Assembly (NCBI RefSeq): GCF_030580995.1
Contig: NZ_JAUQSZ010000014.1
Span: 1-64,000 of the forward strand
DNA: 64,000 bases
Direction of reading: 5' to 3'
DNA from: Sphingomonas immobilis
GTDB lineage: Bacteria; Pseudomonadota; Alphaproteobacteria; Sphingomonadales; Sphingomonadaceae
The translations under genes were made by a program, and so were the position numbers. Below are positions 1 to 64,000 of this stretch, in pieces. How positions within the stretch are numbered: the first letter of the stretch is position 1; every line of letters starts with the position of its first letter. The notes beneath the pieces were generated by a model. The model did not search any database and was not told where the DNA came from. It was given only the letters and a program-made list of their open reading frames with translations.

Positions 1-59
1 CTCGCCGGTACTGCGAAAGCGAGCGGCGCGGCGCTGATCAGGAGAAGAAGCGACTTCAT
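1..59 (-). CDS. copB: CopB copper resistance outer-membrane protein, N-terminus only (partial)
   Basis: Only the first 19 or so codons are inside the window. They begin MKSLLLLISAAPLAFAVPA, a clear Sec signal peptide (one Lys, a leucine-rich core, AVPA-type end). The ATG at 59 overlaps the copA stop codon in an ATGA arrangement, so the two are translationally coupled. In proteobacterial copper operons the gene directly after copA is normally copB, an outer-membrane copper-binding protein. The name rests on that position plus the signal peptide; the diagnostic part of the protein lies outside the window. Confidence 0.6.
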   Translation of the reverse strand, partial: MKSLLLLISAAPLAFAVPA

Positions 60-1951
60 GCGGCTTCTCCCCGGGGACGTACAGAGACGACGCGCATCAT
101 CCCGGCGTGCATGTGGTAGAGCATATGGCAGTGGAAGGCCCAATCTCCGACGGCGTTGGCGGTGAGATCGAAGCTCACCTTGCCGCCCGGCGCGACGTTC
201 ACCGTGTGCTTGCGCGGCGAATATTCGCCATGGCCCGTGACCAGCTCGAAAAAATGTCCGTGAAGATGGATCGGGTGCGACATCATCGTGTCGTTCACCA
301 GCGTGACACGCACCCGTTCATTTTCGAGAAACGGAATCGGCTCCCGCTTGTCGCTCAGCTTCACGCCGTCGAACGACCACATATAGCGTTCCATGTTTCC
401 GGTCAGATGAATCTCCATTGCGCGGTCGGGTGCCCGCACGTCGGGATTGCGGTCGACCGCCATGAGATCGCGATAGACCAGAACACGGTGCCCGACATCG
501 TCAAGGCCCTGTCCGGGCTCTCCCGTGCGATCCATCGGCATAGGAGAGATCGTCTGCACGCCAGGCCCCATCTTGACCTGCGGGGCTTTGCTGGCGTCGC
601 GCATATTCATGCCGCCCATTCCGCCCATCGCCATGCCGCCCATCGCGTCGCCGGCAGGCGCACCCATTCCAGGCATGTTCGCCATCGAACCATCGGCCGG
701 CTTGTCCATTGCGGGCATCGAGGCCCCGGATTCCATGTTCATTCCAGCCATACCGCCCGCGGCGGCCCCGCTTGCCGACATGTCATGTCCCATCGCTGAG
801 TGGTCCATGCCTTGCATGCCACCCATATCCATGTCCCCCATGCCCATGTCTTTCATATTAGCGAGGGGACGTTTGCGGAGCGGAGGCACTTCAGCTGCCA
901 TGCCTTCGCGCGGAGCCAAGGTTGCGCGGGCCATGCCCGACCGATCGACGGATTCGCCGACCAGCGTATAGGCGCGATCATCAGTCGGTGTGACGATGAC
1001 GTCGTAAGTCTCGGCCACCGCGATCTGGAATTCGTCAACCTCGACGGGCCTGACGTTGAGCCCGTCAGCCTGAACCACGGTGAGCTTGAGTCCCGGAATT
1101 CGGACATTGAATGTCGTCATGGCGGAGGCATTGACGAAGCGCAGTCGGACCCGCTCGCCCGGTCGGAAAAGCGCGGTCCAATTATCCTGGGGCCCATGCC
1201 CGTTCACGAGGTATGTATAGGTCGAACCCGTGACGTCGGAGACGTCGGTCGGGTCCATCCGCATGTTGCCCCAGTCAAGACGTTCCTTGAGTGGTTGGTC
1301 TTCCTTGGCCAGCAGGCCGGCCAGCGTTTGGCGCTGATAGTTGAAATAGCCTCCGCCGACCTGCTTGAGCTTCCGGAAGATCGCGTGGGGGTGCATCTGG
1401 CTATGGTCGGAAAGCACGACGACATGCTCGCGATCCGAGCGGATCGGGTCCTCGCCTTCCGGATCGATGACGATCGGCCCATAATGGCCCATCTGCTCCT
1501 GCAGCCCCGAATGGCTATGATACCAGTAGGTCCCCGCCTGCACGATCGGGAACTCATAGACGAAGGTCGACTTGGGCTTGATGCCGGGAAAGCTGATCCC
1601 GGGCACGCCATCAAACTGGAATGGTACGAGTAAGCCATGCCAGTGGATCGAGCTGTCTTCGTCGAGATCGTTGATCACCGAAAGGCGCGCCGTCTGGCCC
1701 TGGCGCAGCCGGATGAGGGGTGCCGGCACCGTGCCGTTGATGCCAATGGCATGGCTTGCCCGGCCATCGATCATCATCATCTGATGGGCGATTTTGAGCG
1801 TGATATCGTTCCCGGTGACGATCGGGAGCGGCTTCACGATCCCGGCCGAAACGGGCTGAGCCCATGCTGGCATCCAGGCCGACAATGCCAGACCACCGCC
1901 GGTCAATGCGGCACCGCGGAAAAGGTCGCGGCGGTTCAATACCGGGGGCAT
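56..1951 (-). CDS. copA: Multicopper oxidase CopA, copper resistance
   Basis: Periplasmic multicopper oxidase of the CopA/PcoA family, which oxidises Cu(I) and sequesters copper. The 631-residue protein starts with a twin-arginine signal (NRRDLFRGAALTGG). Cupredoxin copper ligands are visible: HWHG and YHSH in domain 1, and HPIHLHGH plus HCHMLYH at the C-terminus. Between the domains lies a long Met-rich stretch (repeated MGGM, MPGM and MDHSAM units, roughly residues 365-455) of the type that binds Cu(I). The ATG at 1951 was chosen because AAGGAGA lies 6 bases upstream; an in-frame extension to 1978 has no such site. It is preceded by an ECF-type promoter at 2022-2048 and overlaps copB by ATGA. 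Confidence 0.95.
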   Translation of the reverse strand: MPPVLNRRDLFRGAALTGGGLALSAWMPAWAQPVSAGIVKPLPIVTGNDITLKIAHQMMMIDGRASHAIGINGTVPAPLIRLRQGQTARLSVINDLDEDSSIHWHGLLVPFQFDGVPGISFPGIKPKSTFVYEFPIVQAGTYWYHSHSGLQEQMGHYGPIVIDPEGEDPIRSDREHVVVLSDHSQMHPHAIFRKLKQVGGGYFNYQRQTLAGLLAKEDQPLKERLDWGNMRMDPTDVSDVTGSTYTYLVNGHGPQDNWTALFRPGERVRLRFVNASAMTTFNVRIPGLKLTVVQADGLNVRPVEVDEFQIAVAETYDVIVTPTDDRAYTLVGESVDRSGMARATLAPREGMAAEVPPLRKRPLANMKDMGMGDMDMGGMQGMDHSAMGHDMSASGAAAGGMAGMNMESGASMPAMDKPADGSMANMPGMGAPAGDAMGGMAMGGMGGMNMRDASKAPQVKMGPGVQTISPMPMDRTGEPGQGLDDVGHRVLVYRDLMAVDRNPDVRAPDRAMEIHLTGNMERYMWSFDGVKLSDKREPIPFLENERVRVTLVNDTMMSHPIHLHGHFFELVTGHGEYSPRKHTVNVAPGGKVSFDLTANAVGDWAFHCHMLYHMHAGMMRVVSVRPRGEAA

Positions 1952-2021
1952 AGTATCTCCTTGTTCAACGTGCAGCACTCCGGGTCCGCAAAGGCGCTCG
2001 AGCGCGGTATCTCTCTCTCCT

Positions 2022-2048
2022 TACGCGCGAGCGGGGCGCACCCCTCAT
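2022..2048 (-). promoter_or_regulatory. ECF-type promoter for copA
   Basis: Read on the minus strand, ATGAGGGGT is followed by exactly 13 bases and then GCGTA. The same two boxes with the same 13-base spacing occur before copC and before the cytochrome c gene. The upstream box overlaps the last codons of the sigma gene. Predicted transcription start is near 2012, giving a leader of about 60 bases before copA. Assignment to the local ECF sigma factor is inference. Confidence 0.65.
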
Positions 2049-2617
2049 TCCTCGGCCAAGATTTCCGCAAGGCGCGACCGCGCACGGTAAAGGCGCGTCT
2101 CGACCGCCTTGCCACTTATCGAGAGCGCAGTTGCCGCTTCCGACTGATTCAGCCCTTCGACTGTGCGGAGCAACAGAACTTCCCGCAACGAGACCGGTAG
2201 CGCGCTGATTGCGGCGGCCATTCGTTTGATCTCCATTTTTGAGTCGGCACTGGCATGCGCGGAGGGTGCATCATCCGGCACTTGTTCGATCTCGGCGTCG
2301 GACGCTGCATAACCGAAGGTGAAGAGCTGCCGCACCTTCTGGCGGCGGCGCCAGTCGCGGCATTTGTTGATCGCGATCCGGGACAGCCAAGCCCTTAGCG
2401 GCCGCGCGCCATCATATTTTCGCAGATGGCTGAACGCGGAGACGAAGCAGTCCTGGGTGAGGTCTAGCGCGTCCTCGGCATTCCCCACCAGGCCGCGTAC
2501 CAGTCGAAATATCGCAGCCTGGTGCCGATGCATGATCTCTGCGAAGGCCGGCTGCCGACCGGCGAGCGTTAGCGCCGCAAGTTCACCGTCCGAGCACGCG
2601 CGAAGATCCAGACTCAC
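2045..2617 (-). CDS. ECF RNA polymerase sigma factor (CnrH-like)
   Basis: A 190-residue sigma-70 family protein of ECF size. Region 2 is seen in AIFRLVRGLVGNAEDALDLTQDCFVSAF and the region 4 helix-turn-helix in LPVSLREVLLLRTVEGLNQSEAATAL. It starts with GTG at 2617, overlapping the stop of the CnrX-like sensor gene (GTGA), so the sensor and sigma are coupled. The order small membrane protein - periplasmic sensor - sigma matches the cnrYXH type of metal-responsive module: the sensor and membrane anti-sigma hold the sigma factor until metal arrives. Likely targets are copA, the cytochrome c gene and copCD, which share a promoter motif. Confidence 0.92.
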   Translation of the reverse strand: MSLDLRACSDGELAALTLAGRQPAFAEIMHRHQAAIFRLVRGLVGNAEDALDLTQDCFVSAFSHLRKYDGARPLRAWLSRIAINKCRDWRRRQKVRQLFTFGYAASDAEIEQVPDDAPSAHASADSKMEIKRMAAAISALPVSLREVLLLRTVEGLNQSEAATALSISGKAVETRLYRARSRLAEILAEE

Positions 2618-3051
2618 CGTGCATCGTCGGTGAGCGCATGTACCACCGCCTGATCGAAGGTCTTGGCCTGATCAGGGCGCAAGATCTGGCGCATCGCGAA
2701 GATATGGCCAAGCGTTTCCTTCTGCAGCTCGCCCATCGCCTGATGCGACTGATCGACGGCCGCCGTGACACCCGGTCCGTTGCCATGTTCGGCTTCGATC
2801 GCGGCCGCGAGACGCGCGTTGTCCGCTCTCAGTTCGAGCTCCAGCGCGCGACGACGCACGGCAAAGCGCTGCTCAAGCAGCTCGATCTGCGCCTTCTGAC
2901 GGTCGTCCAGGTCGAGCTTGCTGTGCAACACGTCGTGGAGTTCGACACCGGCCGCCTTGGGCTGGGGGAAGAAGTGACGCCCAAGGAACACGCCCGCAAC
3001 GGCTGCGACGAAGGCGACGACAGCTACTAAAACAAGCAATTTTGCCTTCAT
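2614..3051 (-). CDS. Periplasmic heavy-metal sensor, CnrX-like
   Basis: A 145-residue protein with one N-terminal membrane anchor (LLVLVAVVAFVAAVAGVFLG) and a mostly helical charged periplasmic part containing ELHDVLHSKLDLDDRQKAQI, then FAVRRRALELELRADNARLA and HIFAMRQILRPDQAKTFDQ. This is the four-helix layout of the CnrX / Metal_resist family. His and Met residues in the helices (H39, H43, H115) could ligate metal. ATG at 3051 overlaps the upstream gene's stop (ATGA) and its own stop overlaps the sigma gene start, so the three genes form one coupled unit. Metal specificity is inferred as copper from the neighbours only. Confidence 0.85.
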   Translation of the reverse strand: MKAKLLVLVAVVAFVAAVAGVFLGRHFFPQPKAAGVELHDVLHSKLDLDDRQKAQIELLEQRFAVRRRALELELRADNARLAAAIEAEHGNGPGVTAAVDQSHQAMGELQKETLGHIFAMRQILRPDQAKTFDQAVVHALTDDAR

Positions 3052-3329
3052 TGAGAGCCTACCAGCAGCGTCGAGGGGGCAAGCGGATTGGATGGCCCGA
3101 ACGGCGAGAGCGTGACCGATGCCTCGGCAGGCGGCGTAAATCCGTTGCTGGCGATACCGAGCAGCACTGCTCCGAAGGCGGCCACTGCACCAAACCGGAG
3201 TTGAGAAGCGGCCGAAACCTGCGGCAATGCCGCAATGCGTTGGAACACGGCCTCCTCCAGACCGATCAGGCCCGGATGATCCGGTTCATTGCGCAAGCGG
3301 GTCAAAAGCCCATCCAAGTCTGTTTTCAT
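3048..3329 (-). CDS. Small one-helix membrane protein, candidate anti-sigma factor (CnrY-like position)
   Basis: A 93-residue protein. The N-terminal ~40 residues are polar (MKTDLDGLLTRLRNEPDHPG), followed by one hydrophobic segment (FGAVAAFGAVLLGIA, about residues 45-60) and a short Ser/Pro-rich periplasmic tail. That topology and its place as first gene before a CnrX-like sensor and ECF sigma fit a CnrY-type anti-sigma. Sequence resemblance to CnrY itself is not evident by eye. Start taken at the ATG 3329; a TTG four codons upstream is also possible. Confidence 0.7.
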   Translation of the reverse strand: MKTDLDGLLTRLRNEPDHPGLIGLEEAVFQRIAALPQVSAASQLRFGAVAAFGAVLLGIASNGFTPPAEASVTLSPFGPSNPLAPSTLLVGSQ

Positions 3330-3467
3330 CGCAAATCCCAATCTCTATCTGTTCAGCGCGCTGGCACGAGTGCCGCCCCCTCTGCCGTTCGCTCAACCGG
3401 CCCTCAGTGGTTGCGTGCCCCGCGGTCGGTTTGCTGAACGGCGACCTGTCGGCAGGCGGACACATTG

Positions 3468-4064
3468 TTACGGCATCATCTTTTTCATGCCAGGCATATC
3501 CTTCATCATCGCGTCATGGTCTTCAGGCGCACTGGCAAGTGCTGCCTGATATTGCGCCGGGGTCATCTTGGGCAGTTGCCGCACGAAAGCCACCATGTCC
3601 CAGATCAATTCATCGCTATGCGTTTTACCCCAAGCCGGCATCGCAGTCAGCTTGACCCCATGCTTGATGATCCAGAATTGCTCCTTTGCCGATCTCTGTG
3701 GCTCCCGGAAAAGCTCGGGAGCCTTGGGATAAAGGCCCTGGCTGATCTCGGACTTTTCCAGCCCCGGTGCGAGATGGCAGCCGCTGCACATCTCGGTGTA
3801 GAGCCCGGCACCGCTCTGCAGTCGTTTTACATCCATCAGGTTGGCCGGGACGCCCACGTTGCGAGCCCGGACGGCGATCGAGCGATCACGAAGCTGCTCT
3901 ATCAGCCAATAGACCGGTCTGGTGTGCGGCGAATCCGCCCCGATGTCATAGGCGCCCACATATACGACAATCCCAGCCAGTGCACCGCCGACCAGCGCCG
4001 CGACCGCGATGAACGGGCCGCTCGGAAAATGTTTCCGAAGCCATGCCTTCCTTGAATCTTCCAT
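3468..4064 (-). CDS. Membrane-anchored class I cytochrome c
   Basis: A 198-residue protein with an uncleaved N-terminal anchor (GPFIAVAALVGGALAGIVVYVGAYD) and a single heme-binding CSGCH motif (C93-C96-H97). A methionine axial ligand is likely within TAMPAWGKTH. The C-terminus is Met/His rich (HDAMMKDMPGMKKMMP), which hints at copper contact. ATG at 4064 follows GGGAGG by 6 bases. It lies between copCD and the sigma operon and has an ECF-type promoter at 4128-4157, so it probably belongs to the copper response, perhaps taking electrons from CopA-mediated copper oxidation (inference). Confidence 0.85.
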   Translation of the reverse strand: MEDSRKAWLRKHFPSGPFIAVAALVGGALAGIVVYVGAYDIGADSPHTRPVYWLIEQLRDRSIAVRARNVGVPANLMDVKRLQSGAGLYTEMCSGCHLAPGLEKSEISQGLYPKAPELFREPQRSAKEQFWIIKHGVKLTAMPAWGKTHSDELIWDMVAFVRQLPKMTPAQYQAALASAPEDHDAMMKDMPGMKKMMP

Positions 4065-4127
4065 CGCGTCCTCCCCAGCCGAAAAGCCCTCGGTCGATTG
4101 GTGATCTCGCACCCATCCACTTGATCA

Positions 4128-4157
4128 TACGCGCGGCGAGCTTCCACCCCTCATCCG
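4128..4157 (-). promoter_or_regulatory. ECF-type promoter for the cytochrome c gene
   Basis: On the minus strand CGGATGAGGGGT (4157-4146), 13 bases, then GCGTA (4132-4128). The 12-base upstream box forms a perfect inverted repeat with the box of the divergent copC promoter (4217-4228), so the pair are back-to-back copies of one promoter. Confidence 0.65.
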
Positions 4158-4216
4158 CCGCGCAGGTCTGCGGCGCACACCAGTTGGCGCTCCGAATTCG
4201 AAGAAATCGTGCCCGT

Positions 4217-4246
4217 CGGATGAGGGGTCACGGTGCGCGGTGCGTA
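4217..4246 (+). promoter_or_regulatory. ECF-type promoter for copCD
   Basis: CGGATGAGGGGT at 4217-4228, 13 bases, then GCGTA at 4242-4246. This is identical in boxes and spacing to the divergent cytochrome c promoter and shares TGAGGGGT-N13-GCGTA with the copA promoter. The start of copC is about 40 bases downstream of the second box. Confidence 0.65.
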
Positions 4247-4286
4247 AATCGCTTTGTCGGCAGTATCGCCACCCATGGAGAAATCG

Positions 4287-4667
4287 ATGTTTCGTAAAAC
4301 AGCTTTTGCCGTCGCCATGGCGGCGTCTGTGTTCGCCGCTACCGCTGTTCAGGCGCACCCCAAACTCACCAATGCCACGCCCGCGGCCGATACCGTCGCT
4401 TCGGCTCCGACCAGAATTCAGCTCGTCTTTTCCGAAGCACTGGTCGCTCAATTTTCCGGGATCGACCTGACAATGACCGAGATGCCCGGCATGAAGATGG
4501 GGCCGATGAAGATGAACGGTGTCAAGGCGACCGTGGCCGCAGATGGCAAGACGCTCGTGGCCACGCTTGCTAAGCCGCTGCCGGTTGGAACCTACAAGGT
4601 CGACTATCACGTCGTCTCTACCGACACCCATCGCATTCAGGGCAGCTATACCTTCAAGGTCCAGTAA
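4287..4667 (+). CDS. copC: Periplasmic copper-binding protein CopC
   Basis: A 126-residue CopC/YobA-family copper chaperone. The signal peptide (MFRKTAFAVAMAASVFAATAVQA) ends just before HPKL, so mature His1 would be the N-terminal Cu(II) ligand as in the family. The C-terminal DTHRIQG supplies the other conserved ligands. A Met-rich loop (MTEMPGMKMGPMKMNG) could bind Cu(I). ATG at 4287 follows GGAG by 6 bases. It is driven by the ECF-type promoter at 4217-4246 and precedes copD by 4 bases. Confidence 0.93.
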   Translation: MFRKTAFAVAMAASVFAATAVQAHPKLTNATPAADTVASAPTRIQLVFSEALVAQFSGIDLTMTEMPGMKMGPMKMNGVKATVAADGKTLVATLAKPLPVGTYKVDYHVVSTDTHRIQGSYTFKVQ

Positions 4668-4671
4668 GAGC

Positions 4672-5607
4672 GTGCCGGACATCATCGCGATTGCGGTCAG
4701 GCTAGGGCTTTATCTCGATCTCATGCTGCTTTTCGGGTTGCCGATGTTCGGCCTATATACGTTACGCGGGACCGAGCGAGCATCCGGCTCGGTCCTGCGC
4801 TTTCGCTCGGTTTTGGCGACGATCGCGCTCGCCGGCATCGTATTATCGATCTTCGGCATGATAGCCTTGGCGGCCTCGATGGGCGGTGTGCCGGTCGATC
4901 AAGTGGAACGCGCCACTGTCAATCTTTTGATATCGGGCACAGCGATCGGCACCGTCTGGCAAGTTCGGGTGGCAGCACTCTTACTGGTCCTGTACTTTTC
5001 CATTGTCGGGTGGCGACGCCCTGCATTCGCCCTCTGGTCAGTTTCAGTAACGGCAGCAATCGCTCTCGCGACTTTGGCCTGGACTGGTCACGGCGCGGCC
5101 GATGAAGGCTTGTGGGGATGGATCCATCTTGGCGCCGACATCACTCATCTGTTGGCCGCAGGCATATGGATTGGAGCGCTTTCCGCCCTGTGCCTGCTCA
5201 TTTTTCGCCCAGCGGCCCGCATGGCAATCGATCATGTCCACCTGTCACACCGGGCGTTGGATAGCTTCGCAAAGGTAGGATCGATCGTCGTGGGTCTGCT
5301 CATCCTGTCAGGCTTCATCAACAGTTGGATCTTGGTAGGACCGTCCAACCTGGCGGCGCTTTTTACGAGCCTCTACGGCGTGTTGCTGGCAGTGAAACTG
5401 GTGTTGTTTGGCGTAATGCTGTTCCTGGCCGCCGCTAACCGCTTCTTCCTTACCCCTGCCCTGGCGGGAGCGATCGAAACCGGGGAAATATCATCGGCGA
5501 TAGGGTCACTTCGCCGCAGTCTCATTGTCGAGAGCGGCTGTGCGCTCACCATTCTCGCGCTTGTTGCGTGGCTGGGATTATTGGCGCCCCCTGCCTCGGG
5601 GATGTAG
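4672..5607 (+). CDS. copD: Inner-membrane copper import/resistance protein CopD
   Basis: A 311-residue polytopic membrane protein with about eight hydrophobic segments, matching the CopD family (with conserved TGHGAADEGLWGWIHLGADITHLLAAGIWIG, whose His residues lie in membrane helices). The GTG start at 4672, four bases after the copC stop, fits the family N-terminus (PDIIAIAVRLGLYLDLMLLFGL); the open frame extends upstream through copC but that part is not CopD-like. CopC and CopD usually work together in moving copper across the inner membrane. Confidence 0.9.
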   Translation: MPDIIAIAVRLGLYLDLMLLFGLPMFGLYTLRGTERASGSVLRFRSVLATIALAGIVLSIFGMIALAASMGGVPVDQVERATVNLLISGTAIGTVWQVRVAALLLVLYFSIVGWRRPAFALWSVSVTAAIALATLAWTGHGAADEGLWGWIHLGADITHLLAAGIWIGALSALCLLIFRPAARMAIDHVHLSHRALDSFAKVGSIVVGLLILSGFINSWILVGPSNLAALFTSLYGVLLAVKLVLFGVMLFLAAANRFFLTPALAGAIETGEISSAIGSLRRSLIVESGCALTILALVAWLGLLAPPASGM

Positions 5608-5617
5608 ACATTGAGCC

Positions 5618-6916
5618 TTACGGCAAAGCACGCGATATGGCCTTGATTGCTTTCAAGCCCGAACCGAACCGGGAAATCGCCTCTCGGTGACGCTCGAGCT
5701 CGCCATAGGGAAGATAGGCAATCTCAAGATCTGCGATTCGGCTGAATGCGGGCCGCGCGAGTTGTGCCCGCACTTCGCTCTCCCGCGCGTCGGGCGCCAC
5801 AAGAAACAGTCCGGCTGTGGCGTGCAGTTCGCTCCCGCTCAAGGCAAGGTCGAGCATCCGGACGATGCCCGAATAAATCGACGTCGAATGCTCGACTTCG
5901 AAGGCGGCCGCGACGCGGTCGCCGCCTGGCTCGAGCCAAAGCACATCGATAAGGCGGATGGCATCTGCGCCGGTCGATGTTGAAATTGAAGCTGGCAGGC
6001 TCTCAAGACACCCGTCCCCCAAGCGCACGCCATCGTGAAGTCGCCCCCGATCGTTGGATGCTATCCAGATATCGTAGCCCAGCGCACGGCCTATATCGCG
6101 GAGCCAAGCCTGGATTTCCGAATGGGTTCGATCGCTCTCTCCCTGTTTCTGAAGGGCCTTGTTGAGCGTTTGCGCTTCGGCCCTGGCCTGTTCGAGACGG
6201 ACCGCCCACGATCCTACCGTCTGGTCTTCCTCGTCACGCGGCGGCGCCGGGTAGCGGCCCGAGCCGATATCGAACAGGAGGCCGCCAATGGCGCCGAGAT
6301 CGTTCGACAGCAGATCGCGAAACCGTTCGTTCAGGTCCAGCACACCCGAGCGCATCGCGAGAAAATGCTGCCAGCTTCCGAGCTTCACCCTGCCACCGGT
6401 CAGCTTGTTATAGCCGTTGACGATCGCCGTGTTGAACGGCGGCACGAGGGTCGGATGCAGGAAGTAGAGGAGATTGGCGACCGCAGGCCCAAGCCCCTTG
6501 ATGTTCAGCCGATCGATCGTGTGAATACCTGCAATGATTTCTTCGGCAGTGTCGCAACAGGCGCAGTGATCGAGCAACCGGCCGAACGCGCGTTGGTTCG
6601 CTGGATTTTCATAGATGTCAGGGATGCGCAATTTGGGCTTCCAGAGAAACGCATGGTCAGCGCCTTTGAATATCTGCCTCTGCTCCGCGACTGAATGAAC
6701 GACCGTTTCCAGCGAAGAGCCCCGATAGGCCACGCCAAACCGACCGTCTTCGATCTCTGCCACTACCTGAGCCAGACCACGCCGGATCGAACGGAAGTTT
6801 TTGATGCGCTCGTCCCAAAGAAACCAGCTTTGATAGGTCGCGTTGGGGTCTTCCTTCCATCGTTGGATCAGTTGCCGCGCAAGCAATTCAAATTCCGCCA
6901 AACCCCGTTCCCCCAC
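5618..6916 (-). CDS. HhH-domain protein with PD-(D/E)XK-like C-terminus; putative restriction-type nuclease
   Basis: A 432-residue protein of unclear function. The N-terminal half has a helix-hairpin-helix-like segment (IDRLNIKGLGPAVANLLYFLHP, about residues 135-156) of the DNA-binding kind. After a short coiled stretch (VRLEQARAEAQTLNKALQKQ) the C-terminal half reads DVLWLEPGGDRVAAAFEVEHSTS followed by a strand (AGLFLVAPD), the D...ExE core of a PD-(D/E)XK-type fold with E in place of the usual K. It is monocistronic and convergent with copD. The start is uncertain: GTG at 6916 has a poor ribosome site and TTG at 6901 is an alternative. It could be a solitary type II-like endonuclease without a methyltransferase beside it. 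Confidence 0.55.
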   Translation of the reverse strand: MGERGLAEFELLARQLIQRWKEDPNATYQSWFLWDERIKNFRSIRRGLAQVVAEIEDGRFGVAYRGSSLETVVHSVAEQRQIFKGADHAFLWKPKLRIPDIYENPANQRAFGRLLDHCACCDTAEEIIAGIHTIDRLNIKGLGPAVANLLYFLHPTLVPPFNTAIVNGYNKLTGGRVKLGSWQHFLAMRSGVLDLNERFRDLLSNDLGAIGGLLFDIGSGRYPAPPRDEEDQTVGSWAVRLEQARAEAQTLNKALQKQGESDRTHSEIQAWLRDIGRALGYDIWIASNDRGRLHDGVRLGDGCLESLPASISTSTGADAIRLIDVLWLEPGGDRVAAAFEVEHSTSIYSGIVRMLDLALSGSELHATAGLFLVAPDARESEVRAQLARPAFSRIADLEIAYLPYGELERHREAISRFGSGLKAIKAISRALP

Positions 6917-7001
6917 TCACGTCGATCTTCTCCAACGCTAGCACTCCGCCCCGTATACGAACAGTTTTTGCGCGCCCGCCCAGGACGAAAGGCGGCCCGC
7001 G

Positions 7002-7274
7002 TCATCTGATGTCGTCGGGAATATGCATCAGCAGGTCACGGGTGTAGTCGATCAGGAGATCGCCAACGGTTGCCCCGTAAAGCGCGAGAAACAAGATGAA
7101 CCCCAGGAGCTTGGGGACGAAGCTCACGGTCTGTTCGTTGATCGACGTCGCGGCCTGGATCATGGAGATAATGAGTCCGACCACCAGCATGATTATCAGC
7201 GGTGGTCCAGCGACGAGCATCATCACCCAAAGCGCTCTGCCCATCGAAACCGAAAACGGGCTGTAGGTCTCCAT
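7002..7274 (-). CDS. fliQ: FliQ-like export apparatus protein, orphan
   Basis: A 90-residue protein with two membrane helices and the family hallmarks: GRALWVMMLVAGPPLIIMLVVGLIISM, then QAATSINEQTVSFVPKLL, then LIDYTRDLLMHIP. FliQ/SctS/HrcS proteins are about 85-90 residues, so it is full length. The ATG at 7274 follows GGGGGAGAG; an upstream in-frame extension has no family similarity. FliQ normally sits between fliP and fliR in a flagellar or type III cluster, but here its neighbours are a nuclease-like gene and a thioredoxin reductase, and no other flagellar gene is present. Confidence 0.88.
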   Translation of the reverse strand: METYSPFSVSMGRALWVMMLVAGPPLIIMLVVGLIISMIQAATSINEQTVSFVPKLLGFILFLALYGATVGDLLIDYTRDLLMHIPDDIR

Positions 7275-7590
7275 CTCTCCCCCGTCGATGATGGTGTCGT
7301 CGCCCCCTGACGTTGCGACCAGTGGTTGTTGCGGGGGCGAGCAACATGGTGCGCGATCGGGTTTATACCCGTCCGTCTGCCCCACATCCGCTCGCCCCCG
7401 CGCCACGCTGCGACCCGTGGGCACCTGAGTTGTCCATCCTGCTTGGCGATGGTCTTCATCTGAATTTACGCAGCGACGCGGTTTACCCCTCGCGACCCAC
7501 CGCTTTTTTTCGAAGAACGCGCAGGCTTTCGAGGGAAGAAGGGGCGTGCCGCGTAATAGGAGTGACGGGCGAGGTCAGCGAAAGGCAGGC
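7275..7590. other. Intergenic region between divergent fliQ and the flavoprotein gene
   Basis: About 315 bases with no credible gene. It must hold the promoters of both divergent genes, but I could not identify convincing boxes, repeats or a regulator site in it. Confidence 0.4.
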
Positions 7591-8478
7591 ATGTACGACT
7601 GCGTAATCATCGGAGGCGGCCCCGCGGGGCTGACAGCAGCCACCTACCTGGCCCGGTTTCTGCGTTCTACGCTGGTGATCGACGCTGGCGACGGCCGCGC
7701 CACCCGCATCCCGACGACACATAACCTCCTCGGTTTTCCAGACGGTATCTCAGGCGAAGATTTGCTTGTCCGTATGCATCGACATGCTGCTCAGTACGGT
7801 GCCGAATTGGTTACAGGGATCGTCGATCGCATCGACCGGGTCGGGACGGGTTTCGTCGTCCATACGAATGCCAAGACATTTAGCGCACGGACAATATTGC
7901 TTGCTCAAGGCGTGACGAACCATCGGCCGCGAATGGCGCAGGGAACGCATGATCAAGGCGTCGCTCAAGGACTGATACGGTATTGTCCGATCTGTGATGC
8001 CTACGAGATCCGCGGCAAGAGAGTCGCCGTGCTCGGCTGCTCCGACCATGGCGCAGCCGAGGCTCTGTTCGTTCGCCGCTACAGCGACACCGTGACCTTG
8101 CTCGCCCAAGACAGTTCGCAACTGTCGGTATCCGAGACGGCAAATCTCGCTCGAGGCGGTATTGCCGTCAAACGCGCTCCGGTTCGGGGTCTGTCAATTG
8201 ATGGAGAAATCCTGCTCGCAAATCTGACCGATGGCCAATTGCTCCATTTCGACACCCTTTATGTTGCCCTCGGAACCTCTCCTCGCTCGGAATTGGCGCG
8301 AACTGCTGGCGCAGAGCTGAGCCCGACAGGTTGCGTCGTCGTCGATGAGCACCAGCAAACGACGGTCGCCGGACTGTTTGCTGCCGGCGACATGGTTGAA
8401 GGGCTGGATCAAATTGCCGTGGCGGCAGGTCAGGCGGCTAAGGCCGCGACGGCCATCCACAATCTGTTGTCGGGCTAA
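7591..8478 (+). CDS. Thioredoxin-reductase-like FAD/NAD(P) oxidoreductase
   Basis: A 295-residue flavoprotein. The N-terminal FAD site is GGGPAGLTAATYL, the redox pair is CPIC (in RYCPICDAYEIRGKRVAVLG), the NAD(P) site follows it, and the C-terminal FAD motif is AAGDMVEGLDQIAVAAGQAAKAAT. The active-site form CPIC instead of CATC and the divergent NADP site suggest a relative of TrxB whose partner may not be ordinary thioredoxin. ATG at 7591 was preferred because the Rossmann fold begins right after it. The gene is monocistronic, ahead of the copper ATPase operon. Confidence 0.85.
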   Translation: MYDCVIIGGGPAGLTAATYLARFLRSTLVIDAGDGRATRIPTTHNLLGFPDGISGEDLLVRMHRHAAQYGAELVTGIVDRIDRVGTGFVVHTNAKTFSARTILLAQGVTNHRPRMAQGTHDQGVAQGLIRYCPICDAYEIRGKRVAVLGCSDHGAAEALFVRRYSDTVTLLAQDSSQLSVSETANLARGGIAVKRAPVRGLSIDGEILLANLTDGQLLHFDTLYVALGTSPRSELARTAGAELSPTGCVVVDEHQQTTVAGLFAAGDMVEGLDQIAVAAGQAAKAATAIHNLLSG

Positions 8479-8524
8479 GGCGGCAGCGCTGGGTGAGCCA
8501 AGCAAAAAAATAAGTGGGTCGGGC

Positions 8525-8555
8525 TTGACCCTGACACGATGTCAGACCCCAGATT
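8525..8555 (+). promoter_or_regulatory. MerR/CueR-type promoter-operator for the copper ATPase operon
   Basis: TTGACC at 8525-8530 is separated from CAGATT at 8550-8555 by 19 bases, the long spacer typical of MerR-family promoters. Centred in the spacer is a perfect dyad, CTGACA-CGA-TGTCAG (8531-8545). The operon it precedes ends in a CueR-like gene, so autoregulated copper induction is likely. Confidence 0.6.
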
Positions 8556-8582
8556 GCTATTCGTCGAAAAGGAGACGAGCCT

Positions 8583-10946
8583 GTGACTGACCCTGTTCCT
8601 GCAAGCAATTCGGGTGCGCACCACTGCTGCTCCGGCAAGCACGGCGGCGACACGGACGCGAAGAGCGCCAAGGATCCGGTTTGCGACATGAAGGTCGATC
8701 CGACAGCAACGCCTCATCATGCCTCGCATGATGGCAAGGACTATCATTTCTGTAGCGCAGGCTGTCGCACCAAGTTTGTCACCGACCCCAAGCGGTATCT
8801 GTCGGGCGAGGGCAACACGGCCGCGGTCGCAGCGCCGGGTGCGATCTGGACGTGCCCAATGCACCCGGAAATTCGTCGCGATGGTCCGGGCACCTGCCCG
8901 ATCTGCGGCATGGCGCTCGAACCCGAAGAGCCGTCGCTTGATGATGCTCCGAATCCTGAGCTGGTCGACTTCACCCGGAGGACGTGGGTGGCTGCTGTTC
9001 TTGCCGTCCCGCTGCTCGCAATCTCGATGGTCGCGGAGATGCTCGGCATGGATTTCGTGCCGCCGACATGGTCGCCCTGGGTGCAACTCGCGCTGACGGC
9101 GCCGATCGTCCTGTGGGCGGGCTGGCCATTCTTCCAGCGCGGTTGGACCTCGATCGCAACATGGCACCTCAACATGTTCACGCTCGTGGCGATCGGCGTC
9201 GGCGCGGCGTTCGCCTACAGCGTGGTCGCCACGGTCGCGCCGGGTCTGTTTCCTTCCTCCTTCCAGATGCACGGGATCGTGCCCGTTTATTACGAGGCGG
9301 CAGGCGTCGTGGTGACGCTGGTCCTGCTCGGACAGGTGCTCGAGCTGCGAGCGCGGGCTGCGACCGGTCGCGCGATCCGTGCGCTGATGGATCTTGCGCC
9401 GAAGACCGCTCGGCGGATCGATGCCGAGGGCAAAGAGGTGGAGGTCGATCTCGCCGAAGTGATGGCCGGCGACCATGTCCGCGTGCGCCCTGGTGAGGCG
9501 GTGCCGGTCGATGGCGTTGTTATCGACGGGCGCTCGTCGGTCGACGAGTCCATGATAACGGGAGAACCTGCCCCTGTCCTCAAGGAGAAGGACGCAACTG
9601 TCACGGGCGGCACCGTCAATGGCACGGGAACGCTGGTGATCGAGGCGCGCGCGGTCGGCACAGATACGGTGCTCGCGCGGATCGTGAAGATGGTCGCGGA
9701 AGCCCAGCGCAGTCGCGCGCCGATCCAGGCGGTTGCTGACCGCGTATCGGGCTGGTTTGTGCCGCTCGTCGTCGCGATCGCGATCGCGACATTCATTGTA
9801 TGGAATTTCGTCGGTCCTGAGCCGCGCTTTGGTCATGCCCTGCTCAATGCGATCGCCGTGCTCATCATCGCCTGTCCCTGTGCGCTCGGCCTGGCGACGC
9901 CAATGTCGATCATGGTAGGAACCGGCCGCGGCGCGCGTGCCGGTGTGCTCGTCAAGGATGCCGAAGCGCTGCAGATGATGGAGAAGGTCGACACGCTGGT
10001 GATCGACAAGACCGGCACGCTCACCGAAGGCCGCCCGGCCCTTACGACCATCGAGTTGGCTGAGGGGTATGAGCACAACATGGTGTTATCGGCCGCAGCC
10101 GCCGTAGAAGCTCTATCGGAACATCCGCTTGCCCAGGCCATCGTCGAAGCCGCGCGTAAAGCCGAGCTTCCGATCGCGAAAGTCGAGCAGTTCGAGTCCC
10201 AGACCGGGCTTGGTGTCAGTGGCAAGGCGAACGGGCGCGACGTGGTGGTCGGCAATGCCGAACAAATGCGTCGCGTTGGTGTGGATCCGTCATCCTTTGA
10301 TAACGTAGCCGACAAGCACCGCAGTGAGGGCGCGGGCGTGATGCTCGTAGCGATCGATGGCCACCTGGTCGGCCTCCTCGTGGTCGCAGATCCGATTAAG
10401 CAATCGGCGGCCTCCGCGATCGCCGCCCTGCGCGAGGAAGGGCTGCGGATCGTGATGCTGACCGGCGACGCGAGAGCGACAGCCGATGCGGTGGCGCGGG
10501 CTATCGGCGGCATTGACGAAGTCCATGCCGGGCTGAAGCCCGAGGACAAGGCCCGCATCATTGGTGAACTCAAAGCAAAAGGCGCAGTGGTCGCGATGGC
10601 CGGCGACGGGATCAACGACGCCCCGGCGCTGGCGGCGGCGGATGTCGGCGTCGCCATGGGCACCGGGACTGACGTGGCCATCGAGAGCGCGGGCATGACG
10701 CTGACCAAGGGCGATCTCGCCGCGATGGTTCGTGCACGCCGGCTCGCGGTCGCCACCATGCGCAACATCCGGCAGAACCTGTTCTTCTCGTTCGTCTTCA
10801 ACGGGGTCGGCGTACCGGTCGCTGCCGGTATCCTCTACCCCATCGCAGGCATCTTGCTGTCGCCGATGATCGCTGGCGCCGCGATGGCACTGTCGAGCTT
10901 CACGGTGGTGACCAATGCCCTCAGACTCAACCGGGCCAGGCTATGA
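8583..10946 (+). CDS. Copper-translocating P-type ATPase with N-terminal YHS and metal-binding domains
   Basis: A 787-residue P1B-1 ATPase that exports Cu(I) from the cytoplasm. In place of CxxC HMA domains, the N-terminus has a His/Cys patch (HHCCSGKH), a YHS domain ([10 protein letters not shown] ... YHFCSAGC) and a [20 protein letters not shown] metal-binding domain. Then follow the actuator loop (ITGEP), the membrane CPC motif at about 431-433, the phosphorylation site DKTGT with Asp at about 475, and the hinge [12 protein letters not shown] at 8583 is preceded by AAGGAG. Its stop overlaps the MerR regulator start by ATGA. The gene corresponds to copA/actP/cueA in other organisms; no symbol is given to avoid confusion with the oxidase copA. 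Confidence 0.95.
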
Positions 10947-11332
10947 AGATCGGCGAGGCATCGAGCGCCAGCGGCGTCTCGCAGCGCATGATTCGCCATT
11001 ATGAGAAGATCGGCCTGATCGGTGCCGCGCCGCGCCGCCAGTCTGGCTATCGTGATTATTCCGATGCCGATCTCCATCGACTGCGGTTCATTGCCAATGC
11101 CCGCGACCTTGGTTTTCCGATCGAGGATATTCGCTCGCTGCTAAGCTTGTGGTCGGACGGTGCGCGTGAAAGCGCCGACGTGAAGCACATCGCATTGTCC
11201 CGTGCCGCCGAATTGCATCGCAAGGCGCTTGGATTGGAAGCGCTCAGAAGATCGTTGCTGGACCTTGCCGAGCGTTGCAACGGGGACGAGAGGCCAGATT
11301 GTCCCATCATCGACGCACTACAAACCAAATGA
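10943..11332 (+). CDS. cueR: MerR-family copper-responsive regulator (CueR-like)
   Basis: A 129-residue regulator with the MerR helix-turn-helix at the N-terminus ([25 protein letters not shown]), the RRQSGYRDY wing, a dimerisation helix, and the C-terminal metal loop CNGDERPDC followed by PIIDAL. The two cysteines are spaced CX7C exactly as in CueR, which coordinates Cu(I) linearly, and Ser77-type features fit monovalent metal sensors. It overlaps the ATPase gene (ATGA) and would act on the 19-base-spacer promoter at 8525-8555. Confidence 0.92.
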
Positions 11333-11671
11333 TTTGGGTGAAGCTTGCACACCGATAGGTCTTCGAAACGAATAAGAAGCGGCCGTATCTAGGGTGCCGG
11401 ACGATGCCAGCGGGTCGCGATTTGGTGACCTTGCCGGTGCACAATGAAGGTCAGCAGCCTCTTGATGCTCGGTTGAGGTCGGTCAGCGCTGAAGGCTCCA
11501 GCCAGTCTTGTTCCGCTGCTTCATCTCGACGAAATCAATGTGAAAGCGCAATTTTCGGTGACGTGGTCGACCAGTTCGGGCAGCAACGGGCGGCAGTCCG
11601 CGAAGGGTTAGGACTGGCGTACGACCGCTGATACTCTCCCCCCTGGGGACCGTGCAGCGCGAGCTGCGCGG
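11333..11671. other. Intergenic region upstream of the helicase-nuclease gene
   Basis: About 340 bases without a convincing gene; short open frames here lack ribosome sites and resemble nothing I recognise. No strong promoter, repeat or terminator was seen. Confidence 0.4.
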
Positions 11672-14600
11672 TTGAATTCGGTGCGTGGGGTGGGTGCTTT
11701 GAATATCGCAGGTGAAACGATCAAGGAGATATCGATCAAGGTATCTCAGTATTTCCTCGACTTCTTGGAGTCCGATTTCAAGCGCCAACAGGCGCCGCGC
11801 CGTCGCATCGTCCTTCAGAACGAAAGCGGGTTCCGCTCGGCGATGCGCGTGGCCGTCTATCCAGGCCTCCAGCACAACCTTTGGCAAATCATGGGGAAGC
11901 GGTCCGAAGGCGATCCGACGCTCAAATTCGCGCCTCGCATCTATGCGCGCCCCATCACGAACACGCTGCGTGTTATCATCAAGGATCAGGTCCAGGCGCT
12001 CACCGACGACAATCTGCTCAGCGTTAGGGCGGCTGTTTTCGCCGATGCCGAGGCAAGCCGAGGGCTGGCGGTCGAAAATCCCGAGGAATGGGTCGATCGA
12101 ATCCGGCTCAAGCTCGCCGACGAGATCCGCCAACAGGTTGTAGCCCCTCTCCTCGCGCTCCTCGACGGTCCGCTCTCGCAGCAATCCTATTCGGTCCACG
12201 ATTCCATATACTCCGCGGAAGCCGAGCTGATCGAAATCGTCGCGGCACGGCTGGATGCCGTCCTGCCGGAGGTACTGAGCCGGTTTCTCGCCACGGGCGA
12301 GAATGGCGAGCTGATCGAGCTCTTCGAAAGCCACCTCGCCCTCGACGACGTTCGCGCCGAGGTGCTGAGCTACTTCGAAAACTTTATGGCGGCCGACGCC
12401 TTTCTCGAATTCCGAGATCTCGACACCTACGCGATGACCGGCGAAGGCTTGCAGCTCTATCTCTATATTGGCCAGCTCAAATATGGCGGCCACGCCTATC
12501 CGCTTTTCTACGTGCCGATCGAGGTTACCCGCGGAGACGGCGGTTACACGCTCACGCTCCTGAACCATCTCTATGCGAACAAGCGCGCGATTGATTACGT
12601 GCTGCAGGAGCTTGGCGAGCGGCAGCTCCGCCAATGGCTGAGTCCCATCACTGACCGGATCACTTACCTCGCCGAAGGCGAGAGCCTTGCGGACGCGGTT
12701 CAACCCCTGTTCCGCAAGATCGCCAATGCCCTCGATCTGGGCGGGCAAATCGAGTTGCAGCCGGGACCGATCAGCGAGGCGTCGAACACCGGCGTTCATT
12801 TGTCGACCGCGCTCCATATCGCTGTCTTCGACCGGTCGGACGAGGCTCTCCTCAACGACTATGAGGAGATGATCACGCAGGCTCGCCTAGACGAGCCCGG
12901 CGTCATGGAGCTGTTCCAGGGTATCGTCGGCAGCGTGCTGACGGAGAACCCCAAAAGCATCATGCCTGAAATCGACGCGCAGTGGGACAGCCGCTCGATC
13001 GTTGACAGGGTCGTGATCGATTCCCCGGTTCCTCTGAATGAGGAGCAGATCAAGATCCTCAATGCCATCCAGCATCCCGATGGCCGCATCATCGTCGTCG
13101 AGGGGCCGCCGGGCACGGGCAAATCGCACACCATCACTGCTATCGCGGCCGACTGTGCGCTCAAAGGCAAATCCTGCCTGATCCTGTCGGACAAAACAGA
13201 AGCGCTAAACGTCGTGCAGACGAAGCTTTCCGACACAATGAGCCAGGTCCGGCACAGCAAGGACTTCTTGAATCCGATCCTGCGGCTCGGTCAGGATCAG
13301 GCCAATTTCAAGAAGCTGACATCACAACAGGCGCTGACGCAGATCACGGCTTACGTCCGGGCCGCGCGCGCTAACCAGCAAAAGATCTCCGGCGAACTCA
13401 CCGACACTCGTGACATGATGAAGGACCGGATCGACCGGACCGTTGGTTCGCTCGGGCAACTCTCGCTTCGGGAGATCGCCGAATTCTATCTCGTCGAGCG
13501 CGACATCGAGGGTATCGATCGGGCGCTCGCGGAGCGTCTGCGTATGGTCGATGCAACCCCGATCCAAGCTGAATTGCAGAAGATCGAGGGCGATGAGGCC
13601 ACGCTAAAGACCTATCTCGTCGACGCTTTCAAACGCCTGCCCGCCGCGTCGGAGGTGAGCCGCGACGTACTCGAACAACAGCTTGTCATGGATGCCGCCA
13701 TCCGCGACCTCGCCGCTCAGGTCGATCCCGCGCCATTCGGCATCTTTGACGGCTGCACAAACGAGCAACTCGCCGATCTGTCCCGCTGGTTGCTCGAATA
13801 TGACCAACTCAGGATGCCGATCCTGGGTTATCTGTTTCGCGGCAGCGCCGTGAGGGCGATCGAGCGCGATCTCAACAGCACATTCTCCGCCACGCGCCCC
13901 GTCCTGATGCGCCGTGAGATCTCGGCCCTCCGGGATGTTCAGCGTCACGCGACGACGCTCAAGCGCGGGCTGGTTGAGCACAACATCTCCGAGACCTTTT
14001 TAAGTCTGGTGTATCGACAGATCGCGCAGGGACGCGTTCCCCCTGCCCTCACCGCGAGCGTCCGCGACATCGTCATCGGGTTCGGCAAGGCCTTCAAGGG
14101 CGACTTTCCCTCCGCACTCCTTGTCAGCGAGCCAGACGTCGCCGCTGAGCGCTGGGTGTCGGCCCTTCGCTACGTACGGGGTTTGGCGGGGATCAACGCG
14201 GTCTTCGCGAAGGCTCCCGAGTTCGACTACGCCGGCAGCAAGTCCGTTCTGGAGCGGCTGAACGTGTCCGTCATGAACGCCGAGGTCGATGCGCGGCTGG
14301 TGGATTTCATGAACAACTCGCGTGCGGATGCCCGTGTCCTGTCGTCCATCATCGCCAACCGCCAGAAATTCCCCGAAGAGAAATTCGACGGGGTCAAAAA
14401 CGCGTTTCCGGTGATCATCGCCAACATCCGTCAGTTTGGCGAGTATATGCCGCTTGCGCCGGGCGTCTTCGATGTCGTGGTAATCGACGAGGCTTCCCAG
14501 GTGTCAGTCGCTCAGGCCTTTCCTGCGATGCTGCGCGCGAAGAAGCTCGTCGTGCTCGGTGACACCAAGCAGTTCAGCAACACCAAATCATCCAACGCCA

Positions 14601-16060
14601 GCATCGCGCTCAACGACAAATACAAGTCTGACCTCAACGCCTTTTTCCGCCAGAAGGTCGCGCATGACGCTGGCACTTTGCAGCGCCTGTCGCGCTTCGA
14701 CGTCAAATGCTCGATCCTCGAATTTTGTCAGCTCTGCGCCAACTTCTCGATCATGCTGCGCAAGCATTTCCGCTCCTATCAGGAGCTGATCAGCTATTCA
14801 TCGCAGACCTTCTACGGAAGCCAGCTTCAGGCGATCAAGATCCGGGGCGTCCCGCTCGACGAGGTGATCCGCTTCGATCAGGTCGAAGCGTCGGCCATGC
14901 CGACCACGCGCGGCACCAACATGGCGGAAGCGAACTTCATTCTCGAGCAACTCCTCGATCTTCTCGATGATGAGGAACCGCCCACCGTTGGGGTCATCAC
15001 GCCATTCCGCGAGCAGCAGGCACTTTTGACGAAGCTGCTCTTCTCGCACGCGAGCGGTGCCGATTTTCAGGAGAAGCTTCGCCTCAAGGTGATGACCTTC
15101 GACAGCTGTCAGGGTGAAGAGCGGAAAATCATCTTCTACTCCATGGTTGCGACCGCCGAGCATGACGCGCTGAATTATGTGTTCCCGGTCGATCTCGCCG
15201 ACGCCGAAGAGAAGGTGGAAGAGAAGCTCAAGGTCCAGCGGCTCAACGTCGGGTTCAGCCGCGCCGAAGAAATGATCTGGTTCGTCACCTCAAAGCCAAT
15301 CGGAGACTTCAAGGGTTCGATCGCCCGCGTGCTGAACCACTATAACAACCTGCTGCTAAAAGGGGACGTGACGCCCGATCGGACCGACGCCAACAGTCCA
15401 ATGGAGGCGAAGGTCCTCGACTGGCTTCAGAAGACGCCCTTCTACCAGCAGCACCGTGACAGTGTGGAAATCCTGCCTCAGTTTCCGATCGGCGACTATC
15501 TGCGCCAGCTCGATCCCACCTACAAGCATCCCGCTTGGCGCGTGGATTTTCTCGTGACCTTCCTATCGGACGAAGGAATCGCGCGCATCGTCATCGAGTA
15601 TGACGGGTTCGAGCATCACTTCCAAAAGGGCAAGGAGGTCAATATCGGCTCCCACGAACGCTACCTGCTCGAAGCCGATGTCGAACGACAGCTCACGCTG
15701 GAAAGCTATGGCTACCGCTTCTTGCGGATCAACAGATTCAATCTTGGCAAAGATCCCGTCCAGACATTGTCCGACCGACTGACCCGGTTGGTCGAGAAGC
15801 TCTATAACGACAATGAGGTCATTGCCGTCGAGGAGGTGCAGGCTATGGCCGGAGGCCTCGCATCGAAAGAGCTGAAAGAATGTACGCGTTGCAGCTCGAT
15901 CAAGCCTTTGCGCGATTTCTTCGACCCCTCGCTCAACGGCGGTGCCGGATCCAGCGGTCGCGTTTGCATGGCCTGCAAGGGTGCTGACGCCACGGCGAAA
16001 GCCGCAAAGGCAAGTACCGGCGGCCGTGGGCGTCGGAGATACCATCGGCGATGGCGCTGA
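11672..16060 (+). CDS. SF1 (DNA2/NAM7-like) helicase with C-terminal endonuclease and zinc finger
   Basis: A very large protein (1462 residues from this start). Residues 1-400 are a family-specific N-terminal region. The helicase Walker A is GPPGTGKSHT at about 478 and Walker B is VVIDEASQ at about 939, followed by the motif III-like LGDTKQF and late motifs VMTFDSCQGEE and LNVGFSRAEE. Near 1290-1315 VDFLVTF...IVIEYDGFEHHF looks like a Vsr/DUF2726-type PD-(D/E)XK nuclease. The extreme C-terminus has CTRC...CMAC spaced like a zinc finger. Single-gene helicase-nuclease fusions of this type include phage-defence proteins. It stands alone on the plus strand. The start is uncertain: TTG 11672, GTG 11681 and TTG 11699 are in frame and none has a strong ribosome site. 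Confidence 0.85.
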   Translation: MNSVRGVGALNIAGETIKEISIKVSQYFLDFLESDFKRQQAPRRRIVLQNESGFRSAMRVAVYPGLQHNLWQIMGKRSEGDPTLKFAPRIYARPITNTLRVIIKDQVQALTDDNLLSVRAAVFADAEASRGLAVENPEEWVDRIRLKLADEIRQQVVAPLLALLDGPLSQQSYSVHDSIYSAEAELIEIVAARLDAVLPEVLSRFLATGENGELIELFESHLALDDVRAEVLSYFENFMAADAFLEFRDLDTYAMTGEGLQLYLYIGQLKYGGHAYPLFYVPIEVTRGDGGYTLTLLNHLYANKRAIDYVLQELGERQLRQWLSPITDRITYLAEGESLADAVQPLFRKIANALDLGGQIELQPGPISEASNTGVHLSTALHIAVFDRSDEALLNDYEEMITQARLDEPGVMELFQGIVGSVLTENPKSIMPEIDAQWDSRSIVDRVVIDSPVPLNEEQIKILNAIQHPDGRIIVVEGPPGTGKSHTITAIAADCALKGKSCLILSDKTEALNVVQTKLSDTMSQVRHSKDFLNPILRLGQDQANFKKLTSQQALTQITAYVRAARANQQKISGELTDTRDMMKDRIDRTVGSLGQLSLREIAEFYLVERDIEGIDRALAERLRMVDATPIQAELQKIEGDEATLKTYLVDAFKRLPAASEVSRDVLEQQLVMDAAIRDLAAQVDPAPFGIFDGCTNEQLADLSRWLLEYDQLRMPILGYLFRGSAVRAIERDLNSTFSATRPVLMRREISALRDVQRHATTLKRGLVEHNISETFLSLVYRQIAQGRVPPALTASVRDIVIGFGKAFKGDFPSALLVSEPDVAAERWVSALRYVRGLAGINAVFAKAPEFDYAGSKSVLERLNVSVMNAEVDARLVDFMNNSRADARVLSSIIANRQKFPEEKFDGVKNAFPVIIANIRQFGEYMPLAPGVFDVVVIDEASQVSVAQAFPAMLRAKKLVVLGDTKQFSNTKSSNASIALNDKYKSDLNAFFRQKVAHDAGTLQRLSRFDVKCSILEFCQLCANFSIMLRKHFRSYQELISYSSQTFYGSQLQAIKIRGVPLDEVIRFDQVEASAMPTTRGTNMAEANFILEQLLDLLDDEEPPTVGVITPFREQQALLTKLLFSHASGADFQEKLRLKVMTFDSCQGEERKIIFYSMVATAEHDALNYVFPVDLADAEEKVEEKLKVQRLNVGFSRAEEMIWFVTSKPIGDFKGSIARVLNHYNNLLLKGDVTPDRTDANSPMEAKVLDWLQKTPFYQQHRDSVEILPQFPIGDYLRQLDPTYKHPAWRVDFLVTFLSDEGIARIVIEYDGFEHHFQKGKEVNIGSHERYLLEADVERQLTLESYGYRFLRINRFNLGKDPVQTLSDRLTRLVEKLYNDNEVIAVEEVQAMAGGLASKELKECTRCSSIKPLRDFFDPSLNGGAGSSGRVCMACKGADATAKAAKASTGGRGRRRYHRRWR

Positions 16061-16170
16061 GAACGAAATCGCGACGGCGTCGATCATACGAGCCGAAGCC
16101 AGAACTCGCGCGCGGCTAGAACGCACGTCGCGGTTGCTAGTTATCACGCGAGCCCGTCGTTGATCGAAAC

Positions 16171-16703
16171 TCACCTGCCATCTACTCTCGAAAGATTGGC
16201 AAAAGTCGAAAGTGTCTCATGCAGCGGCAGACCTATATCGTACACGGTCGTCTCGCGTCCCGTGAGATCCGTCTCGACGCCGCTCGCAACCGGCACCACG
16301 GCACCCAGGTAATGGCGTTCGAGCAACTGGCGGCACGCCTTGCCGGCGGCTTCGCGCGCGCCATCAACAGACGCATCGTACCGCCGTAGCAATCATGCGG
16401 CGCGAGGATGAGATCGCCGGGACCCATTCTCCCGACGAGAAGATCGAGCGCGGCCATGCCGCTCGCCGTGATGACTGCGCCTGCCCCGCCTTCCAGCTTC
16501 GCAAGTGCCTGCCCGAGAAGATCGCGGGTGGGATTACCCGCCCGACCATAGTCATAGGAGCGCGGTTGATCGTAGCCAGAAAACTCATAGGTGCTCGAAA
16601 GATAAAGCGGCGGAGCGACAGCTCCAAAGGCCACATCGCTGGCAACGCCGTGCGCGGCGGCGATCGTCTGGGCGCGAGGGGCCTGATCTTTGGGTTCAGT
16701 CAT
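16171..16703 (-). pseudogene. Truncated cystathionine gamma-synthase / PLP-dependent sulfhydrylase remnant
   Basis: The first ~112 residues from the ATG at 16703 clearly belong to the Cys/Met-metabolism PLP family: APPLYLSSTYEFSGYDQPR, SYDYGRAGNPTRDLL, LEGGAGAVITASGMAALDL and HDCYGGTMRLL. After this the family sequence stops: neither the lysine active-site region nor the C-terminal domain follows. The remaining reading to the stop (16233), and an overlapping frame ending at 16171, are unrelated. A full enzyme is about 390 residues, so this is an inactive fragment. It sits beside a cysJ-like fragment, suggesting a deletion through a sulfur-metabolism locus. Confidence 0.75.
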
Positions 16704-16972
16704 TGAATCAACGCCCCTCTGTTACTTGGCGCACGATGCCAGCTTGGTCGAATGGCCCGTTCGCGTCCCAAATATTTTGTAGGTGACCGGCCTGACCGAA
16801 CTTCGGAAAGACGCCGGCTGCGGCAGGTGGACCGCGCGCCAGCGTCTAACCTGGTGAAGTAGCCGCTAAACCAAGACGCCTGCGCTGCCGTCAGCGATGC
16901 GGTCATATCCTGCATCGATCGCCATCGCTCCAGGGTCAGGGGATTCCCCGGATACTCCGTCTGCGTCATGCA
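16700..16972 (-). pseudogene. Remnant of sulfite reductase flavoprotein (CysJ) N-terminus
   Basis: From the ATG at 16972 the first ~40 residues (NPLTLERWRSMQ ... LTAAQASWFSGYFTRLDAG) resemble the start of CysJ, where an L-x-x-x-Q-x-x-W-x-S-G-Y-F pattern precedes the flavodoxin domain. The flavodoxin motif never appears, and the rest is low-complexity Arg/Ser sequence up to the stop. A functional CysJ is about 600 residues. The match is short, so I hold it with moderate confidence. Confidence 0.5.
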
Positions 16973-17153
16973 TTTGTCCTCGGCTTCTGGCTCCCTTCCC
17001 GCGCTCCGGCCTGCTTTCACAGGATCCTCTCCGGGCGCTGTTGTCGCGAAGCAACTTCACTCTGCACATCGCGTTGTGTCGGTTAGAATGTCAGACGACA
17101 AATGAATGTTATTTCTGTTTTAGCGCATCATAATTGCATTAAATGGCACTTGC

Positions 17154-17567
17154 TCACCCCAGTTGTTCGAAGATGCCGGTGAAGACCGGCCGCAAGCGCT
17201 GGATTTCCTCGCGATGGACAGCGGACAGGGCGTCGAGCAGGGCATAGGCCTTGGGTGTGAGGCGCAGCAGCGCCCGCCTGCGATCGGTAGCAGCCGCCTC
17301 GCGCGTAATAAGCGCCAACGCCTCGAGGCGATTGACCAGGCCCGTGGCGCTGTGCGGCTTTAATATCAGACGCTCCGCGACATGACCGACGGTGGCTTCA
17401 TCCGGCGGACAGCCCCGGATCGCGAGGAGCACCTGGTGCTGTTGCGGCGTCAACCCGACTTCGATGGCCTTTTCCTCGCTGAACGCCTGGAAGCGGCGAA
17501 TGGCATGGCGAAAAGAGGCCAGCGCCACATAGTCGGCATCGCCCAGCAATTTATCCTTTCGCCCCAA
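17154..17567 (-). CDS. MarR-family transcriptional regulator
   Basis: A winged-helix regulator of about 137 residues: DADYVALASFRHAIRRFQAFSEEKAIEVGLTPQQHQVLLAI, then the recognition region VGHVAERLILKPHSATGLVNRLEALALI and wing DRRRALLRLTP. An open frame reaches GTG at 17618, but a palindrome (17591-17603) lies inside that extension and family similarity begins later. TTG at 17567 has GAGG five bases upstream, and TTG 17546 is also possible. It is divergent from the ClC transporter gene, which it probably controls. The effector is unknown. Confidence 0.85.
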   Translation of the reverse strand: MGRKDKLLGDADYVALASFRHAIRRFQAFSEEKAIEVGLTPQQHQVLLAIRGCPPDEATVGHVAERLILKPHSATGLVNRLEALALITREAAATDRRRALLRLTPKAYALLDALSAVHREEIQRLRPVFTGIFEQLG

Positions 17568-17590
17568 ATGATCCTCACTGATTGAATTAC

Positions 17591-17603
17591 ATCGCAATGC
17601 GAT
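17591..17603. promoter_or_regulatory. Palindromic operator between MarR and ClC genes
   Basis: ATCGCA-A-TGCGAT is a perfect 6-1-6 palindrome; with flanks it reads TACATCGCAATGCGATATA, a 9-1-9 palindrome with one mismatch. It is placed where a MarR dimer would block both divergent genes. It matches 15 of 19 positions of the core of the longer palindrome at 25285-25307. Confidence 0.6.
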
Positions 17604-17644
17604 ATAGTCGGCGTGCACTGCTTTTCACAGGATAATGCTGATTC

Positions 17645-19441
17645 ATGTCGCTGACACCCCCACGTTCCGTCGAAGGCCACCAACTCGCCGACCATAGTGT
17701 CGATCGCCGCATGGTCATGCTGGCAATCATGGCCATCGTGGTCGGAACGGGCGGCGCCTTTGGCGCATGGGTGCTGGTCAAACTCATTGCGATCGCCACC
17801 AATCTCTTCTGGTTCGGTCGTCTTTCTGCTGATCACTCGGTGATCACCGATGCATCGGTGGGCTGGCTGGTGGTGGTGATCCCCGTCGTCGGCAGCCTTA
17901 TCGTGGGTCTGATGGCGCGGTTCGGGTCGGACAAGATCCGCGGCCATGGCATTCCCGAGGCGATCGAAACGATCCTGTTCGGCGAGAGCCGACTGTCGCT
18001 CAAGGTTGCGCTGCTCAAACCCTTGTCTTCAGCGATCTCGATCGGCAGTGGAGGTCCCTTCGGCGCAGAGGGACCGATCATCATGACGGGCGGGGCCATC
18101 GGTTCGCTGTTCGCTCAATGCTTCCATCTCAGCGCTGCCGAGCGCAAAACGCTCCTCGTGGCGGGTGCTGCAGCCGGCATGACCGCCATCTTCGGTACGC
18201 CACTCGCGGCGATCTTGCTGGCCGTCGAAGTGCTCCTGTTCGAATGGAAGCCGCGTAGCTTCGTCCCCGTTCTCGTAGCCGCACTCATTTCCTTCGCCTG
18301 GCGGCCGCTGCTGCTCGGATCGGGACCGATGTTCCCCATGACGGCGTTAGCTCCGCAGGAAAGCTGGGCTCTGCTCGCTTCGGGTGGGATCGGTCTCATC
18401 GTCGGTCTCGAAGCCGCGCTGCTATCGACATCCCTCTACCGCATCGAGGATCTCTTCCATCGCCTGCCATTTCATTGGATGTGGTGGCCGGCGATCGGCG
18501 CGGTCGTCGTCGGTCTGGGCGGTCTCATCGATGCTCATGTGCTGGGTGCGGGCTATGCGAGCATCGAGGCTCTCCTCAATGCCTCATTGTCGCTCCGGGT
18601 CGTTGCCGCGCTCCTCATCGTGAAGGCCATCGTCTGGCTGGTCGCGCTGGGATCAGGTACGTCTGGCGGTGTGCTGGCCCCGCTCCTAATCCTGGGAGGC
18701 GCCGCTGGCTTCCTGCTCGGGCAGTTTCTGCCCGGCGATCCCGGGTTCTGGGCCATGATCGGCATGGCGGGGATTATGAGCGGCGCCATGCGTGCGCCAA
18801 TGACCGGCGCGATCTTCGCGGTCGAACTCACCGGACATTTCAGCGCCATTCCATGCACGATCGCGGCTGCGGGCAGCGCCTATGCCGTCAGCGTGCTCTT
18901 GATGCGGCGATCGATCCTTACAGAGAAGATCGCGCGGCGCGGACGCCACATCCTGCAGGAATATACAGTCGATCCCCTCGACCTCATCCAGGCTGGTCAG
19001 ATCATGACGCGCGATCCGGCTACCCTGCCTGGCACGATGACCGTGGAGCAGGCGGTATCCTTCTTCGCGAATGAGGCTGTGCATCGCAGCTATCCGGTGA
19101 TCGATCCGCAAGGCAGGCTACTGGGTCTCGTTTCCCGCACCGATGCCCTGCGCTGGCAGAGCGATCGCGACGATGATCAAACACCGCTCGTCGATGCAAT
19201 CTCAGATGCGGCGCAACCCATTGCCTATCCCGATACGCAGACCGGCGTAGTCGCCGATCTCATCGTCGAATCCGGGATTGGCCGCATCCCGATTATTGAC
19301 CCTGAAACCCGCCGCGTGCTCGGCATTCTTTCGCGTCAGGATCTGCTCAAGACCCGCAGCGCAAACCGTCACGCGGAACTGGGGCGCTCGCGTCATGTCG
19401 GAACCAAGCGCCCGCCAAGCAAAGTTCAGAAACCGGCCTAA
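17645..19441 (+). CDS. ClC-family chloride channel/antiporter with C-terminal CBS pair
   Basis: A 598-residue membrane protein. The ClC selectivity signatures are GSGGPFGAEGPI (gating glutamate present), GSGTSGGVLAPLLILGGAAG and the repeat-related GIMSGAMRAPMTGAIFAVELTG. Roughly residues 440-575 form two CBS domains (IMTRDPATLPGTMTVEQAV, then AYPDTQTGVVADLIVESGIGRIPIID), which often bind adenine nucleotides and gate transport. Likely roles are anion homeostasis or acid response. Whether it is a channel or an H+/Cl- exchanger cannot be settled by eye. The ATG at 17645 is 40 bases from the intergenic palindrome. Confidence 0.92.
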   Translation: MSLTPPRSVEGHQLADHSVDRRMVMLAIMAIVVGTGGAFGAWVLVKLIAIATNLFWFGRLSADHSVITDASVGWLVVVIPVVGSLIVGLMARFGSDKIRGHGIPEAIETILFGESRLSLKVALLKPLSSAISIGSGGPFGAEGPIIMTGGAIGSLFAQCFHLSAAERKTLLVAGAAAGMTAIFGTPLAAILLAVEVLLFEWKPRSFVPVLVAALISFAWRPLLLGSGPMFPMTALAPQESWALLASGGIGLIVGLEAALLSTSLYRIEDLFHRLPFHWMWWPAIGAVVVGLGGLIDAHVLGAGYASIEALLNASLSLRVVAALLIVKAIVWLVALGSGTSGGVLAPLLILGGAAGFLLGQFLPGDPGFWAMIGMAGIMSGAMRAPMTGAIFAVELTGHFSAIPCTIAAAGSAYAVSVLLMRRSILTEKIARRGRHILQEYTVDPLDLIQAGQIMTRDPATLPGTMTVEQAVSFFANEAVHRSYPVIDPQGRLLGLVSRTDALRWQSDRDDDQTPLVDAISDAAQPIAYPDTQTGVVADLIVESGIGRIPIIDPETRRVLGILSRQDLLKTRSANRHAELGRSRHVGTKRPPSKVQKPA

Positions 19442-19483
19442 GATCGGTCAGTTGTGCCATGCGCGCGGAATGGATCTGCGGAA

Positions 19484-20920
19484 TCAATCTGCGCCCAATT
19501 CGTTCGCATTTCCGTTGCCCCATCCCCCGCCAAGCGCCAGGAATAGCGTGATCTGATCGTCATTGATCGCCGCGCGCGCTTCGGCCGCAGCCTGATCCGC
19601 CGCAACCCGATCACGTTCAGCCTCGAGCGCGGGCAATGCGGCGATCTTGCCTCCACGCCGCAACTGACCCATCCGCATCGCTGCTCGCATGGCATCTGCG
19701 GATGCACGATCGAGACCTTCCTGCTGCTCAAGCCCGGCCTGATAACTGGTCAGCGCCGTTTCCACCTCCCGCAATGCCTTGATCACTGCACCGTCAAACG
19801 CGGCCAGGTCGCCGCGACTTTGTGCCTCGGTCGCCGCAATGCGGGCGCGAACAGCATGTCGGTTGAGCGTCCAACTGATCAGCGGGCCGAGACCGAAACG
19901 GTTGGTAAGCGGTGACAGGAAATCGGCAGCAGCCCCCGTAGAGCCGACCGATGCTCCCAGACGGATATCAGGGTAGAGGTCCGCCGTGGCGACGCCGATC
20001 CGCGCTGTCGTCGCGGCGAGACGGCGCTCGGCCATGCGGATGTCGGGCCGACGCTTGAGCAGCGCGGCACCGTCGCCAACGGGGATCATGCGTGCCAACG
20101 CAAGCGGTGCGTGACACGCCAACAGGCTGGTATCCGCTTCTCCCGGCGTGCGACCGGCCAGCGATGTGACACGAAAAAGGGCGTTGCGCTGACGCGCAGC
20201 CAATCGTGGCAGCCGCGCCCTGCTGGTTTCGAGCAATGCTTGTCGCCGGTCCAGTTCATAGGGTGCCGCGCGTCCATGCGACACCATGATCCGGGTTAGA
20301 CGAACACTTTGTTCCAGAACAGCAATCGCACGACCCAGCACATCGCGCTGAAAGCCCGCGTTGCAGATGTCGGCATAGGCGCGCGCCGTCTCGGCTGCGA
20401 CGGTTACACGCACCAAATCGCGCGCAGCGACGGAAGCGTCGGCATCGGCACTTGCCGCCTCGATCCCGCGCTTTATTCCGCCAAACAGATCGAGATCATA
20501 GCTGGCCCCGATCCCCATATTGTAAATTTGCCGCGTCGGCGGTTTCACATGGCTCAACTCAGCTTCCGCCGAGCGCTGAGCCCAGCTTGTTTCGACGTTG
20601 GCGCTGCCTTGAATTTCCTGGCCCGCATCGCGCTGGTCGAGCAAGGCCAGACTGCGTTCGAGATTGGCCTCGGCCACTCGCAGATCCGTATTGGCGGCGA
20701 ATGCCTGTTCGACCAGTCGGTCAAGGGTCGGGTCGTCATAGAGCCGCCACCAGTGATCCGGCAGCGCTTCCTGCGTCGTGACCGCGCCTGCGGATAGAAA
20801 CGCACCTTGCGCCGCAGGCGCGTTTACCATCGCGGTGTCAGGCACATGATAGTCGGGGCCGACCACCGTGCAACCGCCCAAGGCGGCAGCGGCCGCCAGC
20901 ACCAGCGCGTGCCTCACCAT
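19484..20920 (-). CDS. Outer-membrane efflux lipoprotein, NodT/OprM type
   Basis: A 478-residue outer-membrane factor. The lipoprotein signal ends LGGCTVVGPDYHVP with the lipobox cysteine and the typical GPDY start of NodT proteins. Two long coiled-coil halves contain the repeat signatures LVEQAFAANTDLRVAEANLERS and YDLDLFGGIKRG, then RPDIRMAERRLAATTARIGVATADLYPDI. It is last in the minus-strand operon FUSC - DUF1656 - HlyD - OMF, overlapping the HlyD stop by 7 bases, and would form the outer-membrane exit duct. Confidence 0.92.
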   Translation of the reverse strand: MVRHALVLAAAAALGGCTVVGPDYHVPDTAMVNAPAAQGAFLSAGAVTTQEALPDHWWRLYDDPTLDRLVEQAFAANTDLRVAEANLERSLALLDQRDAGQEIQGSANVETSWAQRSAEAELSHVKPPTRQIYNMGIGASYDLDLFGGIKRGIEAASADADASVAARDLVRVTVAAETARAYADICNAGFQRDVLGRAIAVLEQSVRLTRIMVSHGRAAPYELDRRQALLETSRARLPRLAARQRNALFRVTSLAGRTPGEADTSLLACHAPLALARMIPVGDGAALLKRRPDIRMAERRLAATTARIGVATADLYPDIRLGASVGSTGAAADFLSPLTNRFGLGPLISWTLNRHAVRARIAATEAQSRGDLAAFDGAVIKALREVETALTSYQAGLEQQEGLDRASADAMRAAMRMGQLRRGGKIAALPALEAERDRVAADQAAAEARAAINDDQITLFLALGGGWGNGNANELGAD

Positions 20921-21813
20921 GGCAAGCTCCGGTGCACACTGCGCCCGTCATCACGCGGATGAACGACAACCGTGGCTGTCTGGCCCGGAATCATCCGCAC
21001 ATTGGGCGGAATCCTGTCGATCGTCACACGCACCGGAATGCGCTGCGCCAGACGCACCCAGGTGAAAGACGGATTCACATTGGCCAATTGTCCGTCGGCC
21101 CCGGCCCGCTCGCGATCTTCGACACCGCCCGCGATGCTCTGGACATGCCCCTCGATCTCGTCGGCTACCCCCATCAGATAGATGCTCGCAGGGTCGCCGA
21201 CCCGGATCGCCGGCAATTTGGTTTCCTCAAAATAGCCTTCGACCCGGAGCGAGTGATCATAGACCAACGCCAGCGCAGCCTTGCCGGCGGTCAGATAGAC
21301 GCCGGGCTGGAGCGTCATGTTGGATACGGTCCCGTCCACCGGTGCGCGCACGACGGTTCGTTCCAGATTGAAACGGGCCAAGTCGCGTGCTGCCGCCGCC
21401 TGACCAATCGTCGCCCGCAGTCCTTCCACCCGCGCCGAGCCTTGTTCGATCACTTCAGCGGCAATCACTTCGGGCATGGCCCGGTTGCGCCGATCCTCAC
21501 GCACAGCTTGTGCGAGCGCGGTGCGTTGGCTGGTGACGTTGGCCTCTGCCTGTTCCAGCGCGAGCCGGTAGCGCGGGCGGTCGATGATGAAGAGCACGTC
21601 GCCCTTTCGAACCTTCTGGTTGTCAGCGACTTTTACCTCGGTGACGAGCCCGCTAACATCGGCGGCAACCGGCACCATGTCCGCGCGCACCTTGCCATCG
21701 CGTGTGACCGGCTCGACCTGATAACGCAGCCACAGCGCATATATCCCCGCCAGAACTACAAATATGACGAGGAGCGTAGCAAGTGATCGCAGGAGATTTT
21801 GTCGATGCAGCAT
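20914..21813 (-). CDS. HlyD-family periplasmic adaptor (AaeA/EmrA-like)
   Basis: A 299-residue membrane-fusion protein with one N-terminal helix (LLRSLATLLVIFVVLAGIYALWL), biotinyl-lipoyl half-motifs (VPVAADVSGLVTEVKVADNQKVRKGDVLFIID and RAPVDGTVSNMTLQPGVYL), a coiled hairpin between them and a beta-barrel C-terminus. ATG at 21813 starts one base after the DUF1656 stop; the longer open frame upstream is the shadow of the DUF1656 gene. It links the FUSC pump to the outer-membrane factor. Confidence 0.92.
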   Translation of the reverse strand: MLHRQNLLRSLATLLVIFVVLAGIYALWLRYQVEPVTRDGKVRADMVPVAADVSGLVTEVKVADNQKVRKGDVLFIIDRPRYRLALEQAEANVTSQRTALAQAVREDRRNRAMPEVIAAEVIEQGSARVEGLRATIGQAAAARDLARFNLERTVVRAPVDGTVSNMTLQPGVYLTAGKAALALVYDHSLRVEGYFEETKLPAIRVGDPASIYLMGVADEIEGHVQSIAGGVEDRERAGADGQLANVNPSFTWVRLAQRIPVRVTIDRIPPNVRMIPGQTATVVVHPRDDGRSVHRSLPW

Positions 21814-21814
21814 G

Positions 21815-22039
21815 TCAGGACGCGACCCATCGGTAGAGGAAGCTATCGGAGAGCGCGCACAGGCCCCACCACAGCAGAATAAAAAGGGCGAGCTCGAGCA
21901 GGCTCGGATGCCAGAGCAGTCGATAGCCCGGCAGACGCTGCAGGAGCCCCCGCACAAGATAGACGAAAACCGCGGCCAGCACGCCCCAGGCGAGCGCCGC
22001 CGGCATATAGACGCCGAGCACATTGATCTCCTCGATCAT
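21815..22039 (-). CDS. DUF1656 small membrane protein (AaeX-like)
   Basis: A 74-residue protein with two hydrophobic helices (AALAWGVLAAVFVYLVRGLL and LLELALFILLWWGLCAL) around a short GYRLLWHPS loop, the form of DUF1656/AaeX. It overlaps the FUSC gene by ATGA and is followed immediately by the HlyD gene. DUF1656 members nearly always accompany FUSC-HlyD efflux pumps of aromatic acids; their precise job is not known. Confidence 0.88.
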   Translation of the reverse strand: MIEEINVLGVYMPAALAWGVLAAVFVYLVRGLLQRLPGYRLLWHPSLLELALFILLWWGLCALSDSFLYRWVAS

Positions 22040-24111
22040 GCGCTTTCCCCAACCCCTGGTAAAATGATGTGGGGTGCAGCGGCGGTCGGGAAGAGATTGC
22101 AGCGCATTCCTACCAGCGCCCGCAAGGCAGGCCGACGATGCTCATCGAGCGGCAGGCTCAGAAGCGCCTCCAAGGCCCGGTCGATCGGCTCGAGCAACCC
22201 TGGCGGCGGGGCATCCGCATGGCCATGGCGCCAGCGCTCGTGATAAAACACCGCCAGCCCGGCAAGTACCGCGCCCAGGCGGTGCCGCACATTATGCGGG
22301 ACATGAGACAGAGCCCGGCGGATCGGAATGATATTGCGGCCGATCCTGAGGTCCGCCAGACCGTCAGCGGCATGGAGTCTGTCGCCGACGGTCGCCACCG
22401 CCATTCGTGCAGCCACCTGCCCGAGCCGGTCGACCGCTCTTGCCGTCCAGCGGTCCGGACGGAAAGGCCGGCGAATGTCTGCAAGCAGGGCCAGTTCACC
22501 CCAGTTCGCGCGCAGGATGCGCCGGGCGGTCCACAGGACATTGGCCGACCGGAACATGCGGGTGACGGCAAGCGTCGCTACAATTCCGCCGAGCTGGGCC
22601 AACCCCGTGTTGATGAACAGTGCAAAATCCGCCTGAAAGCGCGCGAGAAAGCCCATGGCGACGATAAAGCAGGAGAACATCGGCAAGGCCTGCGGCGAAC
22701 GTGCGGGATCGGCCTGGATATAGCCCATCCACAGCAAGGCCGGGGCCAGGGTGAGGATCAGCATCTCATAGCCATCGACCCGAGGCAGGATCACGAAAAG
22801 GTAGAGAGCCGCCAACGGAAAGGTCTTGAGCGTCGCCACGAGATAGCGACCGATCACCGGCGCCGGATCGTCCTGTGCGGCAAAAGAACAGGTAATGAGC
22901 GCGGCAAAGGCCGCGGTCGCCGATCCATTAGGCCAGGCAAGCAGGATCCAGACGGCGCAATAGAGCCCGATTGCCGAGGCGGTCGCCAGGCCCGCGAGCG
23001 CAGCGACGCCATGATCGCGGGCAAGCGAAAAGGATTCTGCGGCAAGAATTTTAGCGCTGGGCCGACCCGGTGACCCGATCCTGTCCGCCAGCCTTCGACT
23101 CGCGGCCAATGCGGTCAGGAACTCGGCGATGCGAATGCAGGCGCTCGCAGCCAGCAGGTCATTCCAGTCGCCGCGCGCCTCAGCGGCGGCCGCCAGCGCC
23201 TCGCACCGCCGCACCAGCGATCCCACCCGGTGCAGATCGCTTTGCTCATCATCCAGCCAGTCGGTGACGTCGGCCAGCAAAGCTTCGAGCATTGGCGGAA
23301 GATCGGCGCTTTCACGCAGGCGGTCGAGCCGGTTCGCCGCAGCCGAGGCAAGTGGCAGGATGGTGGCGAGCTGCTGTTGCAAGGCCGTAACGCGTCGCCG
23401 GGTCGCGGGAGCCCAGCGCTGATCGAACGGCAAATGGACCGCGATCATGCCGAGTTCGGTGACGTCCGCCGCCAGCGCCCGGCGATGTGCGTCCTCGAGA
23501 CGGGTATGGTGACTGCCAAGCGCCTCTGCGGTCCAGCGGCGGGCGTGGCCCAAAAAAGACTGGACACGGGCGCGAATAGCCGGCGTTGCGCTCCAAGGTT
23601 GCAGCAGCGCATGAACCGCCGTCACGCACAGGATAGCAACCGTCATCTCCTGCACCCGCGCGGCCGTGGTCTCGAAAATATTGCCCGGATCATCAAGATA
23701 GGGAAAGCTGATCACCGCCGAGCTGAATGCCGCCATCTGGAACAGGAAAGCACGCGGGGTGCGATCAAGAACCGCAAGATAGATGCAGAAACCTGTCCAG
23801 GCCGCGAGGCACAAGACCAGAAGTTCGGGCGAGTTCTGCAAGTTGGGAACGAGCAGGATCGTGACAGCGGCACCGGTTAGTATGCCGCCCAGACGGTAGA
23901 GAACCTTGGGCCGAAAGGCCCCGGCCATGGGTTGAGCGGTAACGTAGACCGTCAACAGAGCCCACCAGGGGCGGGGCAGACTGGCCGAGAAGGCGATAGC
24001 CAGCGTAGCGGCCGCCGCCAGCAAGCTGCTGAGCGAGAAGAGCAGCTTCTGGGGGTCAACCACGAAGGGAGAGACTGGCAGGCGTTTCCCGCCCGCAAAC
24101 GCAACAAGCAT
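22036..24111 (-). CDS. FUSC-family efflux transporter (AaeB-like)
   Basis: A 691-residue inner-membrane protein with two clusters of membrane helices (residues about 20-170 and 370-520), each followed by a helical cytoplasmic part. The FUSC mark PWWALLTVYVTAQPMAGAFRPK and the second repeat's VWILLAWPNGSATAAFAAL are visible. The family (AaeB, YccS) exports aromatic carboxylic acids and related weak acids. ATG at 24111 is preferred to a TTG at 24129, though neither has a strong ribosome site. It is the first gene of the four-gene efflux operon; the substrate is unknown. Confidence 0.9.
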   Translation of the reverse strand: MLVAFAGGKRLPVSPFVVDPQKLLFSLSSLLAAAATLAIAFSASLPRPWWALLTVYVTAQPMAGAFRPKVLYRLGGILTGAAVTILLVPNLQNSPELLVLCLAAWTGFCIYLAVLDRTPRAFLFQMAAFSSAVISFPYLDDPGNIFETTAARVQEMTVAILCVTAVHALLQPWSATPAIRARVQSFLGHARRWTAEALGSHHTRLEDAHRRALAADVTELGMIAVHLPFDQRWAPATRRRVTALQQQLATILPLASAAANRLDRLRESADLPPMLEALLADVTDWLDDEQSDLHRVGSLVRRCEALAAAAEARGDWNDLLAASACIRIAEFLTALAASRRLADRIGSPGRPSAKILAAESFSLARDHGVAALAGLATASAIGLYCAVWILLAWPNGSATAAFAALITCSFAAQDDPAPVIGRYLVATLKTFPLAALYLFVILPRVDGYEMLILTLAPALLWMGYIQADPARSPQALPMFSCFIVAMGFLARFQADFALFINTGLAQLGGIVATLAVTRMFRSANVLWTARRILRANWGELALLADIRRPFRPDRWTARAVDRLGQVAARMAVATVGDRLHAADGLADLRIGRNIIPIRRALSHVPHNVRHRLGAVLAGLAVFYHERWRHGHADAPPPGLLEPIDRALEALLSLPLDEHRRPALRALVGMRCNLFPTAAAPHIILPGVGESA

Positions 24112-24221
24112 GACTGACAACCATGACAAACGGGATTGTCACGATCGACAGCGACCGTGGTCATTACCTCCCATGGATATGAGAAAGCCCTTTAACCGAG
24201 CCAGCGCGCTAAACCGTAGAT

Positions 24222-24255
24222 CAAAATATTGATGGAGAAACGCAAATATTTTGCG
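24222..24255. repeat. Inverted repeat between the small membrane gene and the efflux operon
   Basis: CAAAATATT (24222-24230) pairs with AATATTTTG (24245-24253), flanked by AACCG and CGGTT, and a second palindrome CGCAAA-TAT-TTTGCG lies at 24241-24255. It sits between the stop of the gene at 24257 and the FUSC start, so it could be a terminator-like hairpin or an operator for the efflux operon. Confidence 0.45.
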
Positions 24256-24256
24256 G

Positions 24257-24526
24257 TTAATTCATTTTAGTGGTCGAGCTCGAATTGATGCCCCGGTCTG
24301 TCTTGTCCGAAGCATCGGACATATCCTGCCCTTTGCCCGACACAAAGAATGCAGCGATCGGCACGGCGAGGAAAATCAGCAGCATGATCTGCTCCTCACT
24401 GAGGAGGCGATATTTGCTGAGGCAATAGAGAGCAAAGGCGAGCCCAGCGAACAGAAGCGTCCACAGTGCCCGTGACCAAGTGAATACGGCCTGTGTAGCA
24501 GGGTCGCCCGACATAAACCTCTTCAT
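24257..24526 (-). CDS. Small membrane protein of unknown function
   Basis: An 89-residue protein with two membrane helices (ALWTLLFAGLAFALYCLSKYR and QIMLLIFLAVPIAAFFVSG) and a Ser/Thr-rich tail. ATG at 24526 is preceded by GGAGAGG. No family recognised. It follows two other small genes on the same strand after a 207-base gap. Confidence 0.65.
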   Translation of the reverse strand: MKRFMSGDPATQAVFTWSRALWTLLFAGLAFALYCLSKYRLLSEEQIMLLIFLAVPIAAFFVSGKGQDMSDASDKTDRGINSSSTTKMN

Positions 24527-24733
24527 GCGGCATCCTCTCCCGTCGATGCTCGCTCGTAACCAGCCATCTTCATGGCCTGATGGAAGCAGGGTGAAAGAAT
24601 GCGCGCCGCGTCGCAAACGAATGTTTTTGCAGGTTAAGCGCAAAAATTCTGAGGTTCGGGCGACGGGAAACAGCATTGCACGCAGGGGCGTTCGCAAAGC
24701 GCGAGTAGGGCGCGCCTATTCGTCCGCCATCAA

Positions 24734-24928
24734 CTAAGGAGATGGCGCTTTCAGAGCCGCTTCGATCAGACGACGCACCTTCTCTCGGCATGCAACGTCC
24801 GAACCGCCTGCTGCAGCGGCTTCACGCCGGGCTCGTCGAACGAAATTGCGCATTTCAGCAAAGCTCGGCCGTCTATTCTGGCCTAGCACCGCGATGAGGG
24901 CAGGATAGATCCAGATCTGCGTTGCCAT
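24734..24928 (-). CDS. Small hypothetical protein
   Basis: A 64-residue protein (MATQIWIYPALIAVLGQNRR ...) with a short hydrophobic N-terminus and a basic helical remainder rich in Arg and Ala. Its ATG overlaps the stop of the upstream membrane-protein gene (ATGA), which supports it being real and co-translated. Function unknown. Confidence 0.55.
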   Translation of the reverse strand: MATQIWIYPALIAVLGQNRRPSFAEMRNFVRRARREAAAAGGSDVACREKVRRLIEAALKAPSP

Positions 24929-25245
24929 CAGTGCTTTCCTTCAGACAGGGTGGAGCGGCCCGGTTTGGTATCGCGCGAAGACCCTCCACCCCGTTCCTCC
25001 CGGCCTACCAGATAGAGCAGGCCCACCCCAACCAGAGCGAACACGGTGGCCATCTTCACGAACTCACTTTGCCCCAACGAAGCCAGCCAGGCGCCACCGA
25101 TTATGATGAGAAGAAAAGCCGCACCCCAGCGCGGATGATGAACGCGAGTGGCTAACCACCACGCCAGACAGGACAGTGATACCGCGACTAGCAAGCTACC
25201 CAACGTCAGGCCGACAGCCGTGACCAGGATTTGCAACATCGGCAT
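24928..25245 (-). CDS. Hypothetical membrane protein
   Basis: A 105-residue protein with three hydrophobic stretches (MLQILVTAVGLTLGSLLVAVSLSCLAWWLA, WGAAFLLIIIGGAWLA, ATVFALVGVGLLYLV) and a charged Ser/Gly-rich tail. ATG at 25245 has GGAGG five bases upstream; an ATG at 25263 is the alternative. The perfect palindrome at 25285-25307 lies directly upstream, so it heads a regulated unit with the 64-residue gene. Confidence 0.65.
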   Translation of the reverse strand: MPMLQILVTAVGLTLGSLLVAVSLSCLAWWLATRVHHPRWGAAFLLIIIGGAWLASLGQSEFVKMATVFALVGVGLLYLVGREERGGGSSRDTKPGRSTLSEGKH

Positions 25246-25284
25246 ATCCGCCTCCATCGACATCCCCTCCGCGTCCCTCATTCT

Positions 25285-25307
25285 AATATATCGTATTACG
25301 ATATATT
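25285..25307. promoter_or_regulatory. Perfect 23-bp palindrome, likely operator
   Basis: Half-site AATATATCGTA (25285-25295), one central T, then its exact reverse complement to 25307. It lies 40 bases upstream of the small membrane-protein gene at 25245. Its core ATCGTATTACGAT has the same pattern, ATCG-Y-ATT-R-CGAT, as the MarR-ClC intergenic palindrome. Confidence 0.7.
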
Positions 25308-25431
25308 TACAAGGGTCCCGCTCATCGCTTCCAGCACTCAAGTCGCGCATCAAGACACGATGATCTGGTCATTATATGGCGCGCGCCTCAGGTGCCGAAG
25401 CTACCGTCCAAACCATAGGAACGAACTGCGT

Positions 25432-25872
25432 TCATTCAGCGGCGAATTGGGGATGCCGCAGCGCCCAGATCGGCTCTCGTCCATCTGTCGCCGACTGATA
25501 GACGTCAGGGTAGCGGCTCAGTGCGGCATCGACGGCACCCGGATGAAAGGGGGCGTCGGGCTCGAAGCTGTCGAAGCCGCAACGCCGCATGAAGAATACG
25601 AGATCAACGAGCACGTCACCGATCGCACGGATTTCGCCTGTGTAGCCCGCCTCGCGCAATATGCTTGCGCTGGAAAAACCACGCCCATCGCGAAACCGCG
25701 GAAAGTCTATCTCGACGAGGCGCACGCGGCCAAGTTCGGGTAACAAGGCGCGGACATCATCGCCCGCCTCGAGAAGCACCGAGGTTGCGTCCTTCTGATT
25801 GAGAAACGCATCCAGGGAAACCCCCGGCTCATCCGGTGCCGGGTCGTCCCGGAAGCGTAGCGGATCACCCAT
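25432..25872 (-). CDS. DUF934 protein associated with sulfite reductase
   Basis: A 146-residue protein of the DUF934 family, recognised from DVRALLPELGRVRLVEIDFPRFRDGRGFSSASILREAGYTGEIRAIGDVLVDLVFFMRRCGFDSFE. Such proteins occur directly after cysI in alphaproteobacterial sulfate-assimilation operons and their exact role is unknown. ATG at 25872 is preceded by GGAGG and overlaps the end of cysI by 8 bases. Confidence 0.88.
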   Translation of the reverse strand: MGDPLRFRDDPAPDEPGVSLDAFLNQKDATSVLLEAGDDVRALLPELGRVRLVEIDFPRFRDGRGFSSASILREAGYTGEIRAIGDVLVDLVFFMRRCGFDSFEPDAPFHPGAVDAALSRYPDVYQSATDGREPIWALRHPQFAAE

Positions 25873-27499
25873 AAATTGCCTCCTTGAACGGGTCCATGCC
25901 AACGCGGCGATAGCAATCGAGAAAGCGTTCACCTGGCTCGCGAATCTCACGATAGCGTTCGATCGTGCGTTCGACGGCATCGACGATCCCGGTTTCGTCA
26001 AAGCCCGGCCCGGTAATCTTGGCTTGCGAAACATCCTCGGCCCCGGACCCGCCAAGCAGCAACTGGTAGTTCTCTGTGCCCTTACGATCGACACCAAGGA
26101 TACCGATATGAGCCGCGTGGTGATGGCCGCAGGCGTTGATGCAGCCCGAAATCTTGATCTTGAGTTCGCCGAGGTCGAGCTGACGATCGAGATCGGCAAA
26201 GCGCTCCGCGATCTGTTGCGCGACGGGTATCGAACGCGCGTTGGCCAGGCTGCAATAATCGAGCCCAGGACAGGCGATGATGTCCGTGACGAGACCGAGA
26301 TTGACGCTTGCCAGCCCCGCGGCATCGAGCGCCTGCCAGACCGCATAGAGGTCCTGCTTGCGCACATGGGGCAGCACGAGATTCTGGACGTGCGTCGAGC
26401 GCAGGTCATCGAAGCTGTAGCGTTCGGCAAGGTCGGCCACGAGCTCCATCTGCTCGGCTGAAATGTCGCCGGTGATGCCCCCGCAGGGCTTGAGGCTGAT
26501 ATTGACGATGGCATAACCGGGCGCCTTATGTGCGGCGACCTGGCGATCGACCCATAGCGCGAAGTCGGGATCGGAGCGGTCGAGCTCCTCAGAAAGCGCG
26601 GTCTCGAACGGCGGCGGGTCAAAATGGGCGGCAATTCTGTCATATTCAGCCTGCGGAAAATCCCGGCCCAGCGTCAGGATATGCTCGAACTCCATCTCGA
26701 CCTGACGGCGGAACTCTTCTTCTCCCAGTTCATGGACAAGGATCTTCATCCGCTGCTTGTGGATGTTGTCGCGCCGCGCATGCCGGTTCCACACCCGCAG
26801 GATCGCTTGGATATAGGAGAAGATCTGGCCTGCCGGACAGAACTCCCTGATCGGGAAAGCGATAATCGGCGTGCGCCCCATACCGCCGCCAGCATAGACC
26901 TCGAAGCCTTGCTCACCGCTCTCGTTCTTGACGATGCGCAGCGCACAGTCGTGCCAGCGCAGCGCGGCACGGTCTTCCTGCGCGGCGATCACTGCGATCT
27001 TGAACTTGCGCGGCAGATAACTGAATTCTGGATGGAACGTCGTGGCCTGGCGGATCAGTTCCGCCCAGGGCCGCGGATCGCATATCTCATCGGGAGCAGC
27101 TCCAGCATAATGATCCGCCGACAGGTTGCGAATGCTCTCGCCGCTCGTCTGGATGGCGTGCATTTCCACCGTCGCGAGCTCAGCGAGGATGTCGGGTGCC
27201 TCCGCCAGTTTGATCCAGTTATACTGGATGTTCTGCCGCGTCGTGAAATGACCGTAGCCTCGGTCATATTTGCGCGCGATATGCGCCAGCTTGCGCATTT
27301 GCCGCGAATTGAGCGTACCGTAAGGCACCGCTACGCGCAGCATATAAGCGTGCAGTTGCAGGTAGAGCCCATTCTTGAGCCGCAGAGGCTTGAACTGGTC
27401 TTCGCTGAGATGGCCTTCGATCCGACGGCGCGTCTGGTCGCGAAACTCTTCGACCCGGGCATCGACCATGGCCTGATCATACTCGTCGTATTTGTACAT
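25865..27499 (-). CDS. cysI: Siroheme-dependent sulfite/nitrite reductase (CysI type)
   Basis: A 544-residue hemoprotein subunit that reduces sulfite to sulfide. The two ferredoxin-like halves include YGHFTTRQNIQYNWIKL, and the siroheme/4Fe-4S ligands are in CPGLDYC and SGCINACGHHHAAHIG (two pairs of cysteines). ATG at 27499 is preceded by AGAGG. It is followed by DUF934; no intact cysJ, cysG or cysH is in the window, so electrons must come from elsewhere or a ferredoxin. Family members are often labelled nitrite/sulfite reductase and substrate cannot be fixed by eye. Confidence 0.92.
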   Translation of the reverse strand: MYKYDEYDQAMVDARVEEFRDQTRRRIEGHLSEDQFKPLRLKNGLYLQLHAYMLRVAVPYGTLNSRQMRKLAHIARKYDRGYGHFTTRQNIQYNWIKLAEAPDILAELATVEMHAIQTSGESIRNLSADHYAGAAPDEICDPRPWAELIRQATTFHPEFSYLPRKFKIAVIAAQEDRAALRWHDCALRIVKNESGEQGFEVYAGGGMGRTPIIAFPIREFCPAGQIFSYIQAILRVWNRHARRDNIHKQRMKILVHELGEEEFRRQVEMEFEHILTLGRDFPQAEYDRIAAHFDPPPFETALSEELDRSDPDFALWVDRQVAAHKAPGYAIVNISLKPCGGITGDISAEQMELVADLAERYSFDDLRSTHVQNLVLPHVRKQDLYAVWQALDAAGLASVNLGLVTDIIACPGLDYCSLANARSIPVAQQIAERFADLDRQLDLGELKIKISGCINACGHHHAAHIGILGVDRKGTENYQLLLGGSGAEDVSQAKITGPGFDETGIVDAVERTIERYREIREPGERFLDCYRRVGMDPFKEAIYG

Positions 27500-27726
27500 A
27501 TCAGCCTCTCACGCCCAAGGGGACATCAGGATGGCATCATGAGCACTCATGCACAAAATGACTTTTAATGCAGCGATCCATCAAAATAATTGCTCGATAA
27601 GGCAGGTCGCTGCAGGTCAATAACCATGGGCCGATCGTTGCAAGCCGGCATCGAGGGCAATCCCGGCCTTAACATGTCTGTTACATACAGGTATGGTGTT
27701 TGCAGATTGTTTCTCGGGAGTTTTGC

Positions 27727-28170
27727 GTGCGGCTGACACGCTACACGGATTATTCACTGCGGGTCTTGATTCACCTGGCCCTTCACGAAGAGCGCCTGTG
27801 TTCGATCGGCGAAATCGCGCGGGCTTATGATGTCTCCCACAATCACCTGATGAAGGTCGTCAACGCCCTGGCGCACGACGGCTTCATCGAAACCGTTCGC
27901 GGTCGCGCCGGCGGCATGCGTCTCGCCCGACCAGCGGATGAGATCACTGTCGGCGAGGTCGTCCGCCGCACTGAGGAAGGCTTCCAGCTCGCGGATTGTT
28001 CCGGGTGCGCGCTGTCTCCCGCATGCGGACTGACCGGCGTACTGGCACAAGGCATGCAGGCGATGATGGCGGTATTCGATACCTACAGGATTTCCGACCT
28101 GTTGACCGATCGTGAGGCGATGAAGCGGCTGATTAACCGCCAATCACCGCTCGGCGTTGGCATGGACTGA
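27727..28170 (+). CDS. nsrR: NO-sensing Rrf2-family repressor NsrR
   Basis: A 147-residue Rrf2 regulator. MRLTRYTDYSLRVLIHLAL is the typical NsrR beginning, which supports the GTG at 27727 (GGGAG upstream) over the ATG-like extension at 27700. The winged helix-turn-helix is SIGEIARAYDVSHNHLMKVVNALAHDGFIETVRGRAGGM, and the Fe-S ligands are C91-X2-C94-X5-C100. NsrR loses repression when NO attacks its cluster. The hmp and truncated-globin genes at 33-35 kb are expected targets. Confidence 0.92.
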   Translation: MRLTRYTDYSLRVLIHLALHEERLCSIGEIARAYDVSHNHLMKVVNALAHDGFIETVRGRAGGMRLARPADEITVGEVVRRTEEGFQLADCSGCALSPACGLTGVLAQGMQAMMAVFDTYRISDLLTDREAMKRLINRQSPLGVGMD

Positions 28171-28199
28171 ATGGTACAGCTTGCGGATTTCCGCGCAGG

Positions 28200-28685
28200 T
28201 CAATGCTCCGCTTCAAGATGCGCTGCGGCGCGAGCGATGTTGACCCGATGACTCTCGAGCATCTCGCGCAGATCGGCATGCAATGCCTCGTCACGAACCC
28301 TGGGGGCCAGAGCTTCCAGTTTGCGAACCACCCAGGCCTGACCGCGGTTGAGAAAGGCTAGCCTTTCAAGCGGATCAGGGATTGCCCGCGCCTTCTCGTA
28401 AAAGACGCCGGTCTTGCGCGAGGCCGCTGCGCCCAATCGCCTGATCTGCCTCGAGAGCATCGCGCACCAACGCGCTTCGTCGGCACGGACCGATCGCATC
28501 AGTTCGGCATAGTCGGGATCGCTCGCCGACTTGGCGCTGGCGAGCGCGACGCGGGCGCCGGCCCGTTCGGCTTCCAGCAGCTCGTTGAGCGCCGCGAGGA
28601 TCTCCTCGCGACCGACAAAGCCCATGTAAATGTCATCGGCTTCGCTGGCGTAGCAAACGGGTGAGGATGGTTCGTTCACGGTCAT
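28200..28685 (-). CDS. DUF6306-like ferritin-fold protein
   Basis: A 161-residue all-helical protein beginning SSPVCYASEADDIYMGFVGREEILAALNELLEAERAGARV. The E-x-x-x-E and D-E-A-R-W patterns spaced through helices suggest a ferritin-like four-helix bundle. I recognise it as DUF6306-like; no enzymatic role is established. Its ATG overlaps the LysR gene's stop, so it is co-transcribed with that regulator and convergent with nsrR. Confidence 0.7.
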   Translation of the reverse strand: MTVNEPSSPVCYASEADDIYMGFVGREEILAALNELLEAERAGARVALASAKSASDPDYAELMRSVRADEARWCAMLSRQIRRLGAAASRKTGVFYEKARAIPDPLERLAFLNRGQAWVVRKLEALAPRVRDEALHADLREMLESHRVNIARAAAHLEAEH

Positions 28686-29530
28686 GCTGTAATCGCCGCG
28701 GCCGCCTTGAGGCCGGCACGAATGCGGTCCATCACGCCCGGGTCGGCCTTTGTGCTGTGGACGACATAGGCCGAGTACGAAAATTCAGGACTTCCGGGGA
28801 CGAGAGCGAGGCGGCCTTCCTCGAGATAGGACCGGATGAAGCCCTTGCGAAAATAGCCGCTCCCCCCTGTCGCCAGGATATAATCGAGCGCGAGCGGACC
28901 ATAGCTGATCGAAACGACGGCGTTAGGCTGATCCGGGAAAGCGGCGTGATAGCTCGCGGCAAACTCCTCACCCCAATCGATCTGAACATGATCTTCCGGT
29001 GCGAGAGGGCTGCTGGTTGGCGTGGTCCGCACCAGGACCAGCTTTTCCTCGAACAAGAGTTCGGCGATGATCCCCGGACGGCTCGGCGCGGCATAGAGCA
29101 CCGCCATATCGAGTGTGCCATCCTGGACCTGCCCCATCAGGCGTTCGGATGTGTCGATATGGGTGCTTACCGCGATTTCGGGGCATTCGCGCCGCATCCA
29201 GAGCAGCCAGTGTCGCAGCAAGGGACTCCAGAGACTGAGTTCGGCGCCGACCGTCACCACGGTCTCCCGTCCCGGCGGCAGCGCGACGGCGCGGCGCGCC
29301 CGATCCCAGACCTGCACCATGGTGGTTGCGAAGCGAAGAAACTGCTCACCTGCTGGTGTCAGCTTTGCACCCGCCTTGTTGCGGATGAATACGGGCCGAT
29401 CGAGCAGATCCTCAAGCACCCGGATTCGGGCGCTCACTGCGGTCTGCGTGAGGTGAAGGTTCGACGCCGCGTTCACAAAGCTGCCGGTTTTCACGACTTC
29501 CAGGAATGTGCGCGCAACATTGATATCCAT
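28682..29530 (-). CDS. LysR-family transcriptional regulator
   Basis: A 282-residue LysR protein. The helix-turn-helix is INVARTFLEVVKTGSFVNAASNLHLTQTAVSARIRVLEDLL, followed by the LysR-substrate domain from about residue 90. ATG at 29530 is preferred over the TTG just before it, with AAGGATG upstream. It is followed by the DUF6306 gene and divergent from small membrane genes. Effector unknown. Confidence 0.92.
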   Translation of the reverse strand: MDINVARTFLEVVKTGSFVNAASNLHLTQTAVSARIRVLEDLLDRPVFIRNKAGAKLTPAGEQFLRFATTMVQVWDRARRAVALPPGRETVVTVGAELSLWSPLLRHWLLWMRRECPEIAVSTHIDTSERLMGQVQDGTLDMAVLYAAPSRPGIIAELLFEEKLVLVRTTPTSSPLAPEDHVQIDWGEEFAASYHAAFPDQPNAVVSISYGPLALDYILATGGSGYFRKGFIRSYLEEGRLALVPGSPEFSYSAYVVHSTKADPGVMDRIRAGLKAAAAITA

Positions 29531-29594
29531 CAACCATCATCCTTGCACTCAAAGCGCAATAATATTCATTTGCTTGCTTCATGGTAGCGGGCCG

Positions 29595-30068
29595 ATGATG
29601 GGATCACAAGGCAAGACCCGTGTGATCGACCCTGGACAGGTACCAACAACGATAAGGCGTCCAACGGTTTGGGCGAACTTTCAGATGAAACCTTTAGGCC
29701 GCTTCACGCCTGAACCGCCGCCGCCGCGGGCCGAAATCTGGAAAGTCAGCATAGCGCTGGCCTTGCTGGTTTTGGGGATAGGTATCGCACTCTTCAGTTT
29801 TCACGACGCTGGTGCGATCAGTGACGATGTCTTTGTTGCCGTGATGGTCTTCGTGCTCGCGGTTTGTTTCGGCGTGATCTTCTCTCTCGATTGGGAACAA
29901 ACGGCACATCGCCGAGCGCGTCAGCACTGGCATGAAGTGCCCCCTCCGTTTGACTTCATTGCGCTGTGGCCATCTGAAGACCGACAGCCGGCGGGTGAAG
30001 ACGCCCCTAATCTTCAGGAAACCTGCCGCCGCAAACCGCCTCCTTCATCACGGACAAAGCAGCCGTGA
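29595..30068 (+). CDS. Small membrane protein of unknown function
   Basis: About 157 residues from ATG 29595; ATG 29685 (MKPLGRFTPEPPPPRAEIWK) is an equally good start and would give 127. Two membrane helices (VSIALALLVLGIGIALFSF and VFVAVMVFVLAVCFGVIFSL) are followed by a charged cytoplasmic tail. The next gene starts on its stop codon (GTGA). No family recognised. Confidence 0.55.
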   Translation: MMGSQGKTRVIDPGQVPTTIRRPTVWANFQMKPLGRFTPEPPPPRAEIWKVSIALALLVLGIGIALFSFHDAGAISDDVFVAVMVFVLAVCFGVIFSLDWEQTAHRRARQHWHEVPPPFDFIALWPSEDRQPAGEDAPNLQETCRRKPPPSSRTKQP

Positions 30069-30301
30069 ATGCTGACAACGATGATGACCGGCAAGCGCGT
30101 GGACCAGAGCGCCCTCCCTTCATGTCCGGCCTCTATCTGATTTTCGCCGCAAGCATCGCCTTCGTCTCGATCCGCCTTTTTGTCGATTTTCTCCGCCAAA
30201 ACGGCTTCGTCGCCGAAGGGGAGGGTAATGGGATAGTGCTGTTCGCCATGCTGATAGCCCTCCTCGTGATCGTGGGGCTCGGACCGGAAACCCGGCGCTA
30301 A
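30065..30301 (+). CDS. Small membrane protein of unknown function
   Basis: A 78-residue protein with two hydrophobic segments (FMSGLYLIFAASIAFVSIRLF and GIVLFAMLIALLVIVGL). It starts with GTG overlapping the previous stop, so it is translationally coupled to the preceding membrane protein. Function unknown. Confidence 0.5.
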   Translation: MNADNDDDRQARGPERPPFMSGLYLIFAASIAFVSIRLFVDFLRQNGFVAEGEGNGIVLFAMLIALLVIVGLGPETRR

Positions 30302-30398
30302 GTTATACCCAATAGTTTTGCTGATAAATAATAATAACATTCGTTTGTATGATGCTTCGTCCATCTCCACATCAGATCTGCGATATGAAGGAGTTCCC

Positions 30399-31040
30399 AT
30401 GGCCATTCAGCTCGGGCAGATCGCCCCCGATTTCGAGCAGGACAGCACGCACGGTCGCATCAGCTTCCACGATTGGCTAAGCGGAAGCTGGGGTGTCCTG
30501 TTCAGCCATCCCAAGAATTTTACGCCGGTCTGCACGACGGAACTGGGCGAGGTTGCCAAGCTCCGGCCCGAATGGGACAAACGCAACGTCAAACCCATTG
30601 GCCTCTCGGTGGATCCGGTCGAGGCCCATCACAAATGGGAGCTGGACATTCACGAAACCCAAGGGACGAAACTCGACTTCCCGATGATCGCGGATGCCAA
30701 CGCCAGGGTGTCGGCGCTCTACGACATGATCCACCCCGAGAGCGACCCGACGGTCACTGTCCGTTCCGTCTTCGTCATCGATCCATTACGCAAGGTGCGG
30801 CTCATCCTGACCTACCCGCCTTCGACCGGTCGGAATTTTGCCGAGATTCTCCGCGCCATCGACAGCCTCCAACTCACAGATGCCCATAGCATCGCAACGC
30901 CGGTCAACTGGGAACCCGGCGAGCCGGTTGTCATATCGCCGAAGCTGTCGGACGAGGAGGCATCCCGGCAGTTCCCACAAGGCTACAAGACACTGAAGCC
31001 CTACCTTCGGGTCGTCGATCTGCAGGCTCCCGGGCAATGA
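30399..31040 (+). CDS. 1-Cys peroxiredoxin (Prx6 type)
   Basis: A 213-residue thiol peroxidase that reduces peroxides. The active site FTPVCTTE has the peroxidatic Cys at position 45, with the upstream SHPKNF segment typical of Prx6. The long C-terminal domain (PVNWEPGEPVVISPKLSDEEASRQFPQGYKTL) is also diagnostic of this class. ATG at 30399 is preceded by AAGGAG at 5 bases. It overlaps the carbonic anhydrase gene (ATGA). Confidence 0.93.
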   Translation: MAIQLGQIAPDFEQDSTHGRISFHDWLSGSWGVLFSHPKNFTPVCTTELGEVAKLRPEWDKRNVKPIGLSVDPVEAHHKWELDIHETQGTKLDFPMIADANARVSALYDMIHPESDPTVTVRSVFVIDPLRKVRLILTYPPSTGRNFAEILRAIDSLQLTDAHSIATPVNWEPGEPVVISPKLSDEEASRQFPQGYKTLKPYLRVVDLQAPGQ

Positions 31041-31705
31041 GGCAATTGGAGGAGACTGGAAAAAGGCAGACCGCCGCCGATGGAGCAGACGACGGCGGCC
31101 TCTCCGACCTGTTGGCCCGCAACCGCGCATGGGCTGACGCCAAAACCCTGATCGATCCCGGATTCTTCAAACGGCTCGTAGGCCAGCAGCGGCCACGCTA
31201 CTTCTGGATCGGCTGTTCGGACAGCCGGGTGCCGGCCACCGAAATCGTCGATCTCGATCCCGGCGAGATGTTTGTTCACCGCAACGTCGCCAATCTCACC
31301 ACGCCGAGCGATCCTAACTTCGCCGCCGCCTTGGAGTTCGCGGTCGATGTTTTGAAGGTCGAGCACATCATCGTCGTGGGCCATTACGGGTGCGGCGGGA
31401 TTCAAGCGGCAATGGCACCGGACAGGGACGACGCGATCGGGCTTTGGCTCGCACCCGTGCGTGTGCTCCATCAAACAGTCTGCTGCACCCCGGATACCAA
31501 TGCAGACCGTTTGTGCGAACATAATATCCGTGCCCAGGTGAAAGCACTCGCAGCCAACCCATTGGTCGTTCGGGCCTGGGCGCAGCACGCTTCGCTAACA
31601 CTTCACGGTTGGGTCTACGCCATTGGAGACGGCCTCCTCCAACCGGTCTGCTCACCCGTCAGCCGCGACCCCGATGAGGCAGTTCTGGTTGTAGGCGCGT
31701 CATGA
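31037..31705 (+). CDS. Beta-class carbonic anhydrase
   Basis: A 222-residue enzyme interconverting CO2 and bicarbonate. Zinc ligands are in IGCSDSRVPATEIVDLDPGEMFVHRNVAN (C60, with the D62-R64 pair) and VGHYGCGG (His and Cys). It is coupled by ATGA to both the peroxiredoxin upstream and a hypothetical gene downstream, so the three form one unit. An oxidative-stress or CO2-related role in this operon is inference. Confidence 0.93.
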   Translation: MRQLEETGKRQTAADGADDGGLSDLLARNRAWADAKTLIDPGFFKRLVGQQRPRYFWIGCSDSRVPATEIVDLDPGEMFVHRNVANLTTPSDPNFAAALEFAVDVLKVEHIIVVGHYGCGGIQAAMAPDRDDAIGLWLAPVRVLHQTVCCTPDTNADRLCEHNIRAQVKALAANPLVVRAWAQHASLTLHGWVYAIGDGLLQPVCSPVSRDPDEAVLVVGAS

Positions 31706-32100
31706 ACGCCGTGCACGCCCTGCGCCGCGTGAGGGCGATTGGTCACGACGACAGCCTCGTCGACGCCATCTCCGCCTGCCAGGGCGCGTGTGAACCCGAT
31801 CGCGACATCGATTCACGGATTGCGCTGGCCGTATTTCCGACGCTGCGCTGTTTGACCGTTATTGCTCCCGGAGTCTGGCTGCAGGACGACGGCAGCCACG
31901 TTCGGGCACTGCTCTACACGGCGACTTGCCGCGCTGCCGCTATGTTGGTGCCACCCGGCTATTGGATCGAAGCCGGCCCCGAGGGGACCACCGTGGTGGG
32001 CGAGCTTGGCCAATGGACAGCCCATCACCCGGTTGGGGCAATCGCCCTGTGTATGGCCGCGCTCTATGCGCGAAGGGCAGAACTGTCCTATGCACATTGA
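31702..32100 (+). CDS. Hypothetical protein following carbonic anhydrase
   Basis: A 132-residue protein with no recognised family. It has a mixed alpha/beta pattern without signal or membrane segments, and contains [20 protein letters not shown] and [19 protein letters not shown]. Overlap of its ATG with the carbonic anhydrase stop supports expression in the peroxiredoxin - carbonic anhydrase operon. Confidence 0.6.
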
Positions 32101-32273
32101 CCGCTCTCATCAAACACCATTGCAGCGCCCTGTGCCGCTGCATCAGCAATGATCCCGCAGCCCTCATCATCAGGACCGTCCTACAGGCTTATCTGCGCCG
32201 GATGGGGTCACACTCGTCATCACGCGGCGGCCGAAAAGATTTCCGGCGCTATTTCTGCTCAAGGAGACAAGCG

Positions 32274-32970
32274 ATGGCTGATCAAAGCCGCAATGCTGTA
32301 ATAGCCCAATCCGACCTTGAGAGGCTCGTCTTCGAATTGCCTCCCCTGCCCTATGGGACCAAGGATCTCGAGCCTGTCCTCTCGGCGGAAACACTGGAGA
32401 TCCACCACGGCAAACATCACGCACGCTACGTGGAAACGCTCAATCGGCTGCTGTCAGAGCAGAATTTTTCGGCCCCACACACTCGAGGAAATCATCCGGA
32501 TCGCACACGGCAGCGGCGCGAAGGGCGTCTTCAACAATGCAGCCCAGGCATGGAACCATAGCTTCTTCTGGGAGAGCATGGCGCCGAAAGCGGTCAAACC
32601 TTCTGGACTCCTCGCCAGCGCCATTTCGTCCGAATTCGGGAGTCTCGAAACGCTCGGGCAGCGATTTGCCGCCGAAGGAACGGGCCATTTCGGATCGGGC
32701 TGGGTCTGGCTTATCGCGAAGGGCGGCAAGCTCGAGGTGCTCTCGACCCACGACGCGGGTAGTCCGATCCTTGAGGAAGGGGTGACGCCGCTCCTCGCTT
32801 GCGACGTGTGGGAGCATGCCTACTACATCGATTACCGTCAGGACCGCGCGGGCTGGCTCACGTCCTGGTGGCACAGGCTCGCAAACTGGCACTTCGCTGC
32901 AATGCAGTTCGACGCAGCGATCGGCCAAGGCAAGCCGTGGCGCTATCCCCCATCGCAGACTGCCCGTTGA
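32274..32970 (+). pseudogene. sodB: Iron superoxide dismutase with a single-base frameshift
   Basis: From ATG 32274 (AAGGAGA upstream) the frame encodes [46 protein letters not shown], the N-terminal Fe/Mn-SOD domain with its first metal histidine. At about 32464-32490 the reading shifts by one base; the other frame continues [35 protein letters not shown], ... DVWEHAYYIDYRQDRAGW to the stop at 32970, carrying the remaining metal ligands (H, D, H). Removing one base from the TTTTT or CCCC run restores a normal ~230-residue SOD. It is either a recent mutation or a sequencing error in a homopolymer. Confidence 0.85.
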
Positions 32971-32987
32971 ATAAAGAGGAGAACGAA

Positions 32988-33233
32988 ATGCTCATTGACG
33001 TTTTGGCTGGCGATAGCAGTTCCCCAGCAGCCTGGGGCAGTTTTCACTTCGCGCGGTCACCCAAGGCAGGCGAAGAGGTCGAGATCGACGGAACGGTCGT
33101 TATCGTGACGCGGGCCTGGCATCGGCCCAGCATCTATTACAAGGGCGCCAAGTTCGCGATCCTCGTCGAGGACACTGTCGGAGACGTCCAAATTCGTCCT
33201 GAAGTCCGCGATCACGCCGGCATGACGGTTTGA
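32988..33233 (+). CDS. Small conserved hypothetical protein
   Basis: An 81-residue, all-beta-looking protein (EEVEIDGTVVIVTRAWHRPSIYYKGAKFAILVEDTVGDVQIRP). ATG at 32988 follows AGAGGAG. It is 17 bases after sodB on the same strand, so likely co-transcribed with it. Function unknown. Confidence 0.65.
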   Translation: MLIDVLAGDSSSPAAWGSFHFARSPKAGEEVEIDGTVVIVTRAWHRPSIYYKGAKFAILVEDTVGDVQIRPEVRDHAGMTV

Positions 33234-33275
33234 GCAGACGCGGAGAAGGGCGATGTCGCCCTTCTCCGCGCTCAG

Positions 33276-34487
33276 TCAGGCGGCTAGCAATTCGTCCGCC
33301 GGACCGAAGAATTCGTAATGAATGCGGTCGGATGGGACGCCAGCCAGCGACAAGGTTGAGACGGCGTGCCGCAGAAACGGACGCGGTCCGCAGATATAGT
33401 AATCAGCCTCAGCCACCGGCGTGTTGGCAGCCAGCCATTCGTCGGTGATGATACCGGCGACGTCATAATCCTGCCCTGCGACTTCATCTTCCAGCGGGGT
33501 CTGATGGAAATCGGTGACGGTGATCGACTTGTTCCCCCCAGCGAGAGCGCGAACATGATCGCGCATTGCATGCGTATCGCGGTCATGGGTTCCATGGACA
33601 TAGTGCACGGGGACTCTGGCGCCGCCTTCGGCAAGCGTTTCGAGCATCGCCACCATCGGCGTCAGGCCCACACCGCCCGACAGGAGGATCACCGGGCGTT
33701 CGACATGCGCTGCCAGGAAGAATTCGCCTGCCGGCGCCGCCACTTTGAGCACCGTGCCCGGTTTGGCGTCATCATGGAGCCAGCCCGACGCAAGGCCATG
33801 CGGTTCGCGCTTGACCGAAATGCGATAGGTCTCGCCGTTGGGGGCTGCTGAAATCGAATAGTTGCGCTTGACGGGCGGATGCCCCGGAATTTCGAGCCAG
33901 AAGGTCAGATACTGCCCCGGTTTGTGCCGCATGACGGCCCCGCCATCGACGGGGCGCAGAATAAAGGAATTGATGACGCTGCTCTCACGCACGACGTCCT
34001 CGACGCGAAATTCGCGCCAGCCATTCCATCCGCCGGTCGCGTCCTTCTGCTCCGAGTAGACCCGTTGCTCGCGGGCGATCAGGATGTTGGCCAGGAACCA
34101 GTAGGCTTCGCCCCAGGCAGCAAGAATTTCATCGGTCGCCGCATCGCCCAGCACTGCCTTGATCGCCCCCAGGAGCGCCTCGGCAACGTGCGGATAATGT
34201 TCAGGCAGAATCTGCAGGCCAACATGCTTCTGCGCGATCCGCTCAACCGCCGGCGCGAGCGCACCGAGATTTTCAATGTTGCTCGCATAGGCGAGAATAG
34301 CGCCGGTAAGCGCGCGTGGCTGCGAACCGGCGTCGCCATGATGCGACTGATTGAAAAGGTCACGAATTTCCGGATTCTGGAACATACGGGAATACATCTC
34401 GTGCACGATGTCGAGGCCATGGGCTTCGAGTGCCGGCACGGTCGCCTTGACGAGCGCTATGGTCTGACCGCTGAGGGGCTGCGTCAT
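33276..34487 (-). CDS. hmp: Flavohemoglobin Hmp (nitric oxide dioxygenase)
   Basis: A 403-residue enzyme converting NO to nitrate with O2 and NAD(P)H. The globin domain (residues 1-140) has the proximal-histidine segment KHVGLQILPEHYP. The ferredoxin-reductase domains show the FAD motif RNYSISAAPNGETYRISVK, the NAD-binding VILLSGGVGLTPMVAML and the C-terminal YICGPRPFLRH. ATG at 34487 is preceded by AAGGAGAAG. It follows truncated globin and DUF1971 on the same strand and is a classic NsrR target. Confidence 0.95.
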   Translation of the reverse strand: MTQPLSGQTIALVKATVPALEAHGLDIVHEMYSRMFQNPEIRDLFNQSHHGDAGSQPRALTGAILAYASNIENLGALAPAVERIAQKHVGLQILPEHYPHVAEALLGAIKAVLGDAATDEILAAWGEAYWFLANILIAREQRVYSEQKDATGGWNGWREFRVEDVVRESSVINSFILRPVDGGAVMRHKPGQYLTFWLEIPGHPPVKRNYSISAAPNGETYRISVKREPHGLASGWLHDDAKPGTVLKVAAPAGEFFLAAHVERPVILLSGGVGLTPMVAMLETLAEGGARVPVHYVHGTHDRDTHAMRDHVRALAGGNKSITVTDFHQTPLEDEVAGQDYDVAGIITDEWLAANTPVAEADYYICGPRPFLRHAVSTLSLAGVPSDRIHYEFFGPADELLAA

Positions 34488-34527
34488 CAACTTCTCCTTT
34501 TTTGAATGCGTTGAAAATCCCGGAATG

Positions 34528-34803
34528 TCAGAGCCCGGGCTTGTGATCGTAAAAATCCACCTGCATCTTCATCGGCCCTGTCGGCGTTACGAAATGCGGT
34601 TGCTGAGGGAGGAGCAAACCAGGCTGGTCCGGCGTCAGGACGATCTCCGAAGGTGGCTCGAGGTAGGTTAGCCTGAGTTCGCCTTCGAGAACCCGGATCA
34701 CGCCCCAGACACCTGCCTTCGTGTCATGTCGCGCGCGCAAGGCAGCCGGCAGCGTATCCTGATCGAACACCGGCGTGGAACGATAAGGCAAGTTGTCAGT
34801 CAT
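34528..34803 (-). CDS. DUF1971 protein (TehB N-terminal-like)
   Basis: A 91-residue cupin-like protein: LPYRSTPVFDQDTLPAALRARHDTKAGVWGVIRVLEGELRL, then PGLLLPQQPHFVTPTGPMKMQVDFY. DUF1971 also occurs at the N-terminus of some TehB tellurite proteins and beside NO-detoxification genes. ATG at 34803 overlaps the end of the truncated globin gene. Function not established. Confidence 0.85.
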   Translation of the reverse strand: MTDNLPYRSTPVFDQDTLPAALRARHDTKAGVWGVIRVLEGELRLTYLEPPSEIVLTPDQPGLLLPQQPHFVTPTGPMKMQVDFYDHKPGL

Positions 34804-35260
34804 GGGCTTGCACTCGTCGCTCGGGCGCATCCGCCTGTTTGGCTCTTGTGACCGTTGCGGCACTCCGTCCCTCCAGTTGGAAGAACATCGCGAGTTGCAG
34901 GCTCTCGGCGATCCGCCTCGCCTTCGCCTGTAGTGCAGCAGCCGCTTCGGGCGTCATCATGTCATTGGTCGTTTGCACCCAGAGCGCGAGCCACCGCTCG
35001 AAGAGCGCGGGCGTTATCCTCGCCTTATGCTTCAGATGGGCCGGCACCGGTTGACCCTTGTATCGGCCACTGGTGAGCATGACGGAAGACCAGAACGCAG
35101 CCAGCTTCCCGAGATGCTCCGGCCAGTCGTCGATCGCATCATTGAAAATCGGCCCAAGTTCGGGATCAGCGCGGATCCGTGCGTAAAACTCCTCCACTAA
35201 GGGAGGCAGGTCTTCTTCTCTGATTTTCGAGACACCGTCCACGACTCGCGCTCCAATCAT
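34796..35260 (-). CDS. Group III truncated hemoglobin
   Basis: A 154-residue 2-over-2 globin of the trHbP type: LPPLVEEFYARIRADPELGPIFNDAI, WPEHLGKLAAFWSSVMLTSGRYKGQPVPAHLKH, with the proximal histidine in FERWLALW context upstream of the variable tail. Such globins bind O2/NO and accompany Hmp in nitrosative defence. ATG at 35260 lies within the candidate NsrR box; GTG at 35242 with GGAG upstream is a plausible alternative start. First gene of the globin - DUF1971 - hmp unit. Confidence 0.88.
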   Translation of the reverse strand: MIGARVVDGVSKIREEDLPPLVEEFYARIRADPELGPIFNDAIDDWPEHLGKLAAFWSSVMLTSGRYKGQPVPAHLKHKARITPALFERWLALWVQTTNDMMTPEAAAALQAKARRIAESLQLAMFFQLEGRSAATVTRAKQADAPERRVQAHD

Positions 35261-35277
35261 GCATCTTTAATACATCT
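35256..35277 (-). promoter_or_regulatory. Candidate NsrR box
   Basis: On the minus strand two adjacent 11-mers read AGATGTATTAA and AGATGCATGAT, a tandem of the GATG(C/T)AT half-motif known for NsrR. It lies at the start of the truncated-globin gene, first of the NO-detoxification unit. The match is by eye and not scored. Confidence 0.5.
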
Positions 35278-35284
35278 ATCATGA

Positions 35285-35488
35285 TTGCGCATAAACGCAA
35301 GGCTAGCGCATATTTCCAGGTCGTCGGTCGCGGCGATGTACACAGCCTGAGAAACTGCTCAGCCCCGCCAGTTTCGCCTTGGATCCGAAACACGAAGGCA
35401 TAGCATTTGCCAGCGACCCGAAGGAGTCTCGGTAAGACGTAGACACCTTCCCTTGCCCGCCCGTCAAAAGACGGGCGGGTTTTCTTTT
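35285..35488 (+). ncRNA. Possible small RNA ending in a strong terminator
   Basis: This 333-base gap (35261-35594) has no gene. A promoter-like pair TTGCGC (35285) and CATATT (35309) with an 18-base spacer is followed, ~145 bases later, by an intrinsic terminator on the plus strand. No plus-strand coding gene ends here, so a short untranslated RNA is one explanation. I could not match it to 6S, SRP, tmRNA or any riboswitch. Confidence 0.3.
35456..35488 (+). terminator. Intrinsic terminator
   Basis: Perfect 10-bp stem CCCGCCCGTC / GACGGGCGGG around an AAAA loop, followed by TTTTCTTTT. The T-tract is on the plus strand only, so it ends a rightward transcript. Confidence 0.8.
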
Positions 35489-35594
35489 CCGATGCCGTCG
35501 GACATTCCCTGGAGCGCTAATCCGCGTGATCTGGCGCACTCGGATTTTTCAAACACCGTCACAAATACCTAGTTGTGCGCAGCTCAAGATCTGA

Positions 35595-36809
35595 TCACCC
35601 GATTTTCGCGATCAAGCGGCCGGCGGCACCCTGCTCTGCCGCCAGATTGCGATTATAGGCGAGCGGCATCCGGGGACTCTTCCAGCGTAGCGCATCCATG
35701 ATCCCCGCCAGATCCTCGCCGCTCGCAAACAGATCCTGGTTCAAGCCCACCCGCGTCGAGTGCGCGCTCACCCCCTTGAGCAACTGCGCCAGATCATCGG
35801 CGGTGAGGTCGCTCAGCGCGCCCTTGTCGAACGCGCGCTGGATCATTGCCCGCCAGATCGGCCCGATCGAACCCGGGTGCAACGCCCCCTCTCCCACATC
35901 ATATTCGGTGCGCGCCGGCACCGCCGGCTTCGGCAACGTCTTGCGCAGATCCCAGGCTTCGCGGCCAGAAATCGTCTCGATCCGCCGCCCCTTGACCGCC
36001 GCCCGCGCCTTGTAACGGCGCACCTGCACCCGGCGAAACAATGGCCCGCTCTCTACCCCCGACGCCGCGCGCCAGGCCGTGATCGCACGCACGGAGCGCG
36101 GGCTCAGGAACGCGGTGGCCCCCTCCCCGTCCTGGTCGCCCTTGTGGCGCGGAATCGTCAGTAGCCGCGCCTCGGGATCGATGGCCTCGAGGACATGCTC
36201 CACCTCGACCGCCACCAGTTCGGAGGCGCGCAGGCCGGTGTCGTAGGCGATCGACAGTAAGGCGCGATCGCGAAGGCCCGGCAAATCGTCGCCACAGGCT
36301 TCCAGGATCGCCCTGATGTTAAGACCGCGGGGCTGATCGCGCTCGACATCGCGGACCGCCCCCTTGAATCGCAGCGGACGCGCCTGGGCCTGTGCGACGC
36401 CCTTTTCGCGGCGAATTGCCCGCAGCCGCAGCTTGACCAGCTCGGCCTGCGTCGGATCCTTCAATTCGAGTAGCTGGTGGAGCTTGGCGATCGAGGCCTT
36501 GTAGCGGCCGAGTGAGGCGGGCTTGCCCCCCTTCCCGGCCCGCCAATCCAGATAGTCGGCGACGGCTTCGGGGGTCGCCGGCACGGTCACGCACCCGTTC
36601 TGCCGACACCAAAGATCGAATGCCTCGATGTCGCCCGCTAGGGCACGCAGAGTGTGCGGTGAGGAGGCCGCCTGATAGGCGGCGATCAACTCGGCATTCA
36701 CCGTGATCGGCGACTGACAGCGTAGCTTGGTCACTTCCCAGACGAGGTCGACGGTCTGCGAGCCAGACTGACCGCCGATCAGCGCTGGAAGGCTCTCTGC
36801 CGTGTTCAT
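35595..36809 (-). CDS. Tyrosine recombinase / site-specific integrase
   Basis: A 404-residue integrase. The N-terminal SAM-like core-binding domain (PATPEAVADYLDWRAGKGGKPASLGRYKASIAKLHQL) precedes the catalytic domain with Arg in DTGLRASELVAVEVEHV, the H-x-x-R box HSTRVG, the LRWKSPRM segment and the nucleophile Tyr in PLAYNRN. ATG at 36809 overlaps the stop of the TIR-like gene (ATGA). It lies at the junction between chromosomal-type stress genes and the replication module; no tRNA or att repeat was found beside it. It may serve plasmid dimer resolution or integration. Confidence 0.92.
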   Translation of the reverse strand: MNTAESLPALIGGQSGSQTVDLVWEVTKLRCQSPITVNAELIAAYQAASSPHTLRALAGDIEAFDLWCRQNGCVTVPATPEAVADYLDWRAGKGGKPASLGRYKASIAKLHQLLELKDPTQAELVKLRLRAIRREKGVAQAQARPLRFKGAVRDVERDQPRGLNIRAILEACGDDLPGLRDRALLSIAYDTGLRASELVAVEVEHVLEAIDPEARLLTIPRHKGDQDGEGATAFLSPRSVRAITAWRAASGVESGPLFRRVQVRRYKARAAVKGRRIETISGREAWDLRKTLPKPAVPARTEYDVGEGALHPGSIGPIWRAMIQRAFDKGALSDLTADDLAQLLKGVSAHSTRVGLNQDLFASGEDLAGIMDALRWKSPRMPLAYNRNLAAEQGAAGRLIAKIG

Positions 36810-37225
36810 CTCGACAGCGCGACGATCTGATCGAAGCTGTGTGCCTCAACCCCGTAGATGGCGGCGAGACCATTGAACGCGTCGACGGCGACCTGCAGCA
36901 CACGGTTTTCGCCCAGCGCCCGGTGTGCATAGCCCAGTTCGATCAGCACTTTGGGGTTAGCGCAGGCCTTGCCGCTCGCCGAGACCGCGATCGGGGTGAC
37001 GTCTCCGACGAAGACAGCCGCTTCGTCGATCTTGCGCAGGATGGTGGCGACAATATCGGGCGTTCCGGCGACGCCCTGCGTGTCCGAGGTCAGGCTCGGC
37101 CGATCGGCCTCATCGAGGTTGGCTGCGAGCATGCCAATCGCCTGATCGAGCGCCGAGCGGATGAGATCACGGGTCACCCGCGCGTCGAGATCGCTCTGCC
37201 AGGACCAGAAAACCGTCTTATCCAC
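36806..37225 (-). CDS. TIR-like / nucleotide-binding domain protein, probably C-terminally truncated
   Basis: A 139-residue protein: VFWSWQSDLDARVTRDLIRSALDQAI, a strand-helix alternation, then AAVFVGDVTPIAVSASGKACANPKVLIELGYAHRALGENRVLQV. The VFWSWQSD start and the NPKVLIELGYA segment resemble TIR-like nucleotide-binding proteins seen in signalling and defence. Relatives I recall are longer; here the frame ends 35 residues later exactly at the integrase start (ATGA overlap), so it may be a truncated copy captured by recombination. Starts with GTG at 37225 (AAGG upstream). Confidence 0.6.
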   Translation of the reverse strand: MDKTVFWSWQSDLDARVTRDLIRSALDQAIGMLAANLDEADRPSLTSDTQGVAGTPDIVATILRKIDEAAVFVGDVTPIAVSASGKACANPKVLIELGYAHRALGENRVLQVAVDAFNGLAAIYGVEAHSFDQIVALSR

Positions 37226-37396
37226 GCGCCTTGCCCCCTCGCCTGCGGGCGGTTTCTCTACTCCACCTTATAGAGAGACGTCAAACATGCTTATTTGATA
37301 ACTGAAATTATCGCATGTGCATACCTGGTCAGTATCGTAGAGGGAAACCAACTACTGACTTTGGTTTCCCAAATGGTTGCGATAGAGCCAGGGTTG

Positions 37397-38317
37397 ATGG
37401 CCTCCCCCTCCCCTTCCTGTGCCTCCAGCGAGCAAGCAATGCTCCTGCTCGGCCGACTGGATGGACGACTGCAGAACAGCCCATGGGCTGATATCTGGCT
37501 GGCCCGTGCGCGGTTGCAGGGCGCAGCCCAACTCGCCGGTCTCGCCGGCGTGCCCATCGACGTCCGGCATCTGCAGGACTGGATTTGCGGACGCACATCC
37601 CCTCCTCGCGCCTCTGAAGGGTTGAACGATCCCGTTTCGGTGGCGGCGGTGTTTCATCTCGCAATCGAGGCCAGCGTTGGCGACAACGGGCCGCTGGCGC
37701 GCGCGACGCTCAACGTCTTGCGCACTGTGCTGGATGATCGATCCGAAGCCGAAGTCTGGGCAGGCAGCGACCTGGCCTATTTCGGTCCCGCGTGGCGGCA
37801 GGCTCGCATCGAAGCACAAGCACCCTACCCTTCTCCTTCGCTGGCCTCCGTCGCCGATCGGATTACCGCTATGCTCAATACGGTCGTCGTCGCCGAGCAG
37901 TCTGCGGTGGACGTGACAGCGATCGACGGTCGAACGCTCAATCTCGAGCCGCGCGTGCGCGACCGCGCTTGGTTGGTGGCCAGCCATGTCCCCGCGATGC
38001 TCCATCATGCCGGACTCACTCTCGGCGTCCTGCCGTCTCTCATTCTGTTGCCGAAATTCCCGCCACCTGACGTAGGTGCGTTGACCAATGTCATTACACG
38101 ATCGCTGCTCGTTGCCTGCCAATCCGGCCTGAAGGATCTCGACTGGATCGAGCGCCAGGGGTCAAAGGCATTGGCGGTGTCCGCAACGCGCCGCAGCCGG
38201 GCACCACTCCTTGCCCGGCTTGCGCTCGCCTATCCTGGGCTTCGTCCGTCTGCCGTGGCGCGGCTCCTCGACGTTACTCCACAGGGGGCCCGCAAGCTGG
38301 TGGCTAAACTCGGGTAA
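37397..38317 (+). CDS. DUF1612-like protein with C-terminal helix-turn-helix
   Basis: About 306 residues. The N-terminal part (AMLLLGRLDGRLQNSPWADIWLARARLQGAAQLAGLAGVPIDVRHLQDW) and the C-terminal HTH-like end (RLALAYPGLRPSAVARLLDVTPQGARKLVAKLG) resemble DUF1612/RHTH proteins common on rhizobial and sphingomonad plasmids. ATG 37397 was chosen; the frame is open back to TTG 37295. It is convergent with parB. A role as a plasmid regulator is inferred. Confidence 0.65.
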   Translation: MASPSPSCASSEQAMLLLGRLDGRLQNSPWADIWLARARLQGAAQLAGLAGVPIDVRHLQDWICGRTSPPRASEGLNDPVSVAAVFHLAIEASVGDNGPLARATLNVLRTVLDDRSEAEVWAGSDLAYFGPAWRQARIEAQAPYPSPSLASVADRITAMLNTVVVAEQSAVDVTAIDGRTLNLEPRVRDRAWLVASHVPAMLHHAGLTLGVLPSLILLPKFPPPDVGALTNVITRSLLVACQSGLKDLDWIERQGSKALAVSATRRSRAPLLARLALAYPGLRPSAVARLLDVTPQGARKLVAKLG

Positions 38318-38324
38318 GGCAGCG

Positions 38325-39341
38325 CTACCGCCAATGCGTATCGAGCAGGGTCTTGATAGCAGCCTCCGCTTCGTCCCGTGATCCGCCAGCATGCGGGAGC
38401 AAGGTGATCCTAACCCCCTTGCGATCCCTGCCTTCGAACCGGAGCAACGGCTTTCCGTTCTGCGACGCCACGGTTTCGCTCGATCCTGACCTCTTGGGGG
38501 ATCCTGACTTCTTGGGGGGATCAGCCGCCAGCGCCAGCGCACGAACAATATCCGGCACGGCGACCGGAGCGCCCTCCCCTCCCGATCGCGCCCTCAAGGC
38601 CGCCGCTTCGGCAAATACCCGCTGGCGACGATCGTCGGGTTTCAGCAATGGCTTGATCGTTGTGACGTGCTTGATCCGCAAATCCTGCGGATTGGGAAAG
38701 GCGATCATCAGTTCGGCCGGCAGACGCGCGAGGTCGAGATAGCGGCTCAACCAGCTTTCGGTGACATTGATCCGCTCGGCCATGACCTTCTGCCTGCCCT
38801 CATAATAGGCTTCCAGAGCGCGGAGATAATCACGCGCGCGCTCGAGATCGCTGAGGTCTTCGCGCGCCCTGTTCTCAATGTCCGCTATGCGGAACGCTTC
38901 CTCGTCCGATAGTTCGCGAATATCGACGAGAAAGCGGAAGTCGGGATAGTTGTGGCTGCGCAGCCAGCTGATCGACCAATGGCGCCGCGCGCCGCAGATC
39001 ACCTCGAAATCATAATCGGGTTCCCCCCGCACACGGCGGACGATTGCGGGCATCTCCTGGCGCCCTTGCGCCTTCATGCTTTCGATAAGATCGGCGCACC
39101 GCTCTTCGTTGAGCAAGGCATATTCGCGGTTATGCCCAGCCCACATCCGGCAACGCGCGGGATCAACCAATTCATGGGTGCGGCTGACGACCGTCCCCGC
39201 CGCCAGTTCGGCCAATCGGTTCTCCCGGCCTGTCAGGACATTGGCTCCCAGGCCAGGCCGGCGCGGCGCGGGCGCATCCTCTTCGGGCGGATTGATCCCA
39301 GCGGCCAGTTCTGCTGCGAAACTCGCATTCTTTCTGCTCAT
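38325..39341 (-). CDS. parB: Plasmid partition protein ParB
   Basis: A 338-residue ParB/RepB-type centromere-binding protein. The N-terminal nuclease-like domain has the GARRHW box (VICGARRHWSISWL), then ENRAREDLSDLERARDYL and a central helix-turn-helix (GRQKVMAERINVTESWLSRYLDLARL). It follows parA on the same strand with a 46-base gap that contains a candidate parS palindrome 20 bases before the ATG at 39341. Confidence 0.93.
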   Translation of the reverse strand: MSRKNASFAAELAAGINPPEEDAPAPRRPGLGANVLTGRENRLAELAAGTVVSRTHELVDPARCRMWAGHNREYALLNEERCADLIESMKAQGRQEMPAIVRRVRGEPDYDFEVICGARRHWSISWLRSHNYPDFRFLVDIRELSDEEAFRIADIENRAREDLSDLERARDYLRALEAYYEGRQKVMAERINVTESWLSRYLDLARLPAELMIAFPNPQDLRIKHVTTIKPLLKPDDRRQRVFAEAAALRARSGGEGAPVAVPDIVRALALAADPPKKSGSPKRSGSSETVASQNGKPLLRFEGRDRKGVRITLLPHAGGSRDEAEAAIKTLLDTHWR

Positions 39342-39361
39342 GAAGCCGTTCCTTCACCCGG

Positions 39362-39379
39362 AATTGCACCGGTGCAATT
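39362..39379. promoter_or_regulatory. Candidate parS site 1
   Basis: Perfect 18-bp palindrome AATTGCACCGGTGCAATT between the parA stop and parB start. The same sequence recurs at 40747-40764 upstream of parA. Position and duplication around parAB point to a centromere/operator. Confidence 0.75.
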
Positions 39380-39387
39380 TTGCTGTT

Positions 39388-40590
39388 TCACGCCAGACCT
39401 TCCTTGCGCAAACGGCTCAAATGGCTGGGCCACATGGCCCGAATATCCAACTCGAGCTCGGCATTCACCCCATCGAGATAGGTGAGGCAGCGGTTGCGGA
39501 CGGCGCTGCTCGTCACCGGACCGTCAAGCTCATAGACCGTCATCAAACGGGCGGTCGCGTTGTCGATCTCAGCCGAGTCCTTGAGCGGGGTGCGCACCAT
39601 CGCCTGACCAAACAGCGTCCGCATCAGATTGAGCAGCTCTTTCTGCATCGACTTATTCTCATCGACCTTGGAAGCAACGAAGCGCAGGAATCTGAGAGTC
39701 GGCGCGAAACCACGTTCGGCCAGCGTCTCGATAGTCTCATCAAGCATCGCCAGAAACGCCGCGGTCGAGGAAAAGTCCATGACGGTTGGCGGCACCGGCA
39801 CGACGAGTGCGTTCGCGGCGCGCAACACCGACAATGAGATGGCTCCGAGGGCTGGTGGCGGATCGAGGACGATGACATCAAAGCGATCGGAGATGCTGGC
39901 GATACCCTCGGAGAGGCGATCGATAAGCCCCCCCTGCCCTCGCGCCATTCGGGCCGCGATCTCATATTCCGATTGAAACAGTCGCAAATTTGCCGGGATC
40001 AGTTCGAGACCGTCGAAATGCGTTTTGCGCAGCGCATAATCGAGCGAGGTCATCTCCTCCTCTCGTAGAAACGGGTACAGCGTGTCCTCCTCACTCAGGT
40101 CGAGATCAGGCACATAGCCGAACAACGTCGTCGCCGAAGCCTGACTATCGCAGTCGATAAGGGCAACGCGGTAGCCCTGGATCGCGAGATATTGGGCAAG
40201 GTGGACAGACAAGGTCGATTTGCCGACGCCTCCCTTGAAGTTCTGGACGGCGACGACACAGCATGGATCATCAGGTGCCCGCCAGGGCCTAGTGCCGAAC
40301 AGGCCTCGCATATCATTGAGTTGGGCGAGGGTGTAGCCAACCCTGCGATTATTCTCGGTTCGCGGTGGTGGCGGAAGACGCCCATCCTTTTCCGCGTCGC
40401 GGATCGCAGCGGGCGTCCGTCCGACGAGATCAGCGGCCTTTCCGATCGGGAAGGTGGGCTCGCGTCGCTCGTCCGCCCGTGCGCTGCGCGCTGAATCGCG
40501 AAGGCGCTCCAGCACCGATGAGGTCCGCTGGGCAAGCGTCGCCACCGAGAGAAGATCATGGGTGTCGTCGATGTCTAGTGATGCTGCCAC
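39388..40590 (-). CDS. parA: Plasmid partition ATPase ParA with N-terminal HTH
   Basis: A 400-residue P-loop partition ATPase. The deviant Walker A is QNFKGGVGKSTLSVHLAQYL, then LIDCDSQAS and the switch motif VIVLDPPPALGA. About 110 extra N-terminal residues hold a MerR-like helix-turn-helix (IGKAADLVGRTPAAIRDAEKDGRLPPP ... GYTLAQLNDM), the type Ia ParA layout that autorepresses the operon. It lies between repA and parB, all leftward, with a candidate parS on each side. Confidence 0.95.
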   Translation of the reverse strand: MAASLDIDDTHDLLSVATLAQRTSSVLERLRDSARSARADERREPTFPIGKAADLVGRTPAAIRDAEKDGRLPPPPRTENNRRVGYTLAQLNDMRGLFGTRPWRAPDDPCCVVAVQNFKGGVGKSTLSVHLAQYLAIQGYRVALIDCDSQASATTLFGYVPDLDLSEEDTLYPFLREEEMTSLDYALRKTHFDGLELIPANLRLFQSEYEIAARMARGQGGLIDRLSEGIASISDRFDVIVLDPPPALGAISLSVLRAANALVVPVPPTVMDFSSTAAFLAMLDETIETLAERGFAPTLRFLRFVASKVDENKSMQKELLNLMRTLFGQAMVRTPLKDSAEIDNATARLMTVYELDGPVTSSAVRNRCLTYLDGVNAELELDIRAMWPSHLSRLRKEGLA

Positions 40591-40743
40591 AGGGCGCCCC
40601 TTTGCGAAACTGAGGGCATAGTAGCGCTACTTGCGCTTTTTCGTCAAATAAAAGCGTTATTTCGAAAGTGGGACTTTGCTTTGAGCCGAAATCGCTGCGA
40701 GAGCGCCTACCAAGCGGCCCATCCTGACTCGGTGGGGGCACGA

Positions 40744-40767
40744 CGAAATTGCACCGGTGCAATTTCG
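40744..40767. promoter_or_regulatory. Candidate parS site 2
   Basis: The 18-bp palindrome AATTGCACCGGTGCAATT, here extended to a perfect 24-bp palindrome by CGA and TCG arms. It sits just after the repA stop and upstream of parA, in the position of the parAB operator. Confidence 0.75.
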
Positions 40768-40768
40768 C

Positions 40769-41935
40769 TTATGGGCGCCCCCTTCGGGCAACGAAGCTCT
40801 CGCAAAAACCGGTCCACGAACTGGTCAGCTTCGCGCCCTTGAGCTTCGCCAAACGGTCTCCCATCTGCTGGCGATAGGCGTCAGCAATGAGATCGATATC
40901 CCAGCCACCGCCGTGCGACCGGGCGATGGTCGCCAAGCCTTCCGCGTTGAACCGGATCGTTCCTTGCGGAAAGACGATCTCCGAACTCTTCTCCGGCGCG
41001 ACAAGCGCGCTGATGGCCGCCTTCACGACCGATCCCACTTCCACCGTCTCGGCAACCGTCTCTACAGCCCCTTCCCGGCGTGCCTTACGCCCCGTCGAGT
41101 GCCGCTCAATCTCATCGACGGTCGCGATCTGCGCCGGCGCATCCTTCGGCTCGAAACGGAACTCGATCTCGGTCACTGTCCGGCCCTGTCGTATCTCCTT
41201 CCACTCCACCCGGAAGTGGGCCAGCTGGTCGATCTCGGCCTTCGCCTTCTCGAGCACCTTGCGACGGAGCTGCGCGAAATCCTTATAAACGTCTGGCGAA
41301 ATGCCCAGCGCCGCACGCAGCGCCGCCATATCGCCCTTCCAGGTCGATTGGCGACGATGGAGCCGCAGCGATCCGATTTCATAAAGCTTGAGCGCATAGC
41401 TCGATCGAAAGCCGAGTACCGCCTGTCGATTGAGAACGGCATAGCTCTCAGATTCCTGAATGAGCTTGCGCGCATCAGGCGTAAACTCCCATTCAATCCA
41501 CCCCGCATCCGCACCGTCCAAATCTTCAGCCTCTTCGCGGGACGACGAGATCAGGGAAAAGCGCAGCGTCGCTTTCTTGCCGCGCCAGGATCGGTCGTCG
41601 ATCGCGAAGAGGGTGCGGTGAAGTTCCTCCAGCATGTCGGAGATACGTTCGTTACCCTTGTGGCCGCGGCGGATATCGGCCTTGCGCATGCGATGCGGCC
41701 GGTCCTGCCAAGCATCGCCGCCTGCTGTCAGGATCATCAACGCGAGCAACCGGGACGCCGTCAGGCTGAGCGATTGGCCTTTCACGAACTTAATCTCAAC
41801 AATGCTGCCGGGTTTGGCAAATTCCTCGCCACCCTTCGCCTGCAAGGCCGCTGCAACACGCATAGCACGGCCAGGGGCCGAATCGGCTTGCGCCTCTTGC
41901 GCTGCATCCGCGCTTAGATTTTCCGCATGTTCCAT
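40769..41935 (-). CDS. repA: Plasmid replication initiator RepA
   Basis: A 388-residue initiator of the RPA family found on sphingomonad plasmids: VEIKFVKGQSLSLTASRLLALMILTAGGDAW, WIEWEFTPDARKLIQESESYAVLNRQAVLGFRSSYALKLYEIGSLRLH and the winged-helix-like FKVEWKEIRQGRTVTEIEF region. It precedes parA-parB in the same direction and lies next to an iteron array (42204-42310), the arrangement expected for an iteron-controlled replicon. Confidence 0.88.
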   Translation of the reverse strand: MEHAENLSADAAQEAQADSAPGRAMRVAAALQAKGGEEFAKPGSIVEIKFVKGQSLSLTASRLLALMILTAGGDAWQDRPHRMRKADIRRGHKGNERISDMLEELHRTLFAIDDRSWRGKKATLRFSLISSSREEAEDLDGADAGWIEWEFTPDARKLIQESESYAVLNRQAVLGFRSSYALKLYEIGSLRLHRRQSTWKGDMAALRAALGISPDVYKDFAQLRRKVLEKAKAEIDQLAHFRVEWKEIRQGRTVTEIEFRFEPKDAPAQIATVDEIERHSTGRKARREGAVETVAETVEVGSVVKAAISALVAPEKSSEIVFPQGTIRFNAEGLATIARSHGGGWDIDLIADAYRQQMGDRLAKLKGAKLTSSWTGFCESFVARRGRP

Positions 41936-42611
41936 GTCATATAGGCCGAGCGCATATTGGGCAGATTCGTCTAATTGCTGCCTGACCTGTCCTCGCTCGT
42001 CAAGTCAGGGCAGGCTGAAACGCTTTTGCCGCCCCCATCCGGTCAGGTTCGAATCGTATGACGCCTCTGCAGAATCCTTGAGATTTCGCCGAGTCGCAAT
42101 GCAATTCGGGTTCTGTCCGTTTTCGGCTCGCTCACGCGCGATAAACGCGCCAGAATGCCACCGTTCGAAAGCGCGAGATCGCCTGACGCCATCGCCCCCA
42201 ATCGGTCAGGATAGCCCCAATAGGTCAGCTATCTCCCCCCGACCAGTCAGGATGATGCCCCCGCCGGGTCAGGCAAAATCCCCCGCGCGGTCAGGATAAA
42301 CGCGACAGACCATTGAAATTGCAAACCTTTTCGGCACCGAATCTGAATCACTTAGAATCATGAATCCTTCCGCTGCAAGCAGCGGCGTTGTTTTAGAATG
42401 ATTCTAAGAGATCAAGCAGGCGATTCGTTGAGCCTTTACGGTCGGGGACATACCCGCCCCCCTAGCTGGGGGGATACCTCCAGGCCGGTGTTCCACGATA
42501 GCATCACGGTCTCGATCCTCGGCAGCTCCGCCCTGCGACGAGATCCTCAGCGAACCGATCGTAGCTGCATCACCGCTCGTCGCCGCTGGGCAGACGCAGT
42601 GAGGAGGTCGC
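41936..42611. other. Probable plasmid replication origin region
   Basis: A 676-base gene-free stretch between repA and ssb. It contains GGTCAG-type iterons (see separate entry), an AT-richer segment (42310-42365), an 11-base inverted repeat CTTAGAATCAT / ATGATTCTAAG (42351-42361 and 42398-42408), a hairpin CCGCTG-CAAG-CAGCGG (42370-42385) and a CCCCCC-TAGCT-GGGGGG hairpin (42457-42473) before ssb. Together these fit an oriV. Confidence 0.6.
42204..42294. repeat. Iteron array upstream of repA
   Basis: The core (G/A)GTCAG starts at 42204, 42223, 42245, 42267 and 42289; the last four are exactly 22 bases apart, each preceded by a C-rich run and mostly followed by G and an A-rich segment. A further GGTCAGG lies at 42041. 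Helical-phase spacing of about two turns is the mark of Rep-binding iterons. Confidence 0.7.
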
Positions 42612-42932
42612 ATGATCAATTTTGCCAAATTCGAGATCATCGGACGGATCGGTGAGATCGATGCCAAGCCCAAGGTCACCAACATCTCGGTATGCGCGAA
42701 CTACCGCCGCCGCGGAGAAGGCGATCAGTGGATCGAGGATAGCTACTGGAACCGAGTCGTCATTTTCAGCGACGGCCAGCGGAAATATATCGATGAGAAT
42801 GCCCGGGTTGGCGATCTCGTGCGGATTGCCGGACGGCTCCGTGACACCTCCTACGAGCGCGACGGCACCACTCACTACACGACCGACCGAATCGTCGAAG
42901 AGTTCGGTGTGCTCGCGGCAAAGGCGGCATAG
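42612..42932 (+). CDS. ssb: Single-stranded DNA-binding protein
   Basis: A 106-residue short SSB: INFAKFEIIGRIGEIDAKPKVTNISVCANYRRRGEGDQWIEDSYWNRVVIF followed by ENARVGDLVRIAGRLRDTSYERDG. It lacks the acidic C-terminal tail that recruits partner proteins in chromosomal SSB, as is usual for small plasmid versions. ATG at 42612 is preceded by GAGGAGG. First gene of the rightward backbone block. Confidence 0.9.
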   Translation: MINFAKFEIIGRIGEIDAKPKVTNISVCANYRRRGEGDQWIEDSYWNRVVIFSDGQRKYIDENARVGDLVRIAGRLRDTSYERDGTTHYTTDRIVEEFGVLAAKAA

Positions 42933-43012
42933 ATCGCAGGAGGCAGCGCCGATCGGCAAGAGGAGAGGGGGCATGCGCGGAGCGACCTTGAATTTCGACA
43001 GGAGTTTCGCCC

Positions 43013-43912
43013 ATGCCCGCAACCATCGATGCAGCAGTCCGCGCCAAACAAATCGTCGAGAGCTTGGGTGGACGCTGGTCAGGTTCGCGCGGAGAGTGCC
43101 GCTGCCCCGCCCATAATGATCACTCGCCTAGCCTTTCGGTCCGCCTGGGGACCAAGGCGATCCTGTTCAAATGCTTCGCGGGATGCACGTCGACCGATAT
43201 CCTCAAGGCTCTGGATCGTCAGGGCCTGCACGACAGGCTGCCGGTCCATGTCGAATCAGGCGCGCCGGCGCGCGATCTGAGCGGCTTGGCCAGGTCATTG
43301 TGGCAGCACAGCATCCCCATCGCCGGAACACCGGCTGAAGCCTATCTTCATGCTCGGAGCCTTTACGCGCCAACGTCCGACCTTCGCTTCAACCCACAGA
43401 CGATCATAGGGAAGGGGAAGGATCGGCGCAGCCTTCCCGCAATGATCGCCGCGGTGAGAAATGAGCTTGGTCTGGTCGCCGTCCACCGGACCTTTCTCGA
43501 TCCCACAGATATTTTGCGGCGGCCGTTCCGAAAACCGAAACTGGCGCTGGGTCTGCTCGGCTCGGGCAGCGTGCGCTTTGGTGAGCCGGATGACGTCCTG
43601 GGCATCGCTGAGGGGATCGAAGATGCTCTGTCTGCCATCGACTGGTTTCAATTGCCGGTTTGGGCCGTGCTTGGTGCCGAGCGCTACGCCCATGTCGGCA
43701 TACCGTCGCATGTGAAGCGCGTCATCGTGTTCGGTCAGCGGAACAAGGCCGCGAAGATTTGTCTGAAGAGGGCAGGGGGGCATCTCAGCGCCAACGGGCG
43801 AAGAGTCGAGGAATGGCTCCCATCCGAACATGATGATTGGAACGATGCTCTGCGCGATCGGCTTGCCCGCAACGCCGTTCCTCGCCCCGTGATTCAGACG
43901 CACTCCCACTGA
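43013..43912 (+). CDS. CHC2 zinc-finger / Toprim primase-like protein
   Basis: A 299-residue plasmid primase-like protein. The N-terminal zinc finger is CRCPAHNDHSPSLSV ... FKCFAGC (C31, H34, C54, C58). A DUF7146-like middle region follows (AEAYLHARSLYAPTSDLRFNP ... LPAMIAAVRN), then a Toprim segment LGIAEGIEDALSAIDWF with the conserved Glu and RVIVFGQRN. It probably primes synthesis on incoming single-stranded plasmid DNA. ATG at 43013 is preceded by GACAGGAG. Confidence 0.88.
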   Translation: MPATIDAAVRAKQIVESLGGRWSGSRGECRCPAHNDHSPSLSVRLGTKAILFKCFAGCTSTDILKALDRQGLHDRLPVHVESGAPARDLSGLARSLWQHSIPIAGTPAEAYLHARSLYAPTSDLRFNPQTIIGKGKDRRSLPAMIAAVRNELGLVAVHRTFLDPTDILRRPFRKPKLALGLLGSGSVRFGEPDDVLGIAEGIEDALSAIDWFQLPVWAVLGAERYAHVGIPSHVKRVIVFGQRNKAAKICLKRAGGHLSANGRRVEEWLPSEHDDWNDALRDRLARNAVPRPVIQTHSH

Positions 43913-43913
43913 A

Positions 43914-43938
43914 GAGAGGAGAGGAGGCCTCCGGCTTG
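43914..43938 (+). repeat. Purine-rich leader motif, copy 1
   Basis: AGAGGAGAGGAGGCCTCCGG-type run ending GGCTTG, containing the perfect palindrome GGAGGCCTCC. Lies 45-70 bases before the methyltransferase/helicase gene. Related copies precede the ParB-domain, ArdC and HEPN genes. Confidence 0.5.
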
Positions 43939-43981
43939 TTGATCCGGTGATGGACACCGGGCGATGCAATGGAGGCTTACA

Positions 43982-46900
43982 ATGCGCACCTCAGCCGCTG
44001 CTTTCGAACTCGATTTCACCGAACCATCCATCACCGCGGCCAAGGCGATCGCTGCCATGTTGCGCCAAGGCGACGGCCTGGACCGGCCTGGCCTGCTCCG
44101 GACGATGGAAACCGCTTATGGTTCAACCGCAGCCGATGGGCATTGGTCACTCCGCGACGCCTATGATGTGCTGGAGCTGGCCCAGGTCCTGCACCTCGCC
44201 ACGCTCGACCTGCCGCAAGAGCCGGCCGAGTGCCTTGCGACCCTGATTGCTCTTACCGCATCCCTGCCGACGCATAGTGTGCGCAGCGAAGAACAGATCG
44301 CGCTCCAGCAATTTTCGACACCGGCTGCGATTGGCTATCTTGCCGCGCTCGCCGCTCGCATCACCGCTGCGGATACCGTGCTGGAACCCTCCGCCGGCAC
44401 CGGGCTCCTCGCCGTATTCGCCGCCCGCGTTGGCGCCAAGCTTGTCCTCAATGAGATCGATCCCGCGCGTGCCGGTATGCTCGAGGCAGCATTTCCCACC
44501 GCACAGGTCAGTCGCCACGATGGCGAACTCATCCACGATCTGCTGCCGCTGTCGATCCGCCCGACCGCCGTGCTCATCAACCCGCCCTTTTCCCGCAGCA
44601 TAGGCAGGCATGCCGACCCGCTTGCCGTTTTCCGTCATCTGCGCGCCGCTTTGAAGCGGCTTGGTGCCGGGGGGCGCTGCGCCGCGATCCTTCCCGATCG
44701 CGTGGACACATCAAGCCGCGCCTGGGCGAAGGCGACCGACGGTTGCGCGGTCACGCTCCACGTCGAACTCCCCGCGAATGCCTATGCCAAACATGGCACC
44801 AGCCAGATCGTGAAGCTGATCGTTCTGGAAAAAGGCTCCCAGGACGACGTCGCCCTCATCCGGTGCAACTCGCTCGCAGAGGTGCTTGCGGCGATCAGCA
44901 CATCGGCTGCCAGCCTTACGGGAACCCCGGGATGCTCGCCAGTGCGCCTTGCACCACCCCGTGCGCACGGATCGCTGCTCGGCGGTCTTTCGAATAGGCC
45001 CCGGCTTTCGGCCCCGATCGCGAAGGCCGCCCCGTCTCTTGGGGCGCTCGATATCGGCTATGATGTCTTTGCCGAACCCGTACCGACCGGCGAGGCGGTC
45101 GGTGTCTACTTGCCGTACCGGCCGAGCCGCATCGCCATATCCTGTGCATCCGCGCATCCGACCGCTCTGGTGGAATCGATCGCGATGGGCTCGATTACGG
45201 CGCCGCGGCCCTCTTACGTTCCCAAGCTGCCGACCCGCGTTGTCGCAGACCGGGTGCTATCCGACGCTCAGCTCGAAACGCTGATCTACGCCGGTGACGC
45301 CTTCGAGCGAGACATCTCTGGCCTGTTCAAGGCGGCCGAGGAAGGATTGTCGCTCGCGCCCGACCAGGCCGGCCGACCTTACCGGACCGGGTTCTTCCTT
45401 GGCGACGGCACGGGTGCCGGCAAGGGCCGTCAGGTTGCAGCCATCATCCTCGACCAGTGGCTGCGCGGGCGCCGCAAGCATATCTGGATATCCAAGACCG
45501 AGACGCTGCTCGAGGATGCACGTCGCGACTGGACCGCGGTCGGCGGTCTCGCGCTCGACATCCAGCATCTCAATCAGTGGAAACTCGGCACGCCGATCGG
45601 CGCGGCCGAGGGCGTGCTATTCCTCACCTATGCGACGCTGCGCTCCAACCGCGGCGACAAGGGCACCCGTCTTCAGCAGATTCTCGACTGGGTCGGGGAC
45701 GATTTCGACGGCATGATGGTGTTCGACGAGGCGCACGAAATGTCGGGTGTCGCCGGCGGCGAAGGCCGTTTCGGCACCAAGGATGGCTCCGATCAAGGGA
45801 TCGCCGGCGTGCGCCTGCAAAATCTGCTGCCTCGCGCCCGCGTCCTCTACGTGTCCGCAACCGGCGCGTCGGACGTCAACAATCTCGCTTATGCCACCCG
45901 GCTTGGCCTGTGGGGTCCGACCACCGCCTTCGCCGATCGCCGCGCATTCGTCGACAGTTTGCGTCGTGGCGGGATCGCGGCCATGGAATTGATCGCCCGC
46001 GACCTGAAGATGCAGGGCCTCTACGTCGCCAGGGCGCTCAGTTTCGCCGGTGTCGAATATGACATCCTCGAACATCGCCTTACGCCCGACCAGATCGAGG
46101 TCTATGACGCCTATGCCGATGCGTGGGCGATTATCCACGCCAATTTGCGCACCGCGCTCGATGCCACCCGGGTGACGGACAGCTTCTCAAACGACACCTA
46201 CAACAGCGGCGCGAAGGCCGCTGCACTGTCGATCTTCGAATCCACCAAGCAGCGTTTCTTCGGCCAGATCCTGATCGGCATGAAGCTGCCATCGCTGATA
46301 CCGGCGATCCGTGCCGATCTGGCCCGGGGCGAGAGCGTCGTGATCCAGCTGGTCTCGACGTCCGAGGCGATGCTCAACCGGGCACTGGCCGCGCTGAATG
46401 CCGAGGACCGGGCGAATCTGGACATCGAGCTTTCGCCCAAGGAGTTCGTCATGTCCTACCTCACGGCGGCCTTTCCCGTCCGACAGATGAAGACCTTCGT
46501 CGATGACACTGGCAAGATCCGCTCCGAGCCGATGTCCGACGAGGAAGGCCGTCCCATCTTCAGCCAGGAAGCGATCGAGATGCGCGACAATCTCGTCGAG
46601 CGGTTCTGCTCCCTGCCGATCGTGGGGTCCGCCCTTGATCATATTATCGGGCATTTCGGGAGCGATGCGGTCGCCGAGGTTACGGGACGCAGCCGGCGTA
46701 TCGTCGTCGATGCGCACGGTCGCCAGCGTATCGAGAGCCGTTCGCCGCGAACAAACCTTGCCGAGACCGACGCCTTCATGCGGAACGAGAAGAAGATCCT
46801 GATCTTCTCGGATGCAGGCGGCACTGGGCGCAGCTATCACGCCAGCCTCACCGCCGAGAACCAGTCGCGCCGCAACCATTATCTGCTCGAGCCCGGTTGG

Positions 46901-48199
46901 CGCGCTGACGCGGCCATCCAGGGCCTTGGCCGTACCCACCGCACGCATCAGGCAACCGCGCCGCTATTCCGTCCGGTATCGACCGACTGCCGCGGCGAGC
47001 GGCGCTTCATCTCGACGATCGCCCGCCGCCTCGACAGCCTTGGCGCCCTGACACGGGGCCAGCGCCAGACGGGCGGCCAGGGTCTGTTCGACCCGCGGGA
47101 CAATCTTGAAAGCGACTATGCCAAGGAATCGCTCGAGACATGGTTTCGCCTTTTGGCCGATGGCAAGCTGCGCTCGACCACGCTTGACGAATTCCAGACC
47201 CTCACCGGACTTGAGCTGGAGGGTGAAGGCGGCGGGCTGAAGAAGGAGCTGCCGCCCATTCAGCGCTGGCTCAATCGTATCCTCGCGCTGCGCATCGCGC
47301 TGCAGAATGCGATCTTCGATGAATATCTCGGTCTGATCGAGGCCCGGATCGAGGCGGCGCGCGAAGCCGGCACCCTCGATCTTGGTGTCGAGAGCATCAA
47401 TGCCGAACGCATCACGATCCTCGATCGCACGGTGATCCGGCGCGACGAGACGAGCGGCGCGGAAACCGAGATCCTGCGCCTCGAAACGGAGGAGCGCTAC
47501 AAGCCGGTCCCGCTGGACCGCGCGTTGCGGATCTTGGGCGACGACGCGCGCCCGCTGGTCAATCGCAAGTCCGGCAGGGCCGCGATCCGGTGCAGCACCT
47601 ATTCGCTCACCGACGACGATGGCGAGATCGTTCGCCGCTACGAGCTGGTTCGGCCGACCCGTTCCGAGCGGATGCGGCAAGACTTGCTGCTCGAAACGAT
47701 GTGGGAAGAGACCAGCGAGGCGGAATTTTCGGCGCTGTGGCAGGCCGAGGTGGAGGAGATGCGGAACAAGACCCGCACCAGCACGCTCTATTTGGTCGCG
47801 GGCCTGCTCCTGCCGGTCTGGGATCGCTTGCCCGACGATCACGTTCAGGTCTGGCGGCTGAACACCGATGACGGCCAGTCCTTCCTCGGCCGGATCGTCC
47901 CTGCACCGCTGGTGTCGAAGCTCGCGGATGCCTTCGGGATAAATGCCGCCATCACCGTGTCGGTCGACGATACCGCAAAGCATGTGATGACGACCGGCGA
48001 GATATCGTCCGTCGGAGCCTACCGGCTCAAGCGCAGCCTGGTCGCCGGCCAGCAGCGCCTCGAATTGCTCGATTGGCCGCACACGCGGCTTGCCGAACTC
48101 AAGGCGGCGGGCTGTTTTATCGACATCATCCAGCACAGGACGCGGATGTTCGTCCCCGTCGCGCATGCCGCCGCCGTCATCGAGCGCATCACCGCCTGA
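43982..48199 (+). CDS. Methyltransferase / strawberry-notch helicase fusion (DarB-like)
   Basis: A 1405-residue protein. Residues ~110-330 are an N6-adenine-type methyltransferase (AdoMet motif LEPSAGTGLLAVFAARVGA at ~134, catalytic NPPF at ~200). Then a superfamily II helicase of the strawberry-notch type: Walker A GDGTGAGKGRQVA at ~475, DEAH at ~581 (MMVFDEAHEMSG), and the C-terminal segment LGRTHRTHQATAPLFRPVSTD with a long tail. Phage P1 DarB, which protects incoming DNA from restriction, has the same methyltransferase-plus-helicase layout. ATG at 43982 is preceded by GGAGG. Lies between primase and ParB-domain genes on the plus strand. Confidence 0.9.
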   Translation: MRTSAAAFELDFTEPSITAAKAIAAMLRQGDGLDRPGLLRTMETAYGSTAADGHWSLRDAYDVLELAQVLHLATLDLPQEPAECLATLIALTASLPTHSVRSEEQIALQQFSTPAAIGYLAALAARITAADTVLEPSAGTGLLAVFAARVGAKLVLNEIDPARAGMLEAAFPTAQVSRHDGELIHDLLPLSIRPTAVLINPPFSRSIGRHADPLAVFRHLRAALKRLGAGGRCAAILPDRVDTSSRAWAKATDGCAVTLHVELPANAYAKHGTSQIVKLIVLEKGSQDDVALIRCNSLAEVLAAISTSAASLTGTPGCSPVRLAPPRAHGSLLGGLSNRPRLSAPIAKAAPSLGALDIGYDVFAEPVPTGEAVGVYLPYRPSRIAISCASAHPTALVESIAMGSITAPRPSYVPKLPTRVVADRVLSDAQLETLIYAGDAFERDISGLFKAAEEGLSLAPDQAGRPYRTGFFLGDGTGAGKGRQVAAIILDQWLRGRRKHIWISKTETLLEDARRDWTAVGGLALDIQHLNQWKLGTPIGAAEGVLFLTYATLRSNRGDKGTRLQQILDWVGDDFDGMMVFDEAHEMSGVAGGEGRFGTKDGSDQGIAGVRLQNLLPRARVLYVSATGASDVNNLAYATRLGLWGPTTAFADRRAFVDSLRRGGIAAMELIARDLKMQGLYVARALSFAGVEYDILEHRLTPDQIEVYDAYADAWAIIHANLRTALDATRVTDSFSNDTYNSGAKAAALSIFESTKQRFFGQILIGMKLPSLIPAIRADLARGESVVIQLVSTSEAMLNRALAALNAEDRANLDIELSPKEFVMSYLTAAFPVRQMKTFVDDTGKIRSEPMSDEEGRPIFSQEAIEMRDNLVERFCSLPIVGSALDHIIGHFGSDAVAEVTGRSRRIVVDAHGRQRIESRSPRTNLAETDAFMRNEKKILIFSDAGGTGRSYHASLTAENQSRRNHYLLEPGWRADAAIQGLGRTHRTHQATAPLFRPVSTDCRGERRFISTIARRLDSLGALTRGQRQTGGQGLFDPRDNLESDYAKESLETWFRLLADGKLRSTTLDEFQTLTGLELEGEGGGLKKELPPIQRWLNRILALRIALQNAIFDEYLGLIEARIEAAREAGTLDLGVESINAERITILDRTVIRRDETSGAETEILRLETEERYKPVPLDRALRILGDDARPLVNRKSGRAAIRCSTYSLTDDDGEIVRRYELVRPTRSERMRQDLLLETMWEETSEAEFSALWQAEVEEMRNKTRTSTLYLVAGLLLPVWDRLPDDHVQVWRLNTDDGQSFLGRIVPAPLVSKLADAFGINAAITVSVDDTAKHVMTTGEISSVGAYRLKRSLVAGQQRLELLDWPHTRLAELKAAGCFIDIIQHRTRMFVPVAHAAAVIERITA

Positions 48200-48230
48200 C
48201 GATCCAGCTCCTCTCTCCGCGGTCAGCGCA

Positions 48231-48258
48231 GGAGAGGGGAGGGAGCCTTCGGCTTTGT
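48231..48258 (+). repeat. Purine-rich leader motif, copy 2
   Basis: GGAGAGGGGAGGGAGCC then TTCGGCTTTGT; the AGCC/GGCT pair makes a small hairpin and GAGAGG can also pair with CCTCTC at 48210-48215. Lies 65-92 bases before the ParB-domain gene. Confidence 0.5.
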
Positions 48259-48322
48259 GGGCCTGATGAGCAGGCTCGCGTGACCGCCGAGGCGGCGCGC
48301 CAGTTCCAGATGGAGACAACCG

Positions 48323-50386
48323 ATGATCCAGTCCGTAAAGGTCAAGAACCTCTCGCTGTCCAAGGACAATGTCCGCAAATCCAGCCGTGAGGCCAGTATC
48401 GACGCCCTCGCAGCCAGCATTGCAACGCAAGGCTTGTTGCAGAACCTCATCGTTACCCCGCTCAAGAAGGCGGGCCATTTCACCGTCAAGGCGGGCGGGC
48501 GCCGGCTGCGCGCACTCCAGAGCCTGATCGAACAGGGCACGTTGCCCGCCGACCATGTCGTGCCTGTCCTCGTCCTTACCGACGACGACAACTCGGTCGA
48601 GGCCAGCCTGACCGAGAACTTCCAGCGCGTTCCGATGAACCCGGCGGATGAAAGCACCGCGTTCAACTTCCTCATCCAGAAGGGGATGACCGCCGAGGAC
48701 GTTGCCAAGCGCCAGGGCGTCACCACCCGCTTCGTCGAGCAGCGGGTGCGGCTTGCGGAGCTCGCGCCGAGCGTGTTCCAGGCTCTCGCCGCCGGTGAAA
48801 TCACCCTGGGTGTCGCCCAGGCCTATGCCGTGACGAGCGACATCGATCGTCAGGCGCGCGTCTTCGCGCAGATGAGCACCTCCTATTACGGCGATCAGCC
48901 CGACAACATCCGGCGTGCGATCCTCAACGGCACGATCAAGGCGAACGATGCCAAGGCGCGGTTCATCGGTCGCGATGCCTATGTCGCGGCAGGCGGCCGC
49001 ATCGAGGGTGATCTCTTTGCCGCCGAGGGGGACGAGAACTGGATCGACGTCGATCTTCTCGAAGATCTTGCCGGCAAAAAGCTCGAGGCGGCCGCTGCCG
49101 CACTCGCGCAGGCGGAGGGCCTCGCGTTCGTGACGCCGATCGCGGCTACTCACGTTCCCTATGATCTCGAGCGTCAGCTTCATGAATTTCACGCGCCCGC
49201 GCGGCCGCTGAGCGAGGAGGAAAGCGCACGTGTCGAAGCCCTTTCGGCCGAAAATGACCAACTCGTCGAGCGGCTTGAGTGTGAACTGACCGACGGGACG
49301 CCGGAAGCCGAGGCGGCGAACGATCGCCTCGAGGAGATCGAACGGGAGCTTGAAGACATCGAGGAGTCCCGTCGCGAGATCGATCCGGCGGTCCGGGCAC
49401 AGATCGGGACGTTCGTCTATATCGGTGGTGATGGCGAAGCCCGCGTTCAGACCCGCATGTTCAGCGAGAAGCCCGTTGTCGATCCGAATGCTGCGCCCAA
49501 GGTGACGGGCGGTGCCAATGGTGACGACGGCGCCGGCGACATCGATCATGGACCCAAGCTCAGTGCTACGCTGATCGACGAACTGGCGACCCAGCGCCGG
49601 CAGATCCTCGTCGCCCATATCGCCAGCGATCCGGCGATGGCGTTGGACCTCACCATCTTCCTGATGGCGCAGAATGTCGTCTTCGAGCAAAACTACGTCC
49701 GCAACCACTCGACGCTCAAGTCGAGCGGCGCGCAATTCCCGATCTTCGGCTTCCGCGACGAAGGATCGATGGCGTCGCAGACCATCGAGGATCAGCGCCA
49801 GCGTCTCGATACGAGCTGGGCCGGTCACAAGACCATGACCGAACGTTTCGACGCCTTTCGCGCGCTCGACGACGAGGCCCGCGGCAGTTGGGTGGCCTTC
49901 TCGATCGCACGCACGCTGGAACCGAGCCTGAACATTGCCGAGGGCGGACGGTCGAACGGGTTCCATGACCATCTTGGTCGCGCGCTCGACATTCAGGTCG
50001 AGCATTGGTGGCGCCCCACGGCCGAGAACTTCTTCGGCCGTGTCAAAAAGGAGGTCATGCTTGCCGCGCTCGAGGACATTGGCGGGCCGATCCTGCGCGG
50101 GCGCTACAAGGACGCAAAGAAGAGCGACCTTGCCGCAACCTGCGCCGCGCTGTGCAACGGACAGGGGATCGTCGAGGCCGAAATCCGCGAAAAGGCGACG
50201 GCCTGGCTGCCTGATGCCATGCGCTTCGACGCCATCGAGCAGCCCGAGACCATAGCGCTGCGCTCGACGTTCATCGACGAGGCCGATGATGTCGATCCCG
50301 GCGATGATGGTGACGATGTCGATGACGAGTCGGACCTGGAGGACGCGTCGCACGACGGTCAGGACGATTTGAGCGAGGCGGCCTGA
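48323..50386 (+). CDS. Large ParB-domain protein of plasmid backbone
   Basis: A 687-residue protein. The N-terminal ParB/Spo0J domain is intact: SVKVKNLSLSKDNVRKSSREASIDALAASIATQGLLQNL, KAGGRRLRAL, LTENFQRVPMNPADESTAF, then a helix-turn-helix (TAEDVAKRQGVTTRFVEQRVRLAEL). A coiled region (VEALSAENDQLVERLECEL ... RLEEIERELEDIEESRREI) and a large C-terminal domain follow, ending in a strongly acidic tail. Proteins of this build travel with the helicase/ArdC block on plasmids and ICEs; a protective or anti-restriction role (compare ParB-domain DNases) is more likely than partition, since parAB is encoded separately. A terminator follows. Confidence 0.88.
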   Translation: MIQSVKVKNLSLSKDNVRKSSREASIDALAASIATQGLLQNLIVTPLKKAGHFTVKAGGRRLRALQSLIEQGTLPADHVVPVLVLTDDDNSVEASLTENFQRVPMNPADESTAFNFLIQKGMTAEDVAKRQGVTTRFVEQRVRLAELAPSVFQALAAGEITLGVAQAYAVTSDIDRQARVFAQMSTSYYGDQPDNIRRAILNGTIKANDAKARFIGRDAYVAAGGRIEGDLFAAEGDENWIDVDLLEDLAGKKLEAAAAALAQAEGLAFVTPIAATHVPYDLERQLHEFHAPARPLSEEESARVEALSAENDQLVERLECELTDGTPEAEAANDRLEEIERELEDIEESRREIDPAVRAQIGTFVYIGGDGEARVQTRMFSEKPVVDPNAAPKVTGGANGDDGAGDIDHGPKLSATLIDELATQRRQILVAHIASDPAMALDLTIFLMAQNVVFEQNYVRNHSTLKSSGAQFPIFGFRDEGSMASQTIEDQRQRLDTSWAGHKTMTERFDAFRALDDEARGSWVAFSIARTLEPSLNIAEGGRSNGFHDHLGRALDIQVEHWWRPTAENFFGRVKKEVMLAALEDIGGPILRGRYKDAKKSDLAATCAALCNGQGIVEAEIREKATAWLPDAMRFDAIEQPETIALRSTFIDEADDVDPGDDGDDVDDESDLEDASHDGQDDLSEAA

Positions 50387-50414
50387 CGCCCGTTTGAACG
50401 GTTCGAGGCGACTG

Positions 50415-50452
50415 GGGGCGGCACTCTTCGCGGAGTGTCGCCCCTCCTTTTG
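50415..50452 (+). terminator. Intrinsic terminator after the ParB-domain gene
   Basis: Stem GGGGCGGCACTC / GAGTGTCGCCCC (one mismatch) with loop TTCGCG, then TCCTTTTG. Confidence 0.65.
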
Positions 50453-50472
50453 TGCCCCGGCGGCAGGCTCTG

Positions 50473-50498
50473 TGAGGGGAGGGTGCTGGTCCGGGCTC
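50473..50498 (+). repeat. Purine-rich leader motif, copy 3
   Basis: GTGAGGGGAGGGTGC followed by TGGTCCGGGCTC; GAGGGG can pair with CCCCTC at 50441-50446. Lies 20-45 bases before the ArdC gene. Confidence 0.45.
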
Positions 50499-50518
50499 GC
50501 CTCTACCAGATCAGGAGA

Positions 50519-51448
50519 ATGACCGTGGCCAAGACCACCGATAAACCGTCGCCTGCCGACACCATCACCAACGCGATCATCGACAAACTCGAAGCGGGCG
50601 TACGCCCTTGGGTGAAACCGTGGCGACCTGGCCTCGGCGGGCGTCCCCTTCGCGCGACCGGCGACGCGTATAAGGGCATCAATTGCTTCTGGCTGTGGCT
50701 CTGCGCCGAATGCGCCGGCTACCATTCTCGTACCTGGATGACGTATAAACAGTCACAGGCACTGGGCGGCCAGGTCCGCGAAGGCGAGCGGTCGCAAATC
50801 GCGATCTTCTACAAATCGTACAGCAAAACCGTGGAGTCGCCCGTCACCGGCGACACCACGGACGAAATGCGACGCGTGCTGCGATCCTACGCCGTCTTCA
50901 ATGCCGATCAGATCGACGGGCTGCCGGAGAAGTTTTATCTAAGCCCCCTCAGCGTGGTCGCGCCTGACGACGAACTGCCGGATCGCGCAGAGCGCTTCCT
51001 CGATGCCCTTCCGGCGAGGGTTCACCAGTGCGGCGATCGGGCCTTCTACGACCGTGTTGCCGACAGCATCACGATGCCGCCCGTGGCGTTGTTTTCCACC
51101 CGTGCCTATTTCGCTTCGACGTTAGCGCATGAGGCAGGGCATTGGACCGGCCATCCTGACCGGCTCAACCGTGAGTTCGGCAGGAAATTAGGCGACAACG
51201 CCTATGCTTTCGAAGAGCTTTGCGCCGAGATGACATCTGCCCTGCTCGGCGCGGATCTTGGCCTCCCGACCGCCCATATCGACGATCATGCAGCGTATAT
51301 CGGCTCGTGGATCAGGGTGCTGCGCAAGGATTCCCGCGCCATCATGACGGCTGCGGCAAAAGCCGAAGCGGCCGCCGCCTTTCTGCTCCGCGCAACTGGC
51401 CTCGCCACGTCGGACGACGCCAAGGAACAAATCCGTGAAGCAGCATGA
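50519..51448 (+). CDS. ardC: ArdC-family antirestriction protein (ssDNA-binding domain plus zincin metallopeptidase)
   Basis: A 309-residue protein. The N-terminal ssDNA-binding ArdC domain reads ITNAIIDKLEAGVRPWVKPW ... RPLRATGDAYKGINCFWLWL, WMTYKQSQALGGQVREGERS. The C-terminal metallopeptidase-like domain has LAHEAGHWTGHPDRL (HExxH) and EELCAEMTSALLGADLG. ArdC proteins bind incoming single strands and protect them from restriction. ATG 50519 is very close to AGGAG; GTG 50525 has better spacing. It ends the uninterrupted part of the backbone block. Confidence 0.93.
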   Translation: MTVAKTTDKPSPADTITNAIIDKLEAGVRPWVKPWRPGLGGRPLRATGDAYKGINCFWLWLCAECAGYHSRTWMTYKQSQALGGQVREGERSQIAIFYKSYSKTVESPVTGDTTDEMRRVLRSYAVFNADQIDGLPEKFYLSPLSVVAPDDELPDRAERFLDALPARVHQCGDRAFYDRVADSITMPPVALFSTRAYFASTLAHEAGHWTGHPDRLNREFGRKLGDNAYAFEELCAEMTSALLGADLGLPTAHIDDHAAYIGSWIRVLRKDSRAIMTAAAKAEAAAAFLLRATGLATSDDAKEQIREAA

Positions 51449-51880
51449 TCGCGGCGATCGCCTGCCCCGACCCCGGTGGCTACCGTCCGTCCTTCTCCTG
51501 ATTCGCAATCTGGTGACTTCGTCGAGCGCAATTCGCGAAGCGGCAGTAACACTCATTCGCCTCGCCGACGCGATCAGTCTCGATTCGAACGATAGGCGAC
51601 AGAGCGCCGAGCCTACTTTGCCGGCGGCTCACCCATACGCCGTTCGTCGGGAGGTGCGGAAACGTCGGATTGTGCCAAGACCCGCCGTTCGGCGGACATC
51701 AAGCTGCCGGGCGGCAACGCGCCTCAATAGCGGTCATTCGACGCCGCGATCACCTAACCCAGAAGCGGTCGGTCGCGCGATGACCCAACTGACTTATTCG
51801 TATAATCAATTCGATGGCGCGGTCGCCGGCCCCAAAGCCCGATGCCGATGGTTCAGGGTAACCAATCGGAGTTTTGCTGA
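51449..51880. other. Gene-free junction between backbone block and cargo
   Basis: About 430 bases with one weak open frame lacking a ribosome site or recognisable domains. No IS ends, target duplications or terminator seen. It marks the switch from plasmid backbone genes to the hydrolase/sulfite cargo. Confidence 0.4.
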
Positions 51881-52654
51881 ATGCATGAGATTCGACGCGG
51901 TTCTGGCCGCCAGCTGCTACTAATTCACGGTCTCGGCGGAAGCTGGAAGTCGTGGAGCACCGTCATGGACGCCCTCAGTGCCGAGCGGTCGCTTATCGTG
52001 GTTGACCTTCCCGGACACGGCGCAAGTCCAGCTGGCCAGGATAGCGGGACCTTCGATGGCCTCGTTGGCAGCGTCGAGCGTTACATCGCGGAACGCAGAC
52101 TTGAAGGAATCGATGTCGTCGGTAGCTCAATGGGTGCGCGGATTGCGCTGGAGCTTGCGCGGCGTGGCCGGGTCGGCAACGTCGTGGCCCTCGATCCTGG
52201 CGGCTTCTGGCGCGGCTGGGAGCGCACATTCTTCAAAGTTACCATCGGAGTCTCGGGGCGGTTGGTTCGGGCAATCCGGCCTATGCTGCCAACGCTAAGC
52301 AAGAACGCAGCGTCACGCACGGCGCTGTTAGCGCAGCTGTCGGCTCGCCCTTGGGCGCTCGACCCGACGGTTGTCGCGACCGAGCTTGAAAGCTTAAGCG
52401 CCACGTCAACATTCGATGCTCTGGTGAATGATCTCGCCAGCGGGCCTGAGCAAATTGGTCCAGCAGCCGATCCGTCTCGGCGGATCGTAATCGGTTGGGG
52501 TCGCCGCGATCGCTTATGCCTGCCAAGACAAGCGGCGCGTGCAAAGGCCGCCTTTCCTTCCGCCGAGCTGCACTGGTTCAAGGCAAGCGGGCATTTTCCA
52601 ATGTTGGACCAGCCTGACGAGACAGTTGCAGTAATATTTGCCGCAATCCAGTAG
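51881..52654 (+). CDS. Alpha/beta-fold hydrolase
   Basis: A 257-residue hydrolase. Oxyanion motif LLIHGLGGSWKSW, nucleophile elbow VVGSSMGARIALELA (GSSMG, Ser about 87), and the catalytic histidine near the end in WFKASGHFPMLDQPDET. Such proteins are esterases, lactonases or related enzymes; the substrate cannot be told. CGGAG lies 9 bases before the ATG at 51881. It is alone on the plus strand ahead of the minus-strand sulfite block. Confidence 0.88.
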   Translation: MHEIRRGSGRQLLLIHGLGGSWKSWSTVMDALSAERSLIVVDLPGHGASPAGQDSGTFDGLVGSVERYIAERRLEGIDVVGSSMGARIALELARRGRVGNVVALDPGGFWRGWERTFFKVTIGVSGRLVRAIRPMLPTLSKNAASRTALLAQLSARPWALDPTVVATELESLSATSTFDALVNDLASGPEQIGPAADPSRRIVIGWGRRDRLCLPRQAARAKAAFPSAELHWFKASGHFPMLDQPDETVAVIFAAIQ

Positions 52655-52752
52655 TGCACCTTCGTCGCACACGGTATCTGGCTCTATTACTCACTCGAAG
52701 ACAAGATCCTGCGCCGAGCGCGCATCCGGTACTACAGCTGACGACGCCGCGA

Positions 52753-53202
52753 TCAGGCGAGCCAGAGCCCGATCAGCGCTGCGATCGACACCATGACCAG
52801 GAATCCGTTGACGAGGATCAATAGCCAGCCGGGTAGCTTCGCCGTGTCGGGCTTGGGCGGCGGCACACCCGGTGCGAACTCGCGCCAGATCGCGGCGATA
52901 AAGCACAGGGCGCTGAATAGGACCAGAACCGAGCCGGTGCCCGCGATCATCCAGTCGGGCACCAGCTTGTCGAGCAAGGCGCGAGCACCGATGCCGGCTG
53001 CCAAAGCAGCGAGCCCGGTTCGCACCCAGGCGGCATAGGTCCGTTCGGCCGCGAGGACGGTCCGATCCGCAGCAAGTACTGTGCGGCGATCGGCGCTGTT
53101 GGTCTGCTGCTCGGCGCTGGTCGCGAGCTTGTCGGCGCTCTTGACCAACTGCTTGGCCGCGTGGGCGGGCTTTGCCGGGTCCGGCGGGGTGTCGTCGGTC
53201 AC
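52753..53202 (-). CDS. DUF202 membrane protein (YidH-like)
   Basis: A 149-residue protein: a polar helical N-terminus (AKQLVKSADKLATSAEQQTNSADRR), then TVLAAERTYAAWVRTGLAALAAGIGARALL, the DUF202 signature, and two more membrane helices (SVLVLFSALCFIAAIW and GWLLILVNGFLVMVSIAALIGL). It starts with GTG overlapping the upstream MBL gene stop. Function unknown. Confidence 0.85.
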   Translation of the reverse strand: MTDDTPPDPAKPAHAAKQLVKSADKLATSAEQQTNSADRRTVLAADRTVLAAERTYAAWVRTGLAALAAGIGARALLDKLVPDWMIAGTGSVLVLFSALCFIAAIWREFAPGVPPPKPDTAKLPGWLLILVNGFLVMVSIAALIGLWLA

Positions 53203-53858
53203 AGGTCGAACCCGTCACCGGGCTGCTGGAGCCGGTGGAAGGTTATGCCAGCCTTCTCGAAATAGGGCTCATAGGTATCGTAGCGCTGCGTCAGGAACCA
53301 GTCGCGGGCATAGCCATCGTGGACCGGGAGCACATGGCTTGGACGCATGGAGCTGGCGAACTCGTAGGCGCCGATCTCGGTCAGGAACGGCGCCATCACC
53401 GGCAGCGCCAGCGCCTCAATTCCAGCAAATTGGTGGAGCCGTTCATCAAAGCTATCGCCGGGATTGAGAAGGCGATCATTGACGACGAATGCCAGAACGG
53501 CCGGGATTTCTTCGGCGAGGATCGGCTCATGGCGCACCGGCAGGGCACGGACCGTGAATGGTCCAAGGTCGAGCCCTTCCTCTCCGACCTCGCTGACGGT
53601 GAAGCCCTGGCTGCGCAACGTGGCTGCGACCTTGTTGCCTCCGAATATCCGCGGTTCGCCATCGCCGACGATGGTGCGTAGCGCCTCGCAGTCGAAATGA
53701 TCGGGATGGCCGTGCGTAAATAGGATGAAATCCACGTCGCTGAGGTCGCGAGGATCGACGCGCCCATCGACGAACGAGAATTTGCCCGGGTCGAACAGCA
53801 GCCGCTTGCCGTCGAGCGTCAGCCGCAGGCAGCTATGCACAAATTTCTCGATACGCAT
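53199..53858 (-). CDS. MBL-fold metallo-hydrolase (UlaG-like)
   Basis: A 219-residue metallo-beta-lactamase-fold enzyme. FLFDPGKFSF, the metal motif THGHPDHFD, a later HEPILAEEIPAVLAFVV and PVHDGYARDW supply the ligands. The pattern resembles UlaG/RomA-type hydrolases rather than beta-lactamases. ATG at 53858 follows AAGGAGG; coupled to the DUF202 gene by GTGA. Confidence 0.85.
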   Translation of the reverse strand: MRIEKFVHSCLRLTLDGKRLLFDPGKFSFVDGRVDPRDLSDVDFILFTHGHPDHFDCEALRTIVGDGEPRIFGGNKVAATLRSQGFTVSEVGEEGLDLGPFTVRALPVRHEPILAEEIPAVLAFVVNDRLLNPGDSFDERLHQFAGIEALALPVMAPFLTEIGAYEFASSMRPSHVLPVHDGYARDWFLTQRYDTYEPYFEKAGITFHRLQQPGDGFDL

Positions 53859-53905
53859 CGGGCGCCTCCTTCATTCAAGCAACGCGGCGCGCGGCGATAA
53901 GTCAC

Positions 53906-54379
53906 TCAGCCAGTCCCGCCCGACGCGTCGGGAGCGCCCTGACTTCCGGATTCCTTGCCGGCCGGCGCCGCGCTGCCCTGCTTCGCGCTCAGCGCCGTCA
54001 GATAGTCGACGATCGCCGGGATATCCTTTTCCGAGACCGGTGCCTTATAGACCTCCTTCATCTTGGTGACCGTCGCCTTCCACTGGTCGGCCGTGAGCGC
54101 GGGCTGGGTCAGCGCCATGCTGGCCGAATGGCACGAGGTGCAGTTCGCATTGATCACGTCGGCGTGCGGTCCGTCAGGATATTGCTGGTCGTCGAGCGGC
54201 AGGTCGACCGCGTCCGATGTGAGTGTGAAGCCTCCAAACGCGACACTCGATGGCGCCGGCCCGCTGGGAGCCGGAGGTGGCGGGGCTACACGGCTGCCGG
54301 GCGGGCCGATCGCGATTAGTACGAGGGCAGCAAGGCCGACTGCGCCGAACGAGAGCGTGCCGATCGAAGGGACTTTCAT
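53906..54379 (-). CDS. sorB: Cytochrome c subunit of sulfite dehydrogenase (SorB-like)
   Basis: A 157-residue c-type cytochrome with an N-terminal hydrophobic signal or anchor (LSFGAVGLAALVLIAIG), a Pro-rich linker and one heme motif CTSCH (C80, C83, H84). VTKMKEVYKAPVSEKDIPAIVDYLTAL carries the likely axial Met, and the tail is Ala/Gly rich. ATG at 54379 follows GGAGAG and lies 11 bases after the sorA stop, matching SorAB, where SorB accepts electrons from the molybdenum subunit. Confidence 0.85.
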   Translation of the reverse strand: MKVPSIGTLSFGAVGLAALVLIAIGPPGSRVAPPPPAPSGPAPSSVAFGGFTLTSDAVDLPLDDQQYPDGPHADVINANCTSCHSASMALTQPALTADQWKATVTKMKEVYKAPVSEKDIPAIVDYLTALSAKQGSAAPAGKESGSQGAPDASGGTG

Positions 54380-54390
54380 CTCGGCTCTCC

Positions 54391-55629
54391 TCAGGACGCA
54401 GTGATGTTGGTGGTTTCGATATTGCCGCGCATGAACCCGCCCGGGTTCCAGATCGGCGCCATCGGCTGCGCGACCCCGGCCGTGTTCCAGCAGCGCGACA
54501 TCAGCCGCACATTTCCGCGCGCCGGCAGCGGCACCTGCGTGTCCCAGCGGCGGAAGCTGTATTTGCCGTGATCGGGACCGAGGCGGGTGTGATACCAGGT
54601 ACGCCCGCCGTCGGTGGAGACATCCACCTTGGCGACCCCGCAATCGCCGCCCATCGCGATGCCACCGAGTGGTATCGTCTGGTCAAAGGCAATGGCCTGT
54701 CCTTCGCCGAGGCTCGTTACCCAGGAGCGCGGGATCATCCGGTTGATCGGGACGGTCGGGAAGTCCTTGGCACCGGGCTTCACATTGGCGCCAGGCGTCG
54801 CCGGGATTTTGTAAGCCTTGGCCATCCAATATTCGTCGTCGGGGCCGGGCAGCACCTCGATGTCGTTGAGCATCTTGACCCAGTAGGTCGAATACCAGCC
54901 CGGCACGATCAGCCGGCAGGGAAAGCCGTTGAGCAAGGGCAACTGCTCACCGTTCATGCCGAAGGCGATCATCACCTCGCCGTCGTGGGCGTGATCGATG
55001 TCGAGCGCCTTCTCGAAATCCGGCGCGCCGGCGACGACGGGCTGGTCGAGCGCGCCGAAACGCACCTGCACCGCGCCCGGCTTCACGCCGGCAAAATCGA
55101 GGATGTCGCGCAGCCGCACGCCGAGCCATTTGGCATTGCCCATCGCACCATTGCCCCATTGTGCGCCGGGCACACGCGGCTGGAACAGGCCGCGGCTGTT
55201 GCCCGAGCACTGATTGACCGCGGCCATCTCGACGCGCGGCAGGCGGAGCAGCTGCGCAAGGCTGATCGATAGCGGCCGGTTGACGTGGCCTCGAACGGTG
55301 AGCCGAAAGGTATCGACATCGATCGACGTCGGGATATCGGCCCAGTGCCAGCGCACGAAAAACTGGTCGTTGGGAGTGAACACGTCGCGGTCAAACACCT
55401 CCATCGGGGTCTCGAGCAGCGGCGGGTGCATGCGCTGGAGGATCATGCTGCCTTTGCCGGGAAAGGCGCTGGTCATCGGCCGTCCGGCATTGCCACCTGG
55501 CAGATGGAGATCGACAAGGCTCTGTGCGAGCGCTGGGCCTGCGGCGAGCGCGGCACCGCCCAGTGCGGCCTGGCCGAGGAAACGGCGACGACTGCTTTGC
55601 GCGGCGAGCCAGGTGTCGAGCTTGTCCAT
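54391..55629 (-). CDS. sorA: Molybdopterin sulfite dehydrogenase catalytic subunit (SorA-like)
   Basis: A 412-residue sulfite-oxidase-family enzyme oxidising sulfite to sulfate in the periplasm. It starts with a twin-arginine signal (SSRRRFLGQAALGGAALAAG). The Mo-coordinating cysteine is C141 in AAVNQCSGNSRG; other family pieces are LPLLNGFPCRLIVPGWYSTYWVKML and VDVSTDGGRTW. Together with sorB, a TDT-type exporter and a LysR regulator on the same strand it forms a sulfite detoxification unit. ATG 55629 is preceded by AAGGGA. Confidence 0.92.
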   Translation of the reverse strand: MDKLDTWLAAQSSRRRFLGQAALGGAALAAGPALAQSLVDLHLPGGNAGRPMTSAFPGKGSMILQRMHPPLLETPMEVFDRDVFTPNDQFFVRWHWADIPTSIDVDTFRLTVRGHVNRPLSISLAQLLRLPRVEMAAVNQCSGNSRGLFQPRVPGAQWGNGAMGNAKWLGVRLRDILDFAGVKPGAVQVRFGALDQPVVAGAPDFEKALDIDHAHDGEVMIAFGMNGEQLPLLNGFPCRLIVPGWYSTYWVKMLNDIEVLPGPDDEYWMAKAYKIPATPGANVKPGAKDFPTVPINRMIPRSWVTSLGEGQAIAFDQTIPLGGIAMGGDCGVAKVDVSTDGGRTWYHTRLGPDHGKYSFRRWDTQVPLPARGNVRLMSRCWNTAGVAQPMAPIWNPGGFMRGNIETTNITAS

Positions 55630-55716
55630 GATAGCATTCCCTTCTTCGGGCGAACGTGGCCGACCCGGCTCGTCGAGCCAAGCGATCGGATTTTCGATTT
55701 TGATCGCCTCAGGCGA

Positions 55717-56871
55717 TCAGTTGGGTGTGGCGATGCAGGGCGATACGAAGAGATGCCCCTTCCATGCGCCGGTCAGCGTCTTGGCGGCGACCACCACCCA
55801 CATCATGGCGAGGGCAAGGGTGAGCACCGTCCCGACGATCCCGAAGAAGGCGAGGTCGAAGGTCGTACCGAGGCGGAAGGTTGCGACCGTGTTGACGCCG
55901 AGCGGGAAGGTATAGCCCCACCAGCCGAGGTTGAACGGGATGCCAGCGCGCCAGTAGCGCCAGGTGATCAGCATCGCGAGCGCCAGCCACCACAGCCCAA
56001 AGCCCCAGAGCAGCAGCCCGGCGATGCTGCCGAGGCCCTGTGCCACGCCGGCGATCGACGCGAGGCCGTGTGCGGAAAGGATGGCGGGCGCGTCGCCGCC
56101 CAGCACCAGCATGCCCAGCGCACCGGTGCCGATCGGGCCGAGCGCGAGCCAGCTCGACGCGGCCATGCCCTCGTGCGGCAGCTTGTGCAGTGCCATGCGC
56201 AGGATGAGCAGCGCGAGGATACTGAAGGCGACCGGCACCGAATAGGCCCAGAGCACATAGGAAGTGAGCAGCGTCACGAACTGAGCATGCGGATCGGCGA
56301 GATGCGGCGCGAGCAGGCCGCCGCTCGCCGCCGCGACCTCGGCCGCGACGACTGGAAGTAGCCAGACTGCAGTCATGCCATCTAGGCTGTGCTCGTGGCG
56401 AGTGAACATGAAATAGGGAATGACGACACCGCAGGTCACCGCCATCGCAACGTCGATCCACCACAAGACATGCGCTACACCGACGATGCCGTCGCCGAAC
56501 CGGGCGATCCCAAAGGCGAGGCAGCCGTTGATGATCGTGGCGAGGCCCATCGGGATGGTGCCGATGAACATCGACACCGTGTTATGGCCGAAGATCCGCC
56601 GCGCCTCATGGCCGAACAGGATCCAGCGCGCAGAATAGATACCGGTGAAGAGCGCGAAGAGCGCGATATTGAAGAACCAAAGCACCTCGCCGACCGGCTT
56701 CAGCGTCGGGCCGATGCCCGGCACCTGCGGAAGCGCCAGTGCGAGGATGCCGGTGCCCATGGTCGCGGCGAACCAGTTGGGCGTGAACTGGCGGATCATC
56801 TCGCGGGGATGATCGAGCCGCGAGAGCGGTCGCAGGCCGTCGAGCACGGGCTTGAGATCGCCGGTCATCAT
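55717..56871 (-). CDS. TDT-family transporter, probable sulfite exporter
   Basis: A 384-residue membrane protein with about ten helices and the TDT/SLAC1 start FTPNWFAATMGTGILALALPQVPG. The family includes TehA, Mae1 dicarboxylate carriers and the fungal sulfite pump Ssu1. Its place just upstream of sorAB and downstream of a LysR gene suggests sulfite as substrate (inference). It overlaps the LysR gene by ATGA. Confidence 0.88.
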   Translation of the reverse strand: MMTGDLKPVLDGLRPLSRLDHPREMIRQFTPNWFAATMGTGILALALPQVPGIGPTLKPVGEVLWFFNIALFALFTGIYSARWILFGHEARRIFGHNTVSMFIGTIPMGLATIINGCLAFGIARFGDGIVGVAHVLWWIDVAMAVTCGVVIPYFMFTRHEHSLDGMTAVWLLPVVAAEVAAASGGLLAPHLADPHAQFVTLLTSYVLWAYSVPVAFSILALLILRMALHKLPHEGMAASSWLALGPIGTGALGMLVLGGDAPAILSAHGLASIAGVAQGLGSIAGLLLWGFGLWWLALAMLITWRYWRAGIPFNLGWWGYTFPLGVNTVATFRLGTTFDLAFFGIVGTVLTLALAMMWVVVAAKTLTGAWKGHLFVSPCIATPN

Positions 56872-57737
56872 CCAAGCTCCTTCACGAGATCGGTCAGCGC
56901 ATCGGCTGCCCTGGTGCGAAAGCGCTCCTTGTGCCGCAGCGCTTCGAACGGACGCGCCGGCAGTCCGAGGCCAAGATCTTGGAGATGCCCGGCCAAGAGC
57001 GCACGGCGGACGACCAGCTCGGACAGCACCGCCACCCCGGCGCCGGCCTCGACCGCCGAACGAACCGCTTCGTTGGACGGCAGGGTCATGCCGATGCGCA
57101 GGTCAGCGGGATCGATGCCGCGATGGCGCAGCACTTCCTCGAAGGTCGAGCGCGTGCCCGATCCCTGTTCGCGCACGATCCAGTTGGCCTCGCGGATCCA
57201 GTTTTCATCAACATTCCTGGTTCGCTCTGCGCCGACCAGTAGCATCCGGTCCTCGGCGACCTTCCAGTGCGCAAGTGCCGGCTGGTCGACCGAACCTTCG
57301 ACAAAGCCCAGTTCGGCCGTGCCGTCGAGCACCTGCGCAGCAGCACCGTCGGTGTTTTCGATCACCAGTTCGATGCCGATCAGCGGATGGCGGCGATGAA
57401 ATTCAGCGAGGCGCGCAGGCAGCCAGTAGCTGGCGATGGTCTGACTCGCGACGATCCGCAGCGTACCGCGCTTGAGACCACCGAACTCCGACAGCGCCAG
57501 TTCGGCGCTCGCGGCCCGGCCAAGGACGGCGCGCGCCTCGTCCAGAAACATGCGGCCGGCCTCGGTGAGCTCAATGCCGCGCCCGACCCGGTGAAAGAGC
57601 GGCACGTCGTGGCGCGCTTCGAGCGCGGCGATGGCGGCACTCGCCGCCGACTGGGTGACGTTGAGTGCCTCGGCGGCGCGGGTCATATGCTCGCGCTCGG
57701 CGACGCCAACGAAAATACGAAGTTGTTCGAGGGTCAT
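56868..57737 (-). CDS. LysR-family regulator of the sulfite cluster
   Basis: A 289-residue LysR protein: helix-turn-helix LEQLRIFVGVAEREHMTRAAEALNVTQSAASAAIAALEARHDV and effector domain from about residue 90 (LRIVASQTIASYWLPARLAEFHRRHP). It resembles CysB/CbbR-type members that sense small anions. ATG at 57737 follows GGAGAT. Overlapping palindromes upstream (57771-57824) are its probable operator. Confidence 0.92.
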   Translation of the reverse strand: MTLEQLRIFVGVAEREHMTRAAEALNVTQSAASAAIAALEARHDVPLFHRVGRGIELTEAGRMFLDEARAVLGRAASAELALSEFGGLKRGTLRIVASQTIASYWLPARLAEFHRRHPLIGIELVIENTDGAAAQVLDGTAELGFVEGSVDQPALAHWKVAEDRMLLVGAERTRNVDENWIREANWIVREQGSGTRSTFEEVLRHRGIDPADLRIGMTLPSNEAVRSAVEAGAGVAVLSELVVRRALLAGHLQDLGLGLPARPFEALRHKERFRTRAADALTDLVKELG

Positions 57738-57770
57738 ATCGATCTCCTGCAGGGATCAATAGACCGGCGC

Positions 57771-57824
57771 GATCAATCGTTCCAACTTGTTGATTGGATC
57801 GTTCCAATCGTCATTTACGATTGG
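57771..57824. promoter_or_regulatory. Clustered palindromes upstream of the LysR gene
   Basis: Two overlapping perfect inverted repeats: GATTGGA-TCGT-TCCAATC (57792-57809) and CCAATCG-TCATTTA-CGATTGG (57804-57824). Upstream, ATCAA...TTGAT and a repeated ATCGTTCCAA (57776-57785, 57798-57807) add half-sites. Multiple A/T-edged dyads fit a LysR binding region. Confidence 0.55.
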
Positions 57825-58414
57825 TCGAGCAGGGCCGCTGTTTCGCTGAATGCCGCGCGAAGGCGATCCCCAACCTGCGGACTTGTACAGACGTTGGCCG
57901 GGCTGGGGTGCGGCATCGGGATGATCTTGATCGAAGCATCATGCGCCGACACGAGTTGTCCGGCCTTGGTCGCCACCCGGCCGGCCAGCAAGCAGACTTT
58001 CAGCTTGGGCAGCAGCGCGAGAAGCCCGGGAAGCGTGGCCAGCCCGGCATCGATCTCGGCTTTGCGCACGGTGCGATTGCGGGCGCCGGGTGGATGCATG
58101 ATCCAAGGCACGGTGTTCCAGAGCACACAATCGGACCGGTCGATGCCGGCCTCGTCGAGATAGCGCCGCAGATTGCGGGCGGTCCCGGACGGATTGTCGC
58201 GCGACACGAAGCGCGTGCGCTCAGGCCCGGGACCCGGGGTTTCGAGAAGCAACAGCAGCCGGGCGTCGATCCCGCCGTCCGCCGGGTCGAAATGCGGCAC
58301 AGGTCTGCCGTCGGCCAACAGCCCTTCGCGCCAGCATTCGAGCTGTGCGACATGTGTATCCGCCAAGGACTGCCGCCGTCGCTTGATCAGGTCGGGTTCG
58401 TCGAGCCAGGCCAT
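57815..58414 (-). CDS. Uracil-DNA-glycosylase-family protein
   Basis: A 199-residue protein of the UDG fold: LLLLLETPGPGPERTRFVSRDNPSGTARNL at the N-terminal catalytic region, NTVPWIMHPPGARNRT, LLAGRVATKAG and the C-terminal HPSPANV (the H-P-S-P box). The motif-1 residues differ from classical UDG, so the substrate or even the activity is uncertain. ATG at 58414 follows GGAG. Minus strand, just before the divergent membrane/DUF305 operon. Confidence 0.82.
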   Translation of the reverse strand: MAWLDEPDLIKRRRQSLADTHVAQLECWREGLLADGRPVPHFDPADGGIDARLLLLLETPGPGPERTRFVSRDNPSGTARNLRRYLDEAGIDRSDCVLWNTVPWIMHPPGARNRTVRKAEIDAGLATLPGLLALLPKLKVCLLAGRVATKAGQLVSAHDASIKIIPMPHPSPANVCTSPQVGDRLRAAFSETAALLDQS

Positions 58415-58537
58415 TCATCTCCATTCGTGATCGGAACGACAAATATCATCGGTTGGATCGATGACTGGTGAGCCGTCATCTTGATCACAGGAACAGCGAC
58501 GCTTCATTTCGCAGCGCTGTCGATCCGGAGATCCGAC

Positions 58538-59017
58538 ATGGCAACGCGCATCAAGCAGACCGAGTTTCAGGCCGAGGCACAGGTCGAGCCGGCGGCCAAG
58601 CCAGCATTACGGCTGGTCCGGCCCGACGATCCCTATGCGGAGCTGGAGCGTCCGGCGCCCGGCGTCGCCAATCGCGGCGTGCATCCGCATGTGCTGGTCG
58701 CGTTGGTCGGCTTCTACGCGATGATGGTGGCGTCCTTCTGGACCTTCTTTGCACGCGATGCCTATGCCGCCAGCGTACTGGTGATGGTGACCCTGTTCAT
58801 GGTCATCTACTTCTCGCTGATCGTGGGCGGCATCCTGCTTACCGACAGTCCGGTGCCGGGCGAGCGGCAGCGTAGCTTCGGCGAATTCTTGAACGGTACG
58901 GTCGAAATCCTCGCCGGGACGATCAGCGGCCGCGAGGCGACGATGCAAATATTCCTGCTGCCGGCGGCGATGATGACACTGGCTGCCATCATAGGCGTTA
59001 TCGCGAGACTATCATGA
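58538..59017 (+). CDS. Membrane protein of unknown function
   Basis: A 159-residue protein: polar N-terminus, two central helices (PHVLVALVGFYAMMVASFWTFFA and ASVLVMVTLFMVIYFSLIVGGILL), a conserved-looking RQRSFGEFLNGTVEILAGTISGREATMQIFLLP and a last helix (AAMMTLAAIIGVIARL). ATG 58538 follows CGGAG. It overlaps the DUF305 gene by ATGA, so a shared process is likely. Confidence 0.7.
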   Translation: MATRIKQTEFQAEAQVEPAAKPALRLVRPDDPYAELERPAPGVANRGVHPHVLVALVGFYAMMVASFWTFFARDAYAASVLVMVTLFMVIYFSLIVGGILLTDSPVPGERQRSFGEFLNGTVEILAGTISGREATMQIFLLPAAMMTLAAIIGVIARLS

Positions 59018-59394
59018 GAAGGGGCATGCGCTTGAAACTGATACTGGGTCTTGCCGGCCTCGGCCTCGCGGCATCTGCAGGCGCGCTCGCAGCGGCGCCG
59101 CAGGACTTCGCCACCGACATGGCCGCCGCGATGGAGCAGATGCACCATGAGATGATGGTCGCGCCGTCCGGCGATCCGGACCGCGACTTCGCGGCGATGA
59201 TGATCCCGCATCACCAGGGCGCGATCGAGATGGCACAGGCGCAGCTGCGCTACGGCAAGGACGAACGCCTGCGCCGTCTCGCGCAGGGCATCATCGTTGA
59301 ACAGCGTCAGGAGATCGAGGTCATGCAGGCGATCCTTGCCGAGAAGGGCGCACCGCCGAGTGTGCCTCACCAGCATCAGGGAGACGGAAAATGA
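59014..59394 (+). CDS. DUF305 (CopM-like) periplasmic protein
   Basis: A 126-residue secreted protein. Signal peptide to about AGALAAA; then MEQMHHEMMV, FAAMMIPHHQGAIEMAQAQLRYGKDERLRRLAQGIIVEQRQEIEVMQAIL, the DUF305 core with its double HH and Met-rich helices. Some DUF305 proteins bind copper or silver in the periplasm. ATG 59014 overlaps the previous stop; ATG 59026 is an alternative. Coupled to the beta-propeller gene by ATGA. Confidence 0.9.
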   Translation: MRRGMRLKLILGLAGLGLAASAGALAAAPQDFATDMAAAMEQMHHEMMVAPSGDPDRDFAAMMIPHHQGAIEMAQAQLRYGKDERLRRLAQGIIVEQRQEIEVMQAILAEKGAPPSVPHQHQGDGK

Positions 59395-60824
59395 TTATGA
59401 ATCACCTCAAGACGGCGTTCGCCATGTCCGCCCTCGGCCTGCTTGCAAACACCGCATCCGCGCAGCAGGTGCCCAATGCGACGCCCGACCGGCCGATCAG
59501 TTCGCAGGACCGCTTCTATACTTCGGACCAGTTTTCCAACACGGTATCGGTCATCGACCCGTCAACCAACCGGCTGCTCGGCGTCATCAAGCTCGGCGAT
59601 CTGACGCCCGCCAATCTGAGCCCACTCTACAAGGGTCAGCTTCTGGTCCACGGCATGGGCTTCTCACCCGATGGCAGGACGCTGGCGGTGATCTCGATCG
59701 GGTCGAACTCGGTGACCTTCATCGATACGGCCACCAACGCGGTCAAGCACACCGCCTATGTCGGCCGCTCGCCGCACGAGGCGTTCTTCCGTCCCGACGG
59801 GCGCGAGGTCTGGGTCAGCGTTCGCGGCGAGGACTATATCCAGGTGCTCGATGGCAAGACGTTCGAACCTGCCACGCGCATCACCGTCCCGAACGGCCCG
59901 GGCATGACGATCTTCTCGCCCGACGGCAAATACGGGTACGTTTGCTCGAGCTTCTCGCCCGAGACGGTCGTAATCGACACCAAAGCCAAGAAGATTGTCG
60001 GACGTGTCGCCCAAGCTAGCCCCTTCTGCCCCGACATCGCCGCGACCCCCGATGGCAGGCAGGTCTGGCTGACGCTCAAAGATGTCGGCAAGGTGATGGT
60101 GTTCGATGCCAAGCCGCCGTTCGCTGTCCTTAAGACGATCGACACCGGCGCCATCACCAATCACGTCAACATCGCCCGCACGTCGCGCGGACAGTTCGCC
60201 TATGTGACGGTCGGCACGCAGAATATCGTCAAGGTGTTCCGGACCGATACTTTCGAGCAGGTCGCCGCCGTCCCGGTCGGCGCGCTGCCGCACGGGTTAT
60301 GGCCTTCGGGCGACGGCACCCGCATCTATGTTGGGCTGGAGAATGGCGACGGCGTTGCGGTCATCGATACTGCGACCAACCGCCTGCTCACGACCATCCC
60401 TATCGGTCAGGGGCCGCAGGGCGTCGCCTATGTGCCGGGCGCGGTGCCTTCGGGCGACGGCATGGCCAATCTGGTCCCGCTCGATATGGCCAGCGGCAAG
60501 GTCCAGTTGACCCTGTCAGGCCAGGGCCAGAGCCAGGTCACTTTGTTCGATCAGGGGCAGGTCCAGATCCTGCAGGCCGCCGTCGCGGGCCTGCCGTCAA
60601 AGCAACCGTTCACGCTTGGACTGGCGACCAAAGCAGACGGGACGGGTGCGATTCAACCTCTTGCCAAATTCATGACCAATCCGGCCGGCGCCGCCATCGT
60701 CAACGCCGTCGGGCCGATCCGCCAGATTGTCGCGGATGCTGCCCCGGCCGAGCGTCGTTATTTGGTCATTCGTACAGGTGATCCGGATTCGCAGGGCGCG
60801 GTAGTGCAGAAACAAGCCCATTGA
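59391..60824 (+). CDS. Periplasmic YVTN/YncE-like beta-propeller protein
   Basis: A 477-residue secreted protein (signal MNHLKTAFAMSALGLLANTASA). It has several ~40-residue YVTN-type repeats, for example VSVIDPSTNRLLGVIKLGD, VTFIDTATNAVKHTAYVG, YIQVLDGKTFEPATRI and VAVIDTATNRLLTTIPIGQGPQGVAYVPGAVPSG. The C-terminal ~100 residues depart from the propeller and may be a separate domain. Last gene of the membrane protein - DUF305 - propeller operon; no catalytic motif is evident. Confidence 0.85.
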   Translation: MIMNHLKTAFAMSALGLLANTASAQQVPNATPDRPISSQDRFYTSDQFSNTVSVIDPSTNRLLGVIKLGDLTPANLSPLYKGQLLVHGMGFSPDGRTLAVISIGSNSVTFIDTATNAVKHTAYVGRSPHEAFFRPDGREVWVSVRGEDYIQVLDGKTFEPATRITVPNGPGMTIFSPDGKYGYVCSSFSPETVVIDTKAKKIVGRVAQASPFCPDIAATPDGRQVWLTLKDVGKVMVFDAKPPFAVLKTIDTGAITNHVNIARTSRGQFAYVTVGTQNIVKVFRTDTFEQVAAVPVGALPHGLWPSGDGTRIYVGLENGDGVAVIDTATNRLLTTIPIGQGPQGVAYVPGAVPSGDGMANLVPLDMASGKVQLTLSGQGQSQVTLFDQGQVQILQAAVAGLPSKQPFTLGLATKADGTGAIQPLAKFMTNPAGAAIVNAVGPIRQIVADAAPAERRYLVIRTGDPDSQGAVVQKQAH

Positions 60825-60962
60825 AGCCCGCGCGCTGCTGGCTACGAATTGAACGCAGCGGCGTTTCTTGCTCTTTGGCTCCCACGTCTCTGAAGGGAAG
60901 CTCATCGAACGTCCGCGTTTACCGAAAGCCGACGGACGCCGTCTGACCTGCTAACGACGGCT

Positions 60963-61292
60963 TTGTCCCAGATTTTGCCTGTCCAGGGGATCCGGACGCT
61001 TACCCTGGCCGTCCATGATGTTGCCTTGGGCCGGTTCGAGGCGATCGAGACTTTCTGTGTCGATCATGCCCTTGTCTTCGCCCGCTGGGCTGGCGGCGCT
61101 GTTGGGGCGTTCGGCCCGGAGCGGTTGGTCTTTGACGGCACGACCGTTCGGCGTTTCAGCGCCTCGGACGATGACGAGATCCTGATCTCGGCGGAAACGG
61201 TGCGCGGTCTCGGCAGCTACGCGGCGGTGCTGTCGCATCTCGCAGCGGCGGAATTGGAAATACCCCCGTTCCGGATCGACGGCAGAAGCTGA
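60963..61292 (+). CDS. Hypothetical protein (doubtful)
   Basis: A possible 109-residue protein from TTG 60963 with a plausible alpha/beta composition (AVHDVALGRFEAIETFCVDHALVFARWAGGAVGAFG ... LSHLAAAELEIPPFRID). No ribosome site is clear and no family is recognised. Confidence 0.35.
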   Translation: MSQILPVQGIRTLTLAVHDVALGRFEAIETFCVDHALVFARWAGGAVGAFGPERLVFDGTTVRRFSASDDDEILISAETVRGLGSYAAVLSHLAAAELEIPPFRIDGRS

Positions 61293-61381
61293 GGGCAACG
61301 CGAAACCGGTCTGTGTCGACACCTCCCCGCCAGAGGATGCCGCATATGGGCGCCCGCGAGGCGCTGGCAACCCGCGAACGG

Positions 61382-61426
61382 CGGGCCGAGTTGCCGTGTG
61401 CCACGGCTGCCCGCACCACCCCTTGT
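61382..61426. repeat. 45-bp direct repeat, copy 1
   Basis: Identical over 45 bases to 63671-63715. Contains a perfect hairpin GCCGTG-TGC-CACGGC (61393-61407). Ends 110 bases before the DUF2493 start. Confidence 0.85.
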
Positions 61427-61483
61427 TCGCGAGTTTCCCTCGGCTGTGCCTCGGTGCCAGCCCCTCTTTTGCGATCGCCCGGA

Positions 61484-61495
61484 GGATGCGCATCC
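61484..61495. promoter_or_regulatory. Palindrome upstream of DUF2493
   Basis: Perfect 12-bp palindrome GGATGCGCATCC 40 bases before the ATG; possible operator, short enough to occur by chance. Confidence 0.35.
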
Positions 61496-61535
61496 GGCGG
61501 AGAGGCCGCCGGCACAGACAGAAAGGCTCGCTATC

Positions 61536-62483
61536 ATGTCCACATCGCTTGCAGCCGCACTCGCGGCACTGGAGCTAGGGCACCTCGAACCCCGCGCTGA
61601 AGACCTCAGTGGCATGGCGCCGCCACCAACCGAGGCGCTGGAGCAGACCGTCACCGCAATCTGGAGCGATCTCTTCACGACGATGGGAAACACCGCGCTG
61701 GAGCGCGACATCGAAGACCTGGGCTGGGGCCTGGTGAACCTCTTCCACCGCGCCGCCACCAAGAAACACGGGCTGGTCGATCGGTTGACCGACGACATCC
61801 GCCTTCTCCTCGCCGAACAGGACGGCTCCGAAATAAGCACGGCCAATCTTGAGGAGAAGATCGATCTCGCCAAGAAGGTCGAAGAATCCGCTGGTGCCTT
61901 CGAGATCATGCGCGATGTCGCCGCCGCCCACTATATCCGGGAGACCGGGAGATCGTGGGTGCCATCGTCCGGCAACCGCATTTCGCTCGGGGTCACCGCC
62001 GGGATCGTCGATGGCCATGCCTTCCTGCGAGCTCGCCGCGAGCGGGCTCTGAACGCCAACACCGCGCAGGGTACGCCCGTTGTGTTCGCCGGTGGCCGCC
62101 TCACCTTCGCCAACGACGACGATATGAAGACGTTCGCCGATAACCTGCTGGCCACCCTCAACAAGGTTCGCGCCCATGTCGGCGACATGTATCTCGTACA
62201 CGGCGGCGATATGAAGGGTATCGAGCGGCTTGCAGCATCCTGGGCCGAGCAGAATGGCATCCAGCAGGTGCGGTTCGGTCTCGATCGCAAACTCGGAGAT
62301 CGTGCGGGCTTCCGTCGCAACGAGCAGATGCTCTCGCTCAAGCCGCGGTTCGTGGTCGCCTTCCAGGGCAACGGCGTGACGGAGCGGCTTGTCATCGAAG
62401 CCAAGGCTCGGGGACTGCGTGTCGTTGATCGCCGCGGCCCATTGGGAAGCCCTCCTTCAGCTGCCCGTCGCTCTGCGGGCTGA
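61536..62483 (+). CDS. DUF2493 protein of plasmid backbone
   Basis: A 315-residue protein. The C-terminal DUF2493 (YspA-like, Rossmann/SLOG-related) domain is RRERALNANTAQGTPVVFAGGRLTFANDDDM, VHGGDMKGIERLAASWAEQNGIQQVRF, LKPRFVVAFQGNGVTERLVIEAKARGLRVVD. The N-terminal ~170 residues are helical. DUF2493 relatives are common on sphingomonad plasmids beside ssb and ArdC; nucleotide binding is suggested by the fold. ATG 61536 follows GAAAGG. A strong terminator follows. Confidence 0.88.
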   Translation: MSTSLAAALAALELGHLEPRAEDLSGMAPPPTEALEQTVTAIWSDLFTTMGNTALERDIEDLGWGLVNLFHRAATKKHGLVDRLTDDIRLLLAEQDGSEISTANLEEKIDLAKKVEESAGAFEIMRDVAAAHYIRETGRSWVPSSGNRISLGVTAGIVDGHAFLRARRERALNANTAQGTPVVFAGGRLTFANDDDMKTFADNLLATLNKVRAHVGDMYLVHGGDMKGIERLAASWAEQNGIQQVRFGLDRKLGDRAGFRRNEQMLSLKPRFVVAFQGNGVTERLVIEAKARGLRVVDRRGPLGSPPSAARRSAG

Positions 62484-62489
62484 AGCCGC

Positions 62490-62519
62490 GGGCCGCCGGT
62501 TTTCCGGCGGCCCTTTTTT
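62490..62519 (+). terminator. Intrinsic terminator after DUF2493
   Basis: Perfect stem GGGCCGCCGG / CCGGCGGCCC with a TTTT loop, followed by TTTTTT. Confidence 0.85.
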
Positions 62520-62558
62520 CGCTGTGCTTACCGTCGTCCCCTGGAAATCCCCGCAGGT

Positions 62559-62585
62559 GAGAGGGGAGGGCGCCGAGGCCCTTTT
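62559..62585 (+). repeat. Purine-rich leader motif, copy 4
   Basis: TGAGAGGGGAGGGCGCCGAG followed by GCCCTTTTT; AGGGGA pairs with TCCCCT at 62537-62542. Lies 126-150 bases before the HEPN-fusion gene. Confidence 0.45.
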
Positions 62586-62710
62586 TGACGTCGATGAATA
62601 GCACTGGAACCCGTCGGCCGTTTTGGCGGCCGGGGCGCGGTTCAGAGTCCACCAGCCAACCGCGTTGCCGACGCTGCGCCGGCTGCCGCCCTACCACGAA
62701 CTAGAGAGAG

Positions 62711-63343
62711 ATGATGATGATGCGCGATTTGCATGATGAGGAACTGCGCGCTCTGCTGGCGTTCCGGCAGCGTCACGGGCGCTGCTGGAAGGCCGCGCTG
62801 CTGCTACGCTGGTCGGCCGGCACCGACGCCGATGAACCGGGTTCGGCGCATCTGCGCCATCTGCGCAATATCGCAGGGCCGCGCTGGTTGATCGGGCTTC
62901 CTGCCGCAACGCTCGATGACGCCGCGCGCCGTTTCGCCGGGATCGCCGATCCGGCGCTGGTCGGCACTTTCATGGCGAATGCTGTGGGATTTGCCCGGGG
63001 TGCGGCGGGTAGCGTGGAGATCGCCCCCGCGAGTGCCGCACATTCGCTGGCGATCGCGATCGAACTCGGCCTCAAAGCCTTTCTGATGAAGGCCGGCTAT
63101 GCCGACGACTGGAACCGTGTCCATATTCGGCATGACCTCGAAAAGGCCCTGGCGCTTGCGATGGAGGCGGGCCTGTCAGGCCTGCCTCCGGAATTGCCGG
63201 AACTCGCCGCGATCCTTTCGCCGGCCTATCGCCGCCACCAGATCGACGCCTTGTTCCGGGCCGGAGCATCACCCTTCGATATGGCCGACGCCTCTCACTG
63301 CGTCGATCGTCTCCTTGCCGTGATCCGAGCGCAGATCGCGTGA
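62711..63343 (+). CDS. HEPN-domain fusion protein
   Basis: A 210-residue protein. The first ~65 residues (ELRALLAFRQRHGRCWKAALLLRW ... LRHLRNIAGPRWLIGL) resemble small plasmid proteins with an FR-x-x-HG-R-x-W-K pattern. Residues ~108-200 look like a HEPN domain: AHSLAIAIELGLKAFLMKAGY, then the R-x4-H motif at R136-H141 (RVHIRH) as in HEPN ribonucleases. It starts at a run of four ATG codons after AGAGAGAG. No partner nucleotidyltransferase or antitoxin lies next to it. Confidence 0.65.
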   Translation: MMMMRDLHDEELRALLAFRQRHGRCWKAALLLRWSAGTDADEPGSAHLRHLRNIAGPRWLIGLPAATLDDAARRFAGIADPALVGTFMANAVGFARGAAGSVEIAPASAAHSLAIAIELGLKAFLMKAGYADDWNRVHIRHDLEKALALAMEAGLSGLPPELPELAAILSPAYRRHQIDALFRAGASPFDMADASHCVDRLLAVIRAQIA

Positions 63344-63670
63344 CGGCGCACACCGCATCATCCTGTGCGCGGTTCGAAAAGGCGCTCGCCATTCCCATGA
63401 AGCCAGGGATGGGCGGGCCTGAAGCGTACCGTGCGTCAGACGGCCATTATGTCTGTTGCCGTGAGCGTTGCCGTCGCTTCGCTGCGGACGAGAGTCCAAG
63501 GTGGGAAAAGCGCTGACGGCCGGTTGTGGGGTCTCTGCCCGGGGGACATGCCGCGGCGATAGGGGAAGGTTTCTGCACCGGTTCCTGGGTTCATAGAACC
63601 AAAGCCACCATTCCTTCTTTTTGCCCTGATCCCTAAGTCGGTCGTTCGGTCCTTCCAACCCGCTCCCCTT

Positions 63671-63715
63671 CGGGCCGAGTTGCCGTGTGCCACGGCTGCC
63701 CGCACCACCCCTTGT
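63671..63715. repeat. 45-bp direct repeat, copy 2
   Basis: Identical over 45 bases to 61382-61426, with the same internal hairpin (63682-63696). Ends 116 bases before the ssb start, almost the same offset as copy 1 has to DUF2493. Confidence 0.85.
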
Positions 63716-63789
63716 GTCGGAGTTCCCCTGCGCGGCTGACGCGCTCCGGTGGAAGCAGCGCCCATGCCCGCCTTTTTCGGGGGTCAGTC

Positions 63790-63806
63790 GAAGGGACGGT
63801 CCCTTC
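63790..63806. promoter_or_regulatory. Palindrome upstream of the second ssb
   Basis: Perfect 7-3-7 palindrome GAAGGGA-CGG-TCCCTTC, 25 bases before the ATG; likely operator or leader hairpin. Confidence 0.5.
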
Positions 63807-63830
63807 GGCACCCAAAAAAGGAACCTCGAC

Positions 63831-64000
63831 ATGCAGAACCTCGTCATCCTCGCCGGCAATGTCGGCGCCACGCCGGAAGCCCGCACCACCCAGGGCGGCA
63901 CCAAGATCACCCACTTCAGCCTCGCGACCTCGCGGCCCAAGCGCGACAGCAACGGCAAGATCGTCAAGGACGACAATGGCCGGCGGATCGAAGATACCGA
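63831..64000 (+). CDS. ssb: Single-stranded DNA-binding protein, N-terminus (partial)
   Basis: The first 56 codons read MQNLVILAGNVGATPEARTT, then GGTKITHFSLATSRPKRDSNGK, an SSB OB-fold start of the chromosomal/plasmid type distinct from the shorter SSB at 42612. AAAGGA lies 8 bases before the ATG. The rest is beyond the window. Confidence 0.92.
   Translation, partial: MQNLVILAGNVGATPEARTTQGGTKITHFSLATSRPKRDSNGKIVKDDNGRRIEDT

What the first reader, a model, noticed from the sequence alone, without database searches (positions are those of the whole stretch)
2022..4246. Three copper genes share a bipartite promoter TGAGGGGT-N13-GCGTA
The boxes and the exact 13-base spacing occur before copA (2048-2022, minus), the cytochrome c gene (4157-4128, minus) and copCD (4217-4246, plus); the last two share a 12-base upstream box, CGGATGAGGGGT. 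Two conserved boxes at fixed spacing, next to an ECF sigma gene, define a likely sigma regulon and promoter code not listed among common ECF groups I know (usually AAC-containing -35). The sigma operon itself lacks a good copy.
Basis: partly seen in the sequence, partly recalled or inferred. Interest (0 to 1): 0.75.

Follow-up and report, generated by a model that had tools for sequence, protein, structure and literature searches.

The report
CnrH-type sigma promoters of copper genes
Three to four copper-resistance transcription units in this sphingomonad carry the same two-part promoter, which is very probably the recognition code of a neighbouring metal-responsive sigma factor related to the nickel/cobalt regulator CnrH; the code is kept across many sphingomonads and suggests that a known signalling module was put to work on copper.

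Summary
The motif is real: three exact copies of TGAGGGGT-N13-GCGTA in the window, none elsewhere in the 4.13 Mb genome, none in 100 shuffles. A fourth, one-mismatch copy (7467-7492, minus) precedes an orphan fliQ gene and is exact in several relatives. In 80 sphingomonad loci holding the sigma gene, the boxes pair at spacing 13 in 99 distinct sequences, at 14 in one, at no other spacing from 6 to 25. Fifteen sigma-positive genomes missed by the relaxed motif still show degenerate copies at the same spacing. So this is very probably the promoter code of the local ECF sigma. It is not an unknown kind: sigma and sensor are nearest CnrH and CnrX among solved structures, and the cnr promoters of Cupriavidus pMOL28 read AAGGGG/GAGGGG with CCGTA, the listed cnrY start lying 9 bases after CCGTA. 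Written TGAGGG-N16-CGTA it is an ordinary ECF layout with GGG in place of AAC (SigW consensus recalled). Best reading: a copper-dedicated CnrYXH-type regulon. Copper induction and sigma dependence are inferred. Extras: the copA -35 box often includes sigma's own stop codon, and an orphan FliQ seems to belong to the regulon.

The parts
2022..2047 (-). Site 1, promoter of copA (multicopper oxidase). -35 TGAGGG 2047-2042, -10 CGTA 2025-2022; its first TGA is the stop codon of the sigma gene. Predicted start near 2013
   Evidence: exact match; start predicted from cnr promoters, 9 bases after the CGTA
4128..4153 (-). Site 2, promoter of the cytochrome c gene and, by read-through, probably of the Y-X-sigma operon. 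Predicted start near 4119
   Evidence: exact match; no minus-strand terminator-like site between 3468 and 3329
4221..4246 (+). Site 3, divergent promoter of copCD. Predicted start near 4255
   Evidence: exact match
7467..7492 (-). Site 4, one-mismatch copy (CGAGGGGT) about 190 bases before an orphan fliQ gene
   Evidence: [TC]GAGGGNT-N13-GCG[TC]A kept 177-193 bases before fliQ in 22 of 23 near-clade loci with a FliQ hit
2045..2617 (-). ECF sigma factor, CnrH-type (190 aa)
   Evidence: Pfam Sigma70_r2/r4_2; nearest solved structure CnrH 4cxf, 1.6e-30, next 6.2e-17
2614..3051 (-). CnrX-type membrane-anchored periplasmic metal sensor (145 aa)
   Evidence: PF13801 5.5e-18; CnrX/NccX structures, best 1.6e-19; five candidate metal ligands invariant in 6 aligned sensors
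3048..3329 (-). Small protein in the place of anti-sigma CnrY (93 aa); one membrane helix by eye
   Evidence: no Pfam or NCBIfam match; position and a C-terminal P..LL shared with CnrY
3468..4064 (-). Cytochrome c (CBB3 type), first gene behind site 2
   Evidence: PF13442 2.8e-14
4275..4667 (+). copC, periplasmic copper protein
   Evidence: NF033814 6.8e-38
4672..5607 (+). copD, copper membrane protein
   Evidence: NF033808 2.1e-85
56..1978 (-). copA (PcoA-type multicopper oxidase), behind site 1; longest frame given, a start at 1951 is more likely
   Evidence: TIGR01480 4.2e-247
7002..7274 (-). orphan FliQ-family protein, behind site 4
   Evidence: PF01313 8.6e-24

Best explanation
The motif is the promoter recognised by the ECF sigma factor encoded beside it. 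The sigma belongs to a CnrYXH-type transmembrane switch: the CnrX-like sensor binds metal (copper) in the periplasm, the small CnrY-like membrane protein then releases the sigma, and RNA polymerase with that sigma starts at TGAGGG-N16-CGTA promoters in front of copA, cytochrome c (reading on into the Y-X-sigma operon, a positive loop), copCD and fliQ. Shown: motif, fixed spacing, conservation, co-occurrence with the sigma, homology to CnrH/CnrX, the same layout at cnr promoters with mapped starts. Inferred: that this sigma and no other reads the sites, that copper is the signal, and that the operon is reached by read-through.
For: Exact copies only here in the genome. Spacing spectrum in 80 sigma loci: 99 distinct sites at 13, 1 at 14, 0 elsewhere from 6 to 25; TGAGGGNT-N13-GCGTA in 78 of 80 loci, its reverse in 0 (in the spectrum the reversed pattern gave 1 hit, at spacing 18). 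Family scan not conditioned on sigma: 113 exact sites in 71 of 298 genomes against 8 for the reversed pattern (sites counted, control columns by my count). Of 63 sites in sigma-positive genomes 56 lie within 16 kb of the sigma. 19 of 20 stretches fetched from genomes without a listed sigma contain sensor and sigma, 18 also copA. Of the 15 sigma-positive genomes without the relaxed motif, 12 hold GAGGG-N15-GCGTA (22 hits; 1 hit at N16, 0 at the other spacings from 6 to 26; reversed 0 at N15) and all 15 the looser AGGG-N16-CGTA (30 hits, 0-4 at other spacings). Three loci of other alphaproteobacterial families hold GAGGG-N15-GCGTA (7 hits). cnr promoters on pMOL28: CAAGGGGG-N14-CCGTA and CGAGGGGA-N14-CCGTA; the cnrY start 53286 listed in PMC11647585 (passage) is 9 bases after CCGTA. 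Of 147 distinct sites 118 have a homologue of this cluster's proteins downstream. Candidate CnrX ligand positions invariant.
Against: No expression data for this organism. The genome holds other ECF sigmas (one search lists 25 first-look candidates), not tested. 7 of 63 sites in sigma-positive genomes are not within 16 kb of a listed sigma, and stretch L134 has the motif with only a weak sigma hit (36 bits). The relaxed motif also hits by chance (reversed control 49 hits in 44 of 298 genomes, my count). The loci were chosen by the sigma (in one search also by the motif), and many are near-identical copies. The Cupriavidus authors label the cnrY start 53286 as RpoD (PMC11647585, passage), and PMC9045368 (passages) speaks both of a strong RpoD-dependent promoter and of non-RpoD CnrH-dependent cnrYp, so that start is not clean proof of CnrH use. 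The sensor ligands are the same as in the nickel/cobalt sensor, so copper specificity does not follow from them; in Sphingobium sp. ba1 CopA, CopB and CopC rise in nickel (PMC5557971, passages; motif there not checked).
Confidence: 0.8

Rival explanations
1. The boxes are an activator or repressor binding site (CopR- or MerR-like) and transcription is by the housekeeping sigma.
For: Copper genes are commonly ruled by CopRS or CueR (general knowledge). For cnrY the Cupriavidus authors also see an RpoD promoter.
Against: The motif is directional, not palindromic, has one spacing, and tracks the sigma gene; I did not test whether it also tracks a two-component system. The same layout occurs at the cnr promoters. 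Only one sigma-70-like site in 1900-4400, no more than in shuffles.
Confidence: 0.04
2. The sites are read by the sigma, but the natural inducer is nickel/cobalt or several metals, and the copper genes serve a wider metal response.
For: Sensor keeps the candidate CnrX ligands; Sphingobium sp. ba1 CopA/B/C rise in nickel (PMC5557971, passages).
Against: The genes behind 118 of 147 distinct sites are homologues of this copper cluster's proteins, though that scan did not look for metal pumps; the C. henricii relative sits among copper genes, with an RND permease beside them.
Confidence: 0.15
3. Chance repeats or a duplicated leader sequence copied with the genes.
For: The last two sites share 12 letters.
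Against: 0 of 100 shuffles hold a single exact match, and the boxes are kept while spacers and flanks diverge across 110 distinct sites.
Confidence: 0.01

Closest known systems
CnrYXH / CnrH of Cupriavidus metallidurans pMOL28 (nickel and cobalt; ECF20 in the ECF classification, label recalled)
   Same: Gene order Y-X-H with touching genes, nearest solved sigma and sensor, invariant candidate sensor ligands, -35 GAGGGG/AAGGGG and -10 CGTA, a promoter before Y and one just behind H for the resistance genes
   Different: 38.8% identical sigma; spacer one base shorter; -10 GCGTA instead of CCGTATA; targets are copper oxidase, CopCD and cytochrome c instead of an RND pump; copA promoter often overlaps the sigma stop codon
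CorE of Myxococcus xanthus (copper ECF sigma, group 44, label recalled)
   Same: An ECF sigma tied to copper genes
   Different: CorE senses through a Cys-rich C-terminal extension and its promoters hold AAC in the -35 (PMC10141476 and PMC3107203, passages); here no such extension, a separate sensor, GGG in the -35
Bacillus SigW-type promoters (TGAAAC-N16-CGTA, recalled)
   Same: Same register and same CGTA -10
   Different: GGG replaces AAC; recognition helix reads KAVE (or KSVE, KTVE) where SigW, the sigma-H factor of 6in7 and RpoE read GTV followed by K or R

Membership tests
CnrYXH-type sigma system | sigma nearest CnrH | tested here: met
   phmmer 1.6e-30 to 4cxf, next solved ECF 6.2e-17
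CnrYXH-type sigma system | CnrX-like periplasmic sensor with conserved ligands | tested here: met
   1.6e-19 to CnrX structures; H39, H43, E60, H116, M120 invariant in 6 aligned sensors including CnrX; that these are the CnrX ligands is recalled
CnrYXH-type sigma system | CnrY-like membrane anti-sigma | tested here: inconclusive
   right place and size, 19% identity to CnrY, invariant P and LL near the C-terminus, no family hit
CnrYXH-type sigma system | promoter GAGGGG with CGTA -10 | tested here: met
   spacer differs by one base; use of the cnrY start by CnrH is clouded by an RpoD label in PMC11647585
CnrYXH-type sigma system | autoregulation of the YXH operon | tested here: inconclusive
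   copy directly before Y in distant relatives; in the window only by read-through from cytochrome c, no terminator found
CnrYXH-type sigma system | metal-dependent release of sigma | not testable with these tools
   needs experiment
ECF group 20 of the ECF classification | assignment by the group model | not testable with these tools
   model and group promoter logo not held
CorE-type copper sigma | Cys-rich C-terminal extension and AAC -35 | tested here: not met
   sigma ends RLAEILAEE after region 4 with no Cys there; -35 is TGAGGG

The most novel reading that the evidence does not exclude
CnrYXH signalling, described for nickel and cobalt, has become the main copper switch of sphingomonads and spreads on plasmids. 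It reads a GGG-type -35 set by a KAVE recognition-helix signature, places its target -35 box on the sigma gene's own stop codon so that sigma and copA are locked together, and drives an orphan FliQ-family membrane protein as an unrecognised copper-resistance factor.
Probability: 0.4. Interest if true: 0.65.

Novelty: new variant of a known kind. Interest (0 to 1): 0.5.

Why it matters
It gives a search rule (GAGGG-N15-GCGTA, usually C or T before the GCGTA), checked against spacing and reversed controls, for the metal regulon of many environmental and plasmid-borne copper clusters. It sets a one-triplet change in an ECF -35 box (AAC to GGG) beside a clear change in the recognition helix, and points to unassigned proteins (FliQ-like, DUF411, DUF305) as likely copper regulon members. 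I found no report of this regulon in the listings of 10 searches of the held open-access library; the library lacks most subscription journals, and only the top rows of each listing were seen, so it may be in print elsewhere.

Tried and rejected
CorE membership: rejected (no C-terminal Cys domain, no AAC). A new kind of ECF code: rejected after reading the cnrY and cnrC promoters. The 12-base box as a distinct element: rejected. Lack of the exact motif in 44 of 78 sigma-positive genomes looked like evidence against; the relaxed pattern left 15, and those 15 showed degenerate copies. The pattern is loose enough to hit by chance, so I added a spacing and reversed control: GAGGG-N15-GCGTA in 12 of 15, not in L148, L152 and L153, which have only looser copies. 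Motif in 37 genomes without a listed sigma looked like evidence against; 20 stretches from 19 of those 37 genomes showed a more divergent sigma in 19 stretches (in L128 the sigma hit is split over frames and copA is not in the stretch); the other 18 genomes were not fetched. A class-wide sigma search gave 5 hits in 385 genomes at the cut-off used, of which three from other families were read. For the two further one-mismatch sites in the genome (C4, C15) I saw no recognisable copper gene by eye in the first 300 downstream bases; no search was run. Literature: no printed CnrH consensus was found in the passages seen; Grass et al. 2000 (PMC94428) is not held, and my memory of its consensus (CRAGGGGRAG, CCGTATA) is recall, though the sequences agree. 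The cnrC figure in PMC4803752 was seen only as a legend. In one search the alignment A1 contains CnrH itself, so its 4cxf score is not independent; searches are.
Full report
None of 100 shuffles of the window holds one exact copy, and a search of the whole 4.13 Mb genome, allowing spacers of 12 to 14, finds these three alone. With two mismatches allowed the window has 4 matches against 1.19 expected, which 5 of 100 shuffles reach. With one mismatch (and G or A in the seventh place) the genome has six, the reversed control one. The fourth in the window, CGAGGGGT at 7467-7492 minus, is probably a genuine member: near relatives keep it 177-193 bases before the same gene, in eight loci as exact TGAGGGGT-N13-GCGTA.

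The surroundings form one module. On the minus strand run cytochrome c (3468-4064), a 93-residue protein without family (3048-3329), a Metal_resist sensor (2614-3051), an ECF sigma (2045-2617) and the multicopper oxidase copA; on the plus strand copC and copD. Among solved structures the sigma is nearest CnrH (1.6e-30; next 6.2e-17) and the sensor nearest CnrX and NccX (best 1.6e-19). Five residues that I recall as the CnrX metal ligands (H39, H43, E60, H116, M120 in the window protein) are invariant in six aligned sensors. The small protein aligns weakly with CnrY (19%).

Conservation. A scan of genome contigs with the sigma found 159 relatives, of which the best 80 loci were kept, nearly all named as sphingomonads, 50 to 98% identical. 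Pairs of TGAGGGRT and GCGTA at spacings 6 to 25 occur in 99 distinct sequences at 13, one at 14 and none elsewhere; the reversed pattern gave one hit, at 18. TGAGGGNT-N13-GCGTA is in 78 of 80 loci (misses L067 and L098), its reverse in none. One further position is kept, C or T before GCGTA. Many of these loci are near-identical copies, so distinct sequences were counted.

Independent of the sigma, the exact motif occurs 113 times in 71 of 298 family genomes, against 8 for the reversed control (sites counted, control columns by my own count). Of 63 sites in genomes with a listed sigma, 56 lie within 16 kb of it and 7 do not. The other 50 sites are in genomes without a sigma at E below 1e-35. 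I fetched 20 stretches from 19 of these 37 genomes: 19 stretches hold the sensor and a more divergent sigma (18 also copA), while one (L134) has only a weak sigma hit. With a relaxed motif, 63 of 78 sigma-positive and 55 of 220 sigma-negative genomes match (my reading; Fisher 4e-18); the reversed control of that motif gives 49 hits in 44 of 298 genomes by my count, so a share of these is chance. The 15 sigma-positive genomes left over were all fetched. Twelve hold GAGGG-N15-GCGTA, 22 hits, with one hit at N16 and none at the other spacings from 6 to 26, and no reversed hit at N15; all 15 hold the looser AGGG-N16-CGTA, 30 hits against 0 to 4 at other spacings. The copies read lie before Y, before copC or behind the sigma, one or more of these per locus. 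Three loci from other alphaproteobacterial families hold GAGGG-N15-GCGTA seven times, with a changed first letter.

The code is known in kind. On Cupriavidus pMOL28 the cnrY and cnrC promoters read CAAGGGGG-N14-CCGTA and CGAGGGGA-N14-CCGTA. PMC11647585 (passage) lists a cnrY start at 53286, which is 9 bases after CCGTA; PMC9045368 (passage) puts the cnrY and cnrC starts 24 and 25 bases before the genes, which for both gives 9. A caution: PMC11647585 labels that cnrY start RpoD, and PMC9045368 speaks both of a strong RpoD-dependent promoter before cnrY and of non-RpoD, CnrH-dependent cnrYp and cnrCp. PMC4803752 (passages) confirms by cRACE that the cnrC start lies downstream of cnrH. A Caulobacter henricii copper plasmid has TGAGGGGT-N14-GCGTA before a copper-binding protein. 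Written TGAGGG-N16-CGTA, the window's code has the register of the SigW consensus TGAAAC-N16-CGTA (recalled) with GGG for AAC. In the recognition helix the family and CnrH read KAVE, KSVE or KTVE where SigW, the sigma-H factor of 6in7 and RpoE read GTV and then K or R. That this sets GGG against AAC is my inference.

How it works, most likely: copper in the periplasm is bound by the CnrX-like sensor, the CnrY-like protein lets go of the sigma, and the sigma-polymerase starts about 9 bases after GCGTA at sites 1 to 4. Metal identity is inferred from the targets: of 147 distinct sites, 118 have a homologue of this cluster's proteins downstream within the limits of the scan, and among the 29 others are DUF411 and DUF305 proteins and a His/Cys-rich small protein without Pfam match; but those loci were chosen by the sigma or the motif, and pumps were not searched for. 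Against copper alone, CopA, CopB and CopC of Sphingobium sp. ba1 rise in nickel (PMC5557971, passages); I did not check for the motif there.

A curious overlap: in 40 of 80 loci the TGA that opens the copA -35 box is the sigma gene's stop codon; in 13 more a strict copy starts 8 bases before to 147 bases after the stop, and 27 have no strict copy there. The same coincidence is seen in the window (2047-2045) and in several divergent modules, such as L127, L129 and L136.

Verdict: observation confirmed, regulon interpretation well supported, novelty of the code overstated. It is a copper-associated variant of the CnrYXH kind. Nothing here measures transcription.

Noticed in passing
window 7002-7274 (-); L034-L117: An orphan FliQ-family protein (PF01313) seems to belong to the copper regulon: 42 of 84 loci (many near-identical) have a FliQ relative; 22 of 23 near-clade loci have the promoter pattern 177-193 bases upstream (in L036 and L038 the FliQ hit is only partial), and in 19 distant loci fliQ lies right behind copD in a copC-copD-fliQ arrangement. 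The genome has a second FliQ at C14 and a broken partial one at C15. Function unknown.
   Followed up: partly
window 2045-2047 and relatives: The sigma gene's TGA stop codon is the first triplet of the -35 box of the next promoter in 40 of 80 loci; in some relatives (L063, L072) the sigma reading frame instead ends on the TAG of a GCGTAG.
   Followed up: partly
L060 8706 (+): In a Sphingosinicella locus a copy of the promoter precedes a large protein that looks, by eye, like a TonB-dependent receptor.
   Followed up: no
window 5618-6916 (-): A 432-residue protein between copD and fliQ with no Pfam match; the gene at the same place in the relative plasmid pBAR4 is annotated type II restriction endonuclease.
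   Followed up: no
plasmids collection: Sigma relatives occur on 74 plasmid records, 40 predicted conjugative, mostly of sphingomonads, so the module is found on mobile DNA.
   Followed up: no
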